A stretch of DNA of 64,000 nucleotides from contig NZ_AP024233.1 of assembly GCF_025998535.1 (NCBI RefSeq), positions 1,276,217-1,340,216 of the forward strand, given 5' to 3'. A program made the position numbers and the translations under genes. The notes under the pieces are model-generated. The model had not been told where the DNA came from. It saw only the letters and a program-made list of their open reading frames with translations, and did no database searches. Positions 1 through 64,000 of this stretch are shown here, in pieces. Each line of letters opens with the position of its first letter. Positions within the stretch are counted from its first letter, which is position 1. Source of the stretch: Desulfolithobacter dissulfuricans. Its GTDB lineage: Bacteria; Desulfobacterota; Desulfobulbia; Desulfobulbales; Desulfobulbaceae.

Positions 1-929
1 ACGATGTCGCCGCTCCTTGCCCGTATGGGGGCACAGGAATCGGCTATCACCCGGCGGGTCCCGTCCCGGGCAACCAGGACCGTGCCTTGGTCGAGTTCGG
101 TTATCCTGCCTGTTCGCAGGACCTCGGTCACCGGGTTGGGGCAGGGCTCGCCACTTTTTTCATCCTGGATATGAAAGATTTTTTCCAACTCCAGACCGCG
201 GGCCTCCTCCAGGGACCAGCCTGTGAGCTGTTCGGCGACGATGTTTTGCAGCATGACCCGTCCCTGGCGGTCCACGGTGATGACCCCGTCGCCGATGGAA
301 CGCAGGGTGACCAGCAGCTGTTCCTTTTCCCGGGCCAGGGCCAGTTCGGCTTTTTTGCGCTGGTCGATGTCGCGGATCACCGCGATCATGTTCATCCGGC
401 CGCCATAGCGGGCCAGTTTCAGATTGATGTCAGTCCAGAAGGTCTCGCCGTTTTTGCGCCTGGAAAGCCATTCGAAATTCTGCGGGCCGTGCTCCAGGGT
501 GCGGCCTACCCATTTTCTGGCCGTGGTTTCATCCCAGGGCGGTTCTCCCTGGCTGATATCCGAGGCCATGAGGGATTTGATTTCCGCCCGACTGTAGCCG
601 TACATGTCGAGCATGGCCTGGTTGACCTCCTTGAGATGGCCGGTCTGGTGGTCGTAGATGATGATGGCATCACCCGGGGCGTTGAAGATTTCCCGGTATT
701 TTTCTTCTTTTTCCTGCAAGACGGCGTTGGCCCGGTGCAGTTCTTCCACCTTGGTTTGCCACCGCTCTGTCATCGTTCCCAGGAGATAGCCGGCCACCGA
801 CCCCACGACCATGGGGATCAGGTAACGGTACAGGTCTCCCTCATGACCGGTTCCGGTCAGGTTGAGACGTCCGAACAGCGGAACGAGACAGCCACCGATA
901 AGTGCGTATTTTCGTTTCAGATCCCACAT
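1..929 (-). CDS. PAS-domain membrane sensor protein (3' part outside window)
   Basis: Reading the minus strand from an ATG at 929 gives about 309 residues with no stop before the window edge, so the C-terminus is missing. Residues 1-55 hold one or two hydrophobic segments. A short linker with EKEEKYREIFNAPGDA starts the first PAS domain (about 60-175, ending in a PAC-like MIAVIRDIDQRKKAE), and a second PAS starts at LRSIGDGVITVDRQG. The two-PAS arrangement closely resembles the hybrid kinase at 21509-24547, which continues into HisKA, HATPase and receiver domains. A histidine kinase is therefore the likely whole (inference), but no kinase domain is inside the window. The ribosome site before the ATG is weak. 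The plus-strand open frame over the same DNA is a shadow. Confidence 0.8.
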   Translation of the reverse strand, partial: MWDLKRKYALIGGCLVPLFGRLNLTGTGHEGDLYRYLIPMVVGSVAGYLLGTMTERWQTKVEELHRANAVLQEKEEKYREIFNAPGDAIIIYDHQTGHLKEVNQAMLDMYGYSRAEIKSLMASDISQGEPPWDETTARKWVGRTLEHGPQNFEWLSRRKNGETFWTDINLKLARYGGRMNMIAVIRDIDQRKKAELALAREKEQLLVTLRSIGDGVITVDRQGRVMLQNIVAEQLTGWSLEEARGLELEKIFHIQDEKSGEPCPNPVTEVLRTGRITELDQGTVLVARDGTRRVIADSCAPIRARSGDI

Positions 930-1053
930 GGTTTCGGGCCAGAATCCTGAGAGCAGAAGTGAACAGCATCTTGTTCTAAATTATCAGTGTTTCTGAACCA
1001 AAGATCAAGTAAGAGTTATGTGCCCGTGTGGAGGTGTCGGCCATGCTCTTGGC

Positions 1054-1259
1054 TTAACCCGCATATTTCACAAACAATCTGCTGCAAGGTCGGAAAACAC
1101 TATGCCTGCTGCGTCACAGCTTCAAAAAGGTCCTCGAAATATTTCAATATGTCTGCGGCCTTTTTGAAGCTGTTCCTCGAAGGTCTCATTTCGCTTGCTA
1201 TCTGCATTCATGGCGTTTTCCGACCTTTCGCGACAATCTTTGCGAAAGATGCGGGTTAA
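1054..1259. repeat. Large imperfect foldback (MITE-like) element
   Basis: This 206-bp intergenic stretch folds back on itself. The outer arms are TTAACCCGCATATTTC (1054-1069) and GAAAGATGCGGGTTAA (1243-1258). The middle arms are AAGGTCGGAAAAC (1086-1098) and GTTTTCCGACCTT (1215-1227). The inner arms are AGCTTCAAAAAGG (1118-1130) and CCTTTTTGAAGCT (1159-1171). No coding frame fits. It lies between the divergent PAS sensor and the peptidase gene. The family is not recognised. Confidence 0.7.
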
Positions 1260-1336
1260 AAGGACTCTTGCGCAACCAAAGTCTCTTCTTTAACATGGGG
1301 CGAAAAAATATTGAAACGACAGGCGAGGATGTGGAA

Positions 1337-3133
1337 ATGACAGTAGAAAATGGGAAGGGAAAACAGATAGATGATGTAGGTGCGGCCGAGGTGCTCTGGT
1401 CCCTGGAGGACCTCTACCTCGGGGTGGACGATCCGGCCCTGGAGGAGGACATGGAGCTTTGCCGCCGGGAGGCGAACGGTCTGGCTCGGAAGTATGGAGG
1501 CAAGGTTGCCGGGCTTGATGGTGGTGAGCTGCTGGAGCTCGTCACCCGGCTCGAACAGCTTGACGAGCGCCTTGGCCGGCTGGCCACCTACAGTTTCCTC
1601 CATTTCACCACCCGCACCGGCGATCCCCAGGCCTCGGCCCTGCTGCAGCGGGTGGAGGAGCTGGCGGCCGGGGTGGGGCGTCAGACCATTTTTTTTCGCC
1701 TGGAGTGGAACCGGCTCGACAGGGAGCAGGCCGAGACTCTGCTTGGCTCGGATTTGCTGGAGAAATATCGTCACTACCTGGCCTCGCTTCGAAGGTTCGC
1801 TCCGCACCAGCTGGACCAGGCCCGGGAGGAGCTCCTCCAGGAGCTGGCCCCGGTGGGCCGCAGTTCCTGGAACGTTCTCTTTGAAAAGCTGCTCGGCCAG
1901 ATGACCTTTGGCGAGCGCCGCCGTACCGAGGAAGAGGTCTTGAGCGACCTCTACCACCCGGATCGGACAACACGACGCCAGGCCGCGGCCGAGATGACCG
2001 AAGGGCTGCAGCGCCATCTCCACATCCTGACCCATATCTTCAACACCCTGGCGGCGGAAAAGATGATTCAGGATCGTCTGCGGAGTTATCCCTCCTGGAT
2101 CAGTTCCATGAACCTGGAAAACGAACTGCGTGATGAAACCGTGGACACGCTGGTTGAGGCAGTGACCGGCCGTTATGACATCGTCCACCGTTATTATGAG
2201 ATGAAACGGGAGATACTGGGGCTCAAGCGACTCTACGATTATGATCGTTACGCCCCGGTGCCAGGCCTGGAGGAAGGGGTGATCCCCTGGGAGCAGTGTT
2301 GCCGGATCGTTGTAGACTCCTTTGCCGCCTTTTCAACGGAAATGGCTGAAATAGCCGAGCGGTTTTTCCAGGAGAAATGGATTCATGCGCCGGTTCTGCC
2401 GGGCAAGCGGGGCGGCGCCTTTGCCCACCCCTGTGTCCCGGATGTCCATCCCTATGTCATGGTCAACTACCTGGGTACGCTGCGTGATGTCTCCACGGTA
2501 GCCCACGAGCTGGGCCACGGAGTCCACCAGTATCTGGCTGCACGTCAGGGCTATTATAACAGTGATACACCGCTGGTTCTGGCGGAGACCGCGTCGGTGT
2601 TTGCCGAGCTGCTGGTTTTTCGGGCCCAGCTCGAGCTGCTGGAAAGCCGGGAGGCGAGACGGGCTTTTATCTGCCAGAAGCTTGAATCCATCTTTGCCAC
2701 CGTGTTCCGCCAGGTGGCCATGAACCGGTTCGAGGATGCCATGCACAGAGGGCGTCGTGAGCAGGGGGAACTCTCGCCCGACCAGCTGTCCGCCTTCTGG
2801 CTCGCTACCCAGAAACCCATGTTCGGTGACAGTGTCCGGCTGCGCGAAGAGTATGGAATCTGGTGGTCCTATATTCCCCATTTTCTCGGCACGCCGGGTT
2901 ATGTCTACTCCTATGCCTTCGGTGAACTGCTGGTGCTGGCCCTGTACGGTCTGTACCAGGAACAGGGGGAAGGGTTTGTCGACAGGTATCTCGAGCTGCT
3001 GGCCGCTGGCGGCAGCCGCAGCCCCTACGAGCTGCTGCAGCCTTTCGGGATCGATCTCGATGATCCGGCTTTCTGGCACCGGGGGCTGGATATCATCGAG
3101 CAGATGCTGGATGAACTACCGCCCGTTCGTTAA
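1337..3133 (+). CDS. M3-family oligoendopeptidase (PepF-like)
   Basis: This 598-residue protein is a cytoplasmic zinc metallopeptidase of the M3B oligoendopeptidase F type, which trims short peptides. The zinc motif HELGH is at residues 390-394 (VAHELGHGVHQ), and the following ETASVFAE segment (about 416) supplies the third ligand. Family length is about 600 residues. I chose the ATG at 1337 because AGGCGAGGA lies about 8 bases upstream. The frame is open further up to a TTG at 1268, but that part has no support and touches the foldback repeat. Its stop overlaps the convergent DMT gene by 4 bp. Confidence 0.93.
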   Translation: MTVENGKGKQIDDVGAAEVLWSLEDLYLGVDDPALEEDMELCRREANGLARKYGGKVAGLDGGELLELVTRLEQLDERLGRLATYSFLHFTTRTGDPQASALLQRVEELAAGVGRQTIFFRLEWNRLDREQAETLLGSDLLEKYRHYLASLRRFAPHQLDQAREELLQELAPVGRSSWNVLFEKLLGQMTFGERRRTEEEVLSDLYHPDRTTRRQAAAEMTEGLQRHLHILTHIFNTLAAEKMIQDRLRSYPSWISSMNLENELRDETVDTLVEAVTGRYDIVHRYYEMKREILGLKRLYDYDRYAPVPGLEEGVIPWEQCCRIVVDSFAAFSTEMAEIAERFFQEKWIHAPVLPGKRGGAFAHPCVPDVHPYVMVNYLGTLRDVSTVAHELGHGVHQYLAARQGYYNSDTPLVLAETASVFAELLVFRAQLELLESREARRAFICQKLESIFATVFRQVAMNRFEDAMHRGRREQGELSPDQLSAFWLATQKPMFGDSVRLREEYGIWWSYIPHFLGTPGYVYSYAFGELLVLALYGLYQEQGEGFVDRYLELLAAGGSRSPYELLQPFGIDLDDPAFWHRGLDIIEQMLDELPPVR

Positions 3134-4128
3134 CCGGTCCTGTCCTGGCTCTCAGGTCCGGGAGGCCTGTCCTGGCGCTGGACCACCACCATGGCCGGGA
3201 TAATCAGCAGGATGCCGGCCAGGGTGCGCAGGGAGGGAAGGGGGTGGCCGGACAGGAGTTCCAGGCCGATCACCAGGGGTGGATAGAGATAGCTGTAGGC
3301 CATGACCCGGGTCGGGCCGATAAAGAGCACCGCATACTGTGAGAGAAAAAAGGTGATGATGGTGCAGAAGACGGCCAGGTAGACAATCCCGGCCCAGACC
3401 GACAGGCTGATTTGGCTCCACTCCACCTGAAACAGCCGGTTGCCTCCCAGTATCAGCAGCCATCCGCAACCGGTGACCAGGATCCAGAAGGTCATGAACG
3501 CCATGGACTCACCCCGGTGCAGGAGTTTGACCAGTGGAGTATACAGGGCCATGAGCAGACAGCCGATGAAAAACAGCAGGTCGCCCTGGTTCATTTTCAG
3601 GTTTACAAGCAGGGTGATGTCGCCCCGGAAGATGACCCAGATGGCGCCGGCCGTGGCCAGTGCCAGGGCCAGCAGTCGGTTGCGGCCCAGCCGTTCCCGC
3701 AGGAGCACCGCGCTGTACAGACCGGAAATGCCGGGAACCAGGGTAAAGAGGACCGAGGTGTTCAGGGCGGAGGTGGAACGCAGGGCCTGGAACATGAGCC
3801 AGAAAAAACCCACCAGGGCGCCGCTGATCATGGCGTAGCGGCCCAGATCGGCGGGTCGGGGCAGGGCCAGGCCGAATTTTCTCCGTATCCAGGGCGCGAA
3901 GAGCAGCGCGGCCAGAAAAAAGCGCAGCAGGGTCAGGACCGCCGGGTCCATACCGTTGGCAATGGCGTCGCCCACGGTAAAGGAGGTGGATACCAGGGTG
4001 GCGCACAGGATCATCAGCAGATGGATTGCCACAACGGTAGTCCCCGGCTTTGCCCGGGAGAAGAAAACACCGGTTTTCCGCCCGACGGCAGCGGTGTCCT
4101 CCGGCCAGGATCCGTCCTCTTTTTTCAC
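3130..4128 (-). CDS. EamA/DMT-family transporter
   Basis: A 332-residue very hydrophobic protein with about ten membrane helices in two EamA halves, as in drug/metabolite transporters. Features include TSFTVGDAIANG in the first helices, LVPGISGLYSAVLLRERLG closing the first repeat, and YLYPPLVIGLELLSG in the second. The substrate cannot be read from sequence. The start is a GTG at 4128 overlapping the TGA of the upstream phosphatase gene (GTGA overlap), which implies translational coupling in one operon with the two genes at 4125-5528. The N-terminal 30 residues are polar and poorly constrained, so a later start is possible. Confidence 0.88.
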   Translation of the reverse strand: MKKEDGSWPEDTAAVGRKTGVFFSRAKPGTTVVAIHLLMILCATLVSTSFTVGDAIANGMDPAVLTLLRFFLAALLFAPWIRRKFGLALPRPADLGRYAMISGALVGFFWLMFQALRSTSALNTSVLFTLVPGISGLYSAVLLRERLGRNRLLALALATAGAIWVIFRGDITLLVNLKMNQGDLLFFIGCLLMALYTPLVKLLHRGESMAFMTFWILVTGCGWLLILGGNRLFQVEWSQISLSVWAGIVYLAVFCTIITFFLSQYAVLFIGPTRVMAYSYLYPPLVIGLELLSGHPLPSLRTLAGILLIIPAMVVVQRQDRPPGPESQDRTG

Positions 4129-4946
4129 GTAAGCAAGTTGCCCAGCTGTTCGTGCAGCATGCCGTTGCTGGCCAGGATCCGGGGCAGAAAGGGCGAGTAG
4201 TCGTTGCCGGCGAAATCACTCACCTTGCCGCCTGCCTCGGTCACCAGCAGCCACCCGGCCGCCGTATCCCAGGGCTTGAGATCCATCTCCCAGAAGCCGT
4301 CCAGGCGGCCGCAGGCTACATAGGCCAGGTCCAGGGCCGCCGCGCCGGCGCGGCGGATGTCCCGGACCCTGGGCAGGACGGCCCGGAGCTGAGCCAGGAC
4401 CTGGTCCAGAGCGGCGTGGATGTCGTAGGGAAAACCGGTGGCCACCAGGGCCTCGAGGAGAAACCGGGTGTCGGTCACCGCGATGCGCTGACCGTTAAGC
4501 CAGGCTCCGGCACCCTCCAGGGCGCAGAAGAGTTCGTCTTGCATGGGGCAGTAGACCACCCCCACCCGGGGACGGCCACAGTCGAGCAGGGCGATGGAGG
4601 TCCCGAAAAAGGGGAAGCCATGGGCAAAGTTGGTGGTCCCGTCCAGGGGATCGACGATCCATTGCTGGCCCTGTTCTTCTTCCTCCGGCGTCTCGGCGGC
4701 CGATTCCTCGGCCAGGACAGCAATGCCGGGCGCATCTTCGTCCAGGGAGGCAAGAATGGCGGTTTCCGAGGCGATATCGGCCTCGGTCACCAGGTTGATG
4801 GCTCCTTTCATCTCGATGGTGTGGGGCTTGTCGTACAGCTCCCGAAGAATGGAACCGCCGGTCAGGGCTGCCCGGCATGCGGCCTGCAGCAGGCTGGTTT
4901 GCTCCGGGTCGTCTATCTGTTCAATGACTCTCTGGATACGATTCAT
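4125..4946 (-). CDS. Inositol monophosphatase family protein
   Basis: 273 residues. The family's metal-binding signatures are all present: Glu in AEESAAE (79-85), DPLDGTTNFAHG (99-110) and WDTAAG (226-231). These proteins are Mg2+-dependent, Li+-sensitive sugar or inositol phosphatases, some acting on fructose-1,6-bisphosphate, PAP or NADP. Which substrate applies here cannot be told. The gene follows the HD-domain gene by 15 bases and overlaps the DMT permease gene, so the three look co-transcribed on the minus strand. Confidence 0.92.
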   Translation of the reverse strand: MNRIQRVIEQIDDPEQTSLLQAACRAALTGGSILRELYDKPHTIEMKGAINLVTEADIASETAILASLDEDAPGIAVLAEESAAETPEEEEQGQQWIVDPLDGTTNFAHGFPFFGTSIALLDCGRPRVGVVYCPMQDELFCALEGAGAWLNGQRIAVTDTRFLLEALVATGFPYDIHAALDQVLAQLRAVLPRVRDIRRAGAAALDLAYVACGRLDGFWEMDLKPWDTAAGWLLVTEAGGKVSDFAGNDYSPFLPRILASNGMLHEQLGNLLT

Positions 4947-4961
4947 GATTTTTTCCCCTGG

Positions 4962-5528
4962 TTACAGGTCCAGGTCGTCGGCAATTTCCTGCATGGCGGC
5001 CAGGGCCAGATCACAAAAACGGGGCACCTCGAGTCCGAGCTGTTCGCACTCGCGGATGATTTCCCGGTTGGCTCCTCTGGCAAACGCTTTTTCCTTGAAG
5101 CGTTTACGGACGGATTTGGGCTTGACCGAGGCAAGTTTCTTGTCCGGATAGACAAGCGCCGTGGCAATGACCAGGCCGGTTATGGTTTCTCCTGCAGCCA
5201 GGGCGTGGTGGAACCTGGTTGACCGTTTGTCGTCATGGGCCTCTTCGTTATGCAGGCGGATGGCTTCGATGATCTCGGGGTCCACGCCCCGCTCACTCAG
5301 CACCCGGACTGTTTCGGTCGTATGGGTGGCCAGGTCAGGCTGGCTTTCCGCATCCAGGTCATGGAGCAGTCCGGCAAGTCCCCATTTCTCCTCATCTTCT
5401 CCCAGTTCCCGGGCCAGGGCCCGGAGTACGGCCTCGCTGGCCAGACAATGTTTGTATAGATTGGGATTTTGCAGGTACTCCTGCAGGAGACCCAGGGCCT
5501 CGTCACGGGTCATGCCGTATTTACTCAT
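4962..5528 (-). CDS. HD-domain (HDIG-type) phosphohydrolase-like protein
   Basis: 188 residues forming one HD domain. A likely first metal His is at residue 27 (LYKHCLASE), the HD pair is at 56-57 (GLLHDLDAE), and later His residues occur in LATHTTET and in LHNEEAHDD. The KRSTRFHHALAAGETITGLVIATALVYPDKKL segment is typical of small predicted HDIG hydrolases. Substrate unknown. It is the first gene of a three-gene minus-strand group with an inositol-phosphatase-like gene and a DMT permease. Start ATG at 5528. Confidence 0.88.
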   Translation of the reverse strand: MSKYGMTRDEALGLLQEYLQNPNLYKHCLASEAVLRALARELGEDEEKWGLAGLLHDLDAESQPDLATHTTETVRVLSERGVDPEIIEAIRLHNEEAHDDKRSTRFHHALAAGETITGLVIATALVYPDKKLASVKPKSVRKRFKEKAFARGANREIIRECEQLGLEVPRFCDLALAAMQEIADDLDL

Positions 5529-5676
5529 CTTTCTTTCCAGGAAAATTCCTTGGTTCAGGTCGCTTCCGGGCGGATTGGCGGTTCCAGGCAGATGGAGACC
5601 GCCGGGAAGCCGATCTGGGTTGCGTCTGCATAATAGAGAGCTTGTCTCCCGGTGTCAACCGGCAAGCCTCCTGTCG

Positions 5677-5718
5677 GAAACCGGGCCAGGCCATTTCTTG
5701 CTGGAATGGCCTGGTTTC
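5677..5718. other. Inverted repeat between divergent genes
   Basis: The arms share CCAGGCCATT (left) and AATGGCCTGG (right), extended by GAAACC and GGTTTC, around an 8-9 base loop. It lies in the 330-bp gap between the HD gene (minus) and the cytochrome gene (plus). A T-rich stretch follows 13 bases later on the plus strand. It may be a stem-loop terminator or a regulatory palindrome; nothing decides between them. Confidence 0.4.
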
Positions 5719-5811
5719 GGGTGCCGGATCATTTTTTCATCTTTGTGAGAATGCGCTGTCGCTTTTTACAGAAATGTTACACAATGTGGTACCTTGAGTG
5801 GATGGTGCAGG

Positions 5812-5839
5812 TTGGGCGAGTCGGTTGAATTTATATAAA
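5812..5839 (+). promoter_or_regulatory. Possible sigma-70 promoter for the cytochrome gene
   Basis: TTGGGC (5812-5817) is followed after 16 bases by TATAAA (5834-5839), about 200 bases upstream of the octaheme cytochrome start and just before a small open frame. The match is moderate. Confidence 0.3.
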
Positions 5840-5858
5840 GAATCGGACTGACAGGAGG

Positions 5859-6032
5859 ATGGCGTTGCCGGTGGGAATGGGCATTGCCTCAGGTACGGTT
5901 ATTGCTTTGCATGGTGGGAAATTTGAGAATGGGAAGGTTTCCCTTTCTTCAAGGGAATTTTTGCCCGAAATTGAAAAATCAAAGGTGGCACCGGTGAAAA
6001 TCGTGTCCCGGAGCACCGCAACCATGCAATGA
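5859..6032 (+). CDS. Small hypothetical ORF upstream of octaheme cytochrome
   Basis: An open frame of up to 57 codons ends in a TGA just before the ribosome site of the cytochrome gene. AGGAGG (5853-5858) is too close to the ATG at 5859, but is well spaced for an in-frame TTG at 5865, which would give a 55-residue peptide beginning PVGMGIASG. Third-codon positions are less G/C-rich than in neighbouring genes, so it may not be a gene. No domain recognised. If real it would be co-transcribed and coupled with the cytochrome. Confidence 0.3.
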   Translation: MALPVGMGIASGTVIALHGGKFENGKVSLSSREFLPEIEKSKVAPVKIVSRSTATMQ

Positions 6033-6043
6033 AGGAGGCTTGT

Positions 6044-7375
6044 GTGAAGAAGTTATACGCGTTGGGGGCCATGGCCCTGCTGGTAACCGGCCTGGCCGGG
6101 ACGGCCCTGGCCGGGGTGGACAGGGAAAGCTGTGTCAGCTGTCATGAGGAAGAGAACAGGGGCATGTACGAGCAGTGGAAGAACTCGGCCCATGGCAGGA
6201 ACGGGGTCAGCTGCTACGACTGTCACCAGGCTCAGGAAGGGGATGTGGATGCCTTTGAACACGAAGGGGCCCTGATAGCCACCCTGGTGACCCCCAGGGA
6301 TTGCTCGGCCTGTCATCCCCGGGAGGCCGAACAGACAATGAACTCCTACCACGCCCATGCCGGAGAGATCCTGGAATCCAAGGACGCCTTCCTGGCCCAC
6401 GTGGCCGGTGGCAAGCCGGCGGCCATCGTCGGCTGCGAATCCTGCCATGGCGGCAAGGTCAAGATCGATCCCGAGGCCAGCAACAAATTGTCCCCGGACA
6501 CCTGGCCCAACTCGGGAATCGGCCGGATCAATCCGGATGGCTCCAAGGGTTCATGTAATGCCTGTCACTCCAGGCATTCCTTTTCCGTGGCCCAGGCCCG
6601 GCAGCCCGAGACCTGCGGTAAGTGCCACCTGGGGCCGGACCATCCCCAAAAGGAGATCTACGAAGAGTCCAAGCATGGCATCGCCTACTACGCCAACGTG
6701 GGCAAGATGAATCTGGAGAGCGATTCCTGGGTGGTGGGCAAGGATTACTACGAGGCCCCCACCTGTGCCACCTGCCACATGTCCGCCACCGAGGGTCAGG
6801 CCATCACCCACGACGTGGGCGACCGGATATCCTGGACCCTGCGGCTACCCATTTCCAGCTACAAGGACAACTGGCAGAAAAAACGGGGTGCCATGAAGGA
6901 GGTGTGTACGAGCTGTCACCAGGGCAACTTTGTCGACGGTCACTACTACCAGTATGACGCGCTGGTCAAACTCTACAACGAGAAGTTCGCCATCCCGGCC
7001 ACTGAGATCTACAAATTGGTCAAGAAAAAGGGATTGCTGGAGCGCAAGGATCTGGCCTTTGGTAACGATATCGACTGGGAGTACTGGGAACTGTGGCACC
7101 ACGAGGGAAGGCGGGCCAGGATGGGTGCGGCCATGATGGGACCGGACTATACCTGGTGGCACGGTATCTATGACGTGGCCCACAACTTTTACTTCAAATT
7201 CATCCCTTCGGTGCAGAAGCTTGGTGATCCCGAGGTCAACAAACTGATCGATGATCTGCTGACCCGGGACGGGATGCACACCTGGCTGAACAAGTCCACC
7301 TCTGAGCTCAAGCAGGCCATCCGCTCCGGCGAACTGCAGAAGGTGTACGAGAAGTTGTTCAAGCAGGATTCCTGA
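6044..7375 (+). CDS. Octaheme c-type cytochrome, hydroxylamine oxidoreductase (HAO) family
   Basis: 443 residues with a signal peptide (about 1-23, ending ALA) and exactly eight CXXCH heme sites, the first at residues 30-34: CVSCH, CYDCH, CSACH, CESCH, CNACH, CGKCH, CATCH, CTSCH. The heme-rich front and helical tail (WWHGIYDVAHNFYFKF) match the HAO/Hcr group. Members in anaerobes are thought to reduce nitrite or hydroxylamine to ammonia or other products; direction cannot be read here. The GTG at 6044 is chosen because AAGGAGG sits 5-6 bases upstream. An upstream ATG at 6029 would include that ribosome site. The product is periplasmic and needs the ccm system encoded next door on the other strand. 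Confidence 0.9.
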   Translation: MKKLYALGAMALLVTGLAGTALAGVDRESCVSCHEEENRGMYEQWKNSAHGRNGVSCYDCHQAQEGDVDAFEHEGALIATLVTPRDCSACHPREAEQTMNSYHAHAGEILESKDAFLAHVAGGKPAAIVGCESCHGGKVKIDPEASNKLSPDTWPNSGIGRINPDGSKGSCNACHSRHSFSVAQARQPETCGKCHLGPDHPQKEIYEESKHGIAYYANVGKMNLESDSWVVGKDYYEAPTCATCHMSATEGQAITHDVGDRISWTLRLPISSYKDNWQKKRGAMKEVCTSCHQGNFVDGHYYQYDALVKLYNEKFAIPATEIYKLVKKKGLLERKDLAFGNDIDWEYWELWHHEGRRARMGAAMMGPDYTWWHGIYDVAHNFYFKFIPSVQKLGDPEVNKLIDDLLTRDGMHTWLNKSTSELKQAIRSGELQKVYEKLFKQDS

Positions 7376-7420
7376 TCAGCTCGGCTCGACCATACAGACC
7401 AGCTTTTCTAAAAAAGAATG

Positions 7421-7590
7421 TGATTACCATCAATCTTCAGCATTGAAACCGGTGTCGGCCTCGCTTGTTTCACGGGACGCCATAAACCCGTCCCTGGGGG
7501 CTTGACTGTGGCCATCCAGGCCACAGACACCCGTGCAACAAGCGAGGCCGACACCTTCATCCATCGAAGGCTGAATTTCAGTGGTAATCA
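7421..7590. repeat. Foldback element with terminal inverted repeats TGATTACCA
   Basis: A 170-bp element bounded by TGATTACCA (7421-7429) and TGGTAATCA (7582-7590). A long inner arm GGTGTCGGCCTCGCTTGTT (7451-7469) pairs with AACAAGCGAGGCCGACACC (7537-7555) almost perfectly. The tip carries two further small hairpins, GGGAC/GTCCC and CTGTGGCC/GGCCACAG. It has no coding frame and lies just downstream of the octaheme cytochrome gene. It looks like a non-autonomous foldback element; it could also act as a transcript end. Confidence 0.75.
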
Positions 7591-7657
7591 GAAAAAAGAA
7601 AGGCTCTGTCTCGCTCCGGCCCGGTCAGGGGTTGGAGGGGTCGTTTAAACCACCTTG

Positions 7658-7704
7658 AAAAAGAAAAAACAAAACAGGGCCATCCCGTCAGGAGGATGGC
7701 CCTG
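7658..7704 (-). terminator. Rho-independent terminator (minus strand)
   Basis: ACAGGGCCATCC (7674-7685) pairs with GGATGGCCCTGT (7693-7704). On the minus strand the hairpin is followed by a T-rich run (complement of 7658-7672). It would end the ccm/TPR operon transcript, about 230 bases past the TPR gene. Confidence 0.75.
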
Positions 7705-7745
7705 TTTGCATTCACTGAGCTGGAACAGGCTGTTTCAATCACGGT

Positions 7746-7923
7746 TACCTTGCAAAATTGTATTTTCGCCCAGCCGGACGACTTGATCGCTGTGTGATCT
7801 CTGCGTTAAGCTCAAAATTTTATCCTCGAAATATTACCTATATACCTGTGGTAAAATTTTTCGCATGCCTCGGAGTGTCTCCGCTTGCCTGATCTTGAAC
7901 GAAAATCCTAAGTTTTCAAGGTA
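7746..7923. repeat. Intergenic repeat element, copy A (TACCTTG termini)
   Basis: About 178 bp with imperfect terminal inverted repeats, TACCTTGCAAAATT at the left and its counterpart ending TTTTCAAGGTA at the right. The complement of the right 60 bp matches the left 60 bp of the element at 56033 at roughly 80 percent, including TTTTCGTT, AGATCAGG, AAGCG and ACTCCGAGG. No coding frame. It separates the TPR gene from its terminator. Confidence 0.7.
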
Positions 7924-7933
7924 CGCTCACCTG

Positions 7934-8506
7934 TTACGGAGCCTGGCCTTTCATGGCTGCTATTTTCTGCTGCACTCTCCGGTTCAATTCCGGCGAAGGG
8001 TTGGCAGCGAGAATCCGGTTGAAGACCGCCAGGGCCTGGTCCGGTCGGCCGGCGAATTCATGGATCAGGCCGATGTAGAACAGACTGTCCAGGTGGGTCG
8101 GATCGATTTTAAGGGCCCTTTGAAAGTTGCCAAGGGCCTTGTCGTATACTTTGGTGTTCAGGTAGAGAAGACCCAGGTCGTTGGCCACATGGGCGCTGGT
8201 CGGATCGATCTGCGCGGCCCGTTCAAAGATCTCGATGGCTTCCTGGTACCGGCGGCCGTCGAAATAGAGGTCACCAAGACCGATGAGGGCCTTGATGGAG
8301 TCGGGATTGTTGGCCAGGATGCTTTCATAGACCGCGATCTGTGATGCCAGGTCCTGCCCCTCGGCCACCGGGGCTCCGTTCCCGCTGCCGGGGCTGCCAG
8401 ATTGTCTGCCTGTGGTGTTGAGAACGGCGAACAGGACCATCACGCCAATCAGGATCCAGAAAAAGAACTGGACCACCTGCTCCTTGGTGGTTCGAATATC
8501 ATTCAT
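7934..8506 (-). CDS. Membrane-anchored TPR protein of the ccm operon
   Basis: 190 residues: one N-terminal membrane helix (about 13-28, FFFWILIGVMVLFAVL) followed by tetratricopeptide repeats covering residues 70-170 (KALIGLGDLYFDGRRYQEAIEIF, HVANDLGLLYLNTKVYDKALGNF and others). It is the last gene of the ccm operon and overlaps ccmD by 8 bases. The position and layout resemble the TPR part of CcmI/NrfG-type proteins, which present apocytochrome to the heme lyase; that role is inferred from context. Confidence 0.85.
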   Translation of the reverse strand: MNDIRTTKEQVVQFFFWILIGVMVLFAVLNTTGRQSGSPGSGNGAPVAEGQDLASQIAVYESILANNPDSIKALIGLGDLYFDGRRYQEAIEIFERAAQIDPTSAHVANDLGLLYLNTKVYDKALGNFQRALKIDPTHLDSLFYIGLIHEFAGRPDQALAVFNRILAANPSPELNRRVQQKIAAMKGQAP

Positions 8507-8654
8507 CTCTCACCTCCCGGTGGTGTACCATCTCCTCCAGGGAGGCCACTCTCCTGGCCAGTTTGTGTTGCTGGCTGTTTGCATACAGGAGGTATCCGAA
8601 CAGGCCGCCCCAGATGATCACATAGGTGGCGATCAGAAACGCTTCATTGTTCAT
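8499..8654 (-). CDS. ccmD: CcmD-like small membrane protein
   Basis: A 51-residue protein, MNNEAFLIATYVIIWGGLFG at the start, with one membrane helix and then a charged tail (HKLARRVASLEEMVHHREVRDE). Size, single helix and the position directly after ccmC (4-base overlap, 8651-8654) fit CcmD, the small partner that releases heme-loaded CcmE from the CcmABC complex. Its stop overlaps the TPR gene start. Confidence 0.8.
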   Translation of the reverse strand: MNNEAFLIATYVIIWGGLFGYLLYANSQQHKLARRVASLEEMVHHREVRDE

Positions 8655-9337
8655 GTTTGCTCTCCATCAAGTTGTTTTTCCAAAAGTTGTATCCTGTTGT
8701 GCATGAACAGTGTCCGGCTGCGCTGGTAGAGAAGCACCACCCACAACATGGTAAAGGCGGCCAGGGCCACCAGCAGTGCCTGGATCATGGCCGGGGCCAT
8801 GTCGATGGAACCGGCCCGGATAACCACCGGGTGGATGGTCCGCCACAGCCTGGCCGACAGGAAGACAATGGGGACATCGACAAATCCGGCAATGGCCATC
8901 ACGGCGCAAAAGGCCGCCCGTTTATCCTGTCGATCCACGGAAAATCTCAAGATGAGACAGGCGGCGTAGATGAACCAGAGAATGAGCGAAGTGGTGAGCC
9001 GCGGATCCCAGGTCCACCAGGCATTCCAGACCGGCCGCCCCCAGAGTACACCGGTGATCAGGACCAAAGTGGTGAATACCAGACCGATCTCCACGCTGGC
9101 CGCGCCCAGGATATCCCATTGCAGGTCCCTGCGGACCAGGTAGAAGATGCCGCTGACAAAGGCGGTCAGGAACGAGAGAAAAGCGGCCAGGGCGCAGGCC
9201 AGGTGAAAATAGAATATTTTCTGGATCGGCCCCATGACCCGTTCGGTGGGGGCATGGATGAAGACCATGTAGATGGCGGTGACGAAGACCAGGGCTGTCA
9301 GGATGATATAGATCCTATCCCTGAGAGATGAGCGCAT
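8651..9337 (-). CDS. ccmC: Heme exporter/heme handling protein CcmC
   Basis: 228 residues with six membrane helices. The tryptophan-rich heme-handling motif WGRPVWNAWWTWDPRLT is at residues 99-115, flanked by conserved His residues (YFHLACAL at 45 and RTIHPVVI). CcmC delivers heme to CcmE on the periplasmic face. It follows ccmB by 39 bases and overlaps ccmD. Confidence 0.95.
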   Translation of the reverse strand: MRSSLRDRIYIILTALVFVTAIYMVFIHAPTERVMGPIQKIFYFHLACALAAFLSFLTAFVSGIFYLVRRDLQWDILGAASVEIGLVFTTLVLITGVLWGRPVWNAWWTWDPRLTTSLILWFIYAACLILRFSVDRQDKRAAFCAVMAIAGFVDVPIVFLSARLWRTIHPVVIRAGSIDMAPAMIQALLVALAAFTMLWVVLLYQRSRTLFMHNRIQLLEKQLDGEQT

Positions 9338-9376
9338 GGCTACTCTCCTCCTGCGGCAAAAAAAGGATGTTCATGG

Positions 9377-10045
9377 TTATTCCGTTATTATCTGGCCAAA
9401 AAGCAGCACGCCCAGGCCGGTAAAGATGAGCCCGTAGGCAGCCATGACGTAGAGCCAGGATTCGTATTCGGCCACGGCCGCACCCAGGAAGATCATGCCG
9501 GTGACCTTCACCGTGATGCTGACCAGCGGGATGACCACCGGATAGAAGAGCAGGGGCAATAGGGCCTCGTTCCTGCTGGTTCCGGCGGTAATGGCGGAAA
9601 ACAGTGTCCCGGTGGCGGCGAGCCCGGTATTGGCCATGAGGACCACTACGATGAGCATGGGCAGTGAGTGGAGAGGGATGTCTCCGTAGAGAATAAAAAA
9701 AAGCGGAATGATGGAAAGCTCGGCCACCAGCAGGAGAACGAGGTTCACCACCATCTTGGCTCCGAACAGGGATTCCGCGGCCAGGGGGCTGAGCAGGAGC
9801 CCTTCCAGGCACCGATTCTCCTTTTCCCGGCTCATGGTCCTGGCCAGGCCCAGAACAAAGGCGAAGGTGATGGCCACCCAGAGAATCCCGGCCCCGGTTT
9901 CCGGGGCGACCTCTGTACCCAGCGGAATGGCAAGGTTGAGGACCACCAGGAGAAGGAACCCGAAAAAAATCATGGAGATCAGTGACTCCGGCCGCCGCAG
10001 TTCCGCCCGCAGATCCTTGGTGACGATCAGCCACAGTCCGTTCAT
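9377..10045 (-). CDS. ccmB: Heme exporter subunit CcmB
   Basis: 222 residues, six predicted membrane helices, with the CcmB-typical DLRAELRRPESL near the N-terminus and FVLGLARTMSREKENRCLEGLLLSP in the cytoplasmic loop. It is the membrane subunit of the CcmAB ABC transporter, whose ATP use drives release of holo-CcmE. The ATG overlaps the ccmA stop (ATGA). Confidence 0.95.
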   Translation of the reverse strand: MNGLWLIVTKDLRAELRRPESLISMIFFGFLLLVVLNLAIPLGTEVAPETGAGILWVAITFAFVLGLARTMSREKENRCLEGLLLSPLAAESLFGAKMVVNLVLLLVAELSIIPLFFILYGDIPLHSLPMLIVVVLMANTGLAATGTLFSAITAGTSRNEALLPLLFYPVVIPLVSITVKVTGMIFLGAAVAEYESWLYVMAAYGLIFTGLGVLLFGQIITE

Positions 10046-10761
10046 GGGGCGGTACCTCCCTGGACCTGCTCCAGGTAGAGCTCTGCAAAAGCGCGTCGGT
10101 CCAGCCCCTCGCGCTCCTGGAGGTAGACCAGCTGTCCGCCGGCCAGGATGCCGACCCTGGTTGCTGCCTCCAGGCCCCGTTTAAGGCTGTGGGTCACCAT
10201 GATCACGGTTCGTCGCCGGTTTTTCAACATGGTCAGCTGCTCCATCAGCAGGCTCGCTGCATACTGGTCAAGTCCGGTGAACGGTTCGTCCAGGAGCAGG
10301 AGGGAAGGGTCGTTGACCAGGGCTCTGGCAATACTGAGCCGCTGGCGCATGCCGCGGGAAAACTGTCCCACCCGTGAATGACGCCGGGGGTAGAGGTCCA
10401 CCAGCTGCAGCAGTTCGGCGGCCCGCTGTTCCGGTCTGTCCACCTGGTAGAGCCTGGCGTAGAAGACCAGGTTCTCCAGGGCGCTCATGTGGTCATAGAG
10501 CAGTGACTGGTGCGAGATGACACCGAGCTGCATCCGGAAGGTCTCCGGCTCTTCTCCGAGATCGAACCCCGAGACCTCCACTACGCCCGAGGTGGGAGCA
10601 ACCTGGGTGGCCAGGATACGGAGCAGGGTGGACTTGCCGGCCCCGTTGGGACCGAAGAGACTCAAGAAGTCACCCCGCCCGAGGGTAAAGCTTACCTTGT
10701 TCAGGGCCCGCAGTCCTTCATAGTCCTTGCAGAGATTACGGACAGTGAGAAACTCACCCAT
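10042..10761 (-). CDS. ccmA: Heme exporter ATPase CcmA
   Basis: 239 residues of an ABC ATPase: Walker A GPNGAGKST, signature FSRGMRQRLSIARAL, Walker B LLLLDEPFTGLD. It powers the CcmABCD complex. I start at the ATG at 10761 (MGEFLTVRNL) because GGAG lies 9 bases upstream; a TTG at 10782 is also in frame. It overlaps the end of the CcmI-like gene by 8 bases and the ccmB start by 4. Confidence 0.95.
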   Translation of the reverse strand: MGEFLTVRNLCKDYEGLRALNKVSFTLGRGDFLSLFGPNGAGKSTLLRILATQVAPTSGVVEVSGFDLGEEPETFRMQLGVISHQSLLYDHMSALENLVFYARLYQVDRPEQRAAELLQLVDLYPRRHSRVGQFSRGMRQRLSIARALVNDPSLLLLDEPFTGLDQYAASLLMEQLTMLKNRRRTVIMVTHSLKRGLEAATRVGILAGGQLVYLQEREGLDRRAFAELYLEQVQGGTAP

Positions 10762-11275
10762 GTTGCCGGGCTCCGTTTGCAAGTTTTTTCAGCAGGGACT
10801 CCAACTCCTGGTTGTAGGCGTCATGGCGGGCCCTGTATTCATCATCATTGATTTCACCGATGTCCCAGTCGTTTTCCAGGACATCGATTTTTTCCCTGAG
10901 TACCGTGATCTCAAGAACCAGGTTCTGCCACTGGTCGCCCGGGAGCTGTTTTTGTTTTTCGACTTTTTTCTCCAGGGCAACCGGGGACTCGGCGGTCGCA
11001 TCTTCCAGTTCCTCTAGCCTCTGGATGGTCCGGGCCGCTCCGGCACCGTAATACCGGCGCAGCTCCTGGTAGTCCTGGTCGTTGATCTTGCTGGATGCGT
11101 GTTCAAATTCAATATCCTTCATGGCCCGGAGATAGGACTGCTTCTCGGCTTCCAGGGCCCTGCGGGCCTCTCCGAGGTCCGTGGTGCCCAGCCATGACTC
11201 CTTTGCGCGCAGCAGCGGGGCAAGGGCAAAGAAGGTGACCAGTCCGGTGACAAGGATAAAAAAGGCCATGTTCAT
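10754..11275 (-). CDS. CcmI-like membrane coiled-coil protein
   Basis: 173 residues: an N-terminal membrane helix (2-20, MAFFILVTGLVTFFALAPLL), then charged helices predicted to form coiled coils (GEARRALEAEKQSYLRAMKDIEFEHASSKIND). The segment AEKQSYLRAMKDIEFEHASSKI resembles the N-terminal part of CcmI. The TPR part usual for CcmI is missing here and may be supplied by the TPR gene at the operon end. It overlaps ccmH and ccmA by a few bases each. Confidence 0.65.
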   Translation of the reverse strand: MNMAFFILVTGLVTFFALAPLLRAKESWLGTTDLGEARRALEAEKQSYLRAMKDIEFEHASSKINDQDYQELRRYYGAGAARTIQRLEELEDATAESPVALEKKVEKQKQLPGDQWQNLVLEITVLREKIDVLENDWDIGEINDDEYRARHDAYNQELESLLKKLANGARQHG

Positions 11276-11742
11276 GCGTCGTCCTCCAGTCTTTTCAGTT
11301 CGTCCTCGACCCGTTTTTCCATGTCAAGGTACAGGGCCTCGGCCTCGGTCTTTTCCGCTATCGTTTTTTCGGCCCTGCGTCCGGCCGCCGCCCACCTCCA
11401 GGTTAATATGGTGGCCACTGCAAGGCCAATGAACAGGGCGACAAAGGGGGCGGCCCAGGCCACCAGGTTAAACCCTTTCCGGGGCGGAACAGTGAGAATA
11501 TCCTCGCCAAACCGCTGGACAAAGAAGTTGAGAATGGTCTCTTTGTCCTGGCCGAGTGCCAGTCGCCGGTCTATCTCGGCCCGCATCTGGTCTCCACCGC
11601 TGCACCGGTCAATGTTCAGAGGTTCGCCCGGGCAGGCGTAACAGATCAGGTTTTTCTCCACTTCGGTTCTGGTCAGGGCATGGGCTCCGGACACCTGGCC
11701 AAACAGGGCAAATAACAACATAACCGGGATCAGGATCTTCAT
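11272..11742 (-). CDS. ccmH: CcmH-type apocytochrome thiol oxidoreductase
   Basis: 156 residues: signal peptide (1-22), a periplasmic three-helix domain with the redox pair in LICYAC (Cys34, Cys37) and an extra Cys47, then a membrane helix (about 88-111, VAWAAPFVALFIGLAVATI) and a charged tail. Canonical CcmH reads LRCXXC; here Arg is Ile. The protein would keep the apocytochrome heme-site cysteines reduced for CcmF. It overlaps ccmF by 4 bases. Confidence 0.85.
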   Translation of the reverse strand: MKILIPVMLLFALFGQVSGAHALTRTEVEKNLICYACPGEPLNIDRCSGGDQMRAEIDRRLALGQDKETILNFFVQRFGEDILTVPPRKGFNLVAWAAPFVALFIGLAVATILTWRWAAAGRRAEKTIAEKTEAEALYLDMEKRVEDELKRLEDDA

Positions 11743-13697
11743 GTGCTCCGCCTCCTTGTACCGGCCGGGATGATGGCCATGACAGCTCCCAGGACCATCA
11801 GGCCACTGCCGATCCAGCCCCAGAACAGAAGGGGGTTGACTGCTGCCCTGATGGTGATTTCATGGTTCTTGCCGATCATCGGCATGGTCAGGTACAGATC
11901 CTCGAGCGGGGTCACCCGCAGGCTTACCTCGGTGGTCGGCTGGTCGGCGTTGATGTAGTACCGTCGTTCGGTCATGACGTCGCCTGCAGGCTTGCCGTTC
12001 TTCACCACTCCGAGAGTGGCTGCATAGACGGTCCGGTTCCGGTCCTGAAAGGTGGTGAAATCGTTGTAGGTGAGCTGGTAGTTGCCAATATCCATGGACT
12101 GGCCTTTTTCCAGGGTCGCCTCTTTCTCCTGTTTGAAGGCGGTGGAGCCGGTGATGCCGACCACCATCAGGACGACACCAAAGTGAACGATATAACCGCC
12201 GTAACGCCGCCGCAGCTTCCAGATAACCCTGGGAAAGGCGACGATCAGCCCTTCACCGGTCAGTTTCTTCCGGGCCCTGGCCCCGCCGATGAACTCCAGC
12301 AGGATGGTGGCCGAGACAAAGATGGCCAGGGTAAAGGCGGTCAGGGGATAGAACTCCCGGATACCCAGGGCCGCCAGCGTGCTGCCGCCGACCAGGGCCA
12401 GGCCGAAGGGCAGCATGAAGTTTTTCTTCAGATTGTCCGGAGAGGCCTTGCGCCAGCTGATCAGGGGACAGAGGCCGGTGATCAGCAGCAGAAGCAGGAA
12501 GAGCGGGGTGTTGACCTGGTTGAAAAAGGGTTCGCCCACCGACAGCTTGTTACCGGTCACCATCTCGGAGATCAGTGGAAACACGGTGCCAAACAGGGTG
12601 GAGAAGGCAATGGCCAGCAGGATGACATTATTGAAGAGAAAGGTGGATTCTCTGGAGAGCAGCGATTCCAGCGAGTGTCTGGTCCGCAGATGGGAATAGC
12701 TCTCCGCGATCAGAATAATGCTGCCCAGGGCGACCACCACCATGAAAACCAGAAAGTATCCACCCAGGCCGGTGGCCCCGAAATCATGGACCGACTGGAG
12801 GATGCCGCTTCGGACCAGATAGGTGCCGAAAATACAGGTCAGGAAGGTCAGGGCGATCAGCGACATGTTCCAGACCTTCATGATGTTGCGTCGTTCCTGG
12901 ATAATGGCCGTATGGATGAAGGCCGTGGAGACAAGCCAGGGGATAAAGGAGGCGTTCTCCACCGGATCCCAGGCCCAGAAACCACCCCAGCCCAGTTCCA
13001 CGTAGGCCCACTGGCCGCCGAGGATGATGCCGATGGTGAGAAAGATCCAGGAGAGGATATTCCACCGCCTGGTTTTTTTCAGCCAGTCCGGATCGAGCCG
13101 GCCCGAGATCAGGGCGGCGATGGCGTAAGCAAAGGGGATGGTGAAACCGATGTAGCCGAGAAAAAGGGTGGGCGGATGAAAGATCATCCCCGGGTTCTGG
13201 AGCATGGGGTTGAGCCCCTGACCGTCCCGGGGCGTAAAGGAGAGCAGAGCAAAGGGGGACGAAATGGTGGTCAGCAGAAGGAGAAAGAAACTCACTGTGC
13301 CAGCCAGGATGAGATAGATATAGGGGGTGTTCTTCATCCTGGTCTCTTTGCGGGTGTTCCAGGCCACCAGGGCGATATAGAGACTCAAGACCCAGGCCCA
13401 GAAGAGGAGGGATCCCTTCTGTCCGGCCCAGAAGGCGGTTGCCTTGTAAAAAAGCGGCAGGGCCCGGTCCGAATAGGAGGCCACATATTCCACCTGGAAG
13501 TTATCGTTCATAAACAACCAGGCCAGGGCAAAGGCTGCCATGCTGGTGAAGACCGCCACCCCGATCAGGACCCGTCGGCCGGCCTCGATAAAGCGCAGGT
13601 CGTTGCGCATCATCCCGGTCAACAGCAGAACCATTGCCAGCAAACCGGCGACAAAGGCCGCAGATTGCGACAGGGTGCCAAAAGTTACCATGTTCAT
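11739..13697 (-). CDS. ccmF: Cytochrome c heme lyase CcmF
   Basis: 652 residues, close to the usual 640-660, with many membrane helices. The heme-binding tryptophan motif WGGFWAWDPVENASF lies near residue 235, and periplasmic loops include HPPTLFLGYIGF. CcmF ligates heme from CcmE to the CXXCH sites of apocytochromes, here including the eight-heme protein at 6044. Overlaps of 4 bases with ccmE and ccmH show a tight operon. Confidence 0.96.
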   Translation of the reverse strand: MNMVTFGTLSQSAAFVAGLLAMVLLLTGMMRNDLRFIEAGRRVLIGVAVFTSMAAFALAWLFMNDNFQVEYVASYSDRALPLFYKATAFWAGQKGSLLFWAWVLSLYIALVAWNTRKETRMKNTPYIYLILAGTVSFFLLLLTTISSPFALLSFTPRDGQGLNPMLQNPGMIFHPPTLFLGYIGFTIPFAYAIAALISGRLDPDWLKKTRRWNILSWIFLTIGIILGGQWAYVELGWGGFWAWDPVENASFIPWLVSTAFIHTAIIQERRNIMKVWNMSLIALTFLTCIFGTYLVRSGILQSVHDFGATGLGGYFLVFMVVVALGSIILIAESYSHLRTRHSLESLLSRESTFLFNNVILLAIAFSTLFGTVFPLISEMVTGNKLSVGEPFFNQVNTPLFLLLLLITGLCPLISWRKASPDNLKKNFMLPFGLALVGGSTLAALGIREFYPLTAFTLAIFVSATILLEFIGGARARKKLTGEGLIVAFPRVIWKLRRRYGGYIVHFGVVLMVVGITGSTAFKQEKEATLEKGQSMDIGNYQLTYNDFTTFQDRNRTVYAATLGVVKNGKPAGDVMTERRYYINADQPTTEVSLRVTPLEDLYLTMPMIGKNHEITIRAAVNPLLFWGWIGSGLMVLGAVMAIIPAGTRRRST

Positions 13698-14113
13698 TCC
13701 TTCTCCTCTTCCATTTCGCTTTCATATTTGGACGGGCATTTGGCCAGCAGGGTCTCGGCGTGAAACGTATTGGCACTCTCCTCGTAGCGGCCCTCAAGAA
13801 TCACCTCCACATCTTCCTTGAAGGCATCCGGTTTGACCCCGTTGTACCGCACCAGCATGGTTTTGTTCTCATCCACCATGTCCCGGACAGCAAAGGTAAG
13901 CAGCAGGTTCTGCTGATCATAGGAAATGGTGCCGTCGACCACGTTGCCGCTGATTCGCACTCCGCGCTGACGGGGCAGGGAAGCGTCGGTGAGCACTTCG
14001 GCCACGGTCTGGTAGTAGACCCCGGTGTCGGATATGGACTTCATGATGAGAAAGCCGACCCCGGCAAGGATAAACATCAGGGCCAGTACTGTTTTCCTTG
14101 AACTCTTTTTCAT
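13694..14113 (-). CDS. ccmE: Heme chaperone CcmE, Cys (CXXXY) variant
   Basis: 139 residues: N-terminal membrane anchor (8-25), then the OB-fold heme chaperone domain (VRISGNVVDGTI, MLVRYNGVKPDAFKEDVEVILEG). The usual heme-binding His in LXKHXXXY is replaced: here LAKCPSKY gives Cys126 and Tyr130 (CXXXY). This variant is known from archaea and some Desulfovibrio. I place the start at the ATG at 14113 (MKKSSRKT); the frame stays open to 14176. First gene of the ccm operon. Confidence 0.92.
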   Translation of the reverse strand: MKKSSRKTVLALMFILAGVGFLIMKSISDTGVYYQTVAEVLTDASLPRQRGVRISGNVVDGTISYDQQNLLLTFAVRDMVDENKTMLVRYNGVKPDAFKEDVEVILEGRYEESANTFHAETLLAKCPSKYESEMEEEKE

Positions 14114-14176
14114 GGATATCTGAATTCCTCCATGGATGTTGTTTTTTTCCTGGTTCCAGTCCCTGACATAAACCAT

Positions 14177-14208
14177 CCCCGGCCACCAGGTTCAGGCAGC
14201 GGCCGGGG
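14177..14208. other. Hairpin in the 370-bp gap upstream of ccmE
   Basis: CCCCGGCC (14177-14184) pairs with GGCCGGGG (14201-14208). It lies in the gap 14114-14483 between the unknown gene and ccmE. The gap also holds a short palindrome GGGACA-AAA-TGTCCC near 14443. I see no credible gene in the gap; the open frames there are not supported. The ccm promoter should be here, but I cannot assign it. Confidence 0.4.
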
Positions 14209-14483
14209 ATGAGGAGGAGAAGGAGTGGCGCCGGTCAAGGCAGCTGTTCAGCAGGGGATGTGGCAAGAGGTGTGCCATCGGGAGCGGGCAGAGCATATCA
14301 GGATCCGGACAAGGTCAAGGAGAAGCCTAGTCGCGCCGTCTGCCACGGTGTCGGAAATTCGGGAGGAGATCAAAAAAGGGGGTGGTTGTCCGGGAGCCGT
14401 GAACTCCGGGTTTGGTGAGATGAGACAGTTTGGGACAGGGGTGGGACAAAATGTCCCGGCCAGGCCCCTCGGGTGGTGGTGCT

Positions 14484-15227
14484 TCAGGGAGATTGCTGTC
14501 CGGATGGCGATCCTGGCCGGGAGACCCATTGCCTGGCAAGCTGATGGGTCAGGTGGAAGAGGGCTGCCAGTTCCTCCACGGAATCGAGGGTTCGCAGCCC
14601 CTGGCCACTGTTGTGAACCACCAGCCGGTTGCCCTGTACCTGGAGCACGATCCGGGCCCTGATTACGGCAGCCTGGGCAAGCAGCAACCGACGCACTTCC
14701 GGACAGAGCGCGTTAACCGCCCGGTCGGGATCCGCGGCAAAGACAACAAAGCGGTTGTCAAAGGAGCTCTCCCCGGTCAGCACCGGAGCAAACCCTCTGC
14801 TGCCGGGGACTGCGCGGGAAATCCCTGCTGCCAGCCGGTTTTCCACCTCGGTTATCACAAGGTCCGGGACTGCGAAAGGACGGTCCTGTTCGGCCAGGCA
14901 GATGGTGTAGAATCCACCGCTCGAGGTACTGGATATCTTCATCTGGTCAAAGAGATAGAAGCGACCGGACGGATCGGTGTGCAAGGCGGCCTGGACCACT
15001 GGATTTCTGGCCTCCCCGATACAGTTGAAGGAGCGGATTTTTGACCGCAGGTCATGGCGTCCATCGACCCTGGAGGCAAAAGTGAAACCATGCCGGTTGC
15101 AGAATGTTTCCAGGAGGACCGCCCGCTGTTGCTCATGGTCTGCTGATGCCCTGATAAGGGCGTAGATGAAGCAACCAATGAAGGCGAGCAGGCCAAGGCC
15201 GGCGATGAGAACAATGGGAGGGGGCAT
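14484..15227 (-). CDS. Hypothetical membrane-anchored protein
   Basis: 247 residues with one N-terminal membrane helix (about 5-25, VLIAGLGLLAFIGCFIYALI) and a soluble remainder containing LRSKIRSFNCIGEARNPVVQAAL and FDNRFVVFAADPDRAVNAL. No domain recognised with confidence. It lies 37 bases after eda on the same strand, so it may be carried on the Entner-Doudoroff transcript, but no functional link is visible. Confidence 0.75.
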   Translation of the reverse strand: MPPPIVLIAGLGLLAFIGCFIYALIRASADHEQQRAVLLETFCNRHGFTFASRVDGRHDLRSKIRSFNCIGEARNPVVQAALHTDPSGRFYLFDQMKISSTSSGGFYTICLAEQDRPFAVPDLVITEVENRLAAGISRAVPGSRGFAPVLTGESSFDNRFVVFAADPDRAVNALCPEVRRLLLAQAAVIRARIVLQVQGNRLVVHNSGQGLRTLDSVEELAALFHLTHQLARQWVSRPGSPSGQQSP

Positions 15228-15264
15228 GAATCAGGCAGCAGCTCGCAGCAGGGAGCGGTGATGT

Positions 15265-15909
15265 TCAGGTGGTACTGGCCGCTGCCAGGGTCTGGCGGAC
15301 CAGCAGGGTGATGCCCTCCCAGTCCCGGTCTGCCAGGAACTGGCCGGGCACGATCCAGGATCCGCCGACGCAGGTCACCGTTTCCAGGGCCAGGTAGTCA
15401 AGATAGTTCTCCCCAGTTATACCGCCGGTGGGGCAGAACCGGACACCGGGAAAGGGCCCGGCCAGGGCGCGGAGCATGGAGATGCCGCCGCTGGCTTCGG
15501 CAGGAAAGAACTTGAAGGTGTCATAGCCAAGTTCCAACCCCTGCATCAGTTCAGAGGCCGTGGCAATACCCGGGATGAGCGGTATCTCGCCCTGGCTCGC
15601 CGCCCTGAGCAGGGACGTGGACAGGCCGGGGCTGATGGCAAAACTTCCCCCGGCCGCGACTACCGCCTCCAGGTCGGCTGCCGAGGTGACGGTCCCGGCC
15701 CCGACCAGGGCCTCGGGAACCTCGCACCTGATGCGTTGTATGGCCTCCAGGGCCACGTCACTTCGAAGGGTGATCTCCAGGACCCGGATTCCGCCCCTGA
15801 CCAGGGCTCGGGCAAGGTCCACGGCCCGCTCGAGCTCCTCGATCACCAGTACCGGGATTACCGGGCCATCTTCAAGGATTTTCCGGGGGGATAGATTCCA
15901 GTTCTGCAT
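15265..15909 (-). CDS. eda: KDPG/KHG aldolase (Entner-Doudoroff)
   Basis: 214 residues. It splits 2-keto-3-deoxy-6-phosphogluconate into pyruvate and glyceraldehyde 3-phosphate. The Schiff-base lysine lies in [12 protein letters not shown], the catalytic Glu in LEITLRSD, and the phosphate site in PTGGI. The ATG at 15909 ([12 protein letters not shown]) matches the known N-terminus of the family; an ATG 9 bases earlier is too close to its AGGAGG. Last of zwf-pgl-edd-eda; 32 bases after edd. Confidence 0.95.
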
Positions 15910-15941
15910 CGTGCACATGCCTCCTTTGCATGGGGTGGCGG

Positions 15942-17798
15942 TCAGTTGTCCTTGGGGAAGACCACATGGCAGCTTTCGTGGACATAAGTGAACAGGGAGG
16001 TTCCGCCCTCCTCGGCCCCGAGCAGGTCGCGGCGCAGGGGCGCGAATATCTGGCGGCCAAAGCCGTACCGGTGCGCCTCCAGGTTCGGAGTGGCGAATTC
16101 CCGTGCCTCGAGCTCCCGGTCGTCCACCAGCAGCTCGAGACGACTGTGGCGTGCATCCAGGCGGATGGGGTCGCCGTCCCGGACCTTGGCCAGCATCCCG
16201 CCACAGAAGGCCTCGGGCGTGCAGTGGATGGCAAAGGGCACCTTGCCCGAGGCGCCCGAGAGCCGTCCGTCGGTGACCAGGCCGACGGTGAAGCCGCGAT
16301 CCATGATGATGGAGAGAAAGGTGATCAGTTTGTGCAGTTCCGGCATGCCGTTGGCCTGGGGGCCCTGGAAACGGACCACCGCCACCAGGTCCCGGTCCAG
16401 CCTGCCGGCGTGGAAGGCCTCTTCCAGCTCCTGCTGGCTGTCAAAAACCATGGCCGGGGCCTCGATCAGGGTGTTTTCTCCATCGGCCAGGGACGATATC
16501 TTCATGATCGCCCGGCCCAGGTTGCCGGAGAGCACCTTGATTCCACCTTTGTCGGCAAAGGGCCTGCTGGCTGTTGCCATGACCTCCGGATCAGAGGATT
16601 CCTCCGGCCCTTCCTCCCACACCAGGCGGCCGTCCCGAAGGACCGGACGTTTCAGGTACCTGGAGAGTCCGAAACCGGCCACGGTCTGGACGTCGTCATG
16701 GACCAGGCCGTTTGCCAGCAGTTCGCGGATCAGCAGGGCCATGCCCCCGGCCTGCTGGAAGGAGTTGATGTCACCGGGACCATTGGGATAGATCCGGACC
16801 AGCAGTGGCACCACTTCCGAGAGATCACCGAAGTCATCCCAGTTGATGCGGATCCCGGCGGCTCGGGCAATGGCCACCAGGTGCATGGTTTCGTTGGTGG
16901 AACCGCCGGTGGCCAGCAGACCCACCATGGCATTGACCACCGATTGTTCACAGATCACCCGGCCCAGGGGAATGTACTCCTCCCCCAGGTGTGTGATCTC
17001 GGTTGCCCGCCTGGCCGCGGCCCGGGTGAGCTGCTCGCGCAGGGGCGTGCCGGCGCCGACAAAGGAGGCTCCGGGCAGGTGCAGGCCGAGCATCTCCGCC
17101 ATCAGCTGGTTGGAGTTGGCGGTCCCGTAAAAGGTGCAGGTCCCGGGGCTGTGATAGGCCGCAAGCTCGGCCGCAAGCATCTCTTTGCGGCTGATCCGAC
17201 CCTGGGCATAGAGTTCGCGAACCCGGGCCTTTTCCCGGTTGGGCAGGCCGGGGGGCATGGGCCCGGCCGGGACCAAGATCATGGGCAGATGGCCGAACTG
17301 GAGCCCGCCCATGAGCAGGCCGGGCACAATCTTGTCACAGACCCCGAGCAGCAGGACGCCGTCAAAGACGTTATGAGACAGGCCGATCACCGTGGACAGC
17401 GCGATCACGTCCCGGCTCATCAGGCTCAGGTCCATGCCCGGTTCTCCCTGGGTGATGCCGTCGCACATGGCCGGCACCCCGCCGGCCACCTGGGCCACGC
17501 CCCCGGCTTCGGCCACTGCTTCCCTGATGATTTGGGGATAGCTGCCGTAAGGCTGGTGCGCAGAGACCAGGTCATTGTAGGAGGTGATGATGCCGATGGC
17601 CGGTGCCTTCTCTTCAAGCAGGTCGCTGCACCAGGTATCCTTGCAGGCAGCGAGGTCATGGGCCAGGTTGCTGCAGGGCAGCCTGGCCCGGAACACGCCC
17701 TGGCCCCGGGCGGCCTCCATTCTCTGGAGGTAGGCCTCCCGGTTTTTCCTGCTGCGTTCGATGATACGGTTGGTTACCTGTACAACGGTCGGGTGCAT
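15942..17798 (-). CDS. edd: Phosphogluconate dehydratase
   Basis: 618 residues, collinear with E. coli Edd (about 603). It dehydrates 6-phosphogluconate to KDPG using a [4Fe-4S] cluster. Signatures seen include [56 protein letters not shown]-like [14 protein letters not shown], and [18 protein letters not shown]. The cysteines of CDG, VCDK and GTCTF are the expected cluster ligands. It starts 13 bases after the pgl stop. Confidence 0.97.
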
Positions 17799-17811
17799 GG
17801 TCTCTTCCGGA

Positions 17812-18510
17812 TTATGGTGCCCAGCAGATGGTCACTGGAGTCAGGTTCTGTCTCAGGATGTAGCGGATGGGCATTTCACCGGCCGGTCCCTCGGCCAGGG
17901 CTTTTTCCAGGACGCGGTATTTTTCCTGGCCGGTGATATGGAGAAAGATCTGGTGCGAATCAAGAATGGTTGGCAAGGTCAGGGTCATGCGTTCGTGGGC
18001 GGCGGCCACCGGGGTTACAGCAATGCAGTGGCGCCCCGACAGCATATCTGTCGCTGCCGCCAGGGTATCGGCGCCGGGAAAGAGCGAGGCCGTGTGACCG
18101 TCGCTGCCCATTCCCAGGACCAGGACATCAAAGGGCCGGGGAACGAGGTTCTGGTGCTCTTCGCACCCGGTCTCGCCATCCCGGGCGCGCAGGGACTGGT
18201 TCTTCAGACCGATAAAGGTAGCCCGGGCCGCCCGGTCCCGGAGGAGATGGGTCCGGACCAGGTGTTCGTTGGAATCCGTACTGGTTGGCTCCACCCACCG
18301 TTCGTCCACCAGGGTGATCACCACCTGCTCCCAGGGAATATCCAGATGCGCCAACCGCTCAAACAGGGGAATGGGTGTGGAACCGCCGGAAACCGCCAGG
18401 CTGGCCCGGCCCCGGACTGTCGTGGCATCGGCGAGAAGATGGCCGATGCGGCTGGCCAGTTCGGCCGCCAGGGTGGCTGAATCGGGAAACTTCTCCACAG
18501 GATGTTGCAT
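17812..18510 (-). CDS. pgl: 6-phosphogluconolactonase (DevB/SOL type)
   Basis: 232 residues. It hydrolyses 6-phosphogluconolactone to 6-phosphogluconate. Family motifs are VSGGSTPIPLFERLA, VDERWVEPTSTDSNEHLVRTHLL and MGSDGHTASLFPG. I start at the ATG at 18510 (MQHPVEKFPDSAT) with GGTAAGG just upstream; the longer frame runs back into zwf without support. It lies between zwf (34 bases) and edd (13 bases). Confidence 0.95.
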   Translation of the reverse strand: MQHPVEKFPDSATLAAELASRIGHLLADATTVRGRASLAVSGGSTPIPLFERLAHLDIPWEQVVITLVDERWVEPTSTDSNEHLVRTHLLRDRAARATFIGLKNQSLRARDGETGCEEHQNLVPRPFDVLVLGMGSDGHTASLFPGADTLAAATDMLSGRHCIAVTPVAAAHERMTLTLPTILDSHQIFLHITGQEKYRVLEKALAEGPAGEMPIRYILRQNLTPVTICWAP

Positions 18511-18544
18511 CGCCTTACCTTTCTTAAAGGATGTTTGGATGGGG

Positions 18545-20011
18545 TTACTCTTCCCACTCCCTGCCGTCCCGGGCCAGCAGCGCCACCGAGGCCACCGGGC
18601 CCCAGGAACCGGCCGGGTAGGGCTTGGGCGGTTCATTGCACTGGGCCCAGGCATCCTGGATGGAGTCGATCCAGCTCCAGGAGCGTTCCACCTCGTCGCG
18701 GTGGATGAAAAGGGCCTGGTTGCCGCGCATGATCTCCAGCAGGAGCCGCTCATAGGCATCGGTAATCCGCTCGCCGCTGAAGGCCTCGGAAAAGCTCAGG
18801 TCCAGCATGGTTCGCTGCAGCTCGATCCCTTCACCGATTCCCGGAACCTTGTTGAGCATCTCTATCTCCACGCCCTCGTCGGGCTGGAGGCGGATGATCA
18901 GCTTGTTGGGTGGCAGCTTGCGGTACGAATCGGAAAAGATGTTATGGGGCAGACGCTTGAAGTTGATGACCACCTCCGAGCGCTTGGTGGCCATGGCCTT
19001 GCCGGTACGCAGGTAAAAAGGTACATCGGCCCAGCGCCAGTTGTCGATATCAACCCGGATGGCGACAAAGGTCTCGGTGGTGGAATGGGGATTGCCGCCT
19101 TTCTCCTCCAGGTAGCCGGGAACCGGTTTACCCTTGATAAAACCGGGGCCGTACTGGCCGCGGACCACCTTGTCCTCCACGTTTTCCCGGGTGATCGGTC
19201 GCAGTGCCTTGAGCACCTTGAGCTTTTCGTTGCGCAGGCTGTCGCCGTTGAGGTCGACCGGCGGCTCCATGGCCACCAGGGTCAGGATCTGCATCAGATG
19301 ATTCTGGACCATGTCCCGGAGCTGGCCGGCCTTGTCAAAATAGCCCCAGCGTCCCTCGATGCCTACCTGTTCGGCAACGGTGATCTGCACATGGTCGATG
19401 GTGTTGTGGTCCCAGTTGGTGGTGAAGATGGAGTTGGCAAAACGCAGGGCGAGAAGATTCATTACCGTTTCCTTACCCAGGTAATGGTCGATGCGGTACA
19501 CCTGTTCCTCGGTAAAGACTTTTGCCACCGCGTCGTTGATCGCCCTGGAGGTGGCCAGGTCCCGGCCGATGGGTTTTTCCAGAACCACCCTGGTGGTCGG
19601 GGTAATGAGTCCGGCATGGTCCAGGCCGGTGCAGATGTTGCCATAGAGAAAAGGTGAAACGGAAAAATAGTTGATCAGAATCCGCTGCTCCTGGTCCACG
19701 ACCTTGTCCAGCCTCCGGTACTCTTCCGGCCGGTCCAGATTGATCAGCACATACTGCATCCGCCCGAGCAGCCGGTTGACCACCTCGGAGTCAAGGGGTT
19801 CGCCGACAAAGGTCTCCAGGCTCCCCTGCATTCTTGCAATGAAGGCGTCCTGGCTGAGCTCGTGGCGGGCCACGCCGATGATCCGGGTTTTATCGTCAAG
19901 CAGCCGGGCCCGGTCCAGCTGGTAAAGGGCCGGGATCAGTTTGCGGCGGGAAAGGTCGCCAAGGACACCGAAAATGGTGAAATCGCAAGCCTCTTTGTGC
20001 CTGTTCATCAT
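18545..20011 (-). CDS. zwf: Glucose-6-phosphate 1-dehydrogenase
   Basis: 488 residues, the usual length. The NADP-binding start GVLGDLSRRKLIPALYQL and the active-site motif RIDHYLGKE (VYRIDHYLGKETV) are present. It makes the lactone used by Pgl and feeds the Entner-Doudoroff branch encoded downstream. Two ATGs (20011 and 20008) follow a run of G residues that can serve as the ribosome site. No gnd gene is adjacent. Confidence 0.97.
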   Translation of the reverse strand: MMNRHKEACDFTIFGVLGDLSRRKLIPALYQLDRARLLDDKTRIIGVARHELSQDAFIARMQGSLETFVGEPLDSEVVNRLLGRMQYVLINLDRPEEYRRLDKVVDQEQRILINYFSVSPFLYGNICTGLDHAGLITPTTRVVLEKPIGRDLATSRAINDAVAKVFTEEQVYRIDHYLGKETVMNLLALRFANSIFTTNWDHNTIDHVQITVAEQVGIEGRWGYFDKAGQLRDMVQNHLMQILTLVAMEPPVDLNGDSLRNEKLKVLKALRPITRENVEDKVVRGQYGPGFIKGKPVPGYLEEKGGNPHSTTETFVAIRVDIDNWRWADVPFYLRTGKAMATKRSEVVINFKRLPHNIFSDSYRKLPPNKLIIRLQPDEGVEIEMLNKVPGIGEGIELQRTMLDLSFSEAFSGERITDAYERLLLEIMRGNQALFIHRDEVERSWSWIDSIQDAWAQCNEPPKPYPAGSWGPVASVALLARDGREWEE

Positions 20012-20470
20012 TCACCCCCCCCCATGCGGTATTCACCACCTTTATCCACTATTTTGAGTTGGTGACGAAAAAATAAATATTTTTCTGTGATCTGCCGTAA
20101 TTCACCGTGAAAGCAACAACAGATCCATGTGCCTTTCAATGCACTGGCAGTGGAGGTTACCGTCCTTTGGCAGCCAGTCAGCCGCAAGCAGGTATACTAT
20201 AAGGCAAGTACACGCTACAGGCCACCCCCATGTTCAGGAATCGGTCCGGTCGCATCGCCGCAGGCGGGAAACCGTCATATTCACCGGCTGCCAGCCGACC
20301 GGTTGTAATCCGTATGCATGGGCTGGCAGAGAGGGTATCTGGGGCAGGACCAGTATTTTTTTTCGCCACCATTGCCACTCCGGTGGATACGTATTAGTTT
20401 TTTCTGCTTGAGAAGGAGAACCTGAGTTGAACCAAGCCAGGGGCATGACCCCAGACGGACAGGAGCTTAG
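20012..20470. other. Intergenic region between zwf and binding-protein gene
   Basis: No supported gene in these 459 bases. CTGCCAGCC (20288-20296) pairs with GGCTGGCAG (20321-20329), followed about 26 bases later by eight T residues on the plus strand, so it may be an attenuator or terminator-like leader. TTGGCA (20167) and TATACT (20193) resemble promoter boxes but are 20 bases apart, too far for confidence. Divergent promoters must lie here. Confidence 0.4.
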
Positions 20471-21496
20471 ATGATCATGAAAGATGATGTATCCTGGAGC
20501 CGGACATTTTGTGGCACGCTCATCCTTATTCTCTTCATGCTCCTCTCTCTACTCACTCCGGCGACCGCCGGGGCGGCAAAACAGTACAAGGTCCTGGTGG
20601 TCATGAGTTATGAACAGGACTATCCCTGGGTTCAGGCCATCCGTCGGGGTATCGATCAGGTGCTGGCCGGGGACTGCGATATCCGGTACTTCTACCTGGA
20701 TACCAAGAAAGACATTGCAGGTGGTCGGCGGAAGGCCAGGCAGGCCTATGAAGTCTACCGTCAGTGGCAACCCGACGGCGTGATTGCTGTTGATGATAAT
20801 GCCCAGTCAATGTTTGTCGTGCCCTATCTGCTTGATAAGGTGAACACTCCGGTGATGTTTTGCGGGGTCAACGCCGATCCCCACCGGTACGGTTATCCCG
20901 GCCGCAATGTCTCCGGAATTCTCGAACGGCTCCATATCCGGGAATCCATCGTCTTTGCCGGCCAGCTTTCCAGGATCCAGACCGTGTGTTTTCTCATGAA
21001 GAAAAGTCCGGTGGCCGCCCTGGTAAGAAACCAGGTGGATCAGGAAAAGGAAACATATCCGGCAAAGAGCCTGGGCTTTTATCTGCCCGCCACCCTTGAC
21101 GAGGCCCTGGTCACGGTGGATGACCTCAGGCGGCGCTGCGATCTTCTCTTTATTGAAACGCTGGAAGGGATCCCCGATGGAGACGGAAAGCCACTGACCA
21201 GTAAAGAGGTCATCCCGCTGGTCGTCAAGGCCTTTGGCGGCCCCACCGCCGGTACAGATCTGCATTCGGTGCGATACGGGGTGCTCTGCTCGGTGATCAA
21301 GAGCGGGGAAGAACAGGGGGAAACCGCCGCCACCAAACTGCTTCGGGCCATGACCGGAACCCCGGTCGCAGAAATTCCCATCACCAGAAACTATCGCGGA
21401 AAACGGGTGCTCAACGTGACCACCATGAAGAACCTGGGTATCAGGGCCAGGCCCATGCTCCTGCGTGGGACCCAGCTCGTCCGGATAGAGGAGTAG
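20471..21496 (+). CDS. ABC-type periplasmic substrate-binding protein (pfam04392-like)
   Basis: 341 residues with a signal peptide (about 1-35, LILILFMLLSLLTPATAGA). The mature protein has two lobes typical of the ABC_sub_bind family: KVLVVMSYEQDYPWVQAIRRGI, VIAVDDNAQSMFVVPYL, PVMFCGVNADPHRYGYPGRNVSGI, and GVLCSVIKSGEEQGETAA. No permease or ATPase gene is near. It is followed 12 bases later by a hybrid kinase with a periplasmic domain, so it most likely senses a ligand for that kinase (inference). ATG at 20471 with an AGGAG ribosome site. Confidence 0.85.
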   Translation: MIMKDDVSWSRTFCGTLILILFMLLSLLTPATAGAAKQYKVLVVMSYEQDYPWVQAIRRGIDQVLAGDCDIRYFYLDTKKDIAGGRRKARQAYEVYRQWQPDGVIAVDDNAQSMFVVPYLLDKVNTPVMFCGVNADPHRYGYPGRNVSGILERLHIRESIVFAGQLSRIQTVCFLMKKSPVAALVRNQVDQEKETYPAKSLGFYLPATLDEALVTVDDLRRRCDLLFIETLEGIPDGDGKPLTSKEVIPLVVKAFGGPTAGTDLHSVRYGVLCSVIKSGEEQGETAATKLLRAMTGTPVAEIPITRNYRGKRVLNVTTMKNLGIRARPMLLRGTQLVRIEE

Positions 21497-21508
21497 GGGA
21501 GAGAGACA

Positions 21509-24500
21509 GTGTCGGGTCGCCTGCGTCTTGCTGCCATGTCGATAACGTCCAGGATACGCCTGTTCAACCGGGTGATCGGCCTGGTGTTTCTGCTTATGGT
21601 GGTTGTCATGACCCTGTCGCTGGCCTATTCGCGCCAGGTCCTGGTGAACAGCGTGACCCGGAACATGGAAACCGTGATAAAAAACGCCCAGGTCGGCCGC
21701 GATCTTGCCAGCCTGCTCGCTGAAAGCAACCTGCTGTTCAACACCTTTTACGGCCGGAATGACTTTCTCAAGACCCAGGGCGATCAGCTGCTTGGTATGG
21801 GTGAAAAAATCGTCGCTCTCTCCACTGATCCGGAGCTCAACAGTTCTGTCCGTCATCTCGTGGAGCATCTCCGCTCCATCCTCTCCTGCGCCGCTGTTCT
21901 CAACAACCTGCTCCAGGAAAAAAACAGTCTGGAACAGGCTATCTTCAGCGAGCTCGATATGCTGGACGAGATCATTGCCGAACAGACCATTAACCAGATC
22001 TTCGCCGGCCAGGACACCTCGTTTACAGAGCAGCTCTCCGTCCAGATCCTGGACTATCGCTACAGCCTGCTCGATATAGGAAAAAAGTTCGCCGAACTGG
22101 CCACCGGTCATGGGGTACCAGAGGCGCAGAAAAAAGGTCTGCGCACCAGGCTCGACGACCTGGTTCTCAACCTGCAGATGATCGCGGTCTCGAACCGGGA
22201 AACCTCGGAACATGGCAGTCACCTTCTGGCCCAGGTGACAAAATATCGTGACCTGGTGGACCGCTATCAGAAGACCATGGAGGACTTCACTAATGAGATC
22301 CAAGCGTTCAACAGTGCCAGGGCGACGAGCCTGTCCCTGCTCAGGGATATGGATGCGGAGATCGCCAGCAGTACCCGGGTCACAGCGCAGAATATTACGG
22401 AGTTTTTCCTCGGTACCGGAGCCTCCCTGCTGGTGATCGCCCTGCTTGGGATGGCCGGCGTGATCGTGGCCACCTCCTGGTTTCTCCGCTCGACCATCAA
22501 TGAGCCCATGGAGATGGTGAAGAAAACCCTCACCGCCTTCAGCCAGGGTGATCTCACGGCCCGCATCAGAATGCACCGCTCCGACGAGTGGAGTCTGATC
22601 GAAAAAATGCTCAACACCATGGCCGAAGAACTTCTCGCTTCCCGGCACGACCTGCAGCAGTCGGAAGAGAAGTACCGGGAAATATTCAATACTCCCAGTG
22701 ATGCCATCCTCATCCATGATGCGCAGACCGGCGAGATTATCGATGTGAACCAGGCCATGCTGGAGATGTTTGGCTACTCCTACGAGGAGGCGCTGGCCCA
22801 GAACATCGGGACCCTCAGCGTTAACGAGCCGCCCTATACCTCGGAAGATGCCATTGAAAAGATTACCCGCACCATCGAGCATGGTCCCCAGCGCTTTGAC
22901 TGGCGCTCCAGGAGGAAAAACGGGGAGCTGTTCTGGTCCGAGGTGGGACTCAAGTACAGAGAGTTTGGCGGCCGACGCTATGTGGTGGCAGTGGTCCGTG
23001 ATATTACCGAACGCAAACAGGCCGAACAGCTTCTGGCCGCGGAAAGGGAACAGCTGGCCGTCACCCTGCGCTCCATCGGCGACGGAGTCATCACCACCGA
23101 TACCCACGGGACCATAGTCTTTCTGAACAGGGTGGCCGAGCAACTTACCGGATGGTCCAATGACGAGGCCCGGGGCCGGCCGGTCTCCGAGGTGTTCAAT
23201 ATCATCAGTGAAAAAACCGGTGAGCCCTGTGAAAATCCCATCCAGCGGGTTCTGGAAACGGGCAAGATCATAGGTCTTGCCAATCATACGACCCTGATTG
23301 CCCGCGATGGTACCAGGCGGAGCATTGCCGACAGCGGGGCACCCATCCGTGACAGCGAGAGCCGGATCATTGGCGTGGTCCTGGTCTTTCGAGATGTCAC
23401 CAATGAGCAGCGGATGGAAGAAGAGCTGCTCAAGGTGAAAAAGCTGGAATCCGTCGGCATTCTGGCCGCAGGGATCGCCCACGACTTCAACAATATCCTC
23501 GCCGCTATCCTGGGCAATATCGATCTGGCTGCCCGGCTGGTCTCAGGAGAGGAAAAGGCCACCCGGCTCCTGTCCGAGGCCAGAAAGGCCACCAGCCGCG
23601 CCGCCCGGCTGACCCAGCAGCTGCTGACCTTTGCCAAGGGTGGTGATCCGGTAAAGGAGACCGCAACACTGCCCCAGCTTATCCGCGAGGCGGCGGATTT
23701 TGTCCTCCATGGCAGCCAGGTTTACTGTGAGTACGATATTCCAGACGATCTCTGGCCGGTTTCCGTGGATGTGGGCCAGATAAGCCAGGTGATCCAGAAC
23801 ATCATCATCAATGCCCGCCATGCCATGCCCGAGGGCGGACGGATCGAGGTACGCTGTGCCAATGTGGAGGATGTGGGCGCCGCGACGCTTTTGAGTATTC
23901 ACCGGGGAAAATTCGTCCAGATAACCATTAAGGATCACGGTGTGGGTATTCCCCGGGAAATCATCGACAAGATATTTGATCCCTACTATACGACCAAGCA
24001 GGAAGGAAGCGGCCTGGGACTGGCCATCTGTCACTCGATCATCACCAAGCATGATGGGTATATCCAGGTGCACTCGGAACCGGGCCAGGGTACGACTTTT
24101 CATGTTTATCTGCCGGCCTCCGAGCAGGTGGATCTGGAACGCGGGGATACTCTGGACATCACCCCGGCGACCACCGGGGCCCGGATCATGGTGATGGATG
24201 ACGAGGAGATGCTGCGTAGCCTGGCTGCCTCCCAGCTGGCCCATCTCGGCCATGAAGCCATTCTGGTCCGTGATGGTGAAGAAGCGGTCCAGCGTTACCA
24301 GGAACTGCTCGACGCTGGCACCCCGGTGGATCTTATCATCATGGACCTGACCATCCCCGGCGGGATGGGCGGCCGGGAGGCCGTCCGCCGGATTCTTGAC
24401 ATCAATCCCAAGGCCCGGGTTATCGTGGCCAGCGGCTATTCAAACGATCCGGTCCTGGCGAACTGCCGCGAGTATGGTTTTATCGCCTCGGTGGCCAAGC

Positions 24501-24547
24501 CTTTTGATCTCGAGGAAATGCAAGCTGTTATCTCGGCGGTGCTCTGA
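21509..24547 (+). CDS. Hybrid sensor histidine kinase (HAMP-PAS-PAS-HisKA-HATPase-receiver)
   Basis: 1012 residues. A first membrane helix is near 20-42 and a long helical periplasmic domain (about 45-305) is followed by a second helix (about 306-330). Then come HAMP (to about 385), PAS 1 (about 390-505), PAS 2 (about 520-640), HisKA with phospho-acceptor His in GIAHDFNNILAAILGN, HATPase boxes NARHAMPEGG and DHGVGIPREI, and GSGLGLAI. A C-terminal receiver (about 893-1012) has DDEE and the acceptor Asp in IIMDLTIPGGMGG. The start is a GTG at 21509 after GGGGAGAG; an ATG nine codons later is an alternative. Co-transcribed with the binding-protein gene; the output partner is unknown. Confidence 0.93.
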   Translation: MSGRLRLAAMSITSRIRLFNRVIGLVFLLMVVVMTLSLAYSRQVLVNSVTRNMETVIKNAQVGRDLASLLAESNLLFNTFYGRNDFLKTQGDQLLGMGEKIVALSTDPELNSSVRHLVEHLRSILSCAAVLNNLLQEKNSLEQAIFSELDMLDEIIAEQTINQIFAGQDTSFTEQLSVQILDYRYSLLDIGKKFAELATGHGVPEAQKKGLRTRLDDLVLNLQMIAVSNRETSEHGSHLLAQVTKYRDLVDRYQKTMEDFTNEIQAFNSARATSLSLLRDMDAEIASSTRVTAQNITEFFLGTGASLLVIALLGMAGVIVATSWFLRSTINEPMEMVKKTLTAFSQGDLTARIRMHRSDEWSLIEKMLNTMAEELLASRHDLQQSEEKYREIFNTPSDAILIHDAQTGEIIDVNQAMLEMFGYSYEEALAQNIGTLSVNEPPYTSEDAIEKITRTIEHGPQRFDWRSRRKNGELFWSEVGLKYREFGGRRYVVAVVRDITERKQAEQLLAAEREQLAVTLRSIGDGVITTDTHGTIVFLNRVAEQLTGWSNDEARGRPVSEVFNIISEKTGEPCENPIQRVLETGKIIGLANHTTLIARDGTRRSIADSGAPIRDSESRIIGVVLVFRDVTNEQRMEEELLKVKKLESVGILAAGIAHDFNNILAAILGNIDLAARLVSGEEKATRLLSEARKATSRAARLTQQLLTFAKGGDPVKETATLPQLIREAADFVLHGSQVYCEYDIPDDLWPVSVDVGQISQVIQNIIINARHAMPEGGRIEVRCANVEDVGAATLLSIHRGKFVQITIKDHGVGIPREIIDKIFDPYYTTKQEGSGLGLAICHSIITKHDGYIQVHSEPGQGTTFHVYLPASEQVDLERGDTLDITPATTGARIMVMDDEEMLRSLAASQLAHLGHEAILVRDGEEAVQRYQELLDAGTPVDLIIMDLTIPGGMGGREAVRRILDINPKARVIVASGYSNDPVLANCREYGFIASVAKPFDLEEMQAVISAVL

Positions 24548-24565
24548 AGAGTTTCCGGGAGTCCT

Positions 24566-25930
24566 TCACTGGCCGGGCACCTGCTGCTTTTTCAGTTTAC
24601 GGAGGATGGTTTTCCGGTTGATCCCCAGCAGGGTGGCTGCTTTTTGCTTGTTTCCCCCGCACCTGTCCAGCACATGGCGGATATAGTGCTCTTCCACTTC
24701 GGCCAGCGGCCGGATGGGTTCCTTGCCGAAGAGGCCGGGTTCCCGGCAGGATTCCAGCATCTCTCCGGGCAGGTCCCGGAGGGAGATCACCCCGTCCTCG
24801 GCCAGGAAAACACACCGCTCGATCACGTTTTCAAGTTCGCGGATATTGCCCGGCCACGGGTAATCGAGGAAAAGACGCATGGCTTCCCTCGAAACCACGG
24901 CCTTGAGGCCGGCCTGTTCATGGCGGCTTAAAAAGGCATTGATCAGCAGGGGAATGTCTTCCCGGCGCTCCCGCAGAGGGGGCACCTCGATCTTGAAGAT
25001 GTTGAGCCGGTAGTAGAGGTCTTCCCGGAACCTGCCTTGCCCCGCCTCCTTCCGCAGGTTTCTGTTGGTTGCGGCAATGACCCGGGCATCCACCGGTATG
25101 GATCGATTGGAGCCCACCGGCCGCACCTGTCGCTCCTGGAGGACCCGGAGGATTTTGGCCTGGACCGCCAGCGGCATCTCTCCGATCTCATCAAGGAGGA
25201 TGGTCCCACCGGCCGCTTCCACGAAAAGTCCCTTCTTATCGGTTGTTGCGTCGGTAAAGGCCCCCCGGACATGACCAAACAGTTCGCTTTCCAGTAATCC
25301 TTCGGGAATGGCGGCGCAGTTCACCGCCACAAAGGGAGCCTCACTGCGAACCGATGCCCGGTGTATGGCCCGGGCAATGACCTCCTTGCCAGTACCGGTC
25401 TCGCCCTCGAGCAGGACTGTGCCGGCCGAGTCGGCGATCCGTTCGATGAAGTGAAAAAGTCGGAGCATGGCCGGACTCCTGCCCACCAGATCATGGAGCC
25501 GGCACCGGTCCCTGGTGATCTGTTCCAGCTCCTGGATCTTCTGGCGCATGGCCAGCTCGGCAGCCGCCCGGTTAACGGCGATGAGCAGCTGCTCCATCTT
25601 GAAGGGCTTGATGATATAGTCATACGCCCCCTGGTTTATCAGCCGTACAGCCTCGTCAATGTCGCCAAAGGCGGTGATCAGTATGATGAAGGGCTTGATC
25701 ACATCCCGGGCGCTGATCTCGTCGAGCAGGGCCTCGCCGCCCATGACCGGCATCTTCAGGTCGGAAACTACAATGGGACAGGGTGTTTTCTGCAGGATGT
25801 CCAGGGCCTCCCGGCCGTTGGCAGCGGTGATGACCCCGTAGCCGCGTTCAGAGAGAACTTCGTCGATCAGCTGCCGCATGTCCCGGTCATCCTCGACTAC
25901 CAGGATATCTGTTTTCGTGTAGTTGGCCAT
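24566..25930 (-). CDS. Sigma-54-dependent response regulator (NtrC family)
   Basis: 454 residues: receiver (1-120; DDRDM and the acceptor Asp in VVSDLKMPVMGG, switch Lys in IIKPF), AAA+ ATPase (about 145-380) with Walker A GETGTGKE and the sigma-54 contact GAFTDA, and a Fis-type HTH at the end (QKAATLLGINRKTILRKLKK). It activates RpoN promoters. It lies 31 bases after its probable partner kinase (25962-27452) on the same strand. I found no clear -24/-12 promoter nearby, so the target is unknown. Confidence 0.93.
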   Translation of the reverse strand: MANYTKTDILVVEDDRDMRQLIDEVLSERGYGVITAANGREALDILQKTPCPIVVSDLKMPVMGGEALLDEISARDVIKPFIILITAFGDIDEAVRLINQGAYDYIIKPFKMEQLLIAVNRAAAELAMRQKIQELEQITRDRCRLHDLVGRSPAMLRLFHFIERIADSAGTVLLEGETGTGKEVIARAIHRASVRSEAPFVAVNCAAIPEGLLESELFGHVRGAFTDATTDKKGLFVEAAGGTILLDEIGEMPLAVQAKILRVLQERQVRPVGSNRSIPVDARVIAATNRNLRKEAGQGRFREDLYYRLNIFKIEVPPLRERREDIPLLINAFLSRHEQAGLKAVVSREAMRLFLDYPWPGNIRELENVIERCVFLAEDGVISLRDLPGEMLESCREPGLFGKEPIRPLAEVEEHYIRHVLDRCGGNKQKAATLLGINRKTILRKLKKQQVPGQ

Positions 25931-25961
25931 GAAGTCTGCGTCCCTGTCGCTGCTCCCGTTC

Positions 25962-27452
25962 TTACGCCTCAGCCCCGGCGGTGGTGGCCCGGTGCGGATT
26001 TGCCGGCAGGTGGATGATGAAACGGGCCCCCCTGCTCACTTCCCTGTCCAGGGTGATACGGCCCTGGTGCTCCTGGATGATACTGGCCACCATGTAGAGG
26101 CCAAGACCGGTTCCCTCGCCCACCTCCTTGGTGGTGAAAAAGGGATCGAAAATCCGTTCGGCCAGCTCTCCGGGAATACCCTCGCCCCAGTCCTCGTAGG
26201 TGAGGACCACCTCACCGGGTTTGGCCTGTTCCCTCCTGCTGGACACTTTGATGGTGCCGCCGTTTTTCATCGAGTGAAAGGAGTTGAGCATCAGGTTGAC
26301 AAAGAGCTGCCGCAACCCATCGGCGTCAGCCATCAGGGTTTGGATTGCAAGTTCCAGCTCCAGTTCCACCGCCGGATGGTCTTTACGCTGCTTGAGCTGG
26401 CAGAGAGAAAAGGCCTCGGTGATGATCTTTTCCAGCTCCACCTGTTTGAACTCGGCGGTGGGTTTGCGGGAAAAGGCCAGCATCTGCTGGATGATCCTGG
26501 TGATCCGTTCGGCCTGGCGGATGATGACCTCGAGGTTTTCTGCCCTGGCCTCACTGTCACCGCTTTTCTTAAGGAGATATTCGGCCCGGCCGCTTATCAC
26601 ATTGAGCGGGGTTCCTATCTCATGGGCCAGGCCGCTGGCCAGCTGGCCGATGGAGGCCAGCTTGTCCCGGTGCCGCAATCCCCTTTCCAGGTTGATCTTT
26701 TCCTGGAAGAGCTGTTCCTTTCTGCGGTTCTGTCTTTCGATATTATGGGCCATGCGGTTGAATTCTTCAATGAGCTCGTCGAGTTCGGTAACCCCGCTCT
26801 TCTCGATTCGCAAGCCCAGATCGCCATGGCCCAGGTTCTTGGCCGCCTCCTTGAGGCGACCGATGGGCAGGGTGATGTTCCAGTGGCAGACCAGGTAGAG
26901 AACCAGGCCGAGCAGCAGGGCCGTCAGGACGATAAAGATGATGAACTTGCGGACCAGTCCGGCCAGGGTGTTGTTGATACTGTCCAGGGAGAGGAGGATC
27001 TCCACCCCGCCCTGGAGTTCACCGCGGCTGTTTTTGATGGGACTGATCACGGAAAAGTATTCGTGGCTGCCTTCAGTAATGATCTGCTCATTCCCGCCCC
27101 TGGAAAAATCCACCGGTGTGCGCTCTCGCTGAATGGCATGCCGGTTGACCCCATGTTCGAAGCTGAGATCGACCATCTGTCCCTGGCGATCGTATATGTT
27201 GATCAACAGATTGTTGACATCCCGATCGACCGGTACCACAGCGTGGATAAGCTCGCCAAGGCGCTGGTACTGGTCGGTGATATGATAGTATTTAAACGTC
27301 GTGGCCAGGGTCCTGGCCAGAGTTCGGGCGGTCATCTTGGCTTCGTCCATGAGATGCACCCGCTCGTCCCGCACGGATATGCATCCAAGGCCGATGGAGC
27401 TGAGGATAATCAGGGAGGAAATATAGAGAAAAAGCCTGGTTGATATTTTCAT
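25962..27452 (-). CDS. Membrane sensor histidine kinase (HAMP-HisKA-HATPase)
   Basis: 496 residues: membrane helix (8-28), a periplasmic domain of about 140 residues, a second helix (about 165-187, FIIFIVLTALLLGLVLYLVC), HAMP, then HisKA with the acceptor His in ASGLAHEIGTPLNVISGR, N-box MLNSFHSMKNGG, and DWGEGIPGELAERIFDPFFTTK with GTGLGLYM. The HEIGTPLN form is typical of ZraS/HydH-like kinases paired with NtrC-type regulators, and such a regulator gene follows directly. Confidence 0.92.
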   Translation of the reverse strand: MKISTRLFLYISSLIILSSIGLGCISVRDERVHLMDEAKMTARTLARTLATTFKYYHITDQYQRLGELIHAVVPVDRDVNNLLINIYDRQGQMVDLSFEHGVNRHAIQRERTPVDFSRGGNEQIITEGSHEYFSVISPIKNSRGELQGGVEILLSLDSINNTLAGLVRKFIIFIVLTALLLGLVLYLVCHWNITLPIGRLKEAAKNLGHGDLGLRIEKSGVTELDELIEEFNRMAHNIERQNRRKEQLFQEKINLERGLRHRDKLASIGQLASGLAHEIGTPLNVISGRAEYLLKKSGDSEARAENLEVIIRQAERITRIIQQMLAFSRKPTAEFKQVELEKIITEAFSLCQLKQRKDHPAVELELELAIQTLMADADGLRQLFVNLMLNSFHSMKNGGTIKVSSRREQAKPGEVVLTYEDWGEGIPGELAERIFDPFFTTKEVGEGTGLGLYMVASIIQEHQGRITLDREVSRGARFIIHLPANPHRATTAGAEA

Positions 27453-27699
27453 GCTGCCTGACGCCGGGTATCGGAAACGCGATATTTTCTGTTTTTTTCA
27501 GCCATTGTACTGAAAAGAAATCTTCCTGATACTGAAAGTTTCCTTTTTCAGCAAGTACCCGTGGAACTGCCCGGCGCCCGCGACAGAAAAATATCAAGGT
27601 TTTGGATTTTCTGATGATTCAGTAGAGGGAGCGTACCTCTTTCGGGGCAGGGCAGTTTTACTGACCATACTTCGGCACTGTCCAGCCCCAACAGACCAT

Positions 27700-27739
27700 G
27701 AAAATCACCCCGGCAGCACCACGCCATGGGGCGATTTTC
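27700..27739 (-). terminator. Stem-loop downstream of rsmI
   Basis: GAAAATC-ACCCC (27700-27711) pairs with GGGGCGATTTTC (27728-27739). It is 17 bases past the rsmI stop. The T residues belong to the stem, so termination is likely but not certain. The rest of the 27453-27755 gap holds no gene; the kinase operon promoter should lie here. Confidence 0.5.
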
Positions 27740-27755
27740 GGGTAATAAACAGGCT

Positions 27756-28613
27756 CTATCTGTCTTTGTCCTCGTGCCAGATGGACAGAGCTTCCTGGTA
27801 CAGGCGGGACCGGGAAATGCCGAGATCGGTGGCAATGATCTTGACCGCATCCTTGAGCGAGGCGCCCCGGGTGTCCCGGTACCAGCGGAGCAGATCGGCT
27901 GTGTTTTCCGGCCTGTCCTCGGCGGTGATGGTGTCAGGTCGGATAATGAGCACCAGTTCTCCCCGGACCCGGCCGGGCAGAGAATCAAGGATCTCTTCCA
28001 GGCTGCCCTGCAGACACTCTTCGTGGAGCTTGGTCAGTTCGCGGAACAGGAGGGCCTGACGATTGCCAAGCATGGCCAGAGCGTCGGCGAGACACTCCTT
28101 TATCCGGTGTGGTGATTCATAGAAGATGAGCGTACAGGGCAGGGAGGCCAGCTGCTGGAACAACTTTTTCCGCACCGTTTTTTTTGCCGGTGGAAAACCA
28201 CCGAAGTAAAAAGAGCTTTCCTCAAGTCCTGCCGCGGACAGGGCCGTGGTCAGGGCTGAGGGGCCCGGGACGGGAACCACTGTGATGCCGGAATCCCTGG
28301 CCAGTCGAACCAGGACGCTGCCGGGATCGGAGATCCCCGGGGTGCCGGCGTCCGAAACAATGGCAATATGCTGGCCCTGGCACAGTTTTTCCAGCAGGAC
28401 CCTGGCCTTGTGCTGCTCCTTTTCCCGGTAATAGCTCGTCAAAGAGGTCTGGATGGAAAGATGATTGAGCAGTTTTCTGGTATGCCGGGTATCCTCGCTG
28501 GCGATCAGATCGACCTCGCGAAGCACCTGGATGGCCCGGCTGGATATGTCCTGGAGATTGCCTATGGGGGTGGCAACCACGTACAGGGTTCCCGGTTGGA
28601 TTGATGTTGTCAT
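27756..28613 (-). CDS. rsmI: 16S rRNA (cytidine1402-2'-O)-methyltransferase RsmI
   Basis: 285 residues from the ATG at 28613 (MTTSIQPGTLYVVATPIGNL). The SAM-dependent tetrapyrrole-methylase fold is shown by VATPIGNLQDIS, EDTRHTRKLL, IAIVSDAGTPGISDPG and YESPHRI. It methylates the ribose of C1402 in 16S rRNA. The frame is open back to 28658, but a family-type N-terminus favours 28613. It follows the diguanylate cyclase gene by 23 bases. Confidence 0.94.
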   Translation of the reverse strand: MTTSIQPGTLYVVATPIGNLQDISSRAIQVLREVDLIASEDTRHTRKLLNHLSIQTSLTSYYREKEQHKARVLLEKLCQGQHIAIVSDAGTPGISDPGSVLVRLARDSGITVVPVPGPSALTTALSAAGLEESSFYFGGFPPAKKTVRKKLFQQLASLPCTLIFYESPHRIKECLADALAMLGNRQALLFRELTKLHEECLQGSLEEILDSLPGRVRGELVLIIRPDTITAEDRPENTADLLRWYRDTRGASLKDAVKIIATDLGISRSRLYQEALSIWHEDKDR

Positions 28614-28636
28614 GGAGTGGTGTTCCAGCCGCAGGA

Positions 28637-30112
28637 TCAGTAATCCGGCCCTTCCCACATGGAGGAGTCGAACCGCACAACCCGGTTGCGTCCGGTTTCC
28701 TTGGCCCGGTACAGGGCCACGTCGGCGAATTTCACCGCCTCCCAGAAGGCCGAGGTATCATCGGGAAAGACGCTTATGCCCACACTGATGGTCTTGCGCA
28801 GAACAATGCCGCCGAAGCGGAACTGGTTCTCCTCCACCGTGGCCCGTATTTTCTCTGCTACCTTCACGCCGTCGTCGGGCTGGCAGTCTACCAGCAGGAT
28901 GAGAAATTCCTCGCCACCGTAACGGATGACCAGATCCGAGCTGCGGACACAGTTCTGGAGAATATGGGCAATGCCGGTGAGCACCATGTCGCCGGCTTCG
29001 TGACCATGCTCGTCATTGACCTTTTTGAAATAGTCCATATCGCACATGAGGATGGCCAGGTGGGAATCCCGCCGGCGTATCCTGGCAATGAGCGGATTGA
29101 TGTTGCCTTCAAGGAACCGGCGGTTGTACAGACCGGTCATGGTGTCGCGGATGGCCATCTGGTGCAGGTTTTCGGCCAGCTGCTTGGCGTGAAGCACCGG
29201 CAGGGCTTCGCGCAGATACTGCTGGGCCCGGTGCAGGCTGCGTTTGAGATAGGCCTCCCGTTCCGGGCTGTTGACAAAGGGAAAAAGAAACTGCACCACC
29301 CCGAGAACCTGGCCGCCGACCATCATCGGCACACAGGTATGGGTCATGATATCGGCCAGGGGAAAGACAGGGCAGATGCCGGGATAGCCGCTGGACATCA
29401 CCACCTCGCCGGTGCGCTTGGCCCGGCAGGTGTTGGCCGCGCTCATCTGGCAGGTCTCGTCTTCCAGCTCGGGCGGCCAGCTGTAGACCGGCGTGATGGC
29501 CTCGCCGTTGTCACGGATTTCCCAGATGATGAAAGTGGAAAGCCCCAGTCGATCGCGGAAGACGTAGGCCAGACGCTTGTACACCTCATCGGCGGTCTCG
29601 TCGGCCTCGATGGTCCGCCGGAAGAGAGACACATTGCGGATGTCGGCAATCAGGCCGTTAACGGTCTTGGCGACAGTGCCGATCTCGTCATGGGAGATGA
29701 TCGGGATTTCGGATACCGGGGAGCAATCATTGTTGTCCCCGGTGGATTTGCGCAGGGCCTCCAGCCGGGCCGTCATGTCGTGCAGCAGGCTGACCAGGGC
29801 CTGAACGCAGAGAAAGCTGGTGATGGTCAGGATGATCATGACCCCGGTGACCAGCAGGGCGCCGGTGAGCAGGTAGCTGTCAAAGGCGTTGACGATCTGA
29901 CTGATTTCCGGGGAGTCAAACCGGTGGGAAATCCCTATGAGCTGTTTTTTCAGGTTGTTGACAAAGTAGAAGTTGTACAGACCGACAAGCAGAAATCCGA
30001 GGAGAAAACTGCTGAGGATCAGGATGAACTTACCATAGACCGAAAGGTCGAAAAAAGGCTGCCAGAGGCGCCGCCAGAGCGAAAGCTTACTTTCTTTGCC
30101 AGGGATGGTCAT
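28637..30112 (-). CDS. Diguanylate cyclase with HAMP and GAF-like domains
   Basis: 491 residues: two N-terminal membrane helices (about 27-49 and 80-105), a HAMP-like linker, a GAF-like region (about 180-310; FIIWEIRDNGEAI) and a C-terminal GGDEF domain (about 330-485). The active site is GGEEF in RSSDLVIRYGGEEFLILL. An RXXD inhibitory site (RSSD) sits exactly five residues before GGEEF. The enzyme makes cyclic di-GMP and is probably product-inhibited. Confidence 0.93.
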   Translation of the reverse strand: MTIPGKESKLSLWRRLWQPFFDLSVYGKFILILSSFLLGFLLVGLYNFYFVNNLKKQLIGISHRFDSPEISQIVNAFDSYLLTGALLVTGVMIILTITSFLCVQALVSLLHDMTARLEALRKSTGDNNDCSPVSEIPIISHDEIGTVAKTVNGLIADIRNVSLFRRTIEADETADEVYKRLAYVFRDRLGLSTFIIWEIRDNGEAITPVYSWPPELEDETCQMSAANTCRAKRTGEVVMSSGYPGICPVFPLADIMTHTCVPMMVGGQVLGVVQFLFPFVNSPEREAYLKRSLHRAQQYLREALPVLHAKQLAENLHQMAIRDTMTGLYNRRFLEGNINPLIARIRRRDSHLAILMCDMDYFKKVNDEHGHEAGDMVLTGIAHILQNCVRSSDLVIRYGGEEFLILLVDCQPDDGVKVAEKIRATVEENQFRFGGIVLRKTISVGISVFPDDTSAFWEAVKFADVALYRAKETGRNRVVRFDSSMWEGPDY

Positions 30113-30272
30113 TTAGTCATGAAATAGTGAGAAAGGTTGTCGGTCAGCAGGTTCCAGTCAGATCAATTCCTATTATAGGAGCTGGAACAGATAATACAAG
30201 GGGGGATGCTTTTATTTCAAAAATGACGGATTAACCATTGGGTACAGCGGAAAAGGAAGGGGGCGGGGGGTC

Positions 30273-30686
30273 CTATGTTGTGGGATCTGCCAGGATGGTG
30301 CAGACGATCCGCCGGACGCGGCGCGGGCCGTCGAATTCGCAGAAAAATATATTCTGCCATTTGGAAAGGCCAAGCTCTCCTTCGATGACAGGGATAGTTT
30401 CCGAAGGGCCGACAAGTCCGGCTTTGAGATGGGCATCGCCGTTGCCATCCTGGTGGTCATGCTCCCACACACCCCGGGGGATGAGGTTGCCAAGGAGAGT
30501 CACCACGTCGTTTTGCACCGATTGGTCCCAGTTTTCCTGGATCATGATGGCACCGGTGGCACCCTGGGCGTAGACGGAAACCAGACCGTCATGTATGCCG
30601 GAAGCACGGATCGCCGCTTCGACCCGGGCGGTGATGTCCACCAGGGTTTCACGACGGTCCGTGCTGATCTCGATGATTTGCCGCAT
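30273..30686 (-). CDS. YjbQ/UPF0047 family protein
   Basis: 137 residues covering a whole YjbQ domain: ITARVEAAIRASGIHDGLVSVY, GATGAIMIQEN, and the conserved WEHDHQDGNGDAHLKAGLVG with several His/Asp residues, then GTWQ-like LSKWQNIFFCEFDGPR. Members have been reported to have weak thiamine-phosphate synthase activity; the cellular role is unclear. Start at the ATG at 30686; the longer frame upstream overlaps the neighbouring gene. It follows the rhodanese/MBL gene by 16 bases. Confidence 0.9.
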   Translation of the reverse strand: MRQIIEISTDRRETLVDITARVEAAIRASGIHDGLVSVYAQGATGAIMIQENWDQSVQNDVVTLLGNLIPRGVWEHDHQDGNGDAHLKAGLVGPSETIPVIEGELGLSKWQNIFFCEFDGPRRVRRIVCTILADPTT

Positions 30687-30702
30687 GGGACTGTGGGAAC
30701 TC

Positions 30703-31872
30703 TCAGGCTGCTTTTTCTTTTTCAGCCTGGGCCTTGGCATAGGCGGAAGCTGCGCATTCATTCTTGCCCAGGTCCAGTTCCTCGGCCCGCTCGTCGTCCA
30801 CCTGTTCGAGGTTGGCGTTGACCATCCGGATGGTTTTGTACTCTTCCGGCTGGGGCCGCATGTTCTCCTTGATGAAGGCGATAAAGTCGTCTTCGTTGTC
30901 GATGCTGTAGATGGCATCATTGCGCTTGATCACATCGCCGAGCGGCATGGCAAACTGCAGATCGTCGTTGGCCTCGTCCCAGCTGATGTAATGGCCGGGC
31001 AGAACAATCAGGCCGGGATCGAGCTCTTTAATCATGTTCATGGATTTGAAAAGCATCTTGGCCCAGGGTTCAGCCTGGCCGCCGAGGTCGGGCCGGCCCA
31101 TGGATTCGATGAACACCGTGTCGCCGGAGATCAGGAACCGGTCGTCGATGATAAACGAGGTGGAACCAGGAGTGTGACCGGGAGTGAAAAGAACCCTGAC
31201 CTCAGGGCCGCCACTGGAAAAGGTTTGTACCTCCCCGTCCTGCAGACTGATATAGTTGTTCTTGGAATCCTTGAAATCAGCGTCGTTGGCCAGGAACTCG
31301 GCCCCGGTCTGCTCGGCGATCATACGGCTGCCGGCGATATAGTCGGCCTGCAGATGGGTTTCAAAGGTTTTGATTACCTTGCAGTCATGCTCCCTGGCGA
31401 ACTGGAGGTAGAAATCCACGTTCCTGGACGGGTCGAAAAACATGATCTCCCGGCCGGAGATCAGGCCGTAACTGCACGAGGCCTTGCCAGGGCGGATAAA
31501 CTGGTACAGGACGTACGAGTCGTTTTCCTCCACCAGCTTTGGCACCAGTAAATTACCCCATGTCTTGATGCCACCGGCCAGGTATCCCACATCCTCAAAG
31601 CCATGCTTTTCGAGAATTTCAGCCACATATTTAGCTGAGCCCTCCTTGGCGCAGACGATCCTTACCGGTTTGTTCTTCGGGACCCTGGCCACGCTTTCAT
31701 CCTCGATCTCCATGAAATCATAATAGGAGACATTGATCATGTCGAACGGGTAGGGGGCTTCGACGTGGAACCGGTTGAAATCCTTGTCGTTACGCACATC
31801 AAGGACGGTCATGTCCTTTCTGTCGACAAGCCATTCAAAGAGCTGGTTAGCGGTGTAGCTGAAAACTGTCAT
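30703..31872 (-). CDS. Rhodanese-MBL fusion, persulfide dioxygenase-like
   Basis: 389 residues. Residues 1-120 form a rhodanese domain (VLDVRNDKDFNRFHV) with catalytic Cys in RIVCAKEGSAKYVAEIL. Residues 130-370 form a metallo-beta-lactamase domain like ETHE1 persulfide dioxygenase. The usual THXHADH motif reads THLQADY: the second His is Gln and the last His is Tyr. The first His, the His of TPGHTPGS and the Asp of ISGDTVF, which bind the single iron in ETHE1, are kept. A sulfide/persulfide role is inferred. Start at the ATG at 31872 with GGAGG 8 bases upstream. Confidence 0.9.
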   Translation of the reverse strand: MTVFSYTANQLFEWLVDRKDMTVLDVRNDKDFNRFHVEAPYPFDMINVSYYDFMEIEDESVARVPKNKPVRIVCAKEGSAKYVAEILEKHGFEDVGYLAGGIKTWGNLLVPKLVEENDSYVLYQFIRPGKASCSYGLISGREIMFFDPSRNVDFYLQFAREHDCKVIKTFETHLQADYIAGSRMIAEQTGAEFLANDADFKDSKNNYISLQDGEVQTFSSGGPEVRVLFTPGHTPGSTSFIIDDRFLISGDTVFIESMGRPDLGGQAEPWAKMLFKSMNMIKELDPGLIVLPGHYISWDEANDDLQFAMPLGDVIKRNDAIYSIDNEDDFIAFIKENMRPQPEEYKTIRMVNANLEQVDDERAEELDLGKNECAASAYAKAQAEKEKAA

Positions 31873-31960
31873 GGGTGTATCCTCCGAAATTTGCCGGCAA
31901 CCGGCTGTATGTGTGAGACGGTTTATTGATAACAATAGTTCTTTGTAACAGCTGATAACA

Positions 31961-31981
31961 GGATATGGAAAATCCATATCC
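31961..31981. promoter_or_regulatory. Perfect palindrome upstream of rhodanese/MBL gene
   Basis: GGATATGGA-AAA-TCCATATCC is a perfect 9-bp inverted repeat around three bases, 89 bases upstream of the start codon. Such a compact AT-centred dyad is typical of a dimeric repressor site. The binding protein is unknown and no regulator gene is adjacent. Confidence 0.5.
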
Positions 31982-32145
31982 GTGTCCAGGAAAAAGGTGG
32001 AAATCAAAACAACGGAGAGAAAAAGGGAACGGCTCTATTCTGCGGGTAAAAGAGAGAGGCAGAAGGCAGGGCCGGATCCTGTACCTGTTGTGGTACCAGC
32101 TCAGGTCCCGGGAGTTCAGTATAAAATAATGGAAGGGTGCGGGAA

Positions 32146-32177
32146 GAAAAAAGAAAAAACCCGCTGACCACTGCGGG
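32146..32177 (-). terminator. Terminator at the left island border
   Basis: CCCGC (32160-32164) pairs with GCGGG (32173-32177). On the minus strand it is followed by T-rich sequence (complement of 32146-32159). It lies just outside the left att-like site, where the natural terminator of tRNA-Leu(UAA) would have been before island insertion. Confidence 0.6.
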
Positions 32178-32222
32178 GTTGCGGGCTTCGTGAACATCCC
32201 TTAAAAGAGATGAATTGCTTGT

Positions 32223-32243
32223 TGGTGCCGGAGCGGGAGCCGA
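32223..32243. other. Left attachment-site candidate (tRNA-Leu 3' end copy)
   Basis: TGGTGCCGGAGCG here corresponds to TGGTGCCCGGAGCG at 49661-49674, the complement of the tRNA acceptor end with CCA. One base is missing and the following seven bases match partly. The copy is degenerate, so the exact crossover point is uncertain. Confidence 0.5.
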
Positions 32244-32311
32244 TAAATTTTTTATATCATCCTGAGTTGTTGTTGTTTGTGTCGTATTGGAAAAAATGTT
32301 TTTTTCTGAAA

Positions 32312-32336
32312 TACCCGCTTTTGTACCCGCTTTGTG
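32312..32336. repeat. Integrase arm-site-like repeats, left end
   Basis: Two abutting copies, TACCCGCTTTTG (32312-32323) and TACCCGCTTTGTG (32324-32336). The same pair occurs at 49528-49552 at the other end of the island. Position and spacing suit arm-type binding sites of a tyrosine recombinase. Confidence 0.55.
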
Positions 32337-32376
32337 CAGAGGTAACAGGTGTGCCCGGGGAAGTTGTATCCTGAAT

Positions 32377-32670
32377 CTACAGTTCCGGGATTGCTTCATT
32401 GAAGATCTCCTCGTACACGTCCGGGTTGTGGTGCAGTACGGTTTCCCTGGCTTCTTCCTCGGAAACGATTTCAGCATGGTCGCGTTCACCTTGCCACTGG
32501 GTGCCGTGGCAGAGGTAATACCGACCATCTTTTGTCCGGCCAATACCGAGGTGGCGTCCTGGTGAACCGCATGTCCAGTTGCTGCCGTCCCAGTGGTCCA
32601 GGTTATCGGTGTACTTGACCATGCCGATCGCCTTGCCGTTTTCGTAGCATGTTACCTTGTAGTCGCTCAT
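32377..32670 (-). CDS. Hypothetical island protein (97 aa)
   Basis: 97 residues beginning MSDYKVTCYENGKAIGMVKY, with LGIGRTKDGRYYLCHGTQWQG in the middle and an acidic helical tail (SEEEARETVLHHNPDVYEEIF). A good AGGAGG ribosome site precedes the ATG. No family recognised. The tail EEEARETVLHHNPDVYEE resembles short tails of other small phage-type proteins. Nearest gene to the left island end. Confidence 0.7.
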   Translation of the reverse strand: MSDYKVTCYENGKAIGMVKYTDNLDHWDGSNWTCGSPGRHLGIGRTKDGRYYLCHGTQWQGERDHAEIVSEEEARETVLHHNPDVYEEIFNEAIPEL

Positions 32671-32739
32671 TGCCTACCTCCTTTTCTGTAAGGGGTTGAT
32701 AAAAAGGTATCCATCTCTGTGGCCGGATACCTGACAGCC

Positions 32740-33039
32740 TTAATCGTCCTTTTCGGCCTGTAGGTCCTCGTCATCTTCCCACAGGAATTCAAGGTATCGA
32801 TCGGATAAACTTTTATCCGCTATGAACAGAATCGCCTCTTCCTGCAGGACACTGGAAACATAAACCATGCCCGGGTCGTTTTCCTTATCAATGGCCTGCT
32901 GCAGCCAGGATCGCACCGCCTGGGCAGCCTCCTTTGTTTTTGGCTTCCGGTTCAGCTTGATGGCAAGCAGGGTTGACAGTATTTTGGGCAGGCTTACCGT
33001 GGTTCGCCTGGCACCGATCTTCACGTGATAGACTGGCAT
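32740..33039 (-). CDS. Hypothetical island protein (99 aa)
   Basis: 99 residues: a basic front (KIGARRTTVSLPKILSTLLAIKLNRKPKTKEAAQAVRSWLQQAI) that could be a ribbon-helix-helix-like DNA-binding unit, and a very acidic end (FLWEDDEDLQAEKDD). GAGAGGA precedes the ATG. Function unknown. It lies directly beside the AGGAAAC repeat array at 33181-33384, which makes a role in binding that array possible (inference). Confidence 0.65.
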   Translation of the reverse strand: MPVYHVKIGARRTTVSLPKILSTLLAIKLNRKPKTKEAAQAVRSWLQQAIDKENDPGMVYVSSVLQEEAILFIADKSLSDRYLEFLWEDDEDLQAEKDD

Positions 33040-33180
33040 CTTTTTTTCCTCTCATGACGATCAGGCAGAGGCAGGCCGGATACTCTTCCGGTCATGCTGT
33101 GGTGTCCGGCCTGCGCTTCTACGATGTAGCACTGCACTGCTTTCTGGTTTTTGCATTTTTTGTGGTCCGGGAGACGTTAA

Positions 33181-33384
33181 GTTTCCTACCACTCTGTGGC
33201 TGGAAACTTTTGGCAACTTTTTGCCTGAAAAGTTTCCTGGTCAGTTTCCTGAAAGTTTCCTGTCGGGTTTCCTGTGGTTTTTCTTTTAAATCAGCATGTT
33301 ATATTGGTAAGTTTCCTTATGGTTTCCTGCCGGGTTGACCAAAAGTTTCCTGGTTTCCTGTACTATAGGGAGGAAACAGGAAAC
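33181..33384. repeat. Iteron-like GTTTCCT/AGGAAAC array
   Basis: Nine GTTTCCT copies start at 33181, 33232, 33244, 33255, 33267, 33311, 33322, 33345 and 33353, and two AGGAAAC copies at 33371 and 33378. Many are spaced 11-12 bases, one DNA turn. An A/T-rich stretch (about 33278-33306) separates two groups, and 33341-33388 forms a large palindrome. The same layout recurs in inverse orientation in modules at 36.5 and 37.5 kb. One GGCAAC copy is also here. The array lies just downstream of the primase-polymerase gene and may be an origin or operator. Confidence 0.75.
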
Positions 33385-33451
33385 TTTTGTCCATTTTTGC
33401 ATGTTTTTTGGCTTCGGTTTCCAAGCCATGCTTCTGTCACGTTGTGGCATT

Positions 33452-35248
33452 TCAGGGTTGTTGATTTTTTATTTTTTTGATCAGCTTGGATGTGTATCCT
33501 TTGCTCAGGTTCAGCTCCTCGGCTATTTCCTTTTGCCGGTACCCCTGTTCCAGGAGCATGGCCACCTTGTCCAGGTTGCTTTCTTCCAGCGTCCTGGTCT
33601 GCCAGTGAAAAGCGCCGTCCGTGCTGGTCAGCCTGGCCTCGAATGGTTTGGCGTCCTCTCCGTGAATGCCCCGGTTCTTGCGGAAGTGGACCTCAAAGAC
33701 AGCGCCCTGGTCGGGTGTGTAGTGGTTTGGCCTGACAAGCTGAATAACGGTATCCAGCACGTCTTCTTTCCGGCTGCTGCCTCTCTGCTGGCCTCCTTTA
33801 CCGTCATGGTGCACCAGGAGCACTGATTTGCCCTGTCCACGCATGCGCAGCGCCCATTCCTGTACCGGAAGCCATGAGTCGCTTTTGTTCTCCAGGGTGG
33901 ATCGGCAGACAGTGGAAATATTGTCCACGATAATGAGCTTGATATTTTCCGTCAGTACCGCGTCAACCTGGGCCTGCCCCTGTCGGGTGCCAAGATCCGG
34001 CATGCCCCCCTGCTGCAGATCCGGGGTGATGATCTGGAGGTTGTGCGCCCTGGTGATATCCATGGTGGCCAGGGTGTGCCGGAGACGTTCCTGGATGGTG
34101 ACTGCCGGCATTTCTCCGTCAATAAACAGAACCCCCTGTGGTTCTTTGGCTTCCCAGCCAAGAAAGGAGGAACCGGTGGCAACGGCACAGGCTATGCCCA
34201 GGCTGACATGGGTCTTGCCGACGCCACGGTAAGCATGCAGCAGGCAAAGTCCCTGTTCCGGCAGCCAGGGATCGAGCAGGTTTTGCCTCGGTGGTAACTT
34301 CATGGCAAGCAGGTTATGGGCAGAAATGATATTTGCAGATGGTTCCCAGGCCGGCTCCCGGGCCATTTGCTTCCGGTCGTCCCCGGCAGGAGCCAGCGGT
34401 TCCCCGGTCTGGGCTGTGGCCCTGTCCATGGTCCTCTGACCATAGGTGCGGTTGCCGTGCCTGGTGTCCCATTTGGGCCGGTACAGGCCGGAGGCCCGGA
34501 AAATCCTGTCCATGGCCTGCTGGTCGTTCTTTGTCCAGAAAGCCAGAATAGAGCACAGGGCAAGGTCTGCCTCGCTCTGGCTGGCATATCCGGTCAGGTC
34601 CCCGTCAAAGAGCCTGGTGAACCGTTCGCCCTGTCTGCTATTGCGGATGCGCTGCAGCGCGGCCCTGTCTTCCTCCTGCAAACCTGCGGTGGTGGCCACA
34701 TGGGTTTCCACAGGGGGTGCGTCATAGCGGGCAATCAGCCGGTCAAGCTGTTCCTGGCGCTCTGCGATCTCTTTCCGGTTGCCGTACACCTGGCCGGTAA
34801 TGGTCAGGTACCATGCGCGATTGTAGATTTCAACGCCGCGCCGTTTGATGTTGGCCGGCACCTGCCCCCTGGTGATGATCCGCAGGCCGGTGCCGCTGGG
34901 GCTCAGTTCGGTGTAGCTGTCGATGAGGGCGAGTATTTCCCGGGCTTCTTTGCCTGTTTCCTGTTCGTTTATGCAGTGATCAAGATCGATGAAGGTGAAC
35001 GGATCTTCGCCGGTGACACAGAATCCTATGCCGTCATAGCCGCCTTCCTCGTAGGCGGCCATGACCTCGGAAAATTCGCTCCAGTGTGCCGGGTTGGTCT
35101 TGTCTGCCCGTTTACCATTCGGCTGGTAGGGTGGCTTCGCCCAGCGGGATCCCTGGCGCTCGTAGCGCCAGAGAACCCATTGCGGAAAGGCCTTGACCAT
35201 CTCCGGCACCCCGGCCTGCAGTACTGGCAGCGCCATGGGTCTGGTCAT
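33452..35248 (-). CDS. Primase-polymerase / RepA-like helicase fusion
   Basis: 598 residues. The N-terminal half looks like an archaeo-eukaryotic-type prim-pol as in plasmid and phage replication proteins: DLD metal site at 88-90 (FTFIDLDHCINE), SPSGTGLRI (116-124) and YLTITG (147-152). The C-terminal half is a hexameric RecA/RepA-type ATPase: Walker A GVGKT (342-346), FIDGEM, Walker B LIIVDNIS, and LLVHHDGKG. The end has an HTH-like segment (YRQKEIAEELNLSKGYTSKLIKK). It should prime and unwind DNA at the island origin. AGGAGG precedes the ATG; the gene starts 2 bases after the upstream stop. Confidence 0.85.
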   Translation of the reverse strand: MTRPMALPVLQAGVPEMVKAFPQWVLWRYERQGSRWAKPPYQPNGKRADKTNPAHWSEFSEVMAAYEEGGYDGIGFCVTGEDPFTFIDLDHCINEQETGKEAREILALIDSYTELSPSGTGLRIITRGQVPANIKRRGVEIYNRAWYLTITGQVYGNRKEIAERQEQLDRLIARYDAPPVETHVATTAGLQEEDRAALQRIRNSRQGERFTRLFDGDLTGYASQSEADLALCSILAFWTKNDQQAMDRIFRASGLYRPKWDTRHGNRTYGQRTMDRATAQTGEPLAPAGDDRKQMAREPAWEPSANIISAHNLLAMKLPPRQNLLDPWLPEQGLCLLHAYRGVGKTHVSLGIACAVATGSSFLGWEAKEPQGVLFIDGEMPAVTIQERLRHTLATMDITRAHNLQIITPDLQQGGMPDLGTRQGQAQVDAVLTENIKLIIVDNISTVCRSTLENKSDSWLPVQEWALRMRGQGKSVLLVHHDGKGGQQRGSSRKEDVLDTVIQLVRPNHYTPDQGAVFEVHFRKNRGIHGEDAKPFEARLTSTDGAFHWQTRTLEESNLDKVAMLLEQGYRQKEIAEELNLSKGYTSKLIKKIKNQQP

Positions 35249-35250
35249 GG

Positions 35251-35577
35251 TCAGCCCTCCTGGCTGGTGTGAAAGTATTGCTCTATCCGTAAAGAAATCA
35301 GGCGGCAGGCCTGGAGAACCTCGCTCATGCCAAGGAAGTATGATCCATCGGGGAGCTGGCTCTCGTAACTCCCCATTGCCTGTGTACTGGTTTCCATAAA
35401 GGCCAGCACGTTGCTGAGTGTCGAGGATACAGTTTGCAGTTCATCGATGTTTGTGATTGGCCTGTCTGCGGAAATGGCGCTGACCAGGTCGGTTATTGCA
35501 TCACTGCTTTTTTCCATATTCCCAGCGCTCTGGTACAGCAGGGCGTCATTGCTCTTTCTCTTTTCTTCCATGAACAT
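35251..35577 (-). CDS. Hypothetical island protein (108 aa), third of a coupled trio
   Basis: 108 mostly helical residues (SSDAITDLVSAISADRPITNIDELQTVSSTLSNVLAFMETSTQAM). No family recognised. The ATG overlaps the preceding stop as TAATG, and the upstream gene end carries the ribosome site GAGGAGGTGGCG, so translation is coupled. Followed after 2 bases by the primase-polymerase gene. Confidence 0.7.
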   Translation of the reverse strand: MFMEEKRKSNDALLYQSAGNMEKSSDAITDLVSAISADRPITNIDELQTVSSTLSNVLAFMETSTQAMGSYESQLPDGSYFLGMSEVLQACRLISLRIEQYFHTSQEG

Positions 35578-35942
35578 TACGCCACCTCCTCTTCTTGTGC
35601 GCTGTCTCGCTTGGCCTCGATGGCCAGCAGGGTTCCCCTCGGAATGCCAGGGGTTGCGCCGGTTGCCACGATCAGCTCAAAATCGGCCACCTCCTTTTTC
35701 AGCATGGAGAAGAACTCAGCAATCCTTTCCCGGGCATGTTCAACAGTAACTTCACCAATCATGCCTGCTGTTCCGATCGGGCCGGTGTAGGTCTGGTCGT
35801 AGTCTGCCATCATCGTGAAAACAGCCTGGAGCGGAGCCAGGATTTCATCACAGACGTGCCATTCCATCTCCACCACCTTCACCTCGTCTTCGTGGATCGT
35901 CTTTCCGTCGATTGTCCATGTTCTCTTGGTCTCGGCCTGCAT
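35577..35942 (-). CDS. Hypothetical island protein (121 aa), second of a coupled trio
   Basis: 121 residues from the ATG at 35942: MQAETKRTWTIDGKTIHEDE, then ADYDQTYTGPIGTAGMIGEVTVEHARERIAEFFSMLKKEV and an end in EEEVA. Family not recognised. The ATG overlaps the stop of the gene before (TAATG). The junction GAGGAGGTGGCGTAATG is repeated at both ends of this gene, suggesting the trio arose with a duplicated coupling signal. Confidence 0.7.
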   Translation of the reverse strand: MQAETKRTWTIDGKTIHEDEVKVVEMEWHVCDEILAPLQAVFTMMADYDQTYTGPIGTAGMIGEVTVEHARERIAEFFSMLKKEVADFELIVATGATPGIPRGTLLAIEAKRDSAQEEEVA

Positions 35943-36256
35943 TACGCCACCTCCTCTTTCGTGCTGGTTTCCTGGTTCTGCTGCATGTTGTGTCTGCAGT
36001 CCTGCATTAGCTGGTTGCATGCAGCCCGCATGGTAACAGAGACCGCCTTGATGGCGTTGACGGTCTCCACAGGGAACTCTCTTACATGGTCAGGTGACGT
36101 GGTAAGGATGGCCAGGACGCCCAATGCCCTGTCGATGACACCTTCAACCGTCTCGATACGACAGGCCGTGTCTGCAGGCATGAGCTGGATTTCAGGGGTG
36201 TTGCGGTCTGGAAGAAAGGGAGCGGAGCGGTTGGTGGGGTTGGTGAATTCAGGCAT
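35942..36256 (-). CDS. Hypothetical island protein (104 aa), first of a coupled trio
   Basis: 104 residues (MPEFTNPTNRSAPFLPDRNT), with a helical second half that resembles the 108-residue neighbour in composition (ETVEGVIDRALGVLAILTTS) and ends in KEEVA. GAGGTGCAAAG precedes the ATG. It heads a run of four coupled minus-strand genes ending with the primase-polymerase. Function unknown. Confidence 0.65.
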   Translation of the reverse strand: MPEFTNPTNRSAPFLPDRNTPEIQLMPADTACRIETVEGVIDRALGVLAILTTSPDHVREFPVETVNAIKAVSVTMRAACNQLMQDCRHNMQQNQETSTKEEVA

Positions 36257-36501
36257 CTTTGCACCTCATAAAAAATGGGAAGCTGGCCTACCATCACAAA
36301 CAATGGCCGGGGCCTCACGGCTACCCGCAGCTTCCCATAGACAAATCAAAGCAGTGCAAATAAAAACAGCCGGATAACGGACGGCAAACCGGTTTGTGAA
36401 GTAGGCTCTTTCTTGATAGCCCACCAGGGCGGCCATGGTCAAGAGCTTTTTTCACAGGATGACCACAGGGGGTGGTGTGATCGCGCTTGGCAGGGTGGAA
36501 A

Positions 36502-36614
36502 GTCGCCTGTTTTCCTGATACAGAGGAAACAGGAAACTTTTTTCATATCTCTCTGTTTTATCGTTAATAATCTGGTTTCCTCGGCAGGAAACTTTCAGGA
36601 AACTCGCAGGAAAC
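36502..36614. repeat. AGGAAAC module A1
   Basis: AGGAAAC copies start at 36524, 36531, 36586, 36597 and 36608. A GTTTCCT at 36575 pairs with the 36586 copy as a perfect 7-bp hairpin around CGGC. The last three copies are exactly 11 bases apart. The stretch between the two groups is A/T-rich (CATATCTCTCTGTTTTATCG). The whole 36.4-36.77 kb unit recurs at 37.39-37.70 kb. Confidence 0.75.
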
Positions 36615-36619
36615 TTTTA

Positions 36620-36772
36620 ATGGCCTCCGGGCTGGCGGCAGGCTTGATATTTTTTTATCCAGTGGCGGGAGTGGTATGGCTGGTACACCTGTGGATCGCG
36701 CGGCGGCCTGGCTCGGTGTGCGGAAAAAGAAAGGGCCCGGTAATATACCGGGCCCAGGGCGGGGTGAAATGA
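36620..36772 (+). CDS. Possible 50-aa single-helix membrane peptide in module A1
   Basis: An open frame begins right after the last AGGAAAC copy (ATG at 36620). It encodes a strongly hydrophobic stretch (GLIFFYPVAGVVWLVHLWIA) followed by a basic tail. No clear ribosome site is visible. In the second copy of the unit (37564 on) one extra T in the homopolymer shifts the frame, so at most one copy is intact. It could be a membrane-active peptide, or chance. Confidence 0.25.
   Translation: MASGLAAGLIFFYPVAGVVWLVHLWIARRPGSVCGKRKGPVIYRAQGGVK
36724..36755 (-). terminator. Terminator (minus strand) in module A1
   Basis: GGGCCCGG (36733-36740) pairs perfectly with CCGGGCCC (36748-36755). On the minus strand it is followed by T-rich sequence (complement of 36724-36732). 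Confidence 0.75.
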
Positions 36773-36898
36773 GGCTCGTATCTGGATCACCCCTGCTGCA
36801 ATCACCATGATATGGTGTAGCTCAACATAACGAATAAGCCAATGATTTTTCCCTGGATGGCCACAGGGGTGGTGTGATTCCAGCGGGCAGGGTGAAAA

Positions 36899-37001
36899 GT
36901 TGCCTGTTCTCCTGATACAGAGGCAACCAGGCAACTTTTTGAATATCTCTCTGTTTTACTGTCGATAACCTGGTTGCCTTGTCAGGCAACTCGCAGGCAA
37001 C
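36899..37001. repeat. AGGCAAC module C1
   Basis: Same architecture as the AGGAAAC modules, but the fourth base is C: AGGCAAC at 36921, 36929, 36984 and 36995, and GTTGCCT at 36899 and 36973. GTTGCCT-TGTC-AGGCAAC forms a perfect hairpin, so both arms changed together relative to module A. The 36984 and 36995 copies are 11 bases apart. The region to about 37255, including a 31-codon minus-strand frame (MLYFDATRGRSRVYG), recurs at 39.7-40.1 kb. Confidence 0.75.
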
Positions 37002-37467
37002 TTTTTTGTAGCGCTCTGGCCAGCGCCACGGGCAGGATGGATAATTGTTTATCCGACAGTGAATCTTGTACCCCCTGTGGATGGTGTGGTGACCTGGTCA
37101 TTACCAGTGGCTTTGCGTAATCACCCCGAAAGAATCACTGATTTGCCCTGTTCTCGCGCCTGGTCTGTCTGACCATGTACCGGAGGCCGTAAACCCGGCT
37201 TCGGCCTCTTGTGGCGTCAAAATACAGCATATCTCGCGGCCTGCTGGTTACTGGTGATGCTCTCCGCACTGTACCGGCTCCCTGGTGGCAGCCGGGCAGT
37301 AGTACGCTCCCATGTGCTCTGGATCCCGGTGATATCCCATCTTCATGGGGCACACTGTTTCCGGTTCTTTATCAGCCTGCCATGCACGGCCAGTGGCCAC
37401 AGGATGACCACAGGGGTGGTGTGATCGCGGCGGGCTGGGTAAAAAGTCGCCTGTTTTCCTGATACAG

Positions 37468-37558
37468 AGGAAACAGGAAACTTTTTTCATATCTCTCTGT
37501 TTTATCGTTAATAATCTGATTTCCTCGGCAGGAAACTTTCAGGAAACTCGGAGGAAAC
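37468..37558. repeat. AGGAAAC module A2
   Basis: Near-identical repeat of module A1. AGGAAAC at 37468, 37475, 37530, 37541 and 37552, the last three at 11-base steps; the hairpin arm reads ATTTCCT at 37519. A more decayed relative follows near 37793-37880 (AGGAAAC copies without the full layout). Confidence 0.75.
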
Positions 37559-37668
37559 TTTTAATGGCCTCCGGGCTGGCGGTAGGCTTGATATTTTTTT
37601 TATCCAGTGGCGGGAGTGGTATGGCTGGTACACCTGTGGATCGCGTGGTGGTCTGGCTCGGTGTGCGG

Positions 37669-37700
37669 AAAAAGAAAGGGCCCGGCACATTGCCAGGCCC
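37669..37700 (-). terminator. Terminator (minus strand) in module A2
   Basis: GGGCCCGGCA (37678-37687) pairs with TGCCAGGCCC (37691-37700) with one mismatch, followed on the minus strand by T-rich sequence (complement of 37669-37677). Counterpart of the terminator at 36724. Confidence 0.7.
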
Positions 37701-37995
37701 TTGGTTCAAGCTTTAGAAGCAAAGGATATCCACTTGAACCTCATCACAAAAATTTTAATAATAAAACCAACGGTAAGGGTCAAGCGCTTTTCAGGAAACC
37801 GACCACGGTGGTGGCTTGATCGCCCAGGGCAGGGTGAAAAGTCGCCTGTCTCTTTCAGAAACCTAAAGGAAACTTTTCCGGGTAAGGAAAGGCTGCCGGT
37901 ACCTGGGGCCCGGGAAGAGGGTAAACTTTTATCAAACAGTGAATGTGCTCTGGTGATCCCACCTGTGGATGGTGCGATAACCTGGTGGGCTGCGG

Positions 37996-38024
37996 AAAAA
38001 GAAAAGGCCGGACAGGTGTCCTGG
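37996..38024 (-). terminator. Terminator of the Panacea-Fic operon
   Basis: CCGGACA-GG-TGTCCTGG (38008-38024) folds into a stem with one bulge and is followed on the minus strand by T-rich sequence (complement of 37996-38005). It starts 10 bases past the Fic stop codon. Confidence 0.7.
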
Positions 38025-38033
38025 TATGGTCTG

Positions 38034-38711
38034 CTACCTTGGGCAGATCGATGGAGCGTCCAGGCCTTCCACAAATATAAATTGTTCCCAGTGTTGTTTC
38101 AGCCGGCCAATATACAGTTCGTATGTATGGCTGGTACTTCTCTTGTGACAGTCATTCAGTTTTTTTATCCATTTCTCATTGGAACAAAGAGCTTCCCAGG
38201 AAATACCAATGCCATGAAAGTTAAGGTAAATCTCGACCATAAAACGCCCGATCCTGCCATTGGCATCATAAAACGGATGAATCATGACAAACTGCTGGTA
38301 AAATTTTACCGCATTATAGACAGCGTGTTCATGATCCACAATGAGGCGGGAGCAGGCATCCCGGATCAGGTGTTTAATTTTGCCCGGTGGAGCTCCTGCG
38401 AATTTCTGGCCCTGGCCAAAAAATACCGCTCCCTGCCCAGGGTCGGATTCAAGGCGGTACCTGTCTGCATTGGACAAGATGTCTTTGAAAAGATAGGTAT
38501 GTAACGCAAGGGGAAGCCTGGAGAAAAAGGAAGGGAATTCCAGGTCATCCAGTGACTCAAGAATTTTTACAAAGGCCTCTGTGTTAAGTTTGTCATATCT
38601 GGCGTGAACAATGGATAGAGCAGTGTGGACCGGTATGGTGGTGTTTACGGGAAAGTCGCGCTGCAGGCAGCGAAAATGGTCTTTATCGTGACTGTCGTAA
38701 TCGTGATTCAC
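38034..38711 (-). CDS. Fic-domain protein (putative toxin)
   Basis: 225 residues with a Fic core motif HPFYDANGRIGR (canonical HPFXXGNGRXXR, first Gly replaced by Ala) and the preceding helix KFYQQFVMI. Fic enzymes AMPylate or otherwise nucleotidylate target proteins, and many act as toxins. The gene begins with a GTG directly after the TGA of the Panacea-domain gene, so the two are coupled. I infer a Panacea-Fic toxin-antitoxin pair. The Ala in the anion-binding loop may alter activity. Confidence 0.85.
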   Translation of the reverse strand: MNHDYDSHDKDHFRCLQRDFPVNTTIPVHTALSIVHARYDKLNTEAFVKILESLDDLEFPSFFSRLPLALHTYLFKDILSNADRYRLESDPGQGAVFFGQGQKFAGAPPGKIKHLIRDACSRLIVDHEHAVYNAVKFYQQFVMIHPFYDANGRIGRFMVEIYLNFHGIGISWEALCSNEKWIKKLNDCHKRSTSHTYELYIGRLKQHWEQFIFVEGLDAPSICPR

Positions 38712-39323
38712 TCAGGCAGTGACACTGAGGCCATCCAGCAGGTTTTTGAAATCAATCGCGGCCGCATTTGCCAGCTTCTTGAACTCCTCATAAGAGGAGT
38801 ACACTGCAAAGGATTCTGCCTCGTTTTTGTCCATATCCAGCGTGAATGAATGCCATGTATTTGACTGCAGGACGTAAAAAGGCTTACCGGGGTAGTCTTG
38901 TGTAAAATTTTTTGCAAATGGCTTCTGGCTGTAATATGCAACAATCGCTTCGTCCGTAATAACGGCATTGTCCGGCGTTTCCTTCCACGGCTTCTCGCTG
39001 TGGGTCATGGCACTCAGCGCGAATGCGGAATAATCGGCGTAGTTATCCAGGATAAACTGCAAAAGTTTCTCTTTGGGCTGGTCAATGTTTACTGCGATCC
39101 CTTTGGATGGGATCGGATCAGCGCCATATTTTTTAAAGGCTGTGTAAATGGCCTGATTTACCGGACCGTAAGCCCATTTAACAAACTGTGCCTTGATAAA
39201 AGGCTCGCCGGCAACCAGAGACCACACCTTTGCATAGTACGCCAATTTCTGTAACTTCATTGGCGTGATATGTTTGTCTGGATATGTTGCCAGGATGAAT
39301 TTTGCCAGTTCCAACGGATTCAT
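38712..39323 (-). CDS. Panacea-domain (DUF4065) protein, putative antitoxin
   Basis: 203 residues. The N-terminal Panacea/SocA-like domain is clear: ITPMKLQKLAYYAKVWSLVAGEPF, FVKWAYGPVNQAIYTAFKKYG. Panacea domains are known antitoxin modules paired with very different toxins, including Fic-type ones. I start at the ATG at 39323 (MNPLELAKF) with GAGAGG upstream. It is directly followed by the Fic gene and preceded by a small gene. Confidence 0.85.
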   Translation of the reverse strand: MNPLELAKFILATYPDKHITPMKLQKLAYYAKVWSLVAGEPFIKAQFVKWAYGPVNQAIYTAFKKYGADPIPSKGIAVNIDQPKEKLLQFILDNYADYSAFALSAMTHSEKPWKETPDNAVITDEAIVAYYSQKPFAKNFTQDYPGKPFYVLQSNTWHSFTLDMDKNEAESFAVYSSYEEFKKLANAAAIDFKNLLDGLSVTA

Positions 39324-39344
39324 TTGTCTTGCCTCTCTCAACGC

Positions 39345-39560
39345 TCAATGCACAGGCCTGCTGGTTTGCTCTTGCAGCTCATCGGAATAAAGATCCACGA
39401 CCCCCCTCAGATCGTCCCCTACCTGTTGCCAGATGGCAAGTATACGCTCTTCATCTGTTTCCCGAGGCACGAAGCGGGAAAAGTCGCTGACCTTGCGTGT
39501 CGGCATTATGCGAAGGACACTTCCAAGGCCGTTCAATATGTTCCGCATTGATGTCTTCAT
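39345..39560 (-). CDS. Hypothetical small protein upstream of the Panacea gene
   Basis: 71 residues from the ATG at 39560 (MKTSMRNILNGLGSVLRIMP), rich in basic residues at the start and acidic later (RETDEERILAIWQQVGDDLRGVVDLYSDEL). It has the size and composition of island add-on proteins; no family recognised. It lies 21 bases before the Panacea gene and is probably co-transcribed. A TTG at 39584 is also in frame. Confidence 0.55.
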   Translation of the reverse strand: MKTSMRNILNGLGSVLRIMPTRKVSDFSRFVPRETDEERILAIWQQVGDDLRGVVDLYSDELQEQTSRPVH

Positions 39561-39758
39561 ATCATTACCATAAGGGATGTTCAACGGTTATTCAAGCCAC
39601 TGTATGTTGTATCGCCGGCGCGTCCGTGATAATTGCAGGCGGCTGCCGGGTTTCATGCCCCGGCTGAGGTGCTGTCGGTGGTGATGGCCACAGGATGACC
39701 ACAGGGGGGTTGTGTTCGCAGCGGGCAGGGTGAAAAGGCGCCTGTTCTCCTGATACAG

Positions 39759-39839
39759 AGGCAACCAGGCAACTTTTTTCATATCTCTCTGTTCTACTGT
39801 TGATAATCTGGTTGCCTCGGCAGGCAACTCGCAGGCAAC
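39759..39839. repeat. AGGCAAC module C2
   Basis: AGGCAAC at 39759, 39767, 39822 and 39833 and GTTGCCT at 39811. GTTGCCT-CGGC-AGGCAAC is a perfect hairpin and the last two copies are 11 bases apart. It is followed by a duplicate of the sequence after module C1, up to about 40100. Together with modules A2/A' it flanks the toxin-antitoxin genes. Confidence 0.75.
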
Positions 39840-40417
39840 TTTTTTGTAGTGCCCTGGCCAACGCCACGGGCAGGATGGATAATTATTTATCCGGCAGCGG
39901 GTCTTGTACCCCTGTGGATGGTGTGGTGACCCGGCCATTGTCGGCAGACTTGCGTCACCATCCCCAAAGAAGCGCTGATTTGCCCTGTTCCTGCGCCTGG
40001 TCTGTCTGACCATGTACCGGAAACCGTAAACCCGGCTTCGGCCTCTTGTGGCGTCAAAATACAGCATATCCCACGGCCTGCTGGTTACTGGTGATGGCCA
40101 GTGGGCTGGCTGCCACTGTCGTCTCTGCTTTGCCTGTTTCTGCTGATAGTCTGCAGCTCCCGGTACTTCCGGTACATTTCCGGGCGGAACAAGGCCACCA
40201 GCAGGAGCTTGCAGCCGTGGATATACGATTCATCCGGCCAGTCATTGGGGCAGGACCGCTGGTCTGCCTGATGGTGCCTGCTGGAGTTCCGTGGTTCTTC
40301 AATAGGCATGGTTGGTATATCCTGTCTGTTCCAGTGCGATGAGCGGTAATCGGGAGGGACAACCGTGCCGGCTGCCCCTGCAAACGTGCAGTGTATTGAT
40401 TCCGGGTTATCCTGCGA

Positions 40418-41164
40418 TCAATACTCTTGTTTCAGCGGCGGCAGACCTGCTGCCCTGTAGCCACCACCGGAAAGTGATGTAAATATGTCTGAGGGGCCTG
40501 CGTTTCCGTTATTGCCGTCTACTCCGGCCTGTCCTGCTGCTCCGTTTGACCCTCGCATGGATGCCGTCATGAACACGTCTGTAAAGAGCTCGAACCGCTC
40601 AATGTCTATCTTGGGCAGGAGAGGGCGCAGTACGATGGTGGTGAGTACGTTTCTGTGGGCAATATTCTGTTCAGAACAGGCAATGTGGAAAGCCTCTTGG
40701 TACGCTGACAGCATCTGGTACAGTTCGTCCACTTTTTCATCGATTTCCTTCTGCCACCTGGTAGTAAGAGGTTTCAGCGCACTTGTGACGGCAATGGGCA
40801 GTGATTTTTTCTTGTCGTCGATTCTCCATTTCAAGTCACTTCGCTCCTCTAGCCGTACCTGCACGAGCTCGATGCCCTCGGTGATCGCTTCCAGTTCAGC
40901 AGTGAGATCCTTGAGCCTGGCCATGTCGCTTTCAGTGTCATGTTCCCCGAAGTTTTTCCTCAATATCTCGATCTCGGTTTTGATCTGCTCCTTTTCTGCC
41001 TGAAAGTATGTCAGATCGGATTGCAGGCGCTTTTTCTGCTCAAGGGCTGATGTCAGCTCTTCCGACACCTTGCAGATCTGGGGATCTTTCTTCATGGTGT
41101 CCAGCATTTCATCTGCCAGCTTATCTGCTGTTAAGGTTGTGGTGGTTTTCTTTTCTTTTGCCAT
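40418..41164 (-). CDS. Coiled-coil island protein with collagen-like tail
   Basis: 248 residues. Residues 20-130 are predicted to form coiled coils (LEQKKRLQSDLTYFQAEKEQ). It is paralogous to the upstream neighbour (shared LADEMLD/LADDVLD, LRKNFG/LKKNFG, LRPLLPKI/LRPIMPKI, RFELFTD/RFERFTD). Unlike that neighbour it carries a C-terminal extension with seven perfect Gly-X-Y triplets (residues 205-225; GSN, GAA, GQA, GVD, GNN, GNA, GPS) and a Gly-rich end. AAGGAG precedes the ATG at 41164. Function unknown; a structural or trimeric role is possible. Confidence 0.75.
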   Translation of the reverse strand: MAKEKKTTTTLTADKLADEMLDTMKKDPQICKVSEELTSALEQKKRLQSDLTYFQAEKEQIKTEIEILRKNFGEHDTESDMARLKDLTAELEAITEGIELVQVRLEERSDLKWRIDDKKKSLPIAVTSALKPLTTRWQKEIDEKVDELYQMLSAYQEAFHIACSEQNIAHRNVLTTIVLRPLLPKIDIERFELFTDVFMTASMRGSNGAAGQAGVDGNNGNAGPSDIFTSLSGGGYRAAGLPPLKQEY

Positions 41165-41225
41165 GGGTAAACTCCTTTTCGTTACAGAGTGATATGATTG
41201 ATCTTCCCGAGCGCTGTACGGCATT

Positions 41226-41834
41226 TCAGATCACGAGCATGTCTGTAAAGCGCTCAAAGCGTCTGATTTCCTTTATCTTGGGCATAATGGGACGCAGCGC
41301 CATAGTGCCGAACATATCACTGGGAACGATGTCCTGTTTCTTGCACACAATACGGGCAGCGTCCTGATATATGGTCAGCATCTGCAGCAGCTCATCAACC
41401 TTTCTGTCCACATCCTCCTGCCATTTGGCCGCAACAGGCGCAAGCTCCAGGTTAACGATAACCGGGATGTGGTTCGTCTGGTCCACGATGGCGCGGGCCA
41501 GCTTCCCGGTATCTTTCAGTTGCTGCCCCAGCAACTCGATGCTTTCAGCGACTGCCTGCCGCTCGATGGTCAGGCTTTTCAGTTTCTTCATATCGCTGAT
41601 GGAGTCCTCTGCGCCGAAGTTTTTCTTGAGATTTTTAATCTCCTGTTCCAGGTCCTCTTCTCTCGCCATGAGGTTCTCCATGTCCGATTCAAGGCGTTCT
41701 TTCTTCTCGATGGCTTCAGTAAGGATCCTTGCCGCCTTTCTCACGTCCAGGCTCTCTTCCAGGATGTCCAGTACGTCATCGGCCAGATCACGAGGGTTTA
41801 CACTTGTGCTTGCGGGCTCTTTTGTTTTTGCCAT
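41226..41834 (-). CDS. Coiled-coil island protein, paralogue without collagen-like tail
   Basis: 202 residues. It starts MAKTKEPASTSVNPRDLADD, has a central coiled coil (IEKKERLESDMENLMAREED) and ends RFERFTDMLVI exactly where the neighbour's Gly-rich tail begins. The pair therefore reflects a tandem duplication with later gain or loss of the tail. GGAG precedes the ATG. Function unknown. Confidence 0.75.
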   Translation of the reverse strand: MAKTKEPASTSVNPRDLADDVLDILEESLDVRKAARILTEAIEKKERLESDMENLMAREEDLEQEIKNLKKNFGAEDSISDMKKLKSLTIERQAVAESIELLGQQLKDTGKLARAIVDQTNHIPVIVNLELAPVAAKWQEDVDRKVDELLQMLTIYQDAARIVCKKQDIVPSDMFGTMALRPIMPKIKEIRRFERFTDMLVI

Positions 41835-42480
41835 GATGATGGTCTCCGTTTCTTTGTTGTGATTATTAGTGCAACCAGTTGTTTTCCTTGCTTTTCTCTC
41901 AATATTATTTCTTCATGACTTCCTCCATTGTCACATCCATGCTTGTCTATGCCGGCAGGTTGACTGTCCGCTGGCATAGCAACGTGGATAATATTTTATC
42001 CATTGATATTAACCAGTAATTGTTTTGCCGAGTGCACATGTTGCGCATATTGCTGAAGATCGGTTGCGTTTCCGTACGTCATTTTTTTGACAGTTATGAA
42101 TGGTAATTTGTATGTCTGCTTGTAGCTGCACCGTCGCTAAGGCCTTTCCCTTGCTTAACATGAGGCGTTTGCTTATATGCACCCCCGACCCCGTGTGATA
42201 AATTTTTTCGGTACAGATAAAGAAAATAATGTGCTGCTGAGGCTGATTTGGGCACGGGTCCTTCCCGGGTCTCGACGTGAGACGGTTTGGCCCAGCTCGA
42301 CATTTCCGCATGGAGGTTGTCCTGAAAACGGTGGACATCTGGACAATAAGCATGTCTCTGTAAAAAATTGAGTGTTTTTAGGTAGTAAAAATGCAACTTT
42401 TGTGTTGCATGGGTGTTTTGTGTGCCACATGGTGGCCTTTATGGCGTTTGTTGGACTCATGATTTCATTTTTTTGATGTG
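41835..42480. other. 646-bp non-coding region of the island
   Basis: I see no supported gene. It holds several dyads: TATGCCGGC/GCTGGCATA (41949-41979), GGATAA-TATT-TTATCC (41986-42001) and ATGCAAC-TTTTGT-GTTGCAT (about 42390-42409). A minus-strand frame at 42009-42353 (114 codons) lacks a family or ribosome site and is left out. Promoters for the coiled-coil gene pair should lie in the left part. Confidence 0.4.
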
Positions 42481-43329
42481 TCAGGTTTTTGACGATTTTT
42501 TTTCTGTCGCTGGGTAGGTTCGTTGCACAATTTGCCTTCCTGATGAAGGGAAACTGAAGGTGAGCTCTCCCTGGACACCAAGGGCTATGGTCAGATTTTT
42601 TTTACTCCACACTGACAGCCAGGCGACTCCCCAGCGGCCGACTGGCCAGGCTGTTTTGTCGCGCCTGAACAGCTCGGGTCTGGTCCAGCCGGCTGCCAGC
42701 AGCTCCGGCAGGTGCTCCATGAGCCAGGGAAATGCTGCGTGGAAGCACCTGCGTGCTTCCCCCTCCAAGCGTTGTCTCCGGGGCTGGACAGCCTCCCCCT
42801 GGAGGTCCTGCCTGCCCTGGTTACCTTCAAGGCGCTGCTCCCTGGTTTTTCGGTCTGTTTCTTTGTTACCGGTGAACAGCTTGACACCGCAGTGCTCACC
42901 GCCACAGTGCCAGCCATCGGTTACGCTGCCATCCGGGAACTGGAAACCGTCCATTTTCTTCTTGTAGGTGGTGGATCCACAACCACCGCAGGGTAGCCCC
43001 TGCACGCTCTCCGCTTCCTGCCCCCCCCTGTGGCCAAGAGCAATTACCAGGCGTCCAGGAATGCCTGGCTGGCAGGTGGTACAGTAAAAGCCGCCGTTCC
43101 TGCCGTAGGTGAACTCACGGCCCCCGCAGATCGGGCAGGGCTTCAGGAACTTGAGCTTTTCCGGCTTGGCAGCCTTCCTGGGCCGGTGGTGCCTGGTTTT
43201 CTGGGTCCCTGGTTGCCGGCTGTGTCTGTTGGCTACCCTGGGCGGTGATGTTGACCCGGTTTGGGCTGGTGGTGTCACCGGCTCCTGGGCCTGGTCATGA
43301 TCATTTTCGATGAAATCAAAGAGACTCAT
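42481..43329 (-). CDS. Zinc-ribbon island protein (282 aa)
   Basis: Two cysteine clusters are clear: CPICGGREFTYGRNGGFYCTTC (about 62-83) and LPCGGCG...WHCGGEHCG. After these comes a charged region and a C-terminal part ending FSFPSSGRQIVQRTYP. Zinc ribbons of this type occur in phage primases and accessory replication proteins. The ATG at 43329 (MSLFDFIEND) is preferred over the longer frame because the front would lie in the GGTGACA repeats. Transcription must start in or beyond those repeats. Confidence 0.7.
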   Translation of the reverse strand: MSLFDFIENDHDQAQEPVTPPAQTGSTSPPRVANRHSRQPGTQKTRHHRPRKAAKPEKLKFLKPCPICGGREFTYGRNGGFYCTTCQPGIPGRLVIALGHRGGQEAESVQGLPCGGCGSTTYKKKMDGFQFPDGSVTDGWHCGGEHCGVKLFTGNKETDRKTREQRLEGNQGRQDLQGEAVQPRRQRLEGEARRCFHAAFPWLMEHLPELLAAGWTRPELFRRDKTAWPVGRWGVAWLSVWSKKNLTIALGVQGELTFSFPSSGRQIVQRTYPATEKKSSKT

Positions 43330-43350
43330 AGGTGTGCTCACTGGTGAAAT

Positions 43351-43653
43351 GGTGACAGTGCGGTGACAGCCGTGGTGACAGCAAAAACGCTTTCTATCTA
43401 CCTGAATTTGCGCAACTGGTGACACCGTGCACACTGGTGACACCAAATTTATGCCATATAACTTTAAAAACAGGAGAATCTGAAAACGCTCTATAATAGT
43501 GAAGAAGGGGTGTCCACACTGTCCCCATTGTCACCTTTTAATAATATTATATATATAACTATATAATATTATTATATATAATATAAGCAAACATGCTTAC
43601 CCCCTTGTTTTTACAGGTGTCACCAAATCGGTTGAAAAATGACGGTGGTGACA
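43351..43653. repeat. Candidate replication origin: GGTGACA iterons and A/T-rich region
   Basis: GGTGACA copies start at 43351, 43362, 43374, 43418, 43436 and 43647, and the complement TGTCACC at 43529 and 43618. The first three are 11-12 bases apart. Between the two groups 43536-43584 is almost pure A/T (TAATAATATTATATATATAA and a mirror part). Iterons beside a strand-opening A/T block, next to a primase-helicase gene, are the layout of phage P4-like origins. Confidence 0.75.
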
Positions 43654-43676
43654 GGGCTCGAAAGTGTTTTCTGGCA

Positions 43677-44988
43677 TTAATCGAACTTATTGGCGTCAAA
43701 AACCCATGCTCTTCTTTGTTTGGGGCGTCCTGAATTATCCATCTCCGGATCGTTGGGAAAGCGGAAGCGTTTTGAATTTTCGATATAAGCGGGATGCTGC
43801 ATGAGGGCGCGGGTTAAATGACTACTGACAAGTAACTGAATTCCCTTGTTCCGTATCAACTGCTCGATGCCGGGCAGGTTGATGTAGATCAGCCTTTTTT
43901 TTGGGTCCAGGTGCAGGCAGGCCGCGGCTTTTTCCTTGTCCAGGAGGTCTATGGTCTCGAAAAAATGATCAGCCAGGCTATATTCACGGGCAGCGGAAGT
44001 TCGGCACTTCTCATGAGCGGTGGACAGCATGAAGCTGGTCAGATTGTATTTGATTCCATGGACCCGGCAAAAAAGTCGGTGGAAAGCGAGTATCAAGGCG
44101 TGATTCTCCAGGATGCGCCGGTTATCCATGGGACAGAGATCGTTGATAGCCTTCTGGTATTCCTTGATCCAGCCTTCCTCGAAAACCTGGCGCTTCTGCA
44201 GGGTCAGCACCAGGACGCGGGCCAGCTCGGGTAAGGGGATCTTGACAAGCTCTTCATAGGCTGCCCTGGTCTGCTCGGTCAGGTCTGTATGATCGAACTG
44301 CAGGGAGATGACGCGCTGCTTCTCGGCCTTTTGATTGAAGGGCTCCGTGTTCTGAACAAAAAGCAAGCTCCCCTGGAAAGGGCTCTCTGACACGCGATTG
44401 TCGTTACTGAAGGCTGCCTTTAGCTGCAGGGGCCCGGAGTTGTACCCGGTGAGAAGAATAGAGTAGTCAAATGCCTTCTCGTTCCTCTGGTTATCTTCCA
44501 GCAGGGCGGTGAACAGGCCGGACACCCGCGAAATGGACCGGGCCAGGGCCTTTTTCGTGTTGAGCTGGCTAAGGGGGATTCCTTCCCCATCCACGCCCTG
44601 CATGGCGTTCAGTACGACGGTGAGGGCGCTCTTGCCGCTGGCCGGGTCGCCATGGAAGGACAGGAAGGGGAAAAAGTTCACCCTTTCTTTGACCTGGTTC
44701 ACAAACCAGGCCGCCGCCATCCAGGCCAGGGCTGCAGCCCCATTGTCTCCCCAGGCTGAAGTGACAAGCTTGTGGATGTCCCGGACTTCAAGACCGGTTT
44801 CAGCGGGCTTGATGGCCTTTTCTGCGGCATGGGCCGGAGGTGTGGCAAAATCGCGAAAGCTGATTTTGTACAGGCCGCGTTTGTCCGGGAAGAGGAGCTT
44901 GCCGGCAGGATCGATGGCGAAATAACGGTAAACGTACCAGCCATTTTCCCGCTGATAGCCTGTCAAGGAGTACTGAAGCACCTCGGGG
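43677..44988 (-). CDS. Primase-helicase, C-terminal (helicase) part after frameshift
   Basis: About 437 residues in the frame that follows the shift near 44985-44988. The front is a DUF927-like region (VLQYSLTGYQRENGWYVYRY, FAIDPAGKLLFPDKRGLYKI). The ATPase has Walker A FHGDPASGKSALT, LLEDNQRNEKAFDY and a sensor region SLLFVQNTEPFNQKAEKQR. It is the helicase half of the gene at 44963-46216. Alone it has no convincing ribosome site or start; the frame stays open back to 45296 but that part is out-of-frame shadow. Confidence 0.75.
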
Positions 44989-46216
44989 CCTTGCTGGAGG
45001 TGATGGTTGTCGCGATGGCGGTTGCCGCGTTGGCATTGGCTTCGAAGGCGACCTTGGCTCTTGTAAGGAAGAATTCCTTGAGGCCCCTCGGGGTGGCCAG
45101 GTCGCGCCCTGAGGCCGCTGTTTGGACAGGGCGGGATCCTTTGGGTTGGATCTCCAGGTGGTAGCGGTACTCTGGATTTTCCGGGTTGGACGTGTCCTTG
45201 CGATAGGAAACAACCTTCAGGGTAAACCTGCCGCATCGCTCTACAACGAGCCTGGCCTCGTCTCCACGTTTCTTTAAGAACGCAAAGTGGGTGCAACCAT
45301 CGTGCACGAATATCCCCGGTGGATAGCCAAAGAACCCATGATAGATGGTGGCATACTCATGAGCCGAGCCGGCCAGGGCAAGCTGAGCATTGACCAGAAA
45401 TCGCGGCAGGCTCTCCGAGAACCGCTTTTTCACATCTTCGGCTGGGCCGGAACAAAGAAGGTCGTTCCAATCCATACCCCTATCCGGCATGATGGGCTGC
45501 ATGTCAGGATAAATATCTATCCATTTTTTGGTGGCCCTGGCTCCGGCCAAATCGTTATCAAAGGCTGGAACCAGCTTTTTGAAACGCGCAAGATCCAGTT
45601 TTTTCGGGTCCTGGCCGGCGGCAAGAACAGCGATGGCCTGGTGGCCAATCTCGACGAGGCTTAAGGCGTCAATAATTCCCTCGACAACATAGGTTGGGCT
45701 ATACGGGTCGTACTCGATCCCTGGATGTTGCCAGAAAATGCCGCTGGTCGAGCCACTGTTGTGGGTTTTTCCCACTCCGGATGGCGGCGAGAGAAGGCGG
45801 CCGTTGGCAACGGTTTTCCCTTTCTCGTCTTTGCCGATCGGGAACATAACAGCGCCGGTGCCCGAATTCCTTACGTTCTTCTGGTAATAAAATTTCAGGC
45901 CTTTGAGCGCCTGCCTGATTCCTCTCGACTCAAGGTATGCTCTGGCCGGCCGCTGGGGATCCTGCCTGGTCGGCTTAAAGTGCTTCTCGATGTCTTTTCG
46001 GATATCCAGCAGATCGAGAGTCTTAGTCCTGGCGCCACAATGATTTAGGCGATTGCAGTTGATGCTATAGGGGGCAGATAGATAGGCCCATCCGACCCCG
46101 ACGAAGCCACAGACCGAACAAGTAAGCCCTTGAATTGTGTTCCCGCTTATTCTCGTCTTCGGTGTCCAATACTCGGACTGTTTGAGCTCGGACAAGGTTA
46201 TATCAGGCAAGTCCAT
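44963..46216 (-). CDS. Primase-helicase, N-terminal (zinc-TOPRIM) part before frameshift
   Basis: Residues 1-80 carry a zinc ribbon (CSVCGFVGVGWAYL, NCNRLNHCGA). A TOPRIM primase domain follows (YVVEGIIDALSL, VPAFDNDLAGARATKKW). The protein then runs to a stop at 44963. Around 44985 the frame breaks at a run of four C on the coding strand: SSKAP here continues as EVLQYSLTGYQ in the next frame. One lost C would explain it. Intact relatives are single 800-900 residue proteins. Start at the ATG at 46216, 6 bases after GGGAGG. Confidence 0.75.
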   Translation of the reverse strand: MDLPDITLSELKQSEYWTPKTRISGNTIQGLTCSVCGFVGVGWAYLSAPYSINCNRLNHCGARTKTLDLLDIRKDIEKHFKPTRQDPQRPARAYLESRGIRQALKGLKFYYQKNVRNSGTGAVMFPIGKDEKGKTVANGRLLSPPSGVGKTHNSGSTSGIFWQHPGIEYDPYSPTYVVEGIIDALSLVEIGHQAIAVLAAGQDPKKLDLARFKKLVPAFDNDLAGARATKKWIDIYPDMQPIMPDRGMDWNDLLCSGPAEDVKKRFSESLPRFLVNAQLALAGSAHEYATIYHGFFGYPPGIFVHDGCTHFAFLKKRGDEARLVVERCGRFTLKVVSYRKDTSNPENPEYRYHLEIQPKGSRPVQTAASGRDLATPRGLKEFFLTRAKVAFEANANAATAIATTITSSKAPRCFSTP

Positions 46217-46523
46217 CATTGGCCTCCCTCTTCCCGATGATCTTCGGTGGCCACTGGGTGCCGGTATAATTTTCAAGCTGAGTGTAGAGTTCGAGCCAGT
46301 CCGCGCCAGGGTGTTCTTTCTCTGCCTGCTCGCGGAGCATGCTCACCAGGAGGCTGACAGCATTTGCGGCCTTTTGAGCCTGGGCCGACAGATCTTCAAG
46401 GTCATGGTTATAGACCGCACGAATGTGGCAAGCGTGATGTGTAAGCAAGAGGCAGAGCAAGGGCAGGTCATGAGCTGCTTGAGAGTGTCTATCTTCCCCG
46501 AGTGTCAGTTGGTTATCTTTCAT
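46203..46523 (-). CDS. Hypothetical island protein (106 aa)
   Basis: 106 residues, helical, with several His in the first third (LCLLLTHHACHIRAVYNHDL) and NAVSLLVSMLREQAEKEHPGADW later. No family recognised. It overlaps the gene before by 11 bases and the primase gene by 14, so it belongs to one polycistronic unit starting at the AlpA-like gene. Confidence 0.65.
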   Translation of the reverse strand: MKDNQLTLGEDRHSQAAHDLPLLCLLLTHHACHIRAVYNHDLEDLSAQAQKAANAVSLLVSMLREQAEKEHPGADWLELYTQLENYTGTQWPPKIIGKREANDGLA

Positions 46524-47079
46524 GAAGTTTCTCCATGCAGTATGGATGGATTATCGAGAGAATTTTGCTGAGGTCCTGAATTGTCCGAAGCAGGGTATCT
46601 GCGGCAGACACAGCCTTGCTCCCTGCGCCGTATGAGTCCAGCAGGTCGATTTGCAGTAGAACAACTCTCTGTTGCCAGTGGTCAAGGGCGATAACCAGGG
46701 CTTGGGCCTCGGCCTGGGTCAAACCGGTCTTCCTTTTTGTCCCGGCCATTTTTCTTCTTTCCTGGATATGCTGAAACTCTCTGGCCAACATCCCGGGAAC
46801 ACCCACCAGGAGTTCCGGGCAGGAAAAGTCAGGCTGCCCACTCCTGAAATAGAGTTTCCCGGCCCGGTCACGATCGTTCTGAAAGTCCGTCATGGCCTGG
46901 TTTTCGAGGATCTCTCGCAACGCCAGCACGGCCCGCTGAACTTTTGTTGTCATCAGGCAAAGCTTGTTCTTTCGAGGGTACCCCCGGTGGATGGCGTCGG
47001 ATACCATCAGGCTCTGGTTGTACAACACCTGAAGCCCATGCCCGGCTCGATCATGCTGTTTCCAGGTAAAGCACTTCAT
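46513..47079 (-). CDS. Hypothetical island protein (188 aa)
   Basis: 188 residues, mainly helical (QRAVLALREILENQAMTDFQ, AQALVIALDHWQQRVVLLQIDLL). No family recognised. Its ATG overlaps the stop of the AlpA-like gene by 4 bases. Position between an AlpA-like regulator and a primase is common in P4-like elements and suggests an accessory replication or control role. Confidence 0.65.
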   Translation of the reverse strand: MKCFTWKQHDRAGHGLQVLYNQSLMVSDAIHRGYPRKNKLCLMTTKVQRAVLALREILENQAMTDFQNDRDRAGKLYFRSGQPDFSCPELLVGVPGMLAREFQHIQERRKMAGTKRKTGLTQAEAQALVIALDHWQQRVVLLQIDLLDSYGAGSKAVSAADTLLRTIQDLSKILSIIHPYCMEKLHER

Positions 47080-47291
47080 TCAGCAGCCTCCTTTGCGCTC
47101 CTGGCTGCGGTTACTCGGGGGCGGCTCTCGATCCAGGTTTCAAGCTCGTCGGATCTCCAGGCCACCGATCTCTTGGACAAGCGAACAGGCTCTGGAAAGG
47201 TGCCTTCATGAATTCCCTGATAAATAGCTGATTTCTTCAGAGCAGTGATTCGTTCAACGTCCTTGATCTTGAGTAGGGTTACAGCAGTCAT
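47076..47291 (-). CDS. AlpA-family MerR-like DNA-binding protein / excisionase
   Basis: 71 residues with a winged HTH: LLKIKDVERITALKKSAIYQ, then GTFPEPVRLSKRSVAWRSDELETWI. The pattern 'FPxPVxLxxRxVxWxxxExxxWI' is diagnostic of AlpA proteins, which act as regulators or excisionases in prophage-like elements. GGAG lies 9 bases before the ATG. First gene of the replication operon running to 43677. Confidence 0.92.
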   Translation of the reverse strand: MTAVTLLKIKDVERITALKKSAIYQGIHEGTFPEPVRLSKRSVAWRSDELETWIESRPRVTAARSAKEAAE

Positions 47292-47380
47292 TCTTTTCTT
47301 CTCCGTAAAAGCTGAATTTGGCTTGATAGGCTCCGGAGCGCTCCGTGTTTGTTGCTGTCATTATTTGCCGCCGTTCAAAC

Positions 47381-47421
47381 AAAAAAAAGGCGCAGTTTCA
47401 GTATTCATGAAACTGCGCCTT
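47381..47421 (-). terminator. Strong terminator (minus strand)
   Basis: AAGGCGCAGTTTCA (47387-47400) pairs perfectly with TGAAACTGCGCCTT (47408-47421); on the minus strand it is followed by eight T (complement of 47381-47388). It ends the 48105-47515 gene and insulates the AlpA operon, whose promoter should lie at about 47292-47380. Confidence 0.9.
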
Positions 47422-47514
47422 GTAAAGACTACTTTTATTGTAATTCTAAGTGGTTATCTGCTGAATAATTTTTCTGTTAATTGCGTTGAACCTGCTAAAA
47501 TTGCGTAAAAGACA

Positions 47515-48105
47515 TCACTTTCCCTTCATTTCGCCGGGCAATTGTTTATGGGTTTCCCTCCCAATTACGCCTGGTAGCCCGCGATCCACTGCCATCTTTT
47601 CAAGCTTGTCCCGGCTATATTTCTCCCATTCTACTTGTCCGTTCTCGCCCACTTTTGCTGCCTCCATCATTATTAAAATGCAAAATTTTAATGCTTCTGG
47701 AATTTTTTTTCTTAAGTTGTTCAGTGACTTTTTTTCACCTTTGGTTAAGTCACCGTCAGCTATGCAGTCAAAAACATCACCAAGGGAATCAAGTTTCTCT
47801 TTCTTTTCGTTATCTTCCTTGTTCGCAGCCAAATATTTTTCAAGGTCTTCTTTTTTGATATGGAGTCCTTTTGATACTGTGAAACGATATTTTAAAATCC
47901 CAAGAACATCTTTTTTTTGGGGGAACGGCTCTTCTGGGTGAGGCAGGTATTCCAGATCCTTTGGCGGTATGCACTTCCACTCGCCATGCCATTGAGCATA
48001 TAGTTTAAGGTTCCCCTGTATCGCTTCTGCAATTATGATGTCTCTTGATATTTGATGAGTTTCCATCAGATTTTTGATCGGTATAAAATTTATACTGTAT
48101 TTCAT
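47515..48105 (-). CDS. Hypothetical island protein (196 aa)
   Basis: 196 residues with a clearly lower G+C content than its neighbours. The first part is MKYSINFIPIKNLMETHQIS with IIIAEAIQGNLKLYAQW; the later part is lysine/glutamate-rich (AANKEDNEKKEKLDSLGDVF) and ends in an acidic/basic tail. The front resembles small regulatory proteins that sit beside integrases, but I cannot assign a family. GAGAGGGAGG precedes the ATG. Single-gene transcript between the integrase and the terminator at 47381. Confidence 0.7.
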   Translation of the reverse strand: MKYSINFIPIKNLMETHQISRDIIIAEAIQGNLKLYAQWHGEWKCIPPKDLEYLPHPEEPFPQKKDVLGILKYRFTVSKGLHIKKEDLEKYLAANKEDNEKKEKLDSLGDVFDCIADGDLTKGEKKSLNNLRKKIPEALKFCILIMMEAAKVGENGQVEWEKYSRDKLEKMAVDRGLPGVIGRETHKQLPGEMKGK

Positions 48106-48225
48106 GTAACCTCCCTCTCGGGTTACCTCTGAAAAAGAATCAAGCGCGGAAGGCTGCCAGAGGGGAACAGCTTTTCGGAGTTGATGATCAGTCAGCTCCT
48201 ATCCGCGCTCGAACTGGATGTCTGG

Positions 48226-49467
48226 TTACGTGCCGGCAGCCGTCCTGTTGATCGGGATGACCTCGGCCCCGGCTTCAAGGTAGTCCAGGTGGTCGGCCCA
48301 CCACTGCATCATTTCTTTGCGTTGCTCGAGGTATTCGCTCCTGTGGTAGGCGGCCCGCACCTGGTTGCGTTCCCGGTGCGCAAGCTGCCGCTCGATGGCG
48401 TCAGGGTTGAACCCTGCTTCGTTGGCGATAGTGCTGAAAACCGCCCGGAAACCATGCACGGTGGCCTTGCCCTGGTACCCCAGGCGGTGCATGGCATAAA
48501 GCATGGTGTTGCTGGATAGTTTTTTGCTGTCCTGCCTGATGCCCGGAAAGACATAGCCGGTGTACCCGAACAGCTTGCCGGCCCGCTCCAGGATCGCCAC
48601 CGCCTGTTTGGAAAGCGGAACGATATGGGGAACACTCATTTTCATACGTTCGGCAGGTATTCGCCAGACTGCCCCGTCAAGGTCGATTTCATCCCAGGTG
48701 GCCCCGCGGACCTCTCCGCTTCTGGCTGCGGTCAGAATGGTGAACTTCAGGGCAAGCCTGGTGGTTACGTGGAGTTTGGATGTGGTCAGCTTCCGCAGGA
48801 ATTCAGGCAGATCCCTTGCATCGAGGGCGGGCATGTGAGTGACCTTCCTGGTTTTGAGTACCCCTTTCATGTCTGCTGCCGGGTTGTAGGTGGCCCGGCC
48901 AGTCTGGACCGCATACCGGAAGACCGCATTCATCCTCTGTAAAACCTTGCGGGCAATCTCCAGGGATCCGCGATTTTCGATAGTTCGGATAACCTGAAGC
49001 ACCATGGGCGGGGTTATGGTGTCTATCCGGTGGTGCCCCAGGGCAGGGAAGGCGTCATGGGCAAGGGACGAGCGGACCGCCATGGCGTGTTCCCTGCTCC
49101 ATCGGTCTTTTTGCTGGCTGATCCATTCCAGGGCTATTGCCTCGAAACTGTCCCTGTCAGGTTTTTTTTCAACCTGTGGCTGTGTCCTGGCTTTCTGTCT
49201 CTTCTTTTTTCGTTCCTCTGCCGGGTTTAAACCGGCCTTCACCAGTTCCCTGGCCTTTTCCCGGGCTTTACGGGCTTGCTTGAGATTCATAAGCGGGTAT
49301 TCTCCCAGCACATAGGTTGATTCTTTACCTGCTATTTTGTACCGGTACCGCCATGTCTTCTTTCCAGACCTGGCCACATGCAGGTACATACCGTGCCCGT
49401 CTCCCAGTTTGTATCCCTTGTCTTTGGGTTTTGCGTTGCGGACCTGAATTGCCGTGAGCTTTGACAT
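48226..49467 (-). CDS. int: P4-type tyrosine integrase
   Basis: 413 residues: DUF4102-type N-terminal domain (LTAIQVRNAKPKDKGYKLGDGHGMYL), core-binding domain, and catalytic domain with Arg in ARSGEVRGATW, HXXR in VHGFRAVFSTIA, a downstream His (QLAHRERN) and the Tyr nucleophile in AAYHRSEYLEQR. It recombines the island at the tRNA-Leu(UAA) 3' end just to its right. The ATG at 49467 has GGAG 8 bases upstream; the longer frame runs into the arm repeats. Confidence 0.95.
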   Translation of the reverse strand: MSKLTAIQVRNAKPKDKGYKLGDGHGMYLHVARSGKKTWRYRYKIAGKESTYVLGEYPLMNLKQARKAREKARELVKAGLNPAEERKKKRQKARTQPQVEKKPDRDSFEAIALEWISQQKDRWSREHAMAVRSSLAHDAFPALGHHRIDTITPPMVLQVIRTIENRGSLEIARKVLQRMNAVFRYAVQTGRATYNPAADMKGVLKTRKVTHMPALDARDLPEFLRKLTTSKLHVTTRLALKFTILTAARSGEVRGATWDEIDLDGAVWRIPAERMKMSVPHIVPLSKQAVAILERAGKLFGYTGYVFPGIRQDSKKLSSNTMLYAMHRLGYQGKATVHGFRAVFSTIANEAGFNPDAIERQLAHRERNQVRAAYHRSEYLEQRKEMMQWWADHLDYLEAGAEVIPINRTAAGT

Positions 49468-49486
49468 GATGAGGGCTCCACATAAG

Positions 49487-49552
49487 GTGGGTACAAAAAA
49501 TATGGGTATTCGCTTCTTGAAAGCCTGTACCCACCTTTGTACCCGCTTTGTG
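49487..49552. repeat. Integrase arm-site-like repeats, right end
   Basis: Direct copies TACCCACCTTTG (49528-49539) and TACCCGCTTTGTG (49540-49552), with an inverted relative GGTGGGTACAAA (49487-49498) and a weaker ATGGGTATTCG nearby. They match the pair at 32312-32336. Confidence 0.55.
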
Positions 49553-49591
49553 TTGCGGATGTCAACGGAAAATAATGGAAGGCAATGGAAC

Positions 49592-49626
49592 AAAAAAACC
49601 CGCAAACTCTTGAAGTCTGCGGGTTT
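49592..49626 (-). terminator. Terminator after tRNA-Leu(UAA)
   Basis: AAACCCGCA (49596-49604) pairs with TGCGGGTTT (49618-49626), followed on the minus strand by a T run (complement of 49592-49598). Inside the island but placed to end the tRNA transcript; it mirrors the terminator at 32146. Confidence 0.75.
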
Positions 49627-49660
49627 ATCGGAGCTTAATGGAAGCCCCTGGATGATGTCA

Positions 49661-49748
49661 TGGTGCCCGGAGCGAGAATCGAACTCGCACAGTGACTAGC
49701 ACCGAGAGATTTTAAGTCTCTTGCGTCTACCAGTTCCGCCATCCGGGC
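49661..49748 (-). tRNA. tRNA-Leu (anticodon UAA)
   Basis: Full cloverleaf on the minus strand: acceptor GCCCGGA/TCCGGGC, D-arm GGCGGAACTGGTAGACGC, anticodon arm AGAGA-CTTAAAA-TCTCT with TAA, a long variable arm as in class II tRNAs, T-arm GTTCGATTC, and encoded ACCA end. Its 3' end is the integration site of the 17-kb island. Confidence 0.97.
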
Positions 49749-50006
49749 GTATATCGTAGAAATCCTTACCCGGTACGGGTTGATTCGTTGGTTTCACAGT
49801 GCGGGATGAGGCTGGTTATCCGACAGTTGTGAAACGGCCATACTTTACACGCGTGGCCTGGGTTTGTCAATTGAGGAGACGGCAAAGATCTTATGTTTCA
49901 GGATGTTACTGGTACCGGCAGGGGAGGATATGCTATAGTTGGGGAAGATGGAATCAGGCGGCGAGCGGTGAGTGGAAGCTGCTTTTGAGGTAACTGTTCA
50001 GAATTT

Positions 50007-50993
50007 ATGCAGAAAATTACTAACATTGTCCTTATGCTGGTGCTGCTCATGCTTGGCGGTGCCTTTGGTTATATGCTGTTTGAGCATACCGGCTTCTGGG
50101 AGGGTATGTATCTGACGGTGATCACCATTACCACTGTCGGCTATGGTGATATTGTTCCGGTGCATCCCGCCGGCAAGGTATTTACCGTACTCCTGGTTTT
50201 CGCCGGGGTAGGCCTGGTCTTCTATGTCTTTGGCAAGATAACCGAGACCATGGTGGAGGGCGGTTTTCGTTCAATCATGGAGAGGAGAAAAATGAACAAA
50301 AAGATTGCCCGGTTGCGGGATCATTATATCGTCTGCGGCTTTGGCCGTATCGGCCAGGTGATCTGCGAGATTTTAAAGGAAAACAACCGGCCCTTTCTGG
50401 TGATAGAGCGGGATGAGGAGGTCATCAAGGAGATCGAAAAGGAGGAATACATCGAGCTTCACGGGGAAGCCTCGGACGATGATATCCTGCTCAAGGCCGG
50501 AATCCAGCGGGCCAGGGGGCTTATTGCCGTAGTTTCTTCAGATGCGGATAACCTCTACATTACCCTGACCGCCCGCGGTCTCAATCCCGATCTGTTTATC
50601 CTGGCCCGCTCCAGCGGCGCCCACGGCGCTGAAACCAAGCTGATGCGGGCCGGGGCTTCCAAGGTGATCTCGCCCTACTACATCGGGGCCAGGCGGATGG
50701 CCCAGCTTATCGTCCGGCCCACGGTTATCGATTTTATCGATCTGACCATGCATGCCGGAGAACTGGGCCTGCGGATGGAGGAACTTCTGGTGAGTGAGAA
50801 TGCTTCCTTCAAGGGGAAAAATCTGATGGAATCGGGCATCCGCCAGAAATATGACGTGATCGTGGTCGCCATCAAGCGGGCCGGCGAGAAGATGCTGTTC
50901 AATCCCGGCCCGGATACGGTCCTGTTGCCCGGTGATATTCTGGTGGTCCTGGGGCAGTACGAGCAGATCAGTGCTTTGGAAAAGGAGGTCTGA
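50007..50993 (+). CDS. Potassium channel with TrkA-N/TrkA-C (RCK) domains
   Basis: 328 residues. Two membrane helices flank the K+ selectivity filter TTVGYGD (ITITTVGYGDIVPVHPAG). A TrkA-N/RCK nucleotide-binding domain follows (YIVCGFGRIGQVICEILKE, with Glu in LVIERDEE), then a TrkA-C domain (about 245-328, FKGKNLMESGIRQKYDVIVVAIKR). It is a 2-TM ligand-gated K+ channel of the MthK type. It overlaps the convergent pdxJ end by 26 bases. Confidence 0.93.
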   Translation: MQKITNIVLMLVLLMLGGAFGYMLFEHTGFWEGMYLTVITITTVGYGDIVPVHPAGKVFTVLLVFAGVGLVFYVFGKITETMVEGGFRSIMERRKMNKKIARLRDHYIVCGFGRIGQVICEILKENNRPFLVIERDEEVIKEIEKEEYIELHGEASDDDILLKAGIQRARGLIAVVSSDADNLYITLTARGLNPDLFILARSSGAHGAETKLMRAGASKVISPYYIGARRMAQLIVRPTVIDFIDLTMHAGELGLRMEELLVSENASFKGKNLMESGIRQKYDVIVVAIKRAGEKMLFNPGPDTVLLPGDILVVLGQYEQISALEKEV

Positions 50994-52152
50994 TCCGCTC
51001 AAGCATCTCCCGGACGGCCTGATCCAGGCCGACAAACACAGCCCTGGTTATGATCGCATGGCCGATGGAGAGTTCCTCGATGGTGTCCAGAGCGGCGATC
51101 CTCGGGGTTGTCAGATAATCCAGTCCATGGCCGGCATTGACCCGCAGCCCCGAGGCAAAGGCCAGCTCCGCTGATTCTTCTATGAGGCGGAATTCCCGGT
51201 CCCGTTCCTTTTCCGTGGTCGCATCGCAGTAGCGGCCCGTATGCAGTTCGACAAAAGTGGCTCCTACATCAACGGCCGCCTCGATCTGGACCGCGTCCGG
51301 GTCTATGAACAGGGAGACAGGGATCCCGGCTTTCTCCATTTTGGCTATACATTTGCGAATCTTCTTTTCATTGCCGATCACGTCCAGGCCGCCTTCGGTG
51401 GTCAGTTCCTGGCGTTTTTCCGGGACCAGCGTAATCATGTCCGGCTTGATATCCAGGGCAATACCGATGATTTCCTTGGAGGCGGCCATCTCCAGATTGA
51501 GCTTGGTCTTCACCGTCTGCCGCAGCAGCCAGACATCGCGGTCCTGGATGTGGCGGCGGTCTTCCCGCAGATGCACCACAATGCCGGAGGCGCCGGCCAG
51601 CTCGCAGATACCGGCGGCCAGGACCGGGTCGGGTTCGTCGATCCCGCGCGCCTGACGCACGGTGGCTACATGGTCTACATTGATGGCAAGATGAGGCATG
51701 GTATCACTCCTTGACTCGTGCAGTTGATGGATCAGTTGCAGTTCCCGGTCCCACATGGCTTCTGCCTCGGACTCGGATCGTTCGTGGTCCCAGCCCAGCA
51801 GATGCAGCAGGCCATGGACGATCAGCCGGGTCAGACGCTGGTGCAGGGTGGTTCCGGTCTGTGTTGCCTCCCGCGAGGCCGTGTCCACCGAGATGATGAT
51901 GTCCCCGAGTTCATCCGCCGGGGCCAGCCCGGGGGGCAGCTCTTCTCCTCCGGCGGCAAAGGCGAGCACGTTGGTGGGACCGGTGCGGTGGCGGTAGTGG
52001 GCATTGTACCCGGCCATGGTCTCGTCATCGACGAGGATAATGCTCAGGCTCTTTCCTTCACAACCGAGTTCGCGCAGCAGCCAGCGGGTCCGCCTGGCAA
52101 GGAGAGCTGTACTGATCGGCGCTGGGTGGTGGCTCTGGATATGGACTGGCAT
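50968..52152 (-). CDS. In-frame YbeY-PdxJ fusion (rRNA maturation RNase / pyridoxine 5'-phosphate synthase)
   Basis: 394 codons with no stop between two normally separate genes. Residues 1-151 are YbeY: the zinc motif HGLLHLLGWDH is complete. Residues 152-394 are full-length PdxJ: MPHLAINVDHVATVRQARG, VVHLREDRRHIQDRDVWLL, VELHTGRYCD and VNAGHGLDY. PdxJ joins 1-deoxyxylulose 5-phosphate and 3-amino-2-oxopropyl phosphate. A strong AAGGAG lies before the internal ATG at 51699, so separate PdxJ can also be made. YbeY starts at 52152, 6 bases after the phoH stop. Confidence 0.88.
   Translation of the reverse strand: MPVHIQSHHPAPISTALLARRTRWLLRELGCEGKSLSIILVDDETMAGYNAHYRHRTGPTNVLAFAAGGEELPPGLAPADELGDIIISVDTASREATQTGTTLHQRLTRLIVHGLLHLLGWDHERSESEAEAMWDRELQLIHQLHESRSDTMPHLAINVDHVATVRQARGIDEPDPVLAAGICELAGASGIVVHLREDRRHIQDRDVWLLRQTVKTKLNLEMAASKEIIGIALDIKPDMITLVPEKRQELTTEGGLDVIGNEKKIRKCIAKMEKAGIPVSLFIDPDAVQIEAAVDVGATFVELHTGRYCDATTEKERDREFRLIEESAELAFASGLRVNAGHGLDYLTTPRIAALDTIEELSIGHAIITRAVFVGLDQAVREMLERIRPPFPKH
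51699..51712 (-). promoter_or_regulatory. pdxJ: Internal ribosome site for pdxJ
   Basis: On the minus strand CAAGGAGTGATACC directly precedes ATGCCTCATC. The spacing (7 bases after AAGGAG) is ideal, and the following residues are the canonical PdxJ start. It decides that free PdxJ (50968-51699, 243 aa) is probably translated besides the fusion. Confidence 0.7.
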
Positions 52153-52158
52153 GGGGTA

Positions 52159-53241
52159 TTACTCGGCCCGGAGAATGGTTGATGGCTTCTTTTCTTTCTT
52201 CCTGCCTGACCGGGCCGCAACCCGGACTTCCTGGTCTTCGTAGGCCTGGATGATTTCCTGAACCAGCGGGTGGCGAACCACGTCGGACTTGGCAAAACGG
52301 CTGAAGTGGATGCCCCGGATGCCTTCCAGGATATTCTGGGCCTCTACCAGGCCGGAACGGGTCGAGCCGGGCAGGTCGATCTGGGTGATGTCTCCGGTGA
52401 CCACGGCCTTGGAGTCAAAACCGATCCTGGTGAGAAACATCTTCATCTGCTCCCGGGTGGTGTTCTGGGCCTCGTCCAGAATGATAAAGGCGTTGTTCAG
52501 CGTCCGGCCGCGCATGAAGGCCAGCGGCGCGATTTCGATAATTCCGCGCTCCACCAGCTCCTGGGCCTTGTCCTGGCCGAGCATGTCGTTAAGGGCGTCG
52601 TAGAGCGGCCGCAGGTAGGGGTCCACCTTCTGGGCCATGTCGCCGGGCAGAAAGCCCAGTTTTTCGCCCGCTTCCACCGCTGGCCGGGTGAGGATGATGG
52701 AACGGACCTGTTCGCTGGCCAGGGCCGAAACCGCCATGGCCACGGCAAGATAGGTCTTGCCGGTTCCTGCCGGACCGATGCCGAAAACAATGTCATTGTG
52801 GCGAATGGCCTCGATGTAGCGTTTCTGGTTGACGCTCTTGGGTGAAACCACCCGGTTGCGCGAGGTGATGTACACCTTGTCGAGAAAGATCTCCTCGAGT
52901 TGGGTCCTGGGAGATGATTCCAGGATTTTAACCCCAAAGGCGATATCCTGAGTAAAGATGGGATAGCCCTTGCGGATCAGTTCGTAGAGCTGCTCCAGGA
53001 CCGAGGCGGCCAGGCCGACGGCGTGGCTGCGGCCCTTGACCTGGAGCAGGTTGCCGCGGGCGTGGATGGAGACGCCGGTAGCCTGTTCCACGGTCTGCAG
53101 GTTACGGTTGAGGTCGCCAAACAGGACCTGGGCCGCGGCATTGTCGCTGAAGTCCAGGTTCCGGGTGGTCTGGTTGTTCTTTGGCGTGGCAGTTATCTTC
53201 AAATCAGTTCTGTCTGGTTGCTTTCTCTTTTTTTCTCGCAA
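52159..53241 (-). CDS. PhoH-family ATPase
   Basis: 360 residues: an N-terminal KH-like region (VSIHARGNLLQVKGRSHAV) and a PhoH P-loop domain with Walker A GIGPAGTGKTYLA, Walker B IILDEAQNT, and GDITQIDLP. PhoH/YbeZ proteins act with YbeY in RNA and ribosome maturation, and ybeY follows directly. The N-terminus is uncertain: the frame's first start is a TTG at 53241 inside the end of the selenoprotein gene, preceded by AGAG. Confidence 0.9.
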   Translation of the reverse strand: MREKKRKQPDRTDLKITATPKNNQTTRNLDFSDNAAAQVLFGDLNRNLQTVEQATGVSIHARGNLLQVKGRSHAVGLAASVLEQLYELIRKGYPIFTQDIAFGVKILESSPRTQLEEIFLDKVYITSRNRVVSPKSVNQKRYIEAIRHNDIVFGIGPAGTGKTYLAVAMAVSALASEQVRSIILTRPAVEAGEKLGFLPGDMAQKVDPYLRPLYDALNDMLGQDKAQELVERGIIEIAPLAFMRGRTLNNAFIILDEAQNTTREQMKMFLTRIGFDSKAVVTGDITQIDLPGSTRSGLVEAQNILEGIRGIHFSRFAKSDVVRHPLVQEIIQAYEDQEVRVAARSGRKKEKKPSTILRAE

Positions 53242-54088
53242 GTTCTCTGTCGATCATTTTCTGGATGGCCGACACGCTGCGGCTGTCTGATCTGATCAGG
53301 TGGCCGTTGACGAACAGGGTCGGTGTTCCAGATACATTGGCCTGCTGTGCGTCCCGCATGTCCTGCAAGACCCGGGCCCTGGTTTCCTGGGAGTTCATGT
53401 CCTTTCTGAACTGTTCCATGTCCAGGCCCAGTTCCTCTGCCATCTTCATGATGCTGTCAGGGTCCAGCTTTTCGGCCGCGAACAGCTTGTCATGCATCTG
53501 CCAGAACTTACCCTGGTTCTGGGCGGCCACAGCGGCCCGGGCAGCGGGTTCGGCGTATTCATGGATACGGACCAGCGGCAGATGTTTGTAGGCGATTTTA
53601 AGGGTGTCAGGGTTTTTTTCGAGCAACTGCTCGAGCAGCGGCTGTACCTTGCCGCAGTAAGGTCACTGGAAGTCCGAAAAAACCACCAGGGTGACCGGAG
53701 CGTTTTCCGGTCCCAGAAAGGGCGCCCTGCTGACGTCGATGTTCTGGGTGAAGCTGACGTCGACGGCCGTGAAGGAATTGCCATCCCTGCTGACCAGGTA
53801 CAGTGTTTCACCTCTGGGAGCTATGTCGATACCGCTGATATTCCTGTCCACCGGGATGGCCCCCAGTTTTTCGCCCCTTGCCGTGTAGACATGGACCTTG
53901 TGGTCGCTGCCCAGGACAAAAACCTTCTTACCGTCCAGAGTGTGGACAAAGTCGAGCGGGGTGGTATCCAGTTTCCAGCTGGTCCTGATCGACCAGTCCA
54001 CTTCGCCCGCGGTATCTGCTGTTTCCTGCAGGGCATGGGCCTGGACAGGCAGCATGAGCAGGGCACAAAGTGTCAGAGCTTTTTTCAT
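53204..54088 (-). CDS. DsbA-like thioredoxin-fold selenoprotein (UGA = selenocysteine)
   Basis: One 294-residue frame runs from the ATG at 54088 to the stop at 53204 if the TGA at 53663-53665 is read as selenocysteine (residue 142). The sequence around it is VVFSDFQ-U-PYCGKVQPL, replacing the CPYC motif of DsbA/Thioredoxin_4 proteins; the cis-Pro segment SGTPTLFVNG follows later. Residues 1-19 are a signal peptide, and 25-110 form a small beta-propeller-like part (VHTLDGKKVFVLG). A hairpin with a GGT loop lies just after the TGA. Likely a periplasmic thiol/selenol oxidoreductase. The separate ORF starting at 53626 is an artefact. Confidence 0.88.
53636..53665 (-). promoter_or_regulatory. UGA selenocysteine codon and bacterial SECIS-like hairpin
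   Basis: After the UGA the RNA reads CCUUACU, then the stem GCGGC, the loop AAGGUACA, and the stem GCCGC. The GGU in the loop lies 15-17 bases after the UGA. A short stem with a GG(U) apical loop at this distance is the bacterial SECIS design recognised by SelB. Confidence 0.75.
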
Positions 54089-54393
54089 ATCAAGTCCTTG
54101 GTAGTTGCTTGGGATCAGATCGAAGTTTTCAGCAAGACTATAAGACAGAAGATACTGCTTGGCCAGCAGGAAAGCAAGAAGTGGTGTATCTGTTGGTAAT
54201 CATTGGCAGGCCATGGCTGTAGCCAGGTTAACGGGGCAGGTGTCCTTCCGGGGCCGGTCGGATTTGTGATCCTGAATGCCGGATGCGTTGCTCCAGGGGT
54301 TCATCTTTGGCCCGGTCTCCCGATCAAGGGCTGGGGAAGACTTCTAACCTATAGATTTAGTTGAAAATACATATTTTTATCTCTCCCTCTCTC

Positions 54394-54422
54394 TTGACGC
54401 CCCTCTTTTAATTGGTTAATAG
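54394..54422 (+). promoter_or_regulatory. Promoter of tRNA-Leu(UAG)
   Basis: TTGACG (54394-54399), 17-base spacer, TAATAG (54417-54422), 19 bases before the tRNA. Rest of the 54089-54441 gap: no gene seen. Confidence 0.6.
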
Positions 54423-54441
54423 TAAATGTTTAACATTTAAC

Positions 54442-54527
54442 GCGAGAGTGGCGGAACTGGTAGACGCACTGGACTTAGGATCCAGCGCACCGAGTGCGTG
54501 GGGGTTCAACTCCCCCCTCTCGCACCA
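54442..54527 (+). tRNA. tRNA-Leu (anticodon UAG)
   Basis: Acceptor GCGAGAG/CTCTCGC, D-arm GGCGGAACTGGTAGACGC, anticodon arm CTGGA-CTTAGGA-TCCAG with TAG, class II variable arm, T-arm GGGGTTCAACTCCCC and encoded CCA. No integrated element is attached to it. Confidence 0.97.
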
Positions 54528-54654
54528 GATAAGGAAACCGGTGTCCGGTGTGCCAAGCACCAGACGTAACTCATATTAAGCCTGAAGGAAACCCGCTTGA
54601 TTCAGGCTGAAATCTGACTGCCGATGGCAGGTAACGTGAAAAGGAATTTGGTCC

Positions 54655-55995
54655 ATGGACGTTGTCGTAGAAACCGTATCTGATCTGACCCGTAAGCTCA
54701 CCATTACCCTTCCTCAAGAGGAGGTGCAGAAAGAACTGGACAAGGCGTATCGCAAACTGAACAAGGAAGTCAAGCTCAAGGGGTTCAGGCGGGGTAAGAT
54801 TCCCCGGACTGTGCTTGAAAAAAATTTCAAGGACCAGGTGCAGGCCGATGTGGGTGAGCAGCTTGTCCAGGCCACCTATTTTGATGCCGTCGAGCAGGAA
54901 AAGATCGATCCCGTCGTTCACCCCGATATCGTCAAGCATGATTTCCCCGAGGATGGTACCTTCACCTATGTGGCCATGGTGGATGTGCGGCCCGAATTCG
55001 AGATGAAGGAATACAAGGGCATCGAGGTGGAGAAACCGGTCACCGAGGTCTCGGACGAGGAGGTGGAAGCCGAACTTGAGGAGCTGCGCCGCAAGCACGC
55101 TGTGCTGCGCTCTGCCGACGAGGACTATGCCATTGCCAGGGATGATATCGCCATCGTCGACTTCCAGGGCTTCCATGAAGGCAAGCCCATGAAGGAAGTC
55201 CATAACGAAGACTATTCCGTTGATGTCGGTTCCGGCCGTCTGGGTGAGGATTTCGAGGAGAAACTCATCGGGATGAAGAAGGGCGAAAAGACCCTCTACG
55301 AGGTGGATTTTCCGCCTGAATATCCCAATCCGGTACTTGCCGGTAAAACCGTGGAGTTCAAGGTCGACGTCAAGGACGTCAAACAGCGTATCAAGCCTGA
55401 ACTCGACGATGAGTTCGCCAAGGATGTCAGCGATGAGTACGAGACCCTGGAAGACCTGAAGAAGGGGATCCGCGAAGAGCTGCAGAAGAAGAAGGAAGAA
55501 GCGCTGGAAGGCGACCTGGACGACCGGATCATGCACAAGCTCATCGAACTCAATGAGTTTGACGTTCCCGAGAAGCTGGTCCTCTACGAGATCGAGGAGA
55601 TGATCAAGCAGACCGAGGAAAATCTCAAGCGGGCCGGACTGACCCTGGAATCCGCCGGTATCACCCGTGAGGAACTGGTGGAGAAAAATCGCGAGGTGGC
55701 GGTCAAGCGGGTCAAGGGTGATTTCCTGCTCAAGAAGATCGCCGAGCTCGAGGATATCAAGCTGGCCGATGAGGACATCGAGCGCGGCTACCAGCGCATA
55801 GCCGACCAGTACAACATGACCGTGCCGGAAGTGAAACAGTTCTTCAAGCGTCGGGAAGAGATCCTGCCGTTCTTGAATGAGTTGCTCAATGAAAAGATTC
55901 TGCAGTTTCTGCGCGACAATGCCACCTTTGTCGAGCCCAGCGAAGATGCTGCGGCCGAAGAAGGCGGAGCGCAGGAATCGGGCGATGATGCCTGA
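54655..55995 (+). CDS. tig: Trigger factor
   Basis: 446 residues. The ribosome-binding front has the signature GFRRGKIPRTVLEKNF; the FKBP-type peptidyl-prolyl isomerase domain spans about 155-245 (IVDFQGFHEGKPM, LIGMKKGEKTLYEVDFPPEYPN); the C-terminal chaperone arms follow. It meets nascent chains at the ribosome exit. AAGGAA precedes the ATG. Upstream of clpP-clpX, separated by a repeat element. Confidence 0.97.
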   Translation: MDVVVETVSDLTRKLTITLPQEEVQKELDKAYRKLNKEVKLKGFRRGKIPRTVLEKNFKDQVQADVGEQLVQATYFDAVEQEKIDPVVHPDIVKHDFPEDGTFTYVAMVDVRPEFEMKEYKGIEVEKPVTEVSDEEVEAELEELRRKHAVLRSADEDYAIARDDIAIVDFQGFHEGKPMKEVHNEDYSVDVGSGRLGEDFEEKLIGMKKGEKTLYEVDFPPEYPNPVLAGKTVEFKVDVKDVKQRIKPELDDEFAKDVSDEYETLEDLKKGIREELQKKKEEALEGDLDDRIMHKLIELNEFDVPEKLVLYEIEEMIKQTEENLKRAGLTLESAGITREELVEKNREVAVKRVKGDFLLKKIAELEDIKLADEDIERGYQRIADQYNMTVPEVKQFFKRREEILPFLNELLNEKILQFLRDNATFVEPSEDAAAEEGGAQESGDDA

Positions 55996-56032
55996 TGCGA
56001 GGTCTGTTCCGGCACCAGATCAAAGTAATGGG

Positions 56033-56250
56033 TACCTTGAAAAATTAGAATTTTCGTTCGAGATCAGGTAAGCGAGCCTACGAGACTCCGAGGAATAGTG
56101 AAAATAGCCGGACAGCTTGACTGTTCAGCGAAAAAGCGCAGCATATAAAACATATGTGAGCATTTTTCTTTCTTCTTCCCGCTGTGACACAAGAGATCGG
56201 GCGAGGTAGGCGAGCCAGCGAAACTCTGAAAGGCAATTTTTCAAGATAGT
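56033..56250. repeat. Intergenic repeat element, copy B (TACCTTG termini)
   Basis: About 215 bp between tig and clpP. The left end TACCTTGAAAAATT and the right end AATTTTTCAAG are inverted repeats. Inside, GAGATC-GG-AGCGAGCC-type motifs occur as diverged direct copies (56070 and 56190). The left 60 bp match the complement of 7863-7923. It is transcribed only if tig and clpP share a transcript. Confidence 0.7.
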
Positions 56251-56302
56251 CTAAAGAAAATATCAGTCAGGCCGGCGGTCTGATTTCGAGGAGTATGAGC
56301 CA

Positions 56303-56902
56303 ATGAATCTGGTTCCAATGGTTGTTGAACAGAGCCCGCGCGGTGAGCGGGCTTATGATATCTATTCGCGCCTGCTCAAAGAGCGCATCATTTTTCTGGG
56401 TACTTCGGTAACCGATGATGTTGCCAGCCTGGTCATAGCCCAGCTGCTCTTTCTGGAGGCCGATGATCCTGACAAGGATATTACTTTCTACATCAACTCG
56501 CCCGGCGGTTCGGTGACCGCCGGGCTGGCCATCTATGATACCATGCAGTATGTCCGCTGTGATGTGGCCACGCTGTGCATGGGTCAGGCCGCGTCCATGG
56601 GCGCGCTGCTTCTTGCTGCCGGGGCAGCGGGAAAACGGTTTGCCCTGCCCAATTCCCGGATCATGATCCACCAGCCCATGGGTGGTTTCCAGGGACAGGC
56701 AACGGATATCGATATTCATGCCCGGGAAATCCTGCGCATGCGCAAGGATCTCAACGCCATCCTGGCCAAACATACCGGCCGGACGGTGAAGAAGATCCAG
56801 AATGATACCGAGCGGGATAATTTCATGAGCGCCGAAGAGGCCCGGAAGTACGGGATCATCGATGAGGTGCTGGTCCGTCGTGAACAGACGGAGGAGGACT
56901 GA
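56303..56902 (+). CDS. clpP: ATP-dependent Clp protease proteolytic subunit
   Basis: 199 residues. The catalytic Ser lies in [11 protein letters not shown] (about 98), the His in [11 protein letters not shown] (about 123) and the Asp in the following helix region (about 172). The start [33 protein letters not shown] is canonical. It forms the ClpXP chamber with the ClpX encoded 2 bases downstream. Confidence 0.98.
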
Positions 56903-56904
56903 AT

Positions 56905-58176
56905 ATGAGTGACGAGTTTGTTGACGGGCATGGAATAGCATGCTCCTGCTCGTTCTGCGGGAAAAGCCAGGACGAGGTAGGCAAGCTCATTGCCGGTCCC
57001 AATGTCTACATCTGTGATGAATGCATCGAGCTCTGTAACGAAATCGTCCGTGATGCCACCGATGATGAGGACCAGGGTGGCGAAGCGGCTGCCAGGGTTC
57101 TCAAACCAAAGGAGATCAAGGCCTATCTCGATGAGTACGTGATCGGCCAGGAGTACGCCAAGCGGGTCCTGTCGGTGGCGGTCCACAATCATTACAAGCG
57201 CATCGAGTCCCGGGTGGGCCTGCAGGAGGGTGATGTCGAACTGCAGAAATCCAATATCATCCTCATCGGCCCCACGGGCAGCGGCAAGACTCTCATGGCC
57301 CAGACCCTGGCCAGAATCCTCAATGTTCCCTTTACCATAGCGGATGCCACCACCCTGACCGAAGCCGGTTACGTGGGTGATGACGTGGAAAATATCCTGG
57401 TCAATCTGCTTCAGGCGGCGGATTATGATATTGACCGGGCGGAACGAGGTATTATCTATATAGACGAGATAGACAAGATTGCCCGTAAATCGGATTCCCC
57501 GTCTCTCACCCGGGACGTCTCGGGTGAAGGTGTACAGCAGGCACTGCTCAAAATTATTGAGGGTACTGTTGCCTCTGTTCCGCCCAAGGGTGGACGGAAG
57601 CATCCCCAGCAGGAACTGGTGCGGATAGACACTTCCAATATCCTGTTTATCTGTGGTGGCGCCTTTGTCGGCCTGGATACGGTGATCAAGAAACGGACCG
57701 GGACCAAGGCCATCGGCTTTGGGGCCAAGGTGGTCAGTGAAGGCAAGAAAACCATTGGCGAGGTGCTTGCCGGGATCCAGCCCGAAGACCTGCTCAAGTT
57801 TGGTCTGATTCCTGAACTGGTCGGCCGGCTGCCGGTCATTGCCACCATGGAGGAGCTTGAGGAAGAGGATCTGATCCGGATACTCAAGGAACCGCGGAAT
57901 GCGCTGACCAAGCAGTATCAAAAGCTTTTCGCCTTTGAAAACATCAAGCTCCGATTCACCGAGGGAGCGCTCAAGGCCATCGCCAGAAAGGCTCTGGATC
58001 GCAAGTCCGGTGCCCGTGGCCTGCGTTCGGTCATGGAAGAGGCCATGCTTGAGATCATGTATGAGCTGCCCTCAGAGGAAGGAGTTGCCGAGTGCGTGAT
58101 CAACGAACAGGTCATCACCAGTGGTGAATATCCTGTTGTTCTCTACGACTCTCAGGAAACAAAAAAGAGTGCGTGA
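56905..58176 (+). CDS. clpX: ATP-dependent Clp protease ATPase subunit
   Basis: 423 residues: the C4 zinc-binding domain ([26 protein letters not shown]), AAA+ domain with Walker A GPTGSGKT, Walker B YIDEIDKI, and the [11 protein letters not shown] and KSGARGLRS motifs. It unfolds substrates for ClpP. It follows clpP directly with AGGAGG-like upstream sequence. Confidence 0.98.
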
Positions 58177-58503
58177 TACTCTGATTCAAGTCAAGTAGCT
58201 GCTGGCTCTGTGCCACGTTCCTGCCTTCCCCTCAGCAAAGAGAAAACAGTAATCAAGACGGCCGGTGGCACGCTGCCGGCCGCCCGGTCCCGGGGATGAA
58301 GACCAAGGGTGTCCCCGGCCTCTGGCCTTGCAGGTCAGGCAGAGCCCGGCATGTCCAGGCTGCGGTGACCCTGATCTCCATCTGGATAACCTGTCCGGGG
58401 CCTCCTGCTGGGTGTATACCCGGAGTCTCCCTTCGGTCGCTTACCTGCGCGGGAGGCTGATCAATATCTTGAAACTGAACCCTAATTTTTTAAAATTTCC
58501 TAT
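58177..58503. other. Gap between clpX and lon
   Basis: 327 bases without a supported gene. GGCCGG/CCGGCC around 58261-58282 can form a stem without a T run. The last 40 bases before lon are A/T-rich. I cannot assign the lon promoter; no clear heat-shock box is visible. Confidence 0.35.
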
Positions 58504-60909
58504 ATGAGAGAGACAATACGCATGCCCTATCCCCTGATGCCCCTCCGGGACATTGTTATCTTTCCCGGAATGGTGGCTCCTCTTGTGGTTGGACGTAAAA
58601 AGTCCATCCAGGCATTGGAAGATGCCATGGAGCGCCGGACCCCTGTTTTTCTGGTGACCCAGAAGGATGGCGGGGTCGACGATCCCCGACAGGAACATCT
58701 CTACACCGTCGGCACCCTGGCCTCGGTCATGCAGCTGCTGCGCTTGCCCGACGGTACCATCAAGGCGCTGGTGGAAGGCAAGCAGCGGGCCCGGATCGTC
58801 GACTTTGAAGAAACCGGTGACTTCTATTCGGTCCAGGTGGTGGAAATCCCGGATCAGGATGGCGACAGTTCGGAGGTCATTGCCTATGCGCGCGAACTGC
58901 GGCGTTCTTTTGAGCAGTATACCCAGGTGAACCGCAAGATCCCCAAGGAAGTCCTCAGCTCGGTCAACAACATTGAGGATCCTTCCCGCCTGGTGGATAC
59001 CGTTGCCTCGCATCTGCCGCTGAAAACCGAGGAAAAGCAGGCTTTCCTCGAGACCGTCTCCCTGCCCGAACGTATCAGCAGGGTTCTTGAGGCCATCTAC
59101 CGTGAGATGGAGCTGGCCGAGCTGGAGAAGACAATTCACGCCAAGGTCAAGAAGCGGATGGGTACCACCCAGCGCAACTACTACCTGGGCGAGAAGATCC
59201 GCGCTATCCAGGAGGAGATGGGCCAGGGGGATGTGGCCGATGACCTGGCGGAGCTGGAGCAGGCCATAGCCGAGAAGGACCTGCCCGAGGCCGTGCGCGA
59301 GAAGGCGACCAAGGAGCTTAAAAAGCTCAAGCAGATGCCGCCCATGTCCGCCGAAACCACGGTGGTGCGCAATTACATCGATACCATCCTCAGCCTGCCC
59401 TGGTCCGAGAAGAGCAAGTCAGAGATCGATATTGTCCAGGCCGAAAAGATTCTTGATGAGGATCATTACGGGCTCAGTAAGCCCAAGGAGCGGATTCTCG
59501 AGTATCTGGCGGTACAGGCCCAGGTCAAAAAGATAAAGGGCCCGGTCATCTGTCTGGTAGGCCCCCCGGGAGTGGGCAAAACTTCGGTCTGCAAGTCCAT
59601 CGCCCGGGCCATGAACCGTAAGTTCATCCGTCTGTCCCTGGGCGGGGTCCGCGATGAGGCCGAGATCCGCGGCCATCGTCGGACCTATATCGGTGCCATG
59701 CCCGGCAAGATCATCCACTCCATGCAGAAGGCGGGGGTGGTCAATCCCGTCTTCTGCCTGGACGAGGTGGACAAGATGAGTGTCGATTTCCGGGGCGATC
59801 CTTCGGCAGCGCTCCTGGAGGTCCTGGATCCGGAGCAGAACTTTGCCTTCAACGATCATTACCTGGACCTGGATTACGACCTGTCCGAGGTTTTTTTCAT
59901 CACCACGGCCAACAACCTGCACGGTATCCCCCTGCCGCTGCAGGACCGGATGGAGATCATTCGGCTTTCCGGCTATACCGAGGAGGAAAAACGCAATATC
60001 GCCCTGGGGTACCTGATCCCCAAACAGCTGGAGGCCAATGGCTTCAAGCCGGGCGACATCCAGTTCAGCGATAATGCGATCCTCGAGATCATCCGTCGCT
60101 ACACAAGAGAGGCCGGGGTTCGGAACCTGGAGCGGACCATTGCCGCCATCTGCCGCAAGGTGGCGCGCGACCGGCTCAAGAAAAAGACCCTGGACAAGAC
60201 CTACCGTATTTCCAGACAGTCGGTGATCCGCTATCTCGGGGTGCCCAGGTATCGCTACGGCCTTGCCGAGGAGCATCATGAAATCGGTCTGGCCACCGGT
60301 ATGGCCTGGACCGAGGTTGGCGGCGAGCTGCTGCAGATCGAGGCCACCCTGATGCCCGGTTCCGGCAAGCTCACCGTCACGGGCAAGCTGGGTGATGTGA
60401 TGCAGGAGTCGGTGCAGGCGGCCATGTCCTATGTCCGTTCCCGGGCCATGCGGCTCGGTCTGGAACCGGATTTCTACCAGAAGATAGATATCCATGTCCA
60501 CGTGCCCGAGGGCGCCATTCCCAAGGACGGGCCATCGGCCGGTATCACCATTGCCACCTCCATTGTCTCGGCCCTGCTGAAGCTTCCGGTGAACCGGCAG
60601 CTGGCCATGACCGGGGAGATCACCCTCCGGGGTCGGGTCCTGCCCATCGGCGGCCTGACCGAGAAGCTGCTGGCTGCCCGGCGGGGTAATATCACCCATG
60701 TGCTGATTCCAGCGGAAAACGAGCGGGATCTCAAAGAAGTGCCCCAGAAGATCCGTAACAGCCTGACCATCGAACTGGTATCACACGTCGACGAGGTGCT
60801 CCAGAAGGCCCTTATCCTCAAGGAGGGAGAGGAACTGTTTCAGGACGTATCTCTGGAATCGATCTATAATGACTTCACGGTGTCAGCCCATAACACCCCT
60901 GCCCAGTGA
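58504..60909 (+). CDS. lon: ATP-dependent protease Lon (LonA)
   Basis: 801 residues. N-domain ([22 protein letters not shown]), AAA+ domain with Walker [11 protein letters not shown] and Walker [11 protein letters not shown], then the protease domain with catalytic Ser in [10 protein letters not shown] and Lys in [14 protein letters not shown]. It degrades damaged and regulatory proteins. The ATG at 58504 has no good ribosome site; an in-frame ATG at 58522 with GAGAGA upstream is an alternative. Confidence 0.97.
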
Positions 60910-60956
60910 GGTGGAATAAATAATTGGCAGGAGTTGACCCGGGGGCGCTTTTTTCC

Positions 60957-60985
60957 TTGACGGACAGCCCCTATCCTGATAAATA
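60957..60985 (+). promoter_or_regulatory. Promoter of tRNA-Val/tRNA-Asp
   Basis: TTGACG (60957-60962), 17-base spacer, TAAATA (60980-60985), 14 bases before tRNA-Val. Confidence 0.55.
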
Positions 60986-60999
60986 CACCACATCATTTG

Positions 61000-61075
61000 G
61001 GGCGGATAGCTCAGTTGGGAGAGCACCGGCCTTACAAGCCGGGGGTCACAGGTTCGAGCCCTGTTCCGCCCACCA
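61000..61075 (+). tRNA. tRNA-Val (anticodon UAC)
   Basis: Acceptor GGGCGGA/TCCGCCC, D-arm GCTCAGTTGGGAGAGC, anticodon arm CCGGC-CTTACAA-GCCGG with TAC, T-arm CAGGTTCGAGCCCTG, encoded ACCA. Confidence 0.97.
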
Positions 61076-61083
61076 AATATACT

Positions 61084-61160
61084 GGGGTCGTAGTTCAGTT
61101 GGTTAGAATGCCGGCCTGTCACGCCGGAGGTCGCGAGTTCGAGTCTCGTCGGCCCCGCCA
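61084..61160 (+). tRNA. tRNA-Asp (anticodon GUC)
   Basis: Acceptor GGGGTCG/CGGCCCC, D-arm GTTCAGTTGGTTAGAAT, anticodon loop CTGTCAC with GTC, T-arm GCGAGTTCGAGTCTCGT, encoded GCCA. The second integrated element begins right after it. Confidence 0.97.
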
Positions 61161-61167
61161 GTATAAT

Positions 61168-61206
61168 CAGGGACTTAGCCAATTTGGTTAAGTCCCTTTT
61201 CTTTTT
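61168..61206 (+). terminator. Terminator after tRNA-Asp
   Basis: GGGACTTA (61170-61177) pairs with TAAGTCCC (61189-61196), extended inside by CC/GG, followed by TTTTCTTTTT. Confidence 0.9.
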
Positions 61207-61217
61207 CTGGTGGGCCT

Positions 61218-61484
61218 TCAAGTGGGCCTTTTTCCGGAAACCAGAGTCAACATCGGTTGCCTGACGTGCTCAACCCGAATCGAGCCAATGTCCCAAGAAC
61301 GCTGATACCTGTCCGGATCCACGTGACGATCACGCCACGCCTGGACAGCAGATCGACGTGAACGGAATACATGCGCCTGAGCCCTATCTTCCGTACAACC
61401 CCATCCATTATCAGTGAAACGAAAATACATTGTCCTGGGCGGTTCATGTCCACTAGACCAGCAAAGCAAATATCCATTCTTCAT
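61218..61484 (-). CDS. Hypothetical element-2 protein (88 aa)
   Basis: 88 residues, MKNGYLLCWSSGHEPPRTMY at the start, rich in Arg and aromatic residues (GWGCTEDRAQAHVFRSRRSAVQAWRDRH). No family recognised. It lies after a copy of the integrase gene's last 30 bases. No strong ribosome site (AAGG about 10 bases upstream). Confidence 0.55.
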   Translation of the reverse strand: MKNGYLLCWSSGHEPPRTMYFRFTDNGWGCTEDRAQAHVFRSRRSAVQAWRDRHVDPDRYQRSWDIGSIRVEHVRQPMLTLVSGKRPT

Positions 61485-61495
61485 AACTGGACCTT

Positions 61496-61916
61496 ATTCC
61501 AAAACTTCCAGAGCTGACCGGACACGTTTTTCAGGAACCCCTGCCGTTGCAAGTTAAACAAGCCTCTTCCACACCATCAATATTGGTACAGATACCAGTA
61601 CCGCCGCAACACAAACAATTTCCATCGGTACCAACCATCCCGATCTCCAATTCCGGCTTTTTCTTTCGTCCTGATCGCTTATCCCCAGCCGCACAATACA
61701 CATACTCATCCGTTGCCCCTTTGTGCGACTCGCAGCCATGACATGCGAAAGATCCGACTTTTACCGGCCGGCCAGGGCCGCGCGCATGATACGGGAACGG
61801 GCAGTCACGAGTCAGAACCATCCACTGCACCCATGGTTGCGACTCAGGCTTATATCCCTCAATCTTTAATTTCACCGTTAAACCTCATTCCAAAACTTCC
61901 AGAGCTGACCGGACAC
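61496..61916. repeat. 30-bp direct repeats flanking a zinc-ribbon gene
   Basis: ATTCCAAAACTTCCAGAGCT with the next ten bases to ...CGGACAC occurs perfectly at 61496-61525 and 61887-61916, 391 bases apart. The right copy is the 3' end of the integrase gene (coding SVRSALEVLE). The gene at 61531-61875 lies exactly between the copies, so it looks inserted with duplication of the integrase tail. Confidence 0.85.
61531..61875 (-). CDS. Small cysteine-rich (zinc-ribbon-like) protein
   Basis: 114 residues with several Cys pairs: FACHGCESHKGATDEYVYC, CLCCGGTGIC and CLTCNGRGS, the last two resembling DnaJ-type CXXCXGXG zinc repeats. Start GTG at 61875, with GAGG 7-8 bases upstream. It lies between two 30-bp direct repeats, so it may be a cargo gene. 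Function unknown. Confidence 0.6.
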   Translation of the reverse strand: MKLKIEGYKPESQPWVQWMVLTRDCPFPYHARGPGRPVKVGSFACHGCESHKGATDEYVYCAAGDKRSGRKKKPELEIGMVGTDGNCLCCGGTGICTNIDGVEEACLTCNGRGS

Positions 61917-62895
61917 TGGCCAGCCGGTGAATGTATCGTTCCGTGGTGGTCAGTTTCTTGTGACGCAGAATGGTTTGAATATCGATCAGAGAGACATCAT
62001 TCTTGACCAGGATGGACGCCGTAAGGTGACGGATCGCATGGAGGCCGAAAGGCTTGACATTGGCCAGCCGGCAGAGACGAGGCATCCATTTCTGACGGGC
62101 AATGTATGGAATGCCTGTATCCGGATTGGGAAAAACCCATTCAGATAATCCGGATCCGGAGCTGGATAAATGGTTATCCAGTTCCGCAGACAAACGCCTG
62201 GTCATGGGAATCCAGTCATATTCCAGGGAACCATCCCGGCGCTTGCGGGTATAAAGCCTGATCTGCTGGTGTTTGAAATCCACATCCTCCCAACGGAGAT
62301 AGAAAATTTCGTTTCGTCTGGCGGCAAGGTGCAGGAAACAAAGAAGCATTAGGCGATCCTGTTCCGATTCCGCAACATCATAGACTTTCCAGAAATCAGA
62401 CTCCGGAGGAACATACCTGGGAGACCTGGTTTCCGGGAAACGATCCACCATAAATGGGTTGGTGGAAGGGAAGCCGGGTATATATTTCTGTGCCCAGTTC
62501 CAGGCAGCTATCAGGTTTTTGCGATCCTTGTTCGCCGCATTTCCGGAACGCTGCTGGGCCTGCTGTTGAAGATGAAAAAGAACCGCCCCCTGGTGGAGTT
62601 CCCCAGCTGGTAACTGAGGATCAACTGAGGAGAATAGGAGACGAAACGCCAGTTTCTTCTCATGGTACGTTTTTGAAGCATGTTTTGACCTGGAGTAATC
62701 AAGGTACCGGGTAGCAAACTCAAGCAACGAGACCGTGGGGATCCTCGAAGTTGCTTCGGTTACTTGCAACTGTTCTCGTTTTTTGACTTCCCATTTTTTC
62801 GCGTCGGTTTTGCTTTGGTGATACGATCGATATTTCCGTTGCTTGTACTTTATCTGGGCGATCCACACCTTTTTCTGTTTGTCGAAGTACGGCAT
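61885..62895 (-). CDS. int: Tyrosine recombinase/integrase of element 2
   Basis: 336 residues: N-terminal arm-binding part (PYFDKQKKVWIAQIKYKQRKYRSY), SAM-like core-binding domain (LLEFATRYLDYSRSKHASKTYHEKKL), and catalytic domain with Arg in AARRNEIFYLRWEDV, HXXR in LHAIRHLTASIL, later His in ILRHKKLT and Tyr in TTERYIHR. It would integrate the element at tRNA-Asp. ATG at 62895; a TTG one codon earlier is in frame. Confidence 0.93.
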   Translation of the reverse strand: MPYFDKQKKVWIAQIKYKQRKYRSYHQSKTDAKKWEVKKREQLQVTEATSRIPTVSLLEFATRYLDYSRSKHASKTYHEKKLAFRLLFSSVDPQLPAGELHQGAVLFHLQQQAQQRSGNAANKDRKNLIAAWNWAQKYIPGFPSTNPFMVDRFPETRSPRYVPPESDFWKVYDVAESEQDRLMLLCFLHLAARRNEIFYLRWEDVDFKHQQIRLYTRKRRDGSLEYDWIPMTRRLSAELDNHLSSSGSGLSEWVFPNPDTGIPYIARQKWMPRLCRLANVKPFGLHAIRHLTASILVKNDVSLIDIQTILRHKKLTTTERYIHRLASVRSALEVLE

Positions 62896-63052
62896 CAATT
62901 AACCTGTTTTCAAAAAACCTGTATGCCCGGCCAATACGAATACCGCCGAGAAGTTTATAATTTCGATAGACTGTCGAAATATCGCATCGAAGATATTCAG
63001 CTACTTCCATGGCAGACAGTGAGCGACCGAGATGTTTTTCCAGCAATGTCAT
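62720..63052 (-). CDS. Small HTH (excisionase/AlpA-like) protein
   Basis: 110 residues. Residues 1-60 look like an HTH_17/excisionase domain (SLSAMEVAEYLRCDISTVYRNYKLLGGIRIGRAYRFFENRLIDAVL). The remaining 50 residues are low-complexity and overlap the integrase start by 176 bp in another frame, so the functional protein may be just the front. The ATG at 63052 overlaps the stop of the replication gene (ATGA). Confidence 0.7.
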   Translation of the reverse strand: MTLLEKHLGRSLSAMEVAEYLRCDISTVYRNYKLLGGIRIGRAYRFFENRLIDAVLRQTEKGVDRPDKVQATEISIVSPKQNRREKMGSQKTRTVASNRSNFEDPHGLVA

Positions 63053-64000
63053 GACTGGCCACCGATGAGATAGGCAGATTGAGGACCATGGACCTCGCCA
63101 AAGCCGTGTGGCCAGCATTCCAGAACCTTCTGGTTGTATTTGGCAATAAGCACAGATTGACCACGTTTATCTGTTTCGTGAGATTTAATGCGACACCAAG
63201 TATCAATGACAGCTTGCAAGTGGGTGGTAATATGATCGATGGTTGGCTTGCATCGATCGATGGCAGCGATATTGAGAGCACAGCCGACCATCATATCAAT
63301 GAGCTGGTGCTGATCCTTCTGGGGGAGAGGTTGCTTACGGACAACAGGGCGGTACGATAACCAATCGACAGACTGAATAACCTGCCACCAGGGATGGATC
63401 ACAGCGCGATCCTGATGGCGGTTTTTCCTGTCAATGGCCACCGCTGAAAATCTCGCCCAATTATCAGAGCAATATTCCCAGATACCACCAATCTTCTCCT
63501 GAAGGTTATACAGATCACTAACGCCAAGCTGACGAAGAACCGGACGCCGCAACTGAAATTCAACCCGGGTAACCGGAACATCATTGTATTGATCCTGGCC
63601 CCACACCGATGCAAAGACAGACTGTTTTGCACCATGGGAACGCAGCTCATGGGTCTTGTCGTAAACACGGAGAGCAATATCACCTTCACCCACGGAAAGG
63701 CCGGTTTCCGAGGCATAGCCAACCTGATCATAGGGAGAATCACTTATTCCAAGGGGACCCTCGGACTGATCGAGACCGACACCAGTAAACTTCACCCGGT
63801 CTGCAAATGACCGGAACTTGTTCGCCCTGGTGATCCAGCGAGAATAATCATGTAAACCAAGCTCCTCGATCTCCAGGCCAATACAGTCAACACAGAGATG
63901 CACTTCGGACAGACCGACCTTGCGAATCTTGCCACCGAAGAGAAACACCAAGTCGTTCACGTGTTCGATGACAGCCTGATATCCAGGAGACCAGCAGGAC
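63049..64000 (-). CDS. Replication initiator, Rep_trans/phage-type (5' end outside window)
   Basis: At least 316 residues; the frame is open to the window edge (upstream residues read SPGYQAVIEHVNDLVFLFGG), so the true start is outside. Features of rolling-circle initiators of the Rep_trans group (as in RstA of CTX phage): VHLCVDCIGLEIE-like front, LRVYDKTHELR (YDK...E) and VTRVEFQLRRPVLRQL. It should nick the element's double-strand origin. Coupled to the HTH gene downstream. Confidence 0.75.
   Translation of the reverse strand, partial: SCWSPGYQAVIEHVNDLVFLFGGKIRKVGLSEVHLCVDCIGLEIEELGLHDYSRWITRANKFRSFADRVKFTGVGLDQSEGPLGISDSPYDQVGYASETGLSVGEGDIALRVYDKTHELRSHGAKQSVFASVWGQDQYNDVPVTRVEFQLRRPVLRQLGVSDLYNLQEKIGGIWEYCSDNWARFSAVAIDRKNRHQDRAVIHPWWQVIQSVDWLSYRPVVRKQPLPQKDQHQLIDMMVGCALNIAAIDRCKPTIDHITTHLQAVIDTWCRIKSHETDKRGQSVLIAKYNQKVLECWPHGFGEVHGPQSAYLIGGQS

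Follow-up and report, generated by a model that had tools for sequence, protein, structure and literature searches.

DsbA-like selenoproteins in which selenocysteine (Sec) takes the first position of a UxxC motif are dealt with in passages of PMC1088965, PMC1794560 and PMC13188914. The "DsbA-like protein form 1" of PMC13188914 (PF01323), as characterized there, shares with the protein analyzed here the DSBA thioredoxin fold, Sec as the first residue of UxxC and the existence of Cys homologues; compared by description, the passages of these three papers mention neither a propeller nor a two-hairpin signal. The ScsC proteins of Proteus mirabilis and Caulobacter resemble our protein in their catalytic fold (7rgv, 5idr, 4xvw) and in having an N-terminal extension before the thioredoxin domain. 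According to the relevant parts of PMC5524982 and PMC8900818 they are trimeric disulfide isomerases, and in P. mirabilis the trimer on which isomerase activity depends is formed through the N-terminal stalk (PMC5524982); the P. mirabilis protein, however, combines Cys with a coiled-coil trimerisation stalk, whereas ours combines Sec with a two-bladed beta module. Helicobacter pylori DsbI, as portrayed in a passage of PMC4597128, also has a propeller within a disulfide-exchange system, but on the membrane redox partner, while here the propeller-like part is found on the soluble thioredoxin-fold enzyme (again a comparison by description). The catalytic fold is further shared with BdbD of Bacillus subtilis (3eu4), at 23% identity over 188 columns. 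BdbD contains Cys instead of Sec and is not known to have a propeller. As a type, then, the DsbA-like UxxC selenoprotein is known; what is unusual here is the propeller fusion together with tandem hairpins at a spacing of 34 nt.

The gene lies in a stretch of 64 kb (hereafter the window), a portion of one contig of 3,596,428 bases from Desulfolithobacter dissulfuricans, a deep-sea bacterium with sulfur metabolism. It runs on the minus strand from an ATG at 54088 to a terminal TGA at 53206-53204 (294 codons); the first-pass annotation had given its span (53204-54088) exactly and left the strand unstated. The standard-code ORF list contains 53663..54088 (minus strand, 141 aa) and 53204..53626 (minus strand, 140 aa, from an internal TTG), and the ORF list and the translation both bear out the earlier observation that two ORFs surround one in-frame TGA placed at the first Cys of a CPYC motif. 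With this TGA translated as U, the motif reads FSDFQ-U-PYC. The features of the gene and of its product are:

53204..54088, minus strand: predicted selenoprotein gene, DsbA/ScsC-like thioredoxin-fold oxidoreductase, 294 aa with Sec142 (translation with TGA as U, Pfam, Foldseek)
54032..54088, minus strand: likely signal peptide, residues 1-19, cut after AHA (by-eye reading of the sequence)
53759..53959, minus strand: two-bladed beta-propeller-like domain, seven strands, residues 44-110 (AlphaFold2, Foldseek, VIA-align)
53249..53722, minus strand: DsbA-like thioredoxin domain, residues 123-280 (Pfam, AlphaFold2 model, Foldseek)
53663..53665, minus strand: in-frame TGA read as Sec142, first residue of UPYC (TGA, TGC or TGT at 70 of 70 examined places)
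53654..53656, minus strand: Cys145 of UPYC (invariant in 58 of 58 aligned proteins)
53321..53326, minus strand: Thr255-Pro256 (both invariant in 58 of 58 aligned proteins)

Selenoprotein genes of such kind are often missed in annotation. Of the 298 selenoprotein genes in the 20 test genomes of PMC12013277, 195 had a correct annotation, and Table 2 of that paper lists 22 known selenoprotein genes for strain GF1 of D. dissulfuricans (GCA_025998535.1); the main text of the paper describing GF1 has no mention of seleno, thiol, disulfide or thioredoxin, and a paper on cable bacteria likewise gave no hit for any of five terms. Scanning the whole window for a TGA in an open frame followed by a bSECIS hairpin yielded 12 candidates, and by eye, from the flanking peptides, this gene alone was judged credible.

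Of 57 genomes searched, namely the own genome and 56 others from its family and order, 56 gave a match. The 70 places that were examined comprise our gene, 29 kept as loci and 40 fetched; the omitted matches were mostly weaker, and the only match in genome G047 (E 8.6e-4) is outside the 70. The codon at position 142 is TGA in 31 of these places and TGC or TGT in the other 39, in agreement with the earlier expectation that Cys-containing relatives should put Cys at this position. The propeller-fused family accounts for 60 places (22 Sec, 38 Cys); the other ten are nine members of a shorter Sec family and one Cys protein that resembles a VKOR fusion (L071). Two Cys genes, L037 (split frame) and L042 (contig edge), are included in the 38 of the Cys counts and stand outside the 58-row protein alignment; L037 (G033 C1:2395228-2396093) appears as two matches split near residue 230, perhaps because of a frameshift or an assembly error. 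The shorter family (L062-L070) is a second group of DsbA-like Sec proteins, without the propeller, with TGA in 9/9, the motif UPHC in eight and UAHC in L062, and with GGU near +19-21 after the UGA in a possible hairpin; a search with the protein of our gene found no member of it in the window's genome. A second set was drawn from at least 571 relatives in genomes elsewhere, of which the best 80 were kept. Nineteen of these 80 span the N-terminal domain (11 TGA, 8 Cys), mostly from Desulfobacterota or deltaproteobacterial bins by title, with one labelled Poribacteria; the remaining 61 comprise 59 Cys, one TGA and one TAT. In this set TGA, TGC or TGT is thus present at 79 of 80 places, the single TAT belonging to a partial match.

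The catalytic domain is matched by two Pfam families, Thioredoxin_4 (PF13462; E-value 8.7e-26, 91.5 bits against a cut-off of 23.2, residues 123-280) and DSBA (PF01323; 2.2e-23, 83.5 bits against 25.6, residues 133-277). The full-length AlphaFold2 model (mean pLDDT 93.1) is matched by Foldseek to 3gyk, Caulobacter ScsC 7rgv, BdbD 3eu4, Wolbachia DsbA2 6eez, 5idr and 4xvw. In the 58 aligned proteins position 142 is invariably U or C; Cys145 is presumably the resolving residue of UPYC, and Thr255-Pro256 would correspond to the cis-proline loop typical of the thioredoxin fold. Judged by these profiles and by the predicted structure, the protein is a thioredoxin-fold enzyme of the DsbA/ScsC/BdbD type. 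The best-scoring NCBIfam model, NF041057 (Rcas_1661 thioredoxin-like (seleno)lipoprotein, a family referred to as DsbG-like in a passage of PMC13188914), aligns with the catalytic domain (residues 122-280) at 76.5 bits, below its cut-off of 190; five relatives, one of them from the short family, also stay below it (76.1 to 89.4 bits). The DsbG model NF008657 scores 27.5 bits against a cut-off of 124, and no lipobox could be read in the signal peptide of this protein.

The first-pass annotation had also pointed to an N-terminal propeller-like part, which a confident model and fold matches now support. Modeled alone, the N-terminal domain has a mean pLDDT of 93.7, and its seven strands make just under two four-stranded blades. 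Foldseek gave a single match at E <= 0.001 (best E 8.6e-4), and the domain matches one fragment of 6r5x (TM 0.69 by target length), an 8-bladed propeller built from four two-bladed fragments; VIA-align reached Z up to 10.1 over 86 residues at 2.2 A, a size of Z that is not rare. Some of the fold matches we take to be propeller proteins, others are so by title, and it is on this footing that the modeled domain appears propeller-like; neither Foldseek nor VIA-align named a single propeller class for it. The claim that such a fusion is uncommon does not stand within the group, where it spans the families examined and recurs in 19 of the best 80 loci elsewhere. Pfam has no family for the domain. 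On a Dsb-like selenoprotein the propeller fusion is unusual, and in the open-access literature, covered mostly by title and abstract, we found no report of one. Since two blades cannot close a propeller alone, the two-bladed module probably makes the enzyme oligomeric via propeller closure between protomers, or else docks it to a partner. The title of 6r5x names no oxidoreductase, and oligomerisation is for our protein a prediction. By analogy, the propeller unit may play a role here like that of the trimer stalk; a helical stalk of the ScsC type is absent from the model, which has seven beta strands at 44-110 and no helix between residues 18 and 144. The module suggests a way to join several thioredoxin domains. 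Seven relatives (genera g9 and g14) have an ORF just upstream with further copies of the two-bladed repeat. In G026 and G008 a protein of 225-251 aa is encoded directly upstream of the Cys homologue (L169:6112-6786, L170:4513-5265), with two copies of the repeat, no thioredoxin domain and no Pfam family over cut-off.

The 294-residue product would be exported and act in the periplasm as a putative thiol-disulfide exchange enzyme, in which selenolate 142 would attack the substrate disulfide and Cys145 would resolve the intermediate. No DsbB was found in the genome, and a plausible electron acceptor would be a 327-residue protein (C1:1983808-1984791, L166:5809-6792) that scores 20.6 bits to VKOR, below the Pfam cut-off of 27.5. 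Because it carries CVNQGC, CSYC and, nearer the C-terminus, CPHC, this protein resembles a divergent VKOR-thioredoxin fusion; that it reoxidises our enzyme is a guess. The same two observations, no DsbB and only a divergent VKOR-like protein, would also suit an enzyme that is mainly a reductase or reduces peroxides, neither an isomerase nor an oxidase, with Sec providing fast reduction or resistance to over-oxidation in a sulfidic periplasm; Sec often serves in peroxide and thiol reduction. However, the fold and motif are those of ScsC, BdbD and DsbA, and no peroxidase is named among 50 Foldseek titles; we regard this reading as less likely and prefer that of a Dsb-like exchange enzyme.

The bSECIS model, as set out in a passage of PMC13188914, requires a hairpin 16-37 nt from the UGA, with an MFE <= -7.5, whose stem has 4-16 bp and whose loop of 3-9 nt carries G at its first or second base. 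We applied it in our own implementation, with contiguous stems only and bulges disallowed. The first-pass annotation had anticipated a bacterial SECIS-like hairpin after the UGA, and one of the predicted kind is present; it is located, however, not at 53636-53662, where the match was expected, but at 53619-53634. The GC stem of 5 bp described earlier, with the loop AAGGUACA at +13..+20 after the UGA, is present as well, so that two hairpins follow the codon:

53638..53655, minus strand: proximal hairpin, GCGGC-AAGGUACA-GCCGC, at +8..+25 after the UGA (enriched in Sec forms)
53619..53634, minus strand: distal hairpin, likely bSECIS, UCGAGC-AGUU-GCUCGA, at +29..+44 after the UGA, loop at +35..+38 (bSECIS rules, pair counts)

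The distal hairpin conforms to the bSECIS rules (loop AGUU, 6 bp, spacing 34 nt, -8.1 kcal/mol). The rules are passed by 20 of the 22 fused Sec genes, where 0.72 would be expected from synonymous recoding with the codon use of the family, and by one of the 38 fused Cys genes (L015; 0.56 expected from synonymous recoding). Ten of the 11 Sec loci of the second set pass too, all at spacing 34 (L080 among them repeats an earlier genome), and two of its eight Cys loci do so via other hairpins; L053 and L059 among the 22 and L096 among the 11 fail. Of the shorter-family selenoproteins one of nine passes. In a set of 32 distinct Sec genes, from which L080 and L081 were dropped as identical to earlier loci, the loop at +35..+38 is AGGU in 28 and AGUU in four. 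The stem pairs in 98.4% of cells in the first 22 Sec genes, vs 17.5-46.8% in slid versions, and shows double compensations from GC to CG at +31/+42 (L093) and at +33/+40 (L089); its covariation score was reached by 1/500 shuffles and its number of both-side pair changes by 30/500. The distal region is stabler than its recodings (p <= 0.05) in 21 of 22 Sec genes and in one of 38 Cys genes.

The proximal hairpin does not qualify as a bSECIS because of its spacing of 12 nt and a loop that begins with AA, with no G in the first two bases. Under a separate rule (at least 5 bp, loop 3-8, <= -3 kcal/mol, within +1..+28) it is present in 30 of the 32 Sec genes (all except L055 and L108; 7.5 expected from synonymous recoding) and in 10 of 46 Cys genes (5.3 expected from recoding). 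Both hairpins are enriched in Sec forms. The proximal region is stabler than recodings (p <= 0.05) in 9/22 Sec genes (mean z -2.07) and in 2/38 Cys genes. Its sequence, loop and 5' arm vary, with the 3' arm mostly near +20..+26; in a fixed register 82.9% of cells are paired vs 72.8% in shuffles (0/500 as high), although the slid controls are not clean, as three-column slides still pair 59.0% and 70.5% of cells. The bSECIS test is passed by 19 of 24 TGA-containing selD genes from these organisms, with the apical loop 19-21 nt from the UGA, and by none of seven Cys selD genes; at 34 nt, the signal loop of our family thus lies some 14 nt farther from the UGA, beyond a folded stretch.

This distance could be turned around: the proximal hairpin might be the SelB-binding SECIS and the distal one secondary, given that its loop is closer than the distal one to the 19-21 nt of selD, contains GGU in this genome and belongs to a hairpin found in nearly all Sec genes. 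Neither its loop sequence nor its register is conserved, however (L009 has AAAAUUCA; others UCU, UUA, UCAU), in this gene it departs from the published model in both its spacing and its lack of an early loop G, and the distal loop AG[GU]U stands at +35..+38 in 32/32, all of which makes this assignment improbable; the proximal hairpin as the sole SECIS was rejected on the same evidence. We favor the distal hairpin: SelB charged with Sec-tRNA would bind its AGUU/AGGU loop and decode the UGA, the proximal hairpin between them would shorten the path or help to hold the ribosome, and one SelB would serve both the selD-type and the 34-nt signals. A tandem-hairpin signal at 34-nt spacing is unusual, and no report of a two-hairpin SECIS was found in the open-access literature, again mostly by title and abstract. 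Tentatively, and with the doubts outweighing, we propose a distinct Sec-insertion signal of tandem hairpins, in which SelB binds the distal hairpin while the proximal hairpin, whose shape but not sequence is conserved, folds the spacer to normal distance, a signal inherited by propeller-fused Dsb selenoproteins across Desulfobacterota and repeatedly lost upon the change to Cys. With selD at 19-21 nt and this family at 34 nt, such a signal would open the spacing rule of bacterial SECIS elements to testing.

The Sec machinery, whose absence from the genome would have spoken against the first-pass reading, was found complete: selA (637 bits), selB (380 bits), selD (352 bits, with an in-frame TGA of its own) and tRNA-Sec, that is selC (73 bits), are all over their cut-offs. 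SelB is over cut-off in 19/19 genomes with the fused Sec form and under it in eight of 57, seven of which have a homologue, with Cys in all eight examined copies; in three of these seven (G011, G045, G054) a strong tRNA-Sec match suggests that the assembly simply lacks selB. Several genomes have both TGA-containing and TGA-free selD (loci L172-L201). We read the gene as encoding a selenoprotein because the TGA takes the place of the first Cys, has been retained in many genera along with Sec-specific hairpins, and is accompanied by the Sec machinery; the pattern is beyond chance, since TGA, TGC or TGT occupies all 70 places of the first set and the downstream RNA structure seldom occurs in synonymous recodings or Cys homologues. 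A reading in which the TGA is a genuine stop, results from a sequencing error or marks a pseudogene, with a truncated propeller fragment as the only product, fits the two separate ORFs of the standard code but is hardly credible, as the codon is TGA in 22/60 fused-family loci (own included) and TGC/TGT in the remaining 38, the frame is open to full length on both sides in 22/22, the RNA structure 3' of the TGA is under selection, and the Sec machinery is encoded in the genome. Decoding of TGA as Trp or Cys via an altered code was ruled out, as TGA is also the stop codon of this very gene and the genome encodes the Sec machinery. On the strength of the sequence comparisons, we consider it very probable that this is a selenoprotein gene with SelB/distal-hairpin decoding, that its product is an exported Dsb-like exchange enzyme, and that Sec and Cys have been switched among its relatives.

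For this last point we used a quick protein tree with position 142 omitted and no bootstrap, in which 18 of 55 inner branches are open. The tree requires at least 14 Sec/Cys changes, six of which well-supported branches make unavoidable; with shuffled labels the average is 17.8, and 17-19 of 500 shuffles come out no higher than the observed number. Directly downstream, on the same strand, phoH is found in 30 of 30 loci tested (own included), in Sec and Cys loci alike, at distances of 6-53 bp, counted from the end of the gene up to where the phoH alignment begins rather than to the phoH start codon; this constant neighbor argues for orthologues that changed in place. Over the tree, the Sec forms have the distal hairpin at the same place and with the same loop class, and L015 is a Cys form that still has it, both other aligned members of its genus being Sec. 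The same gene thus appears to have switched between Sec and Cys many times among relatives, with the hairpins mostly lost in Cys forms; most likely Sec is ancestral and was repeatedly lost, a direction that the counts alone do not separate from gain. Sec and Cys swapping at one orthologous locus offers a natural series for asking what Sec buys.

Elsewhere in the window, a single open frame at 50971-52152 (minus strand) joins YbeY (residues 28-143) to PdxJ (155-386). As an ORF of a relative (L170:1355-2518) reads by eye like the same YbeY-PdxJ fusion, the frame is probably a real fusion.
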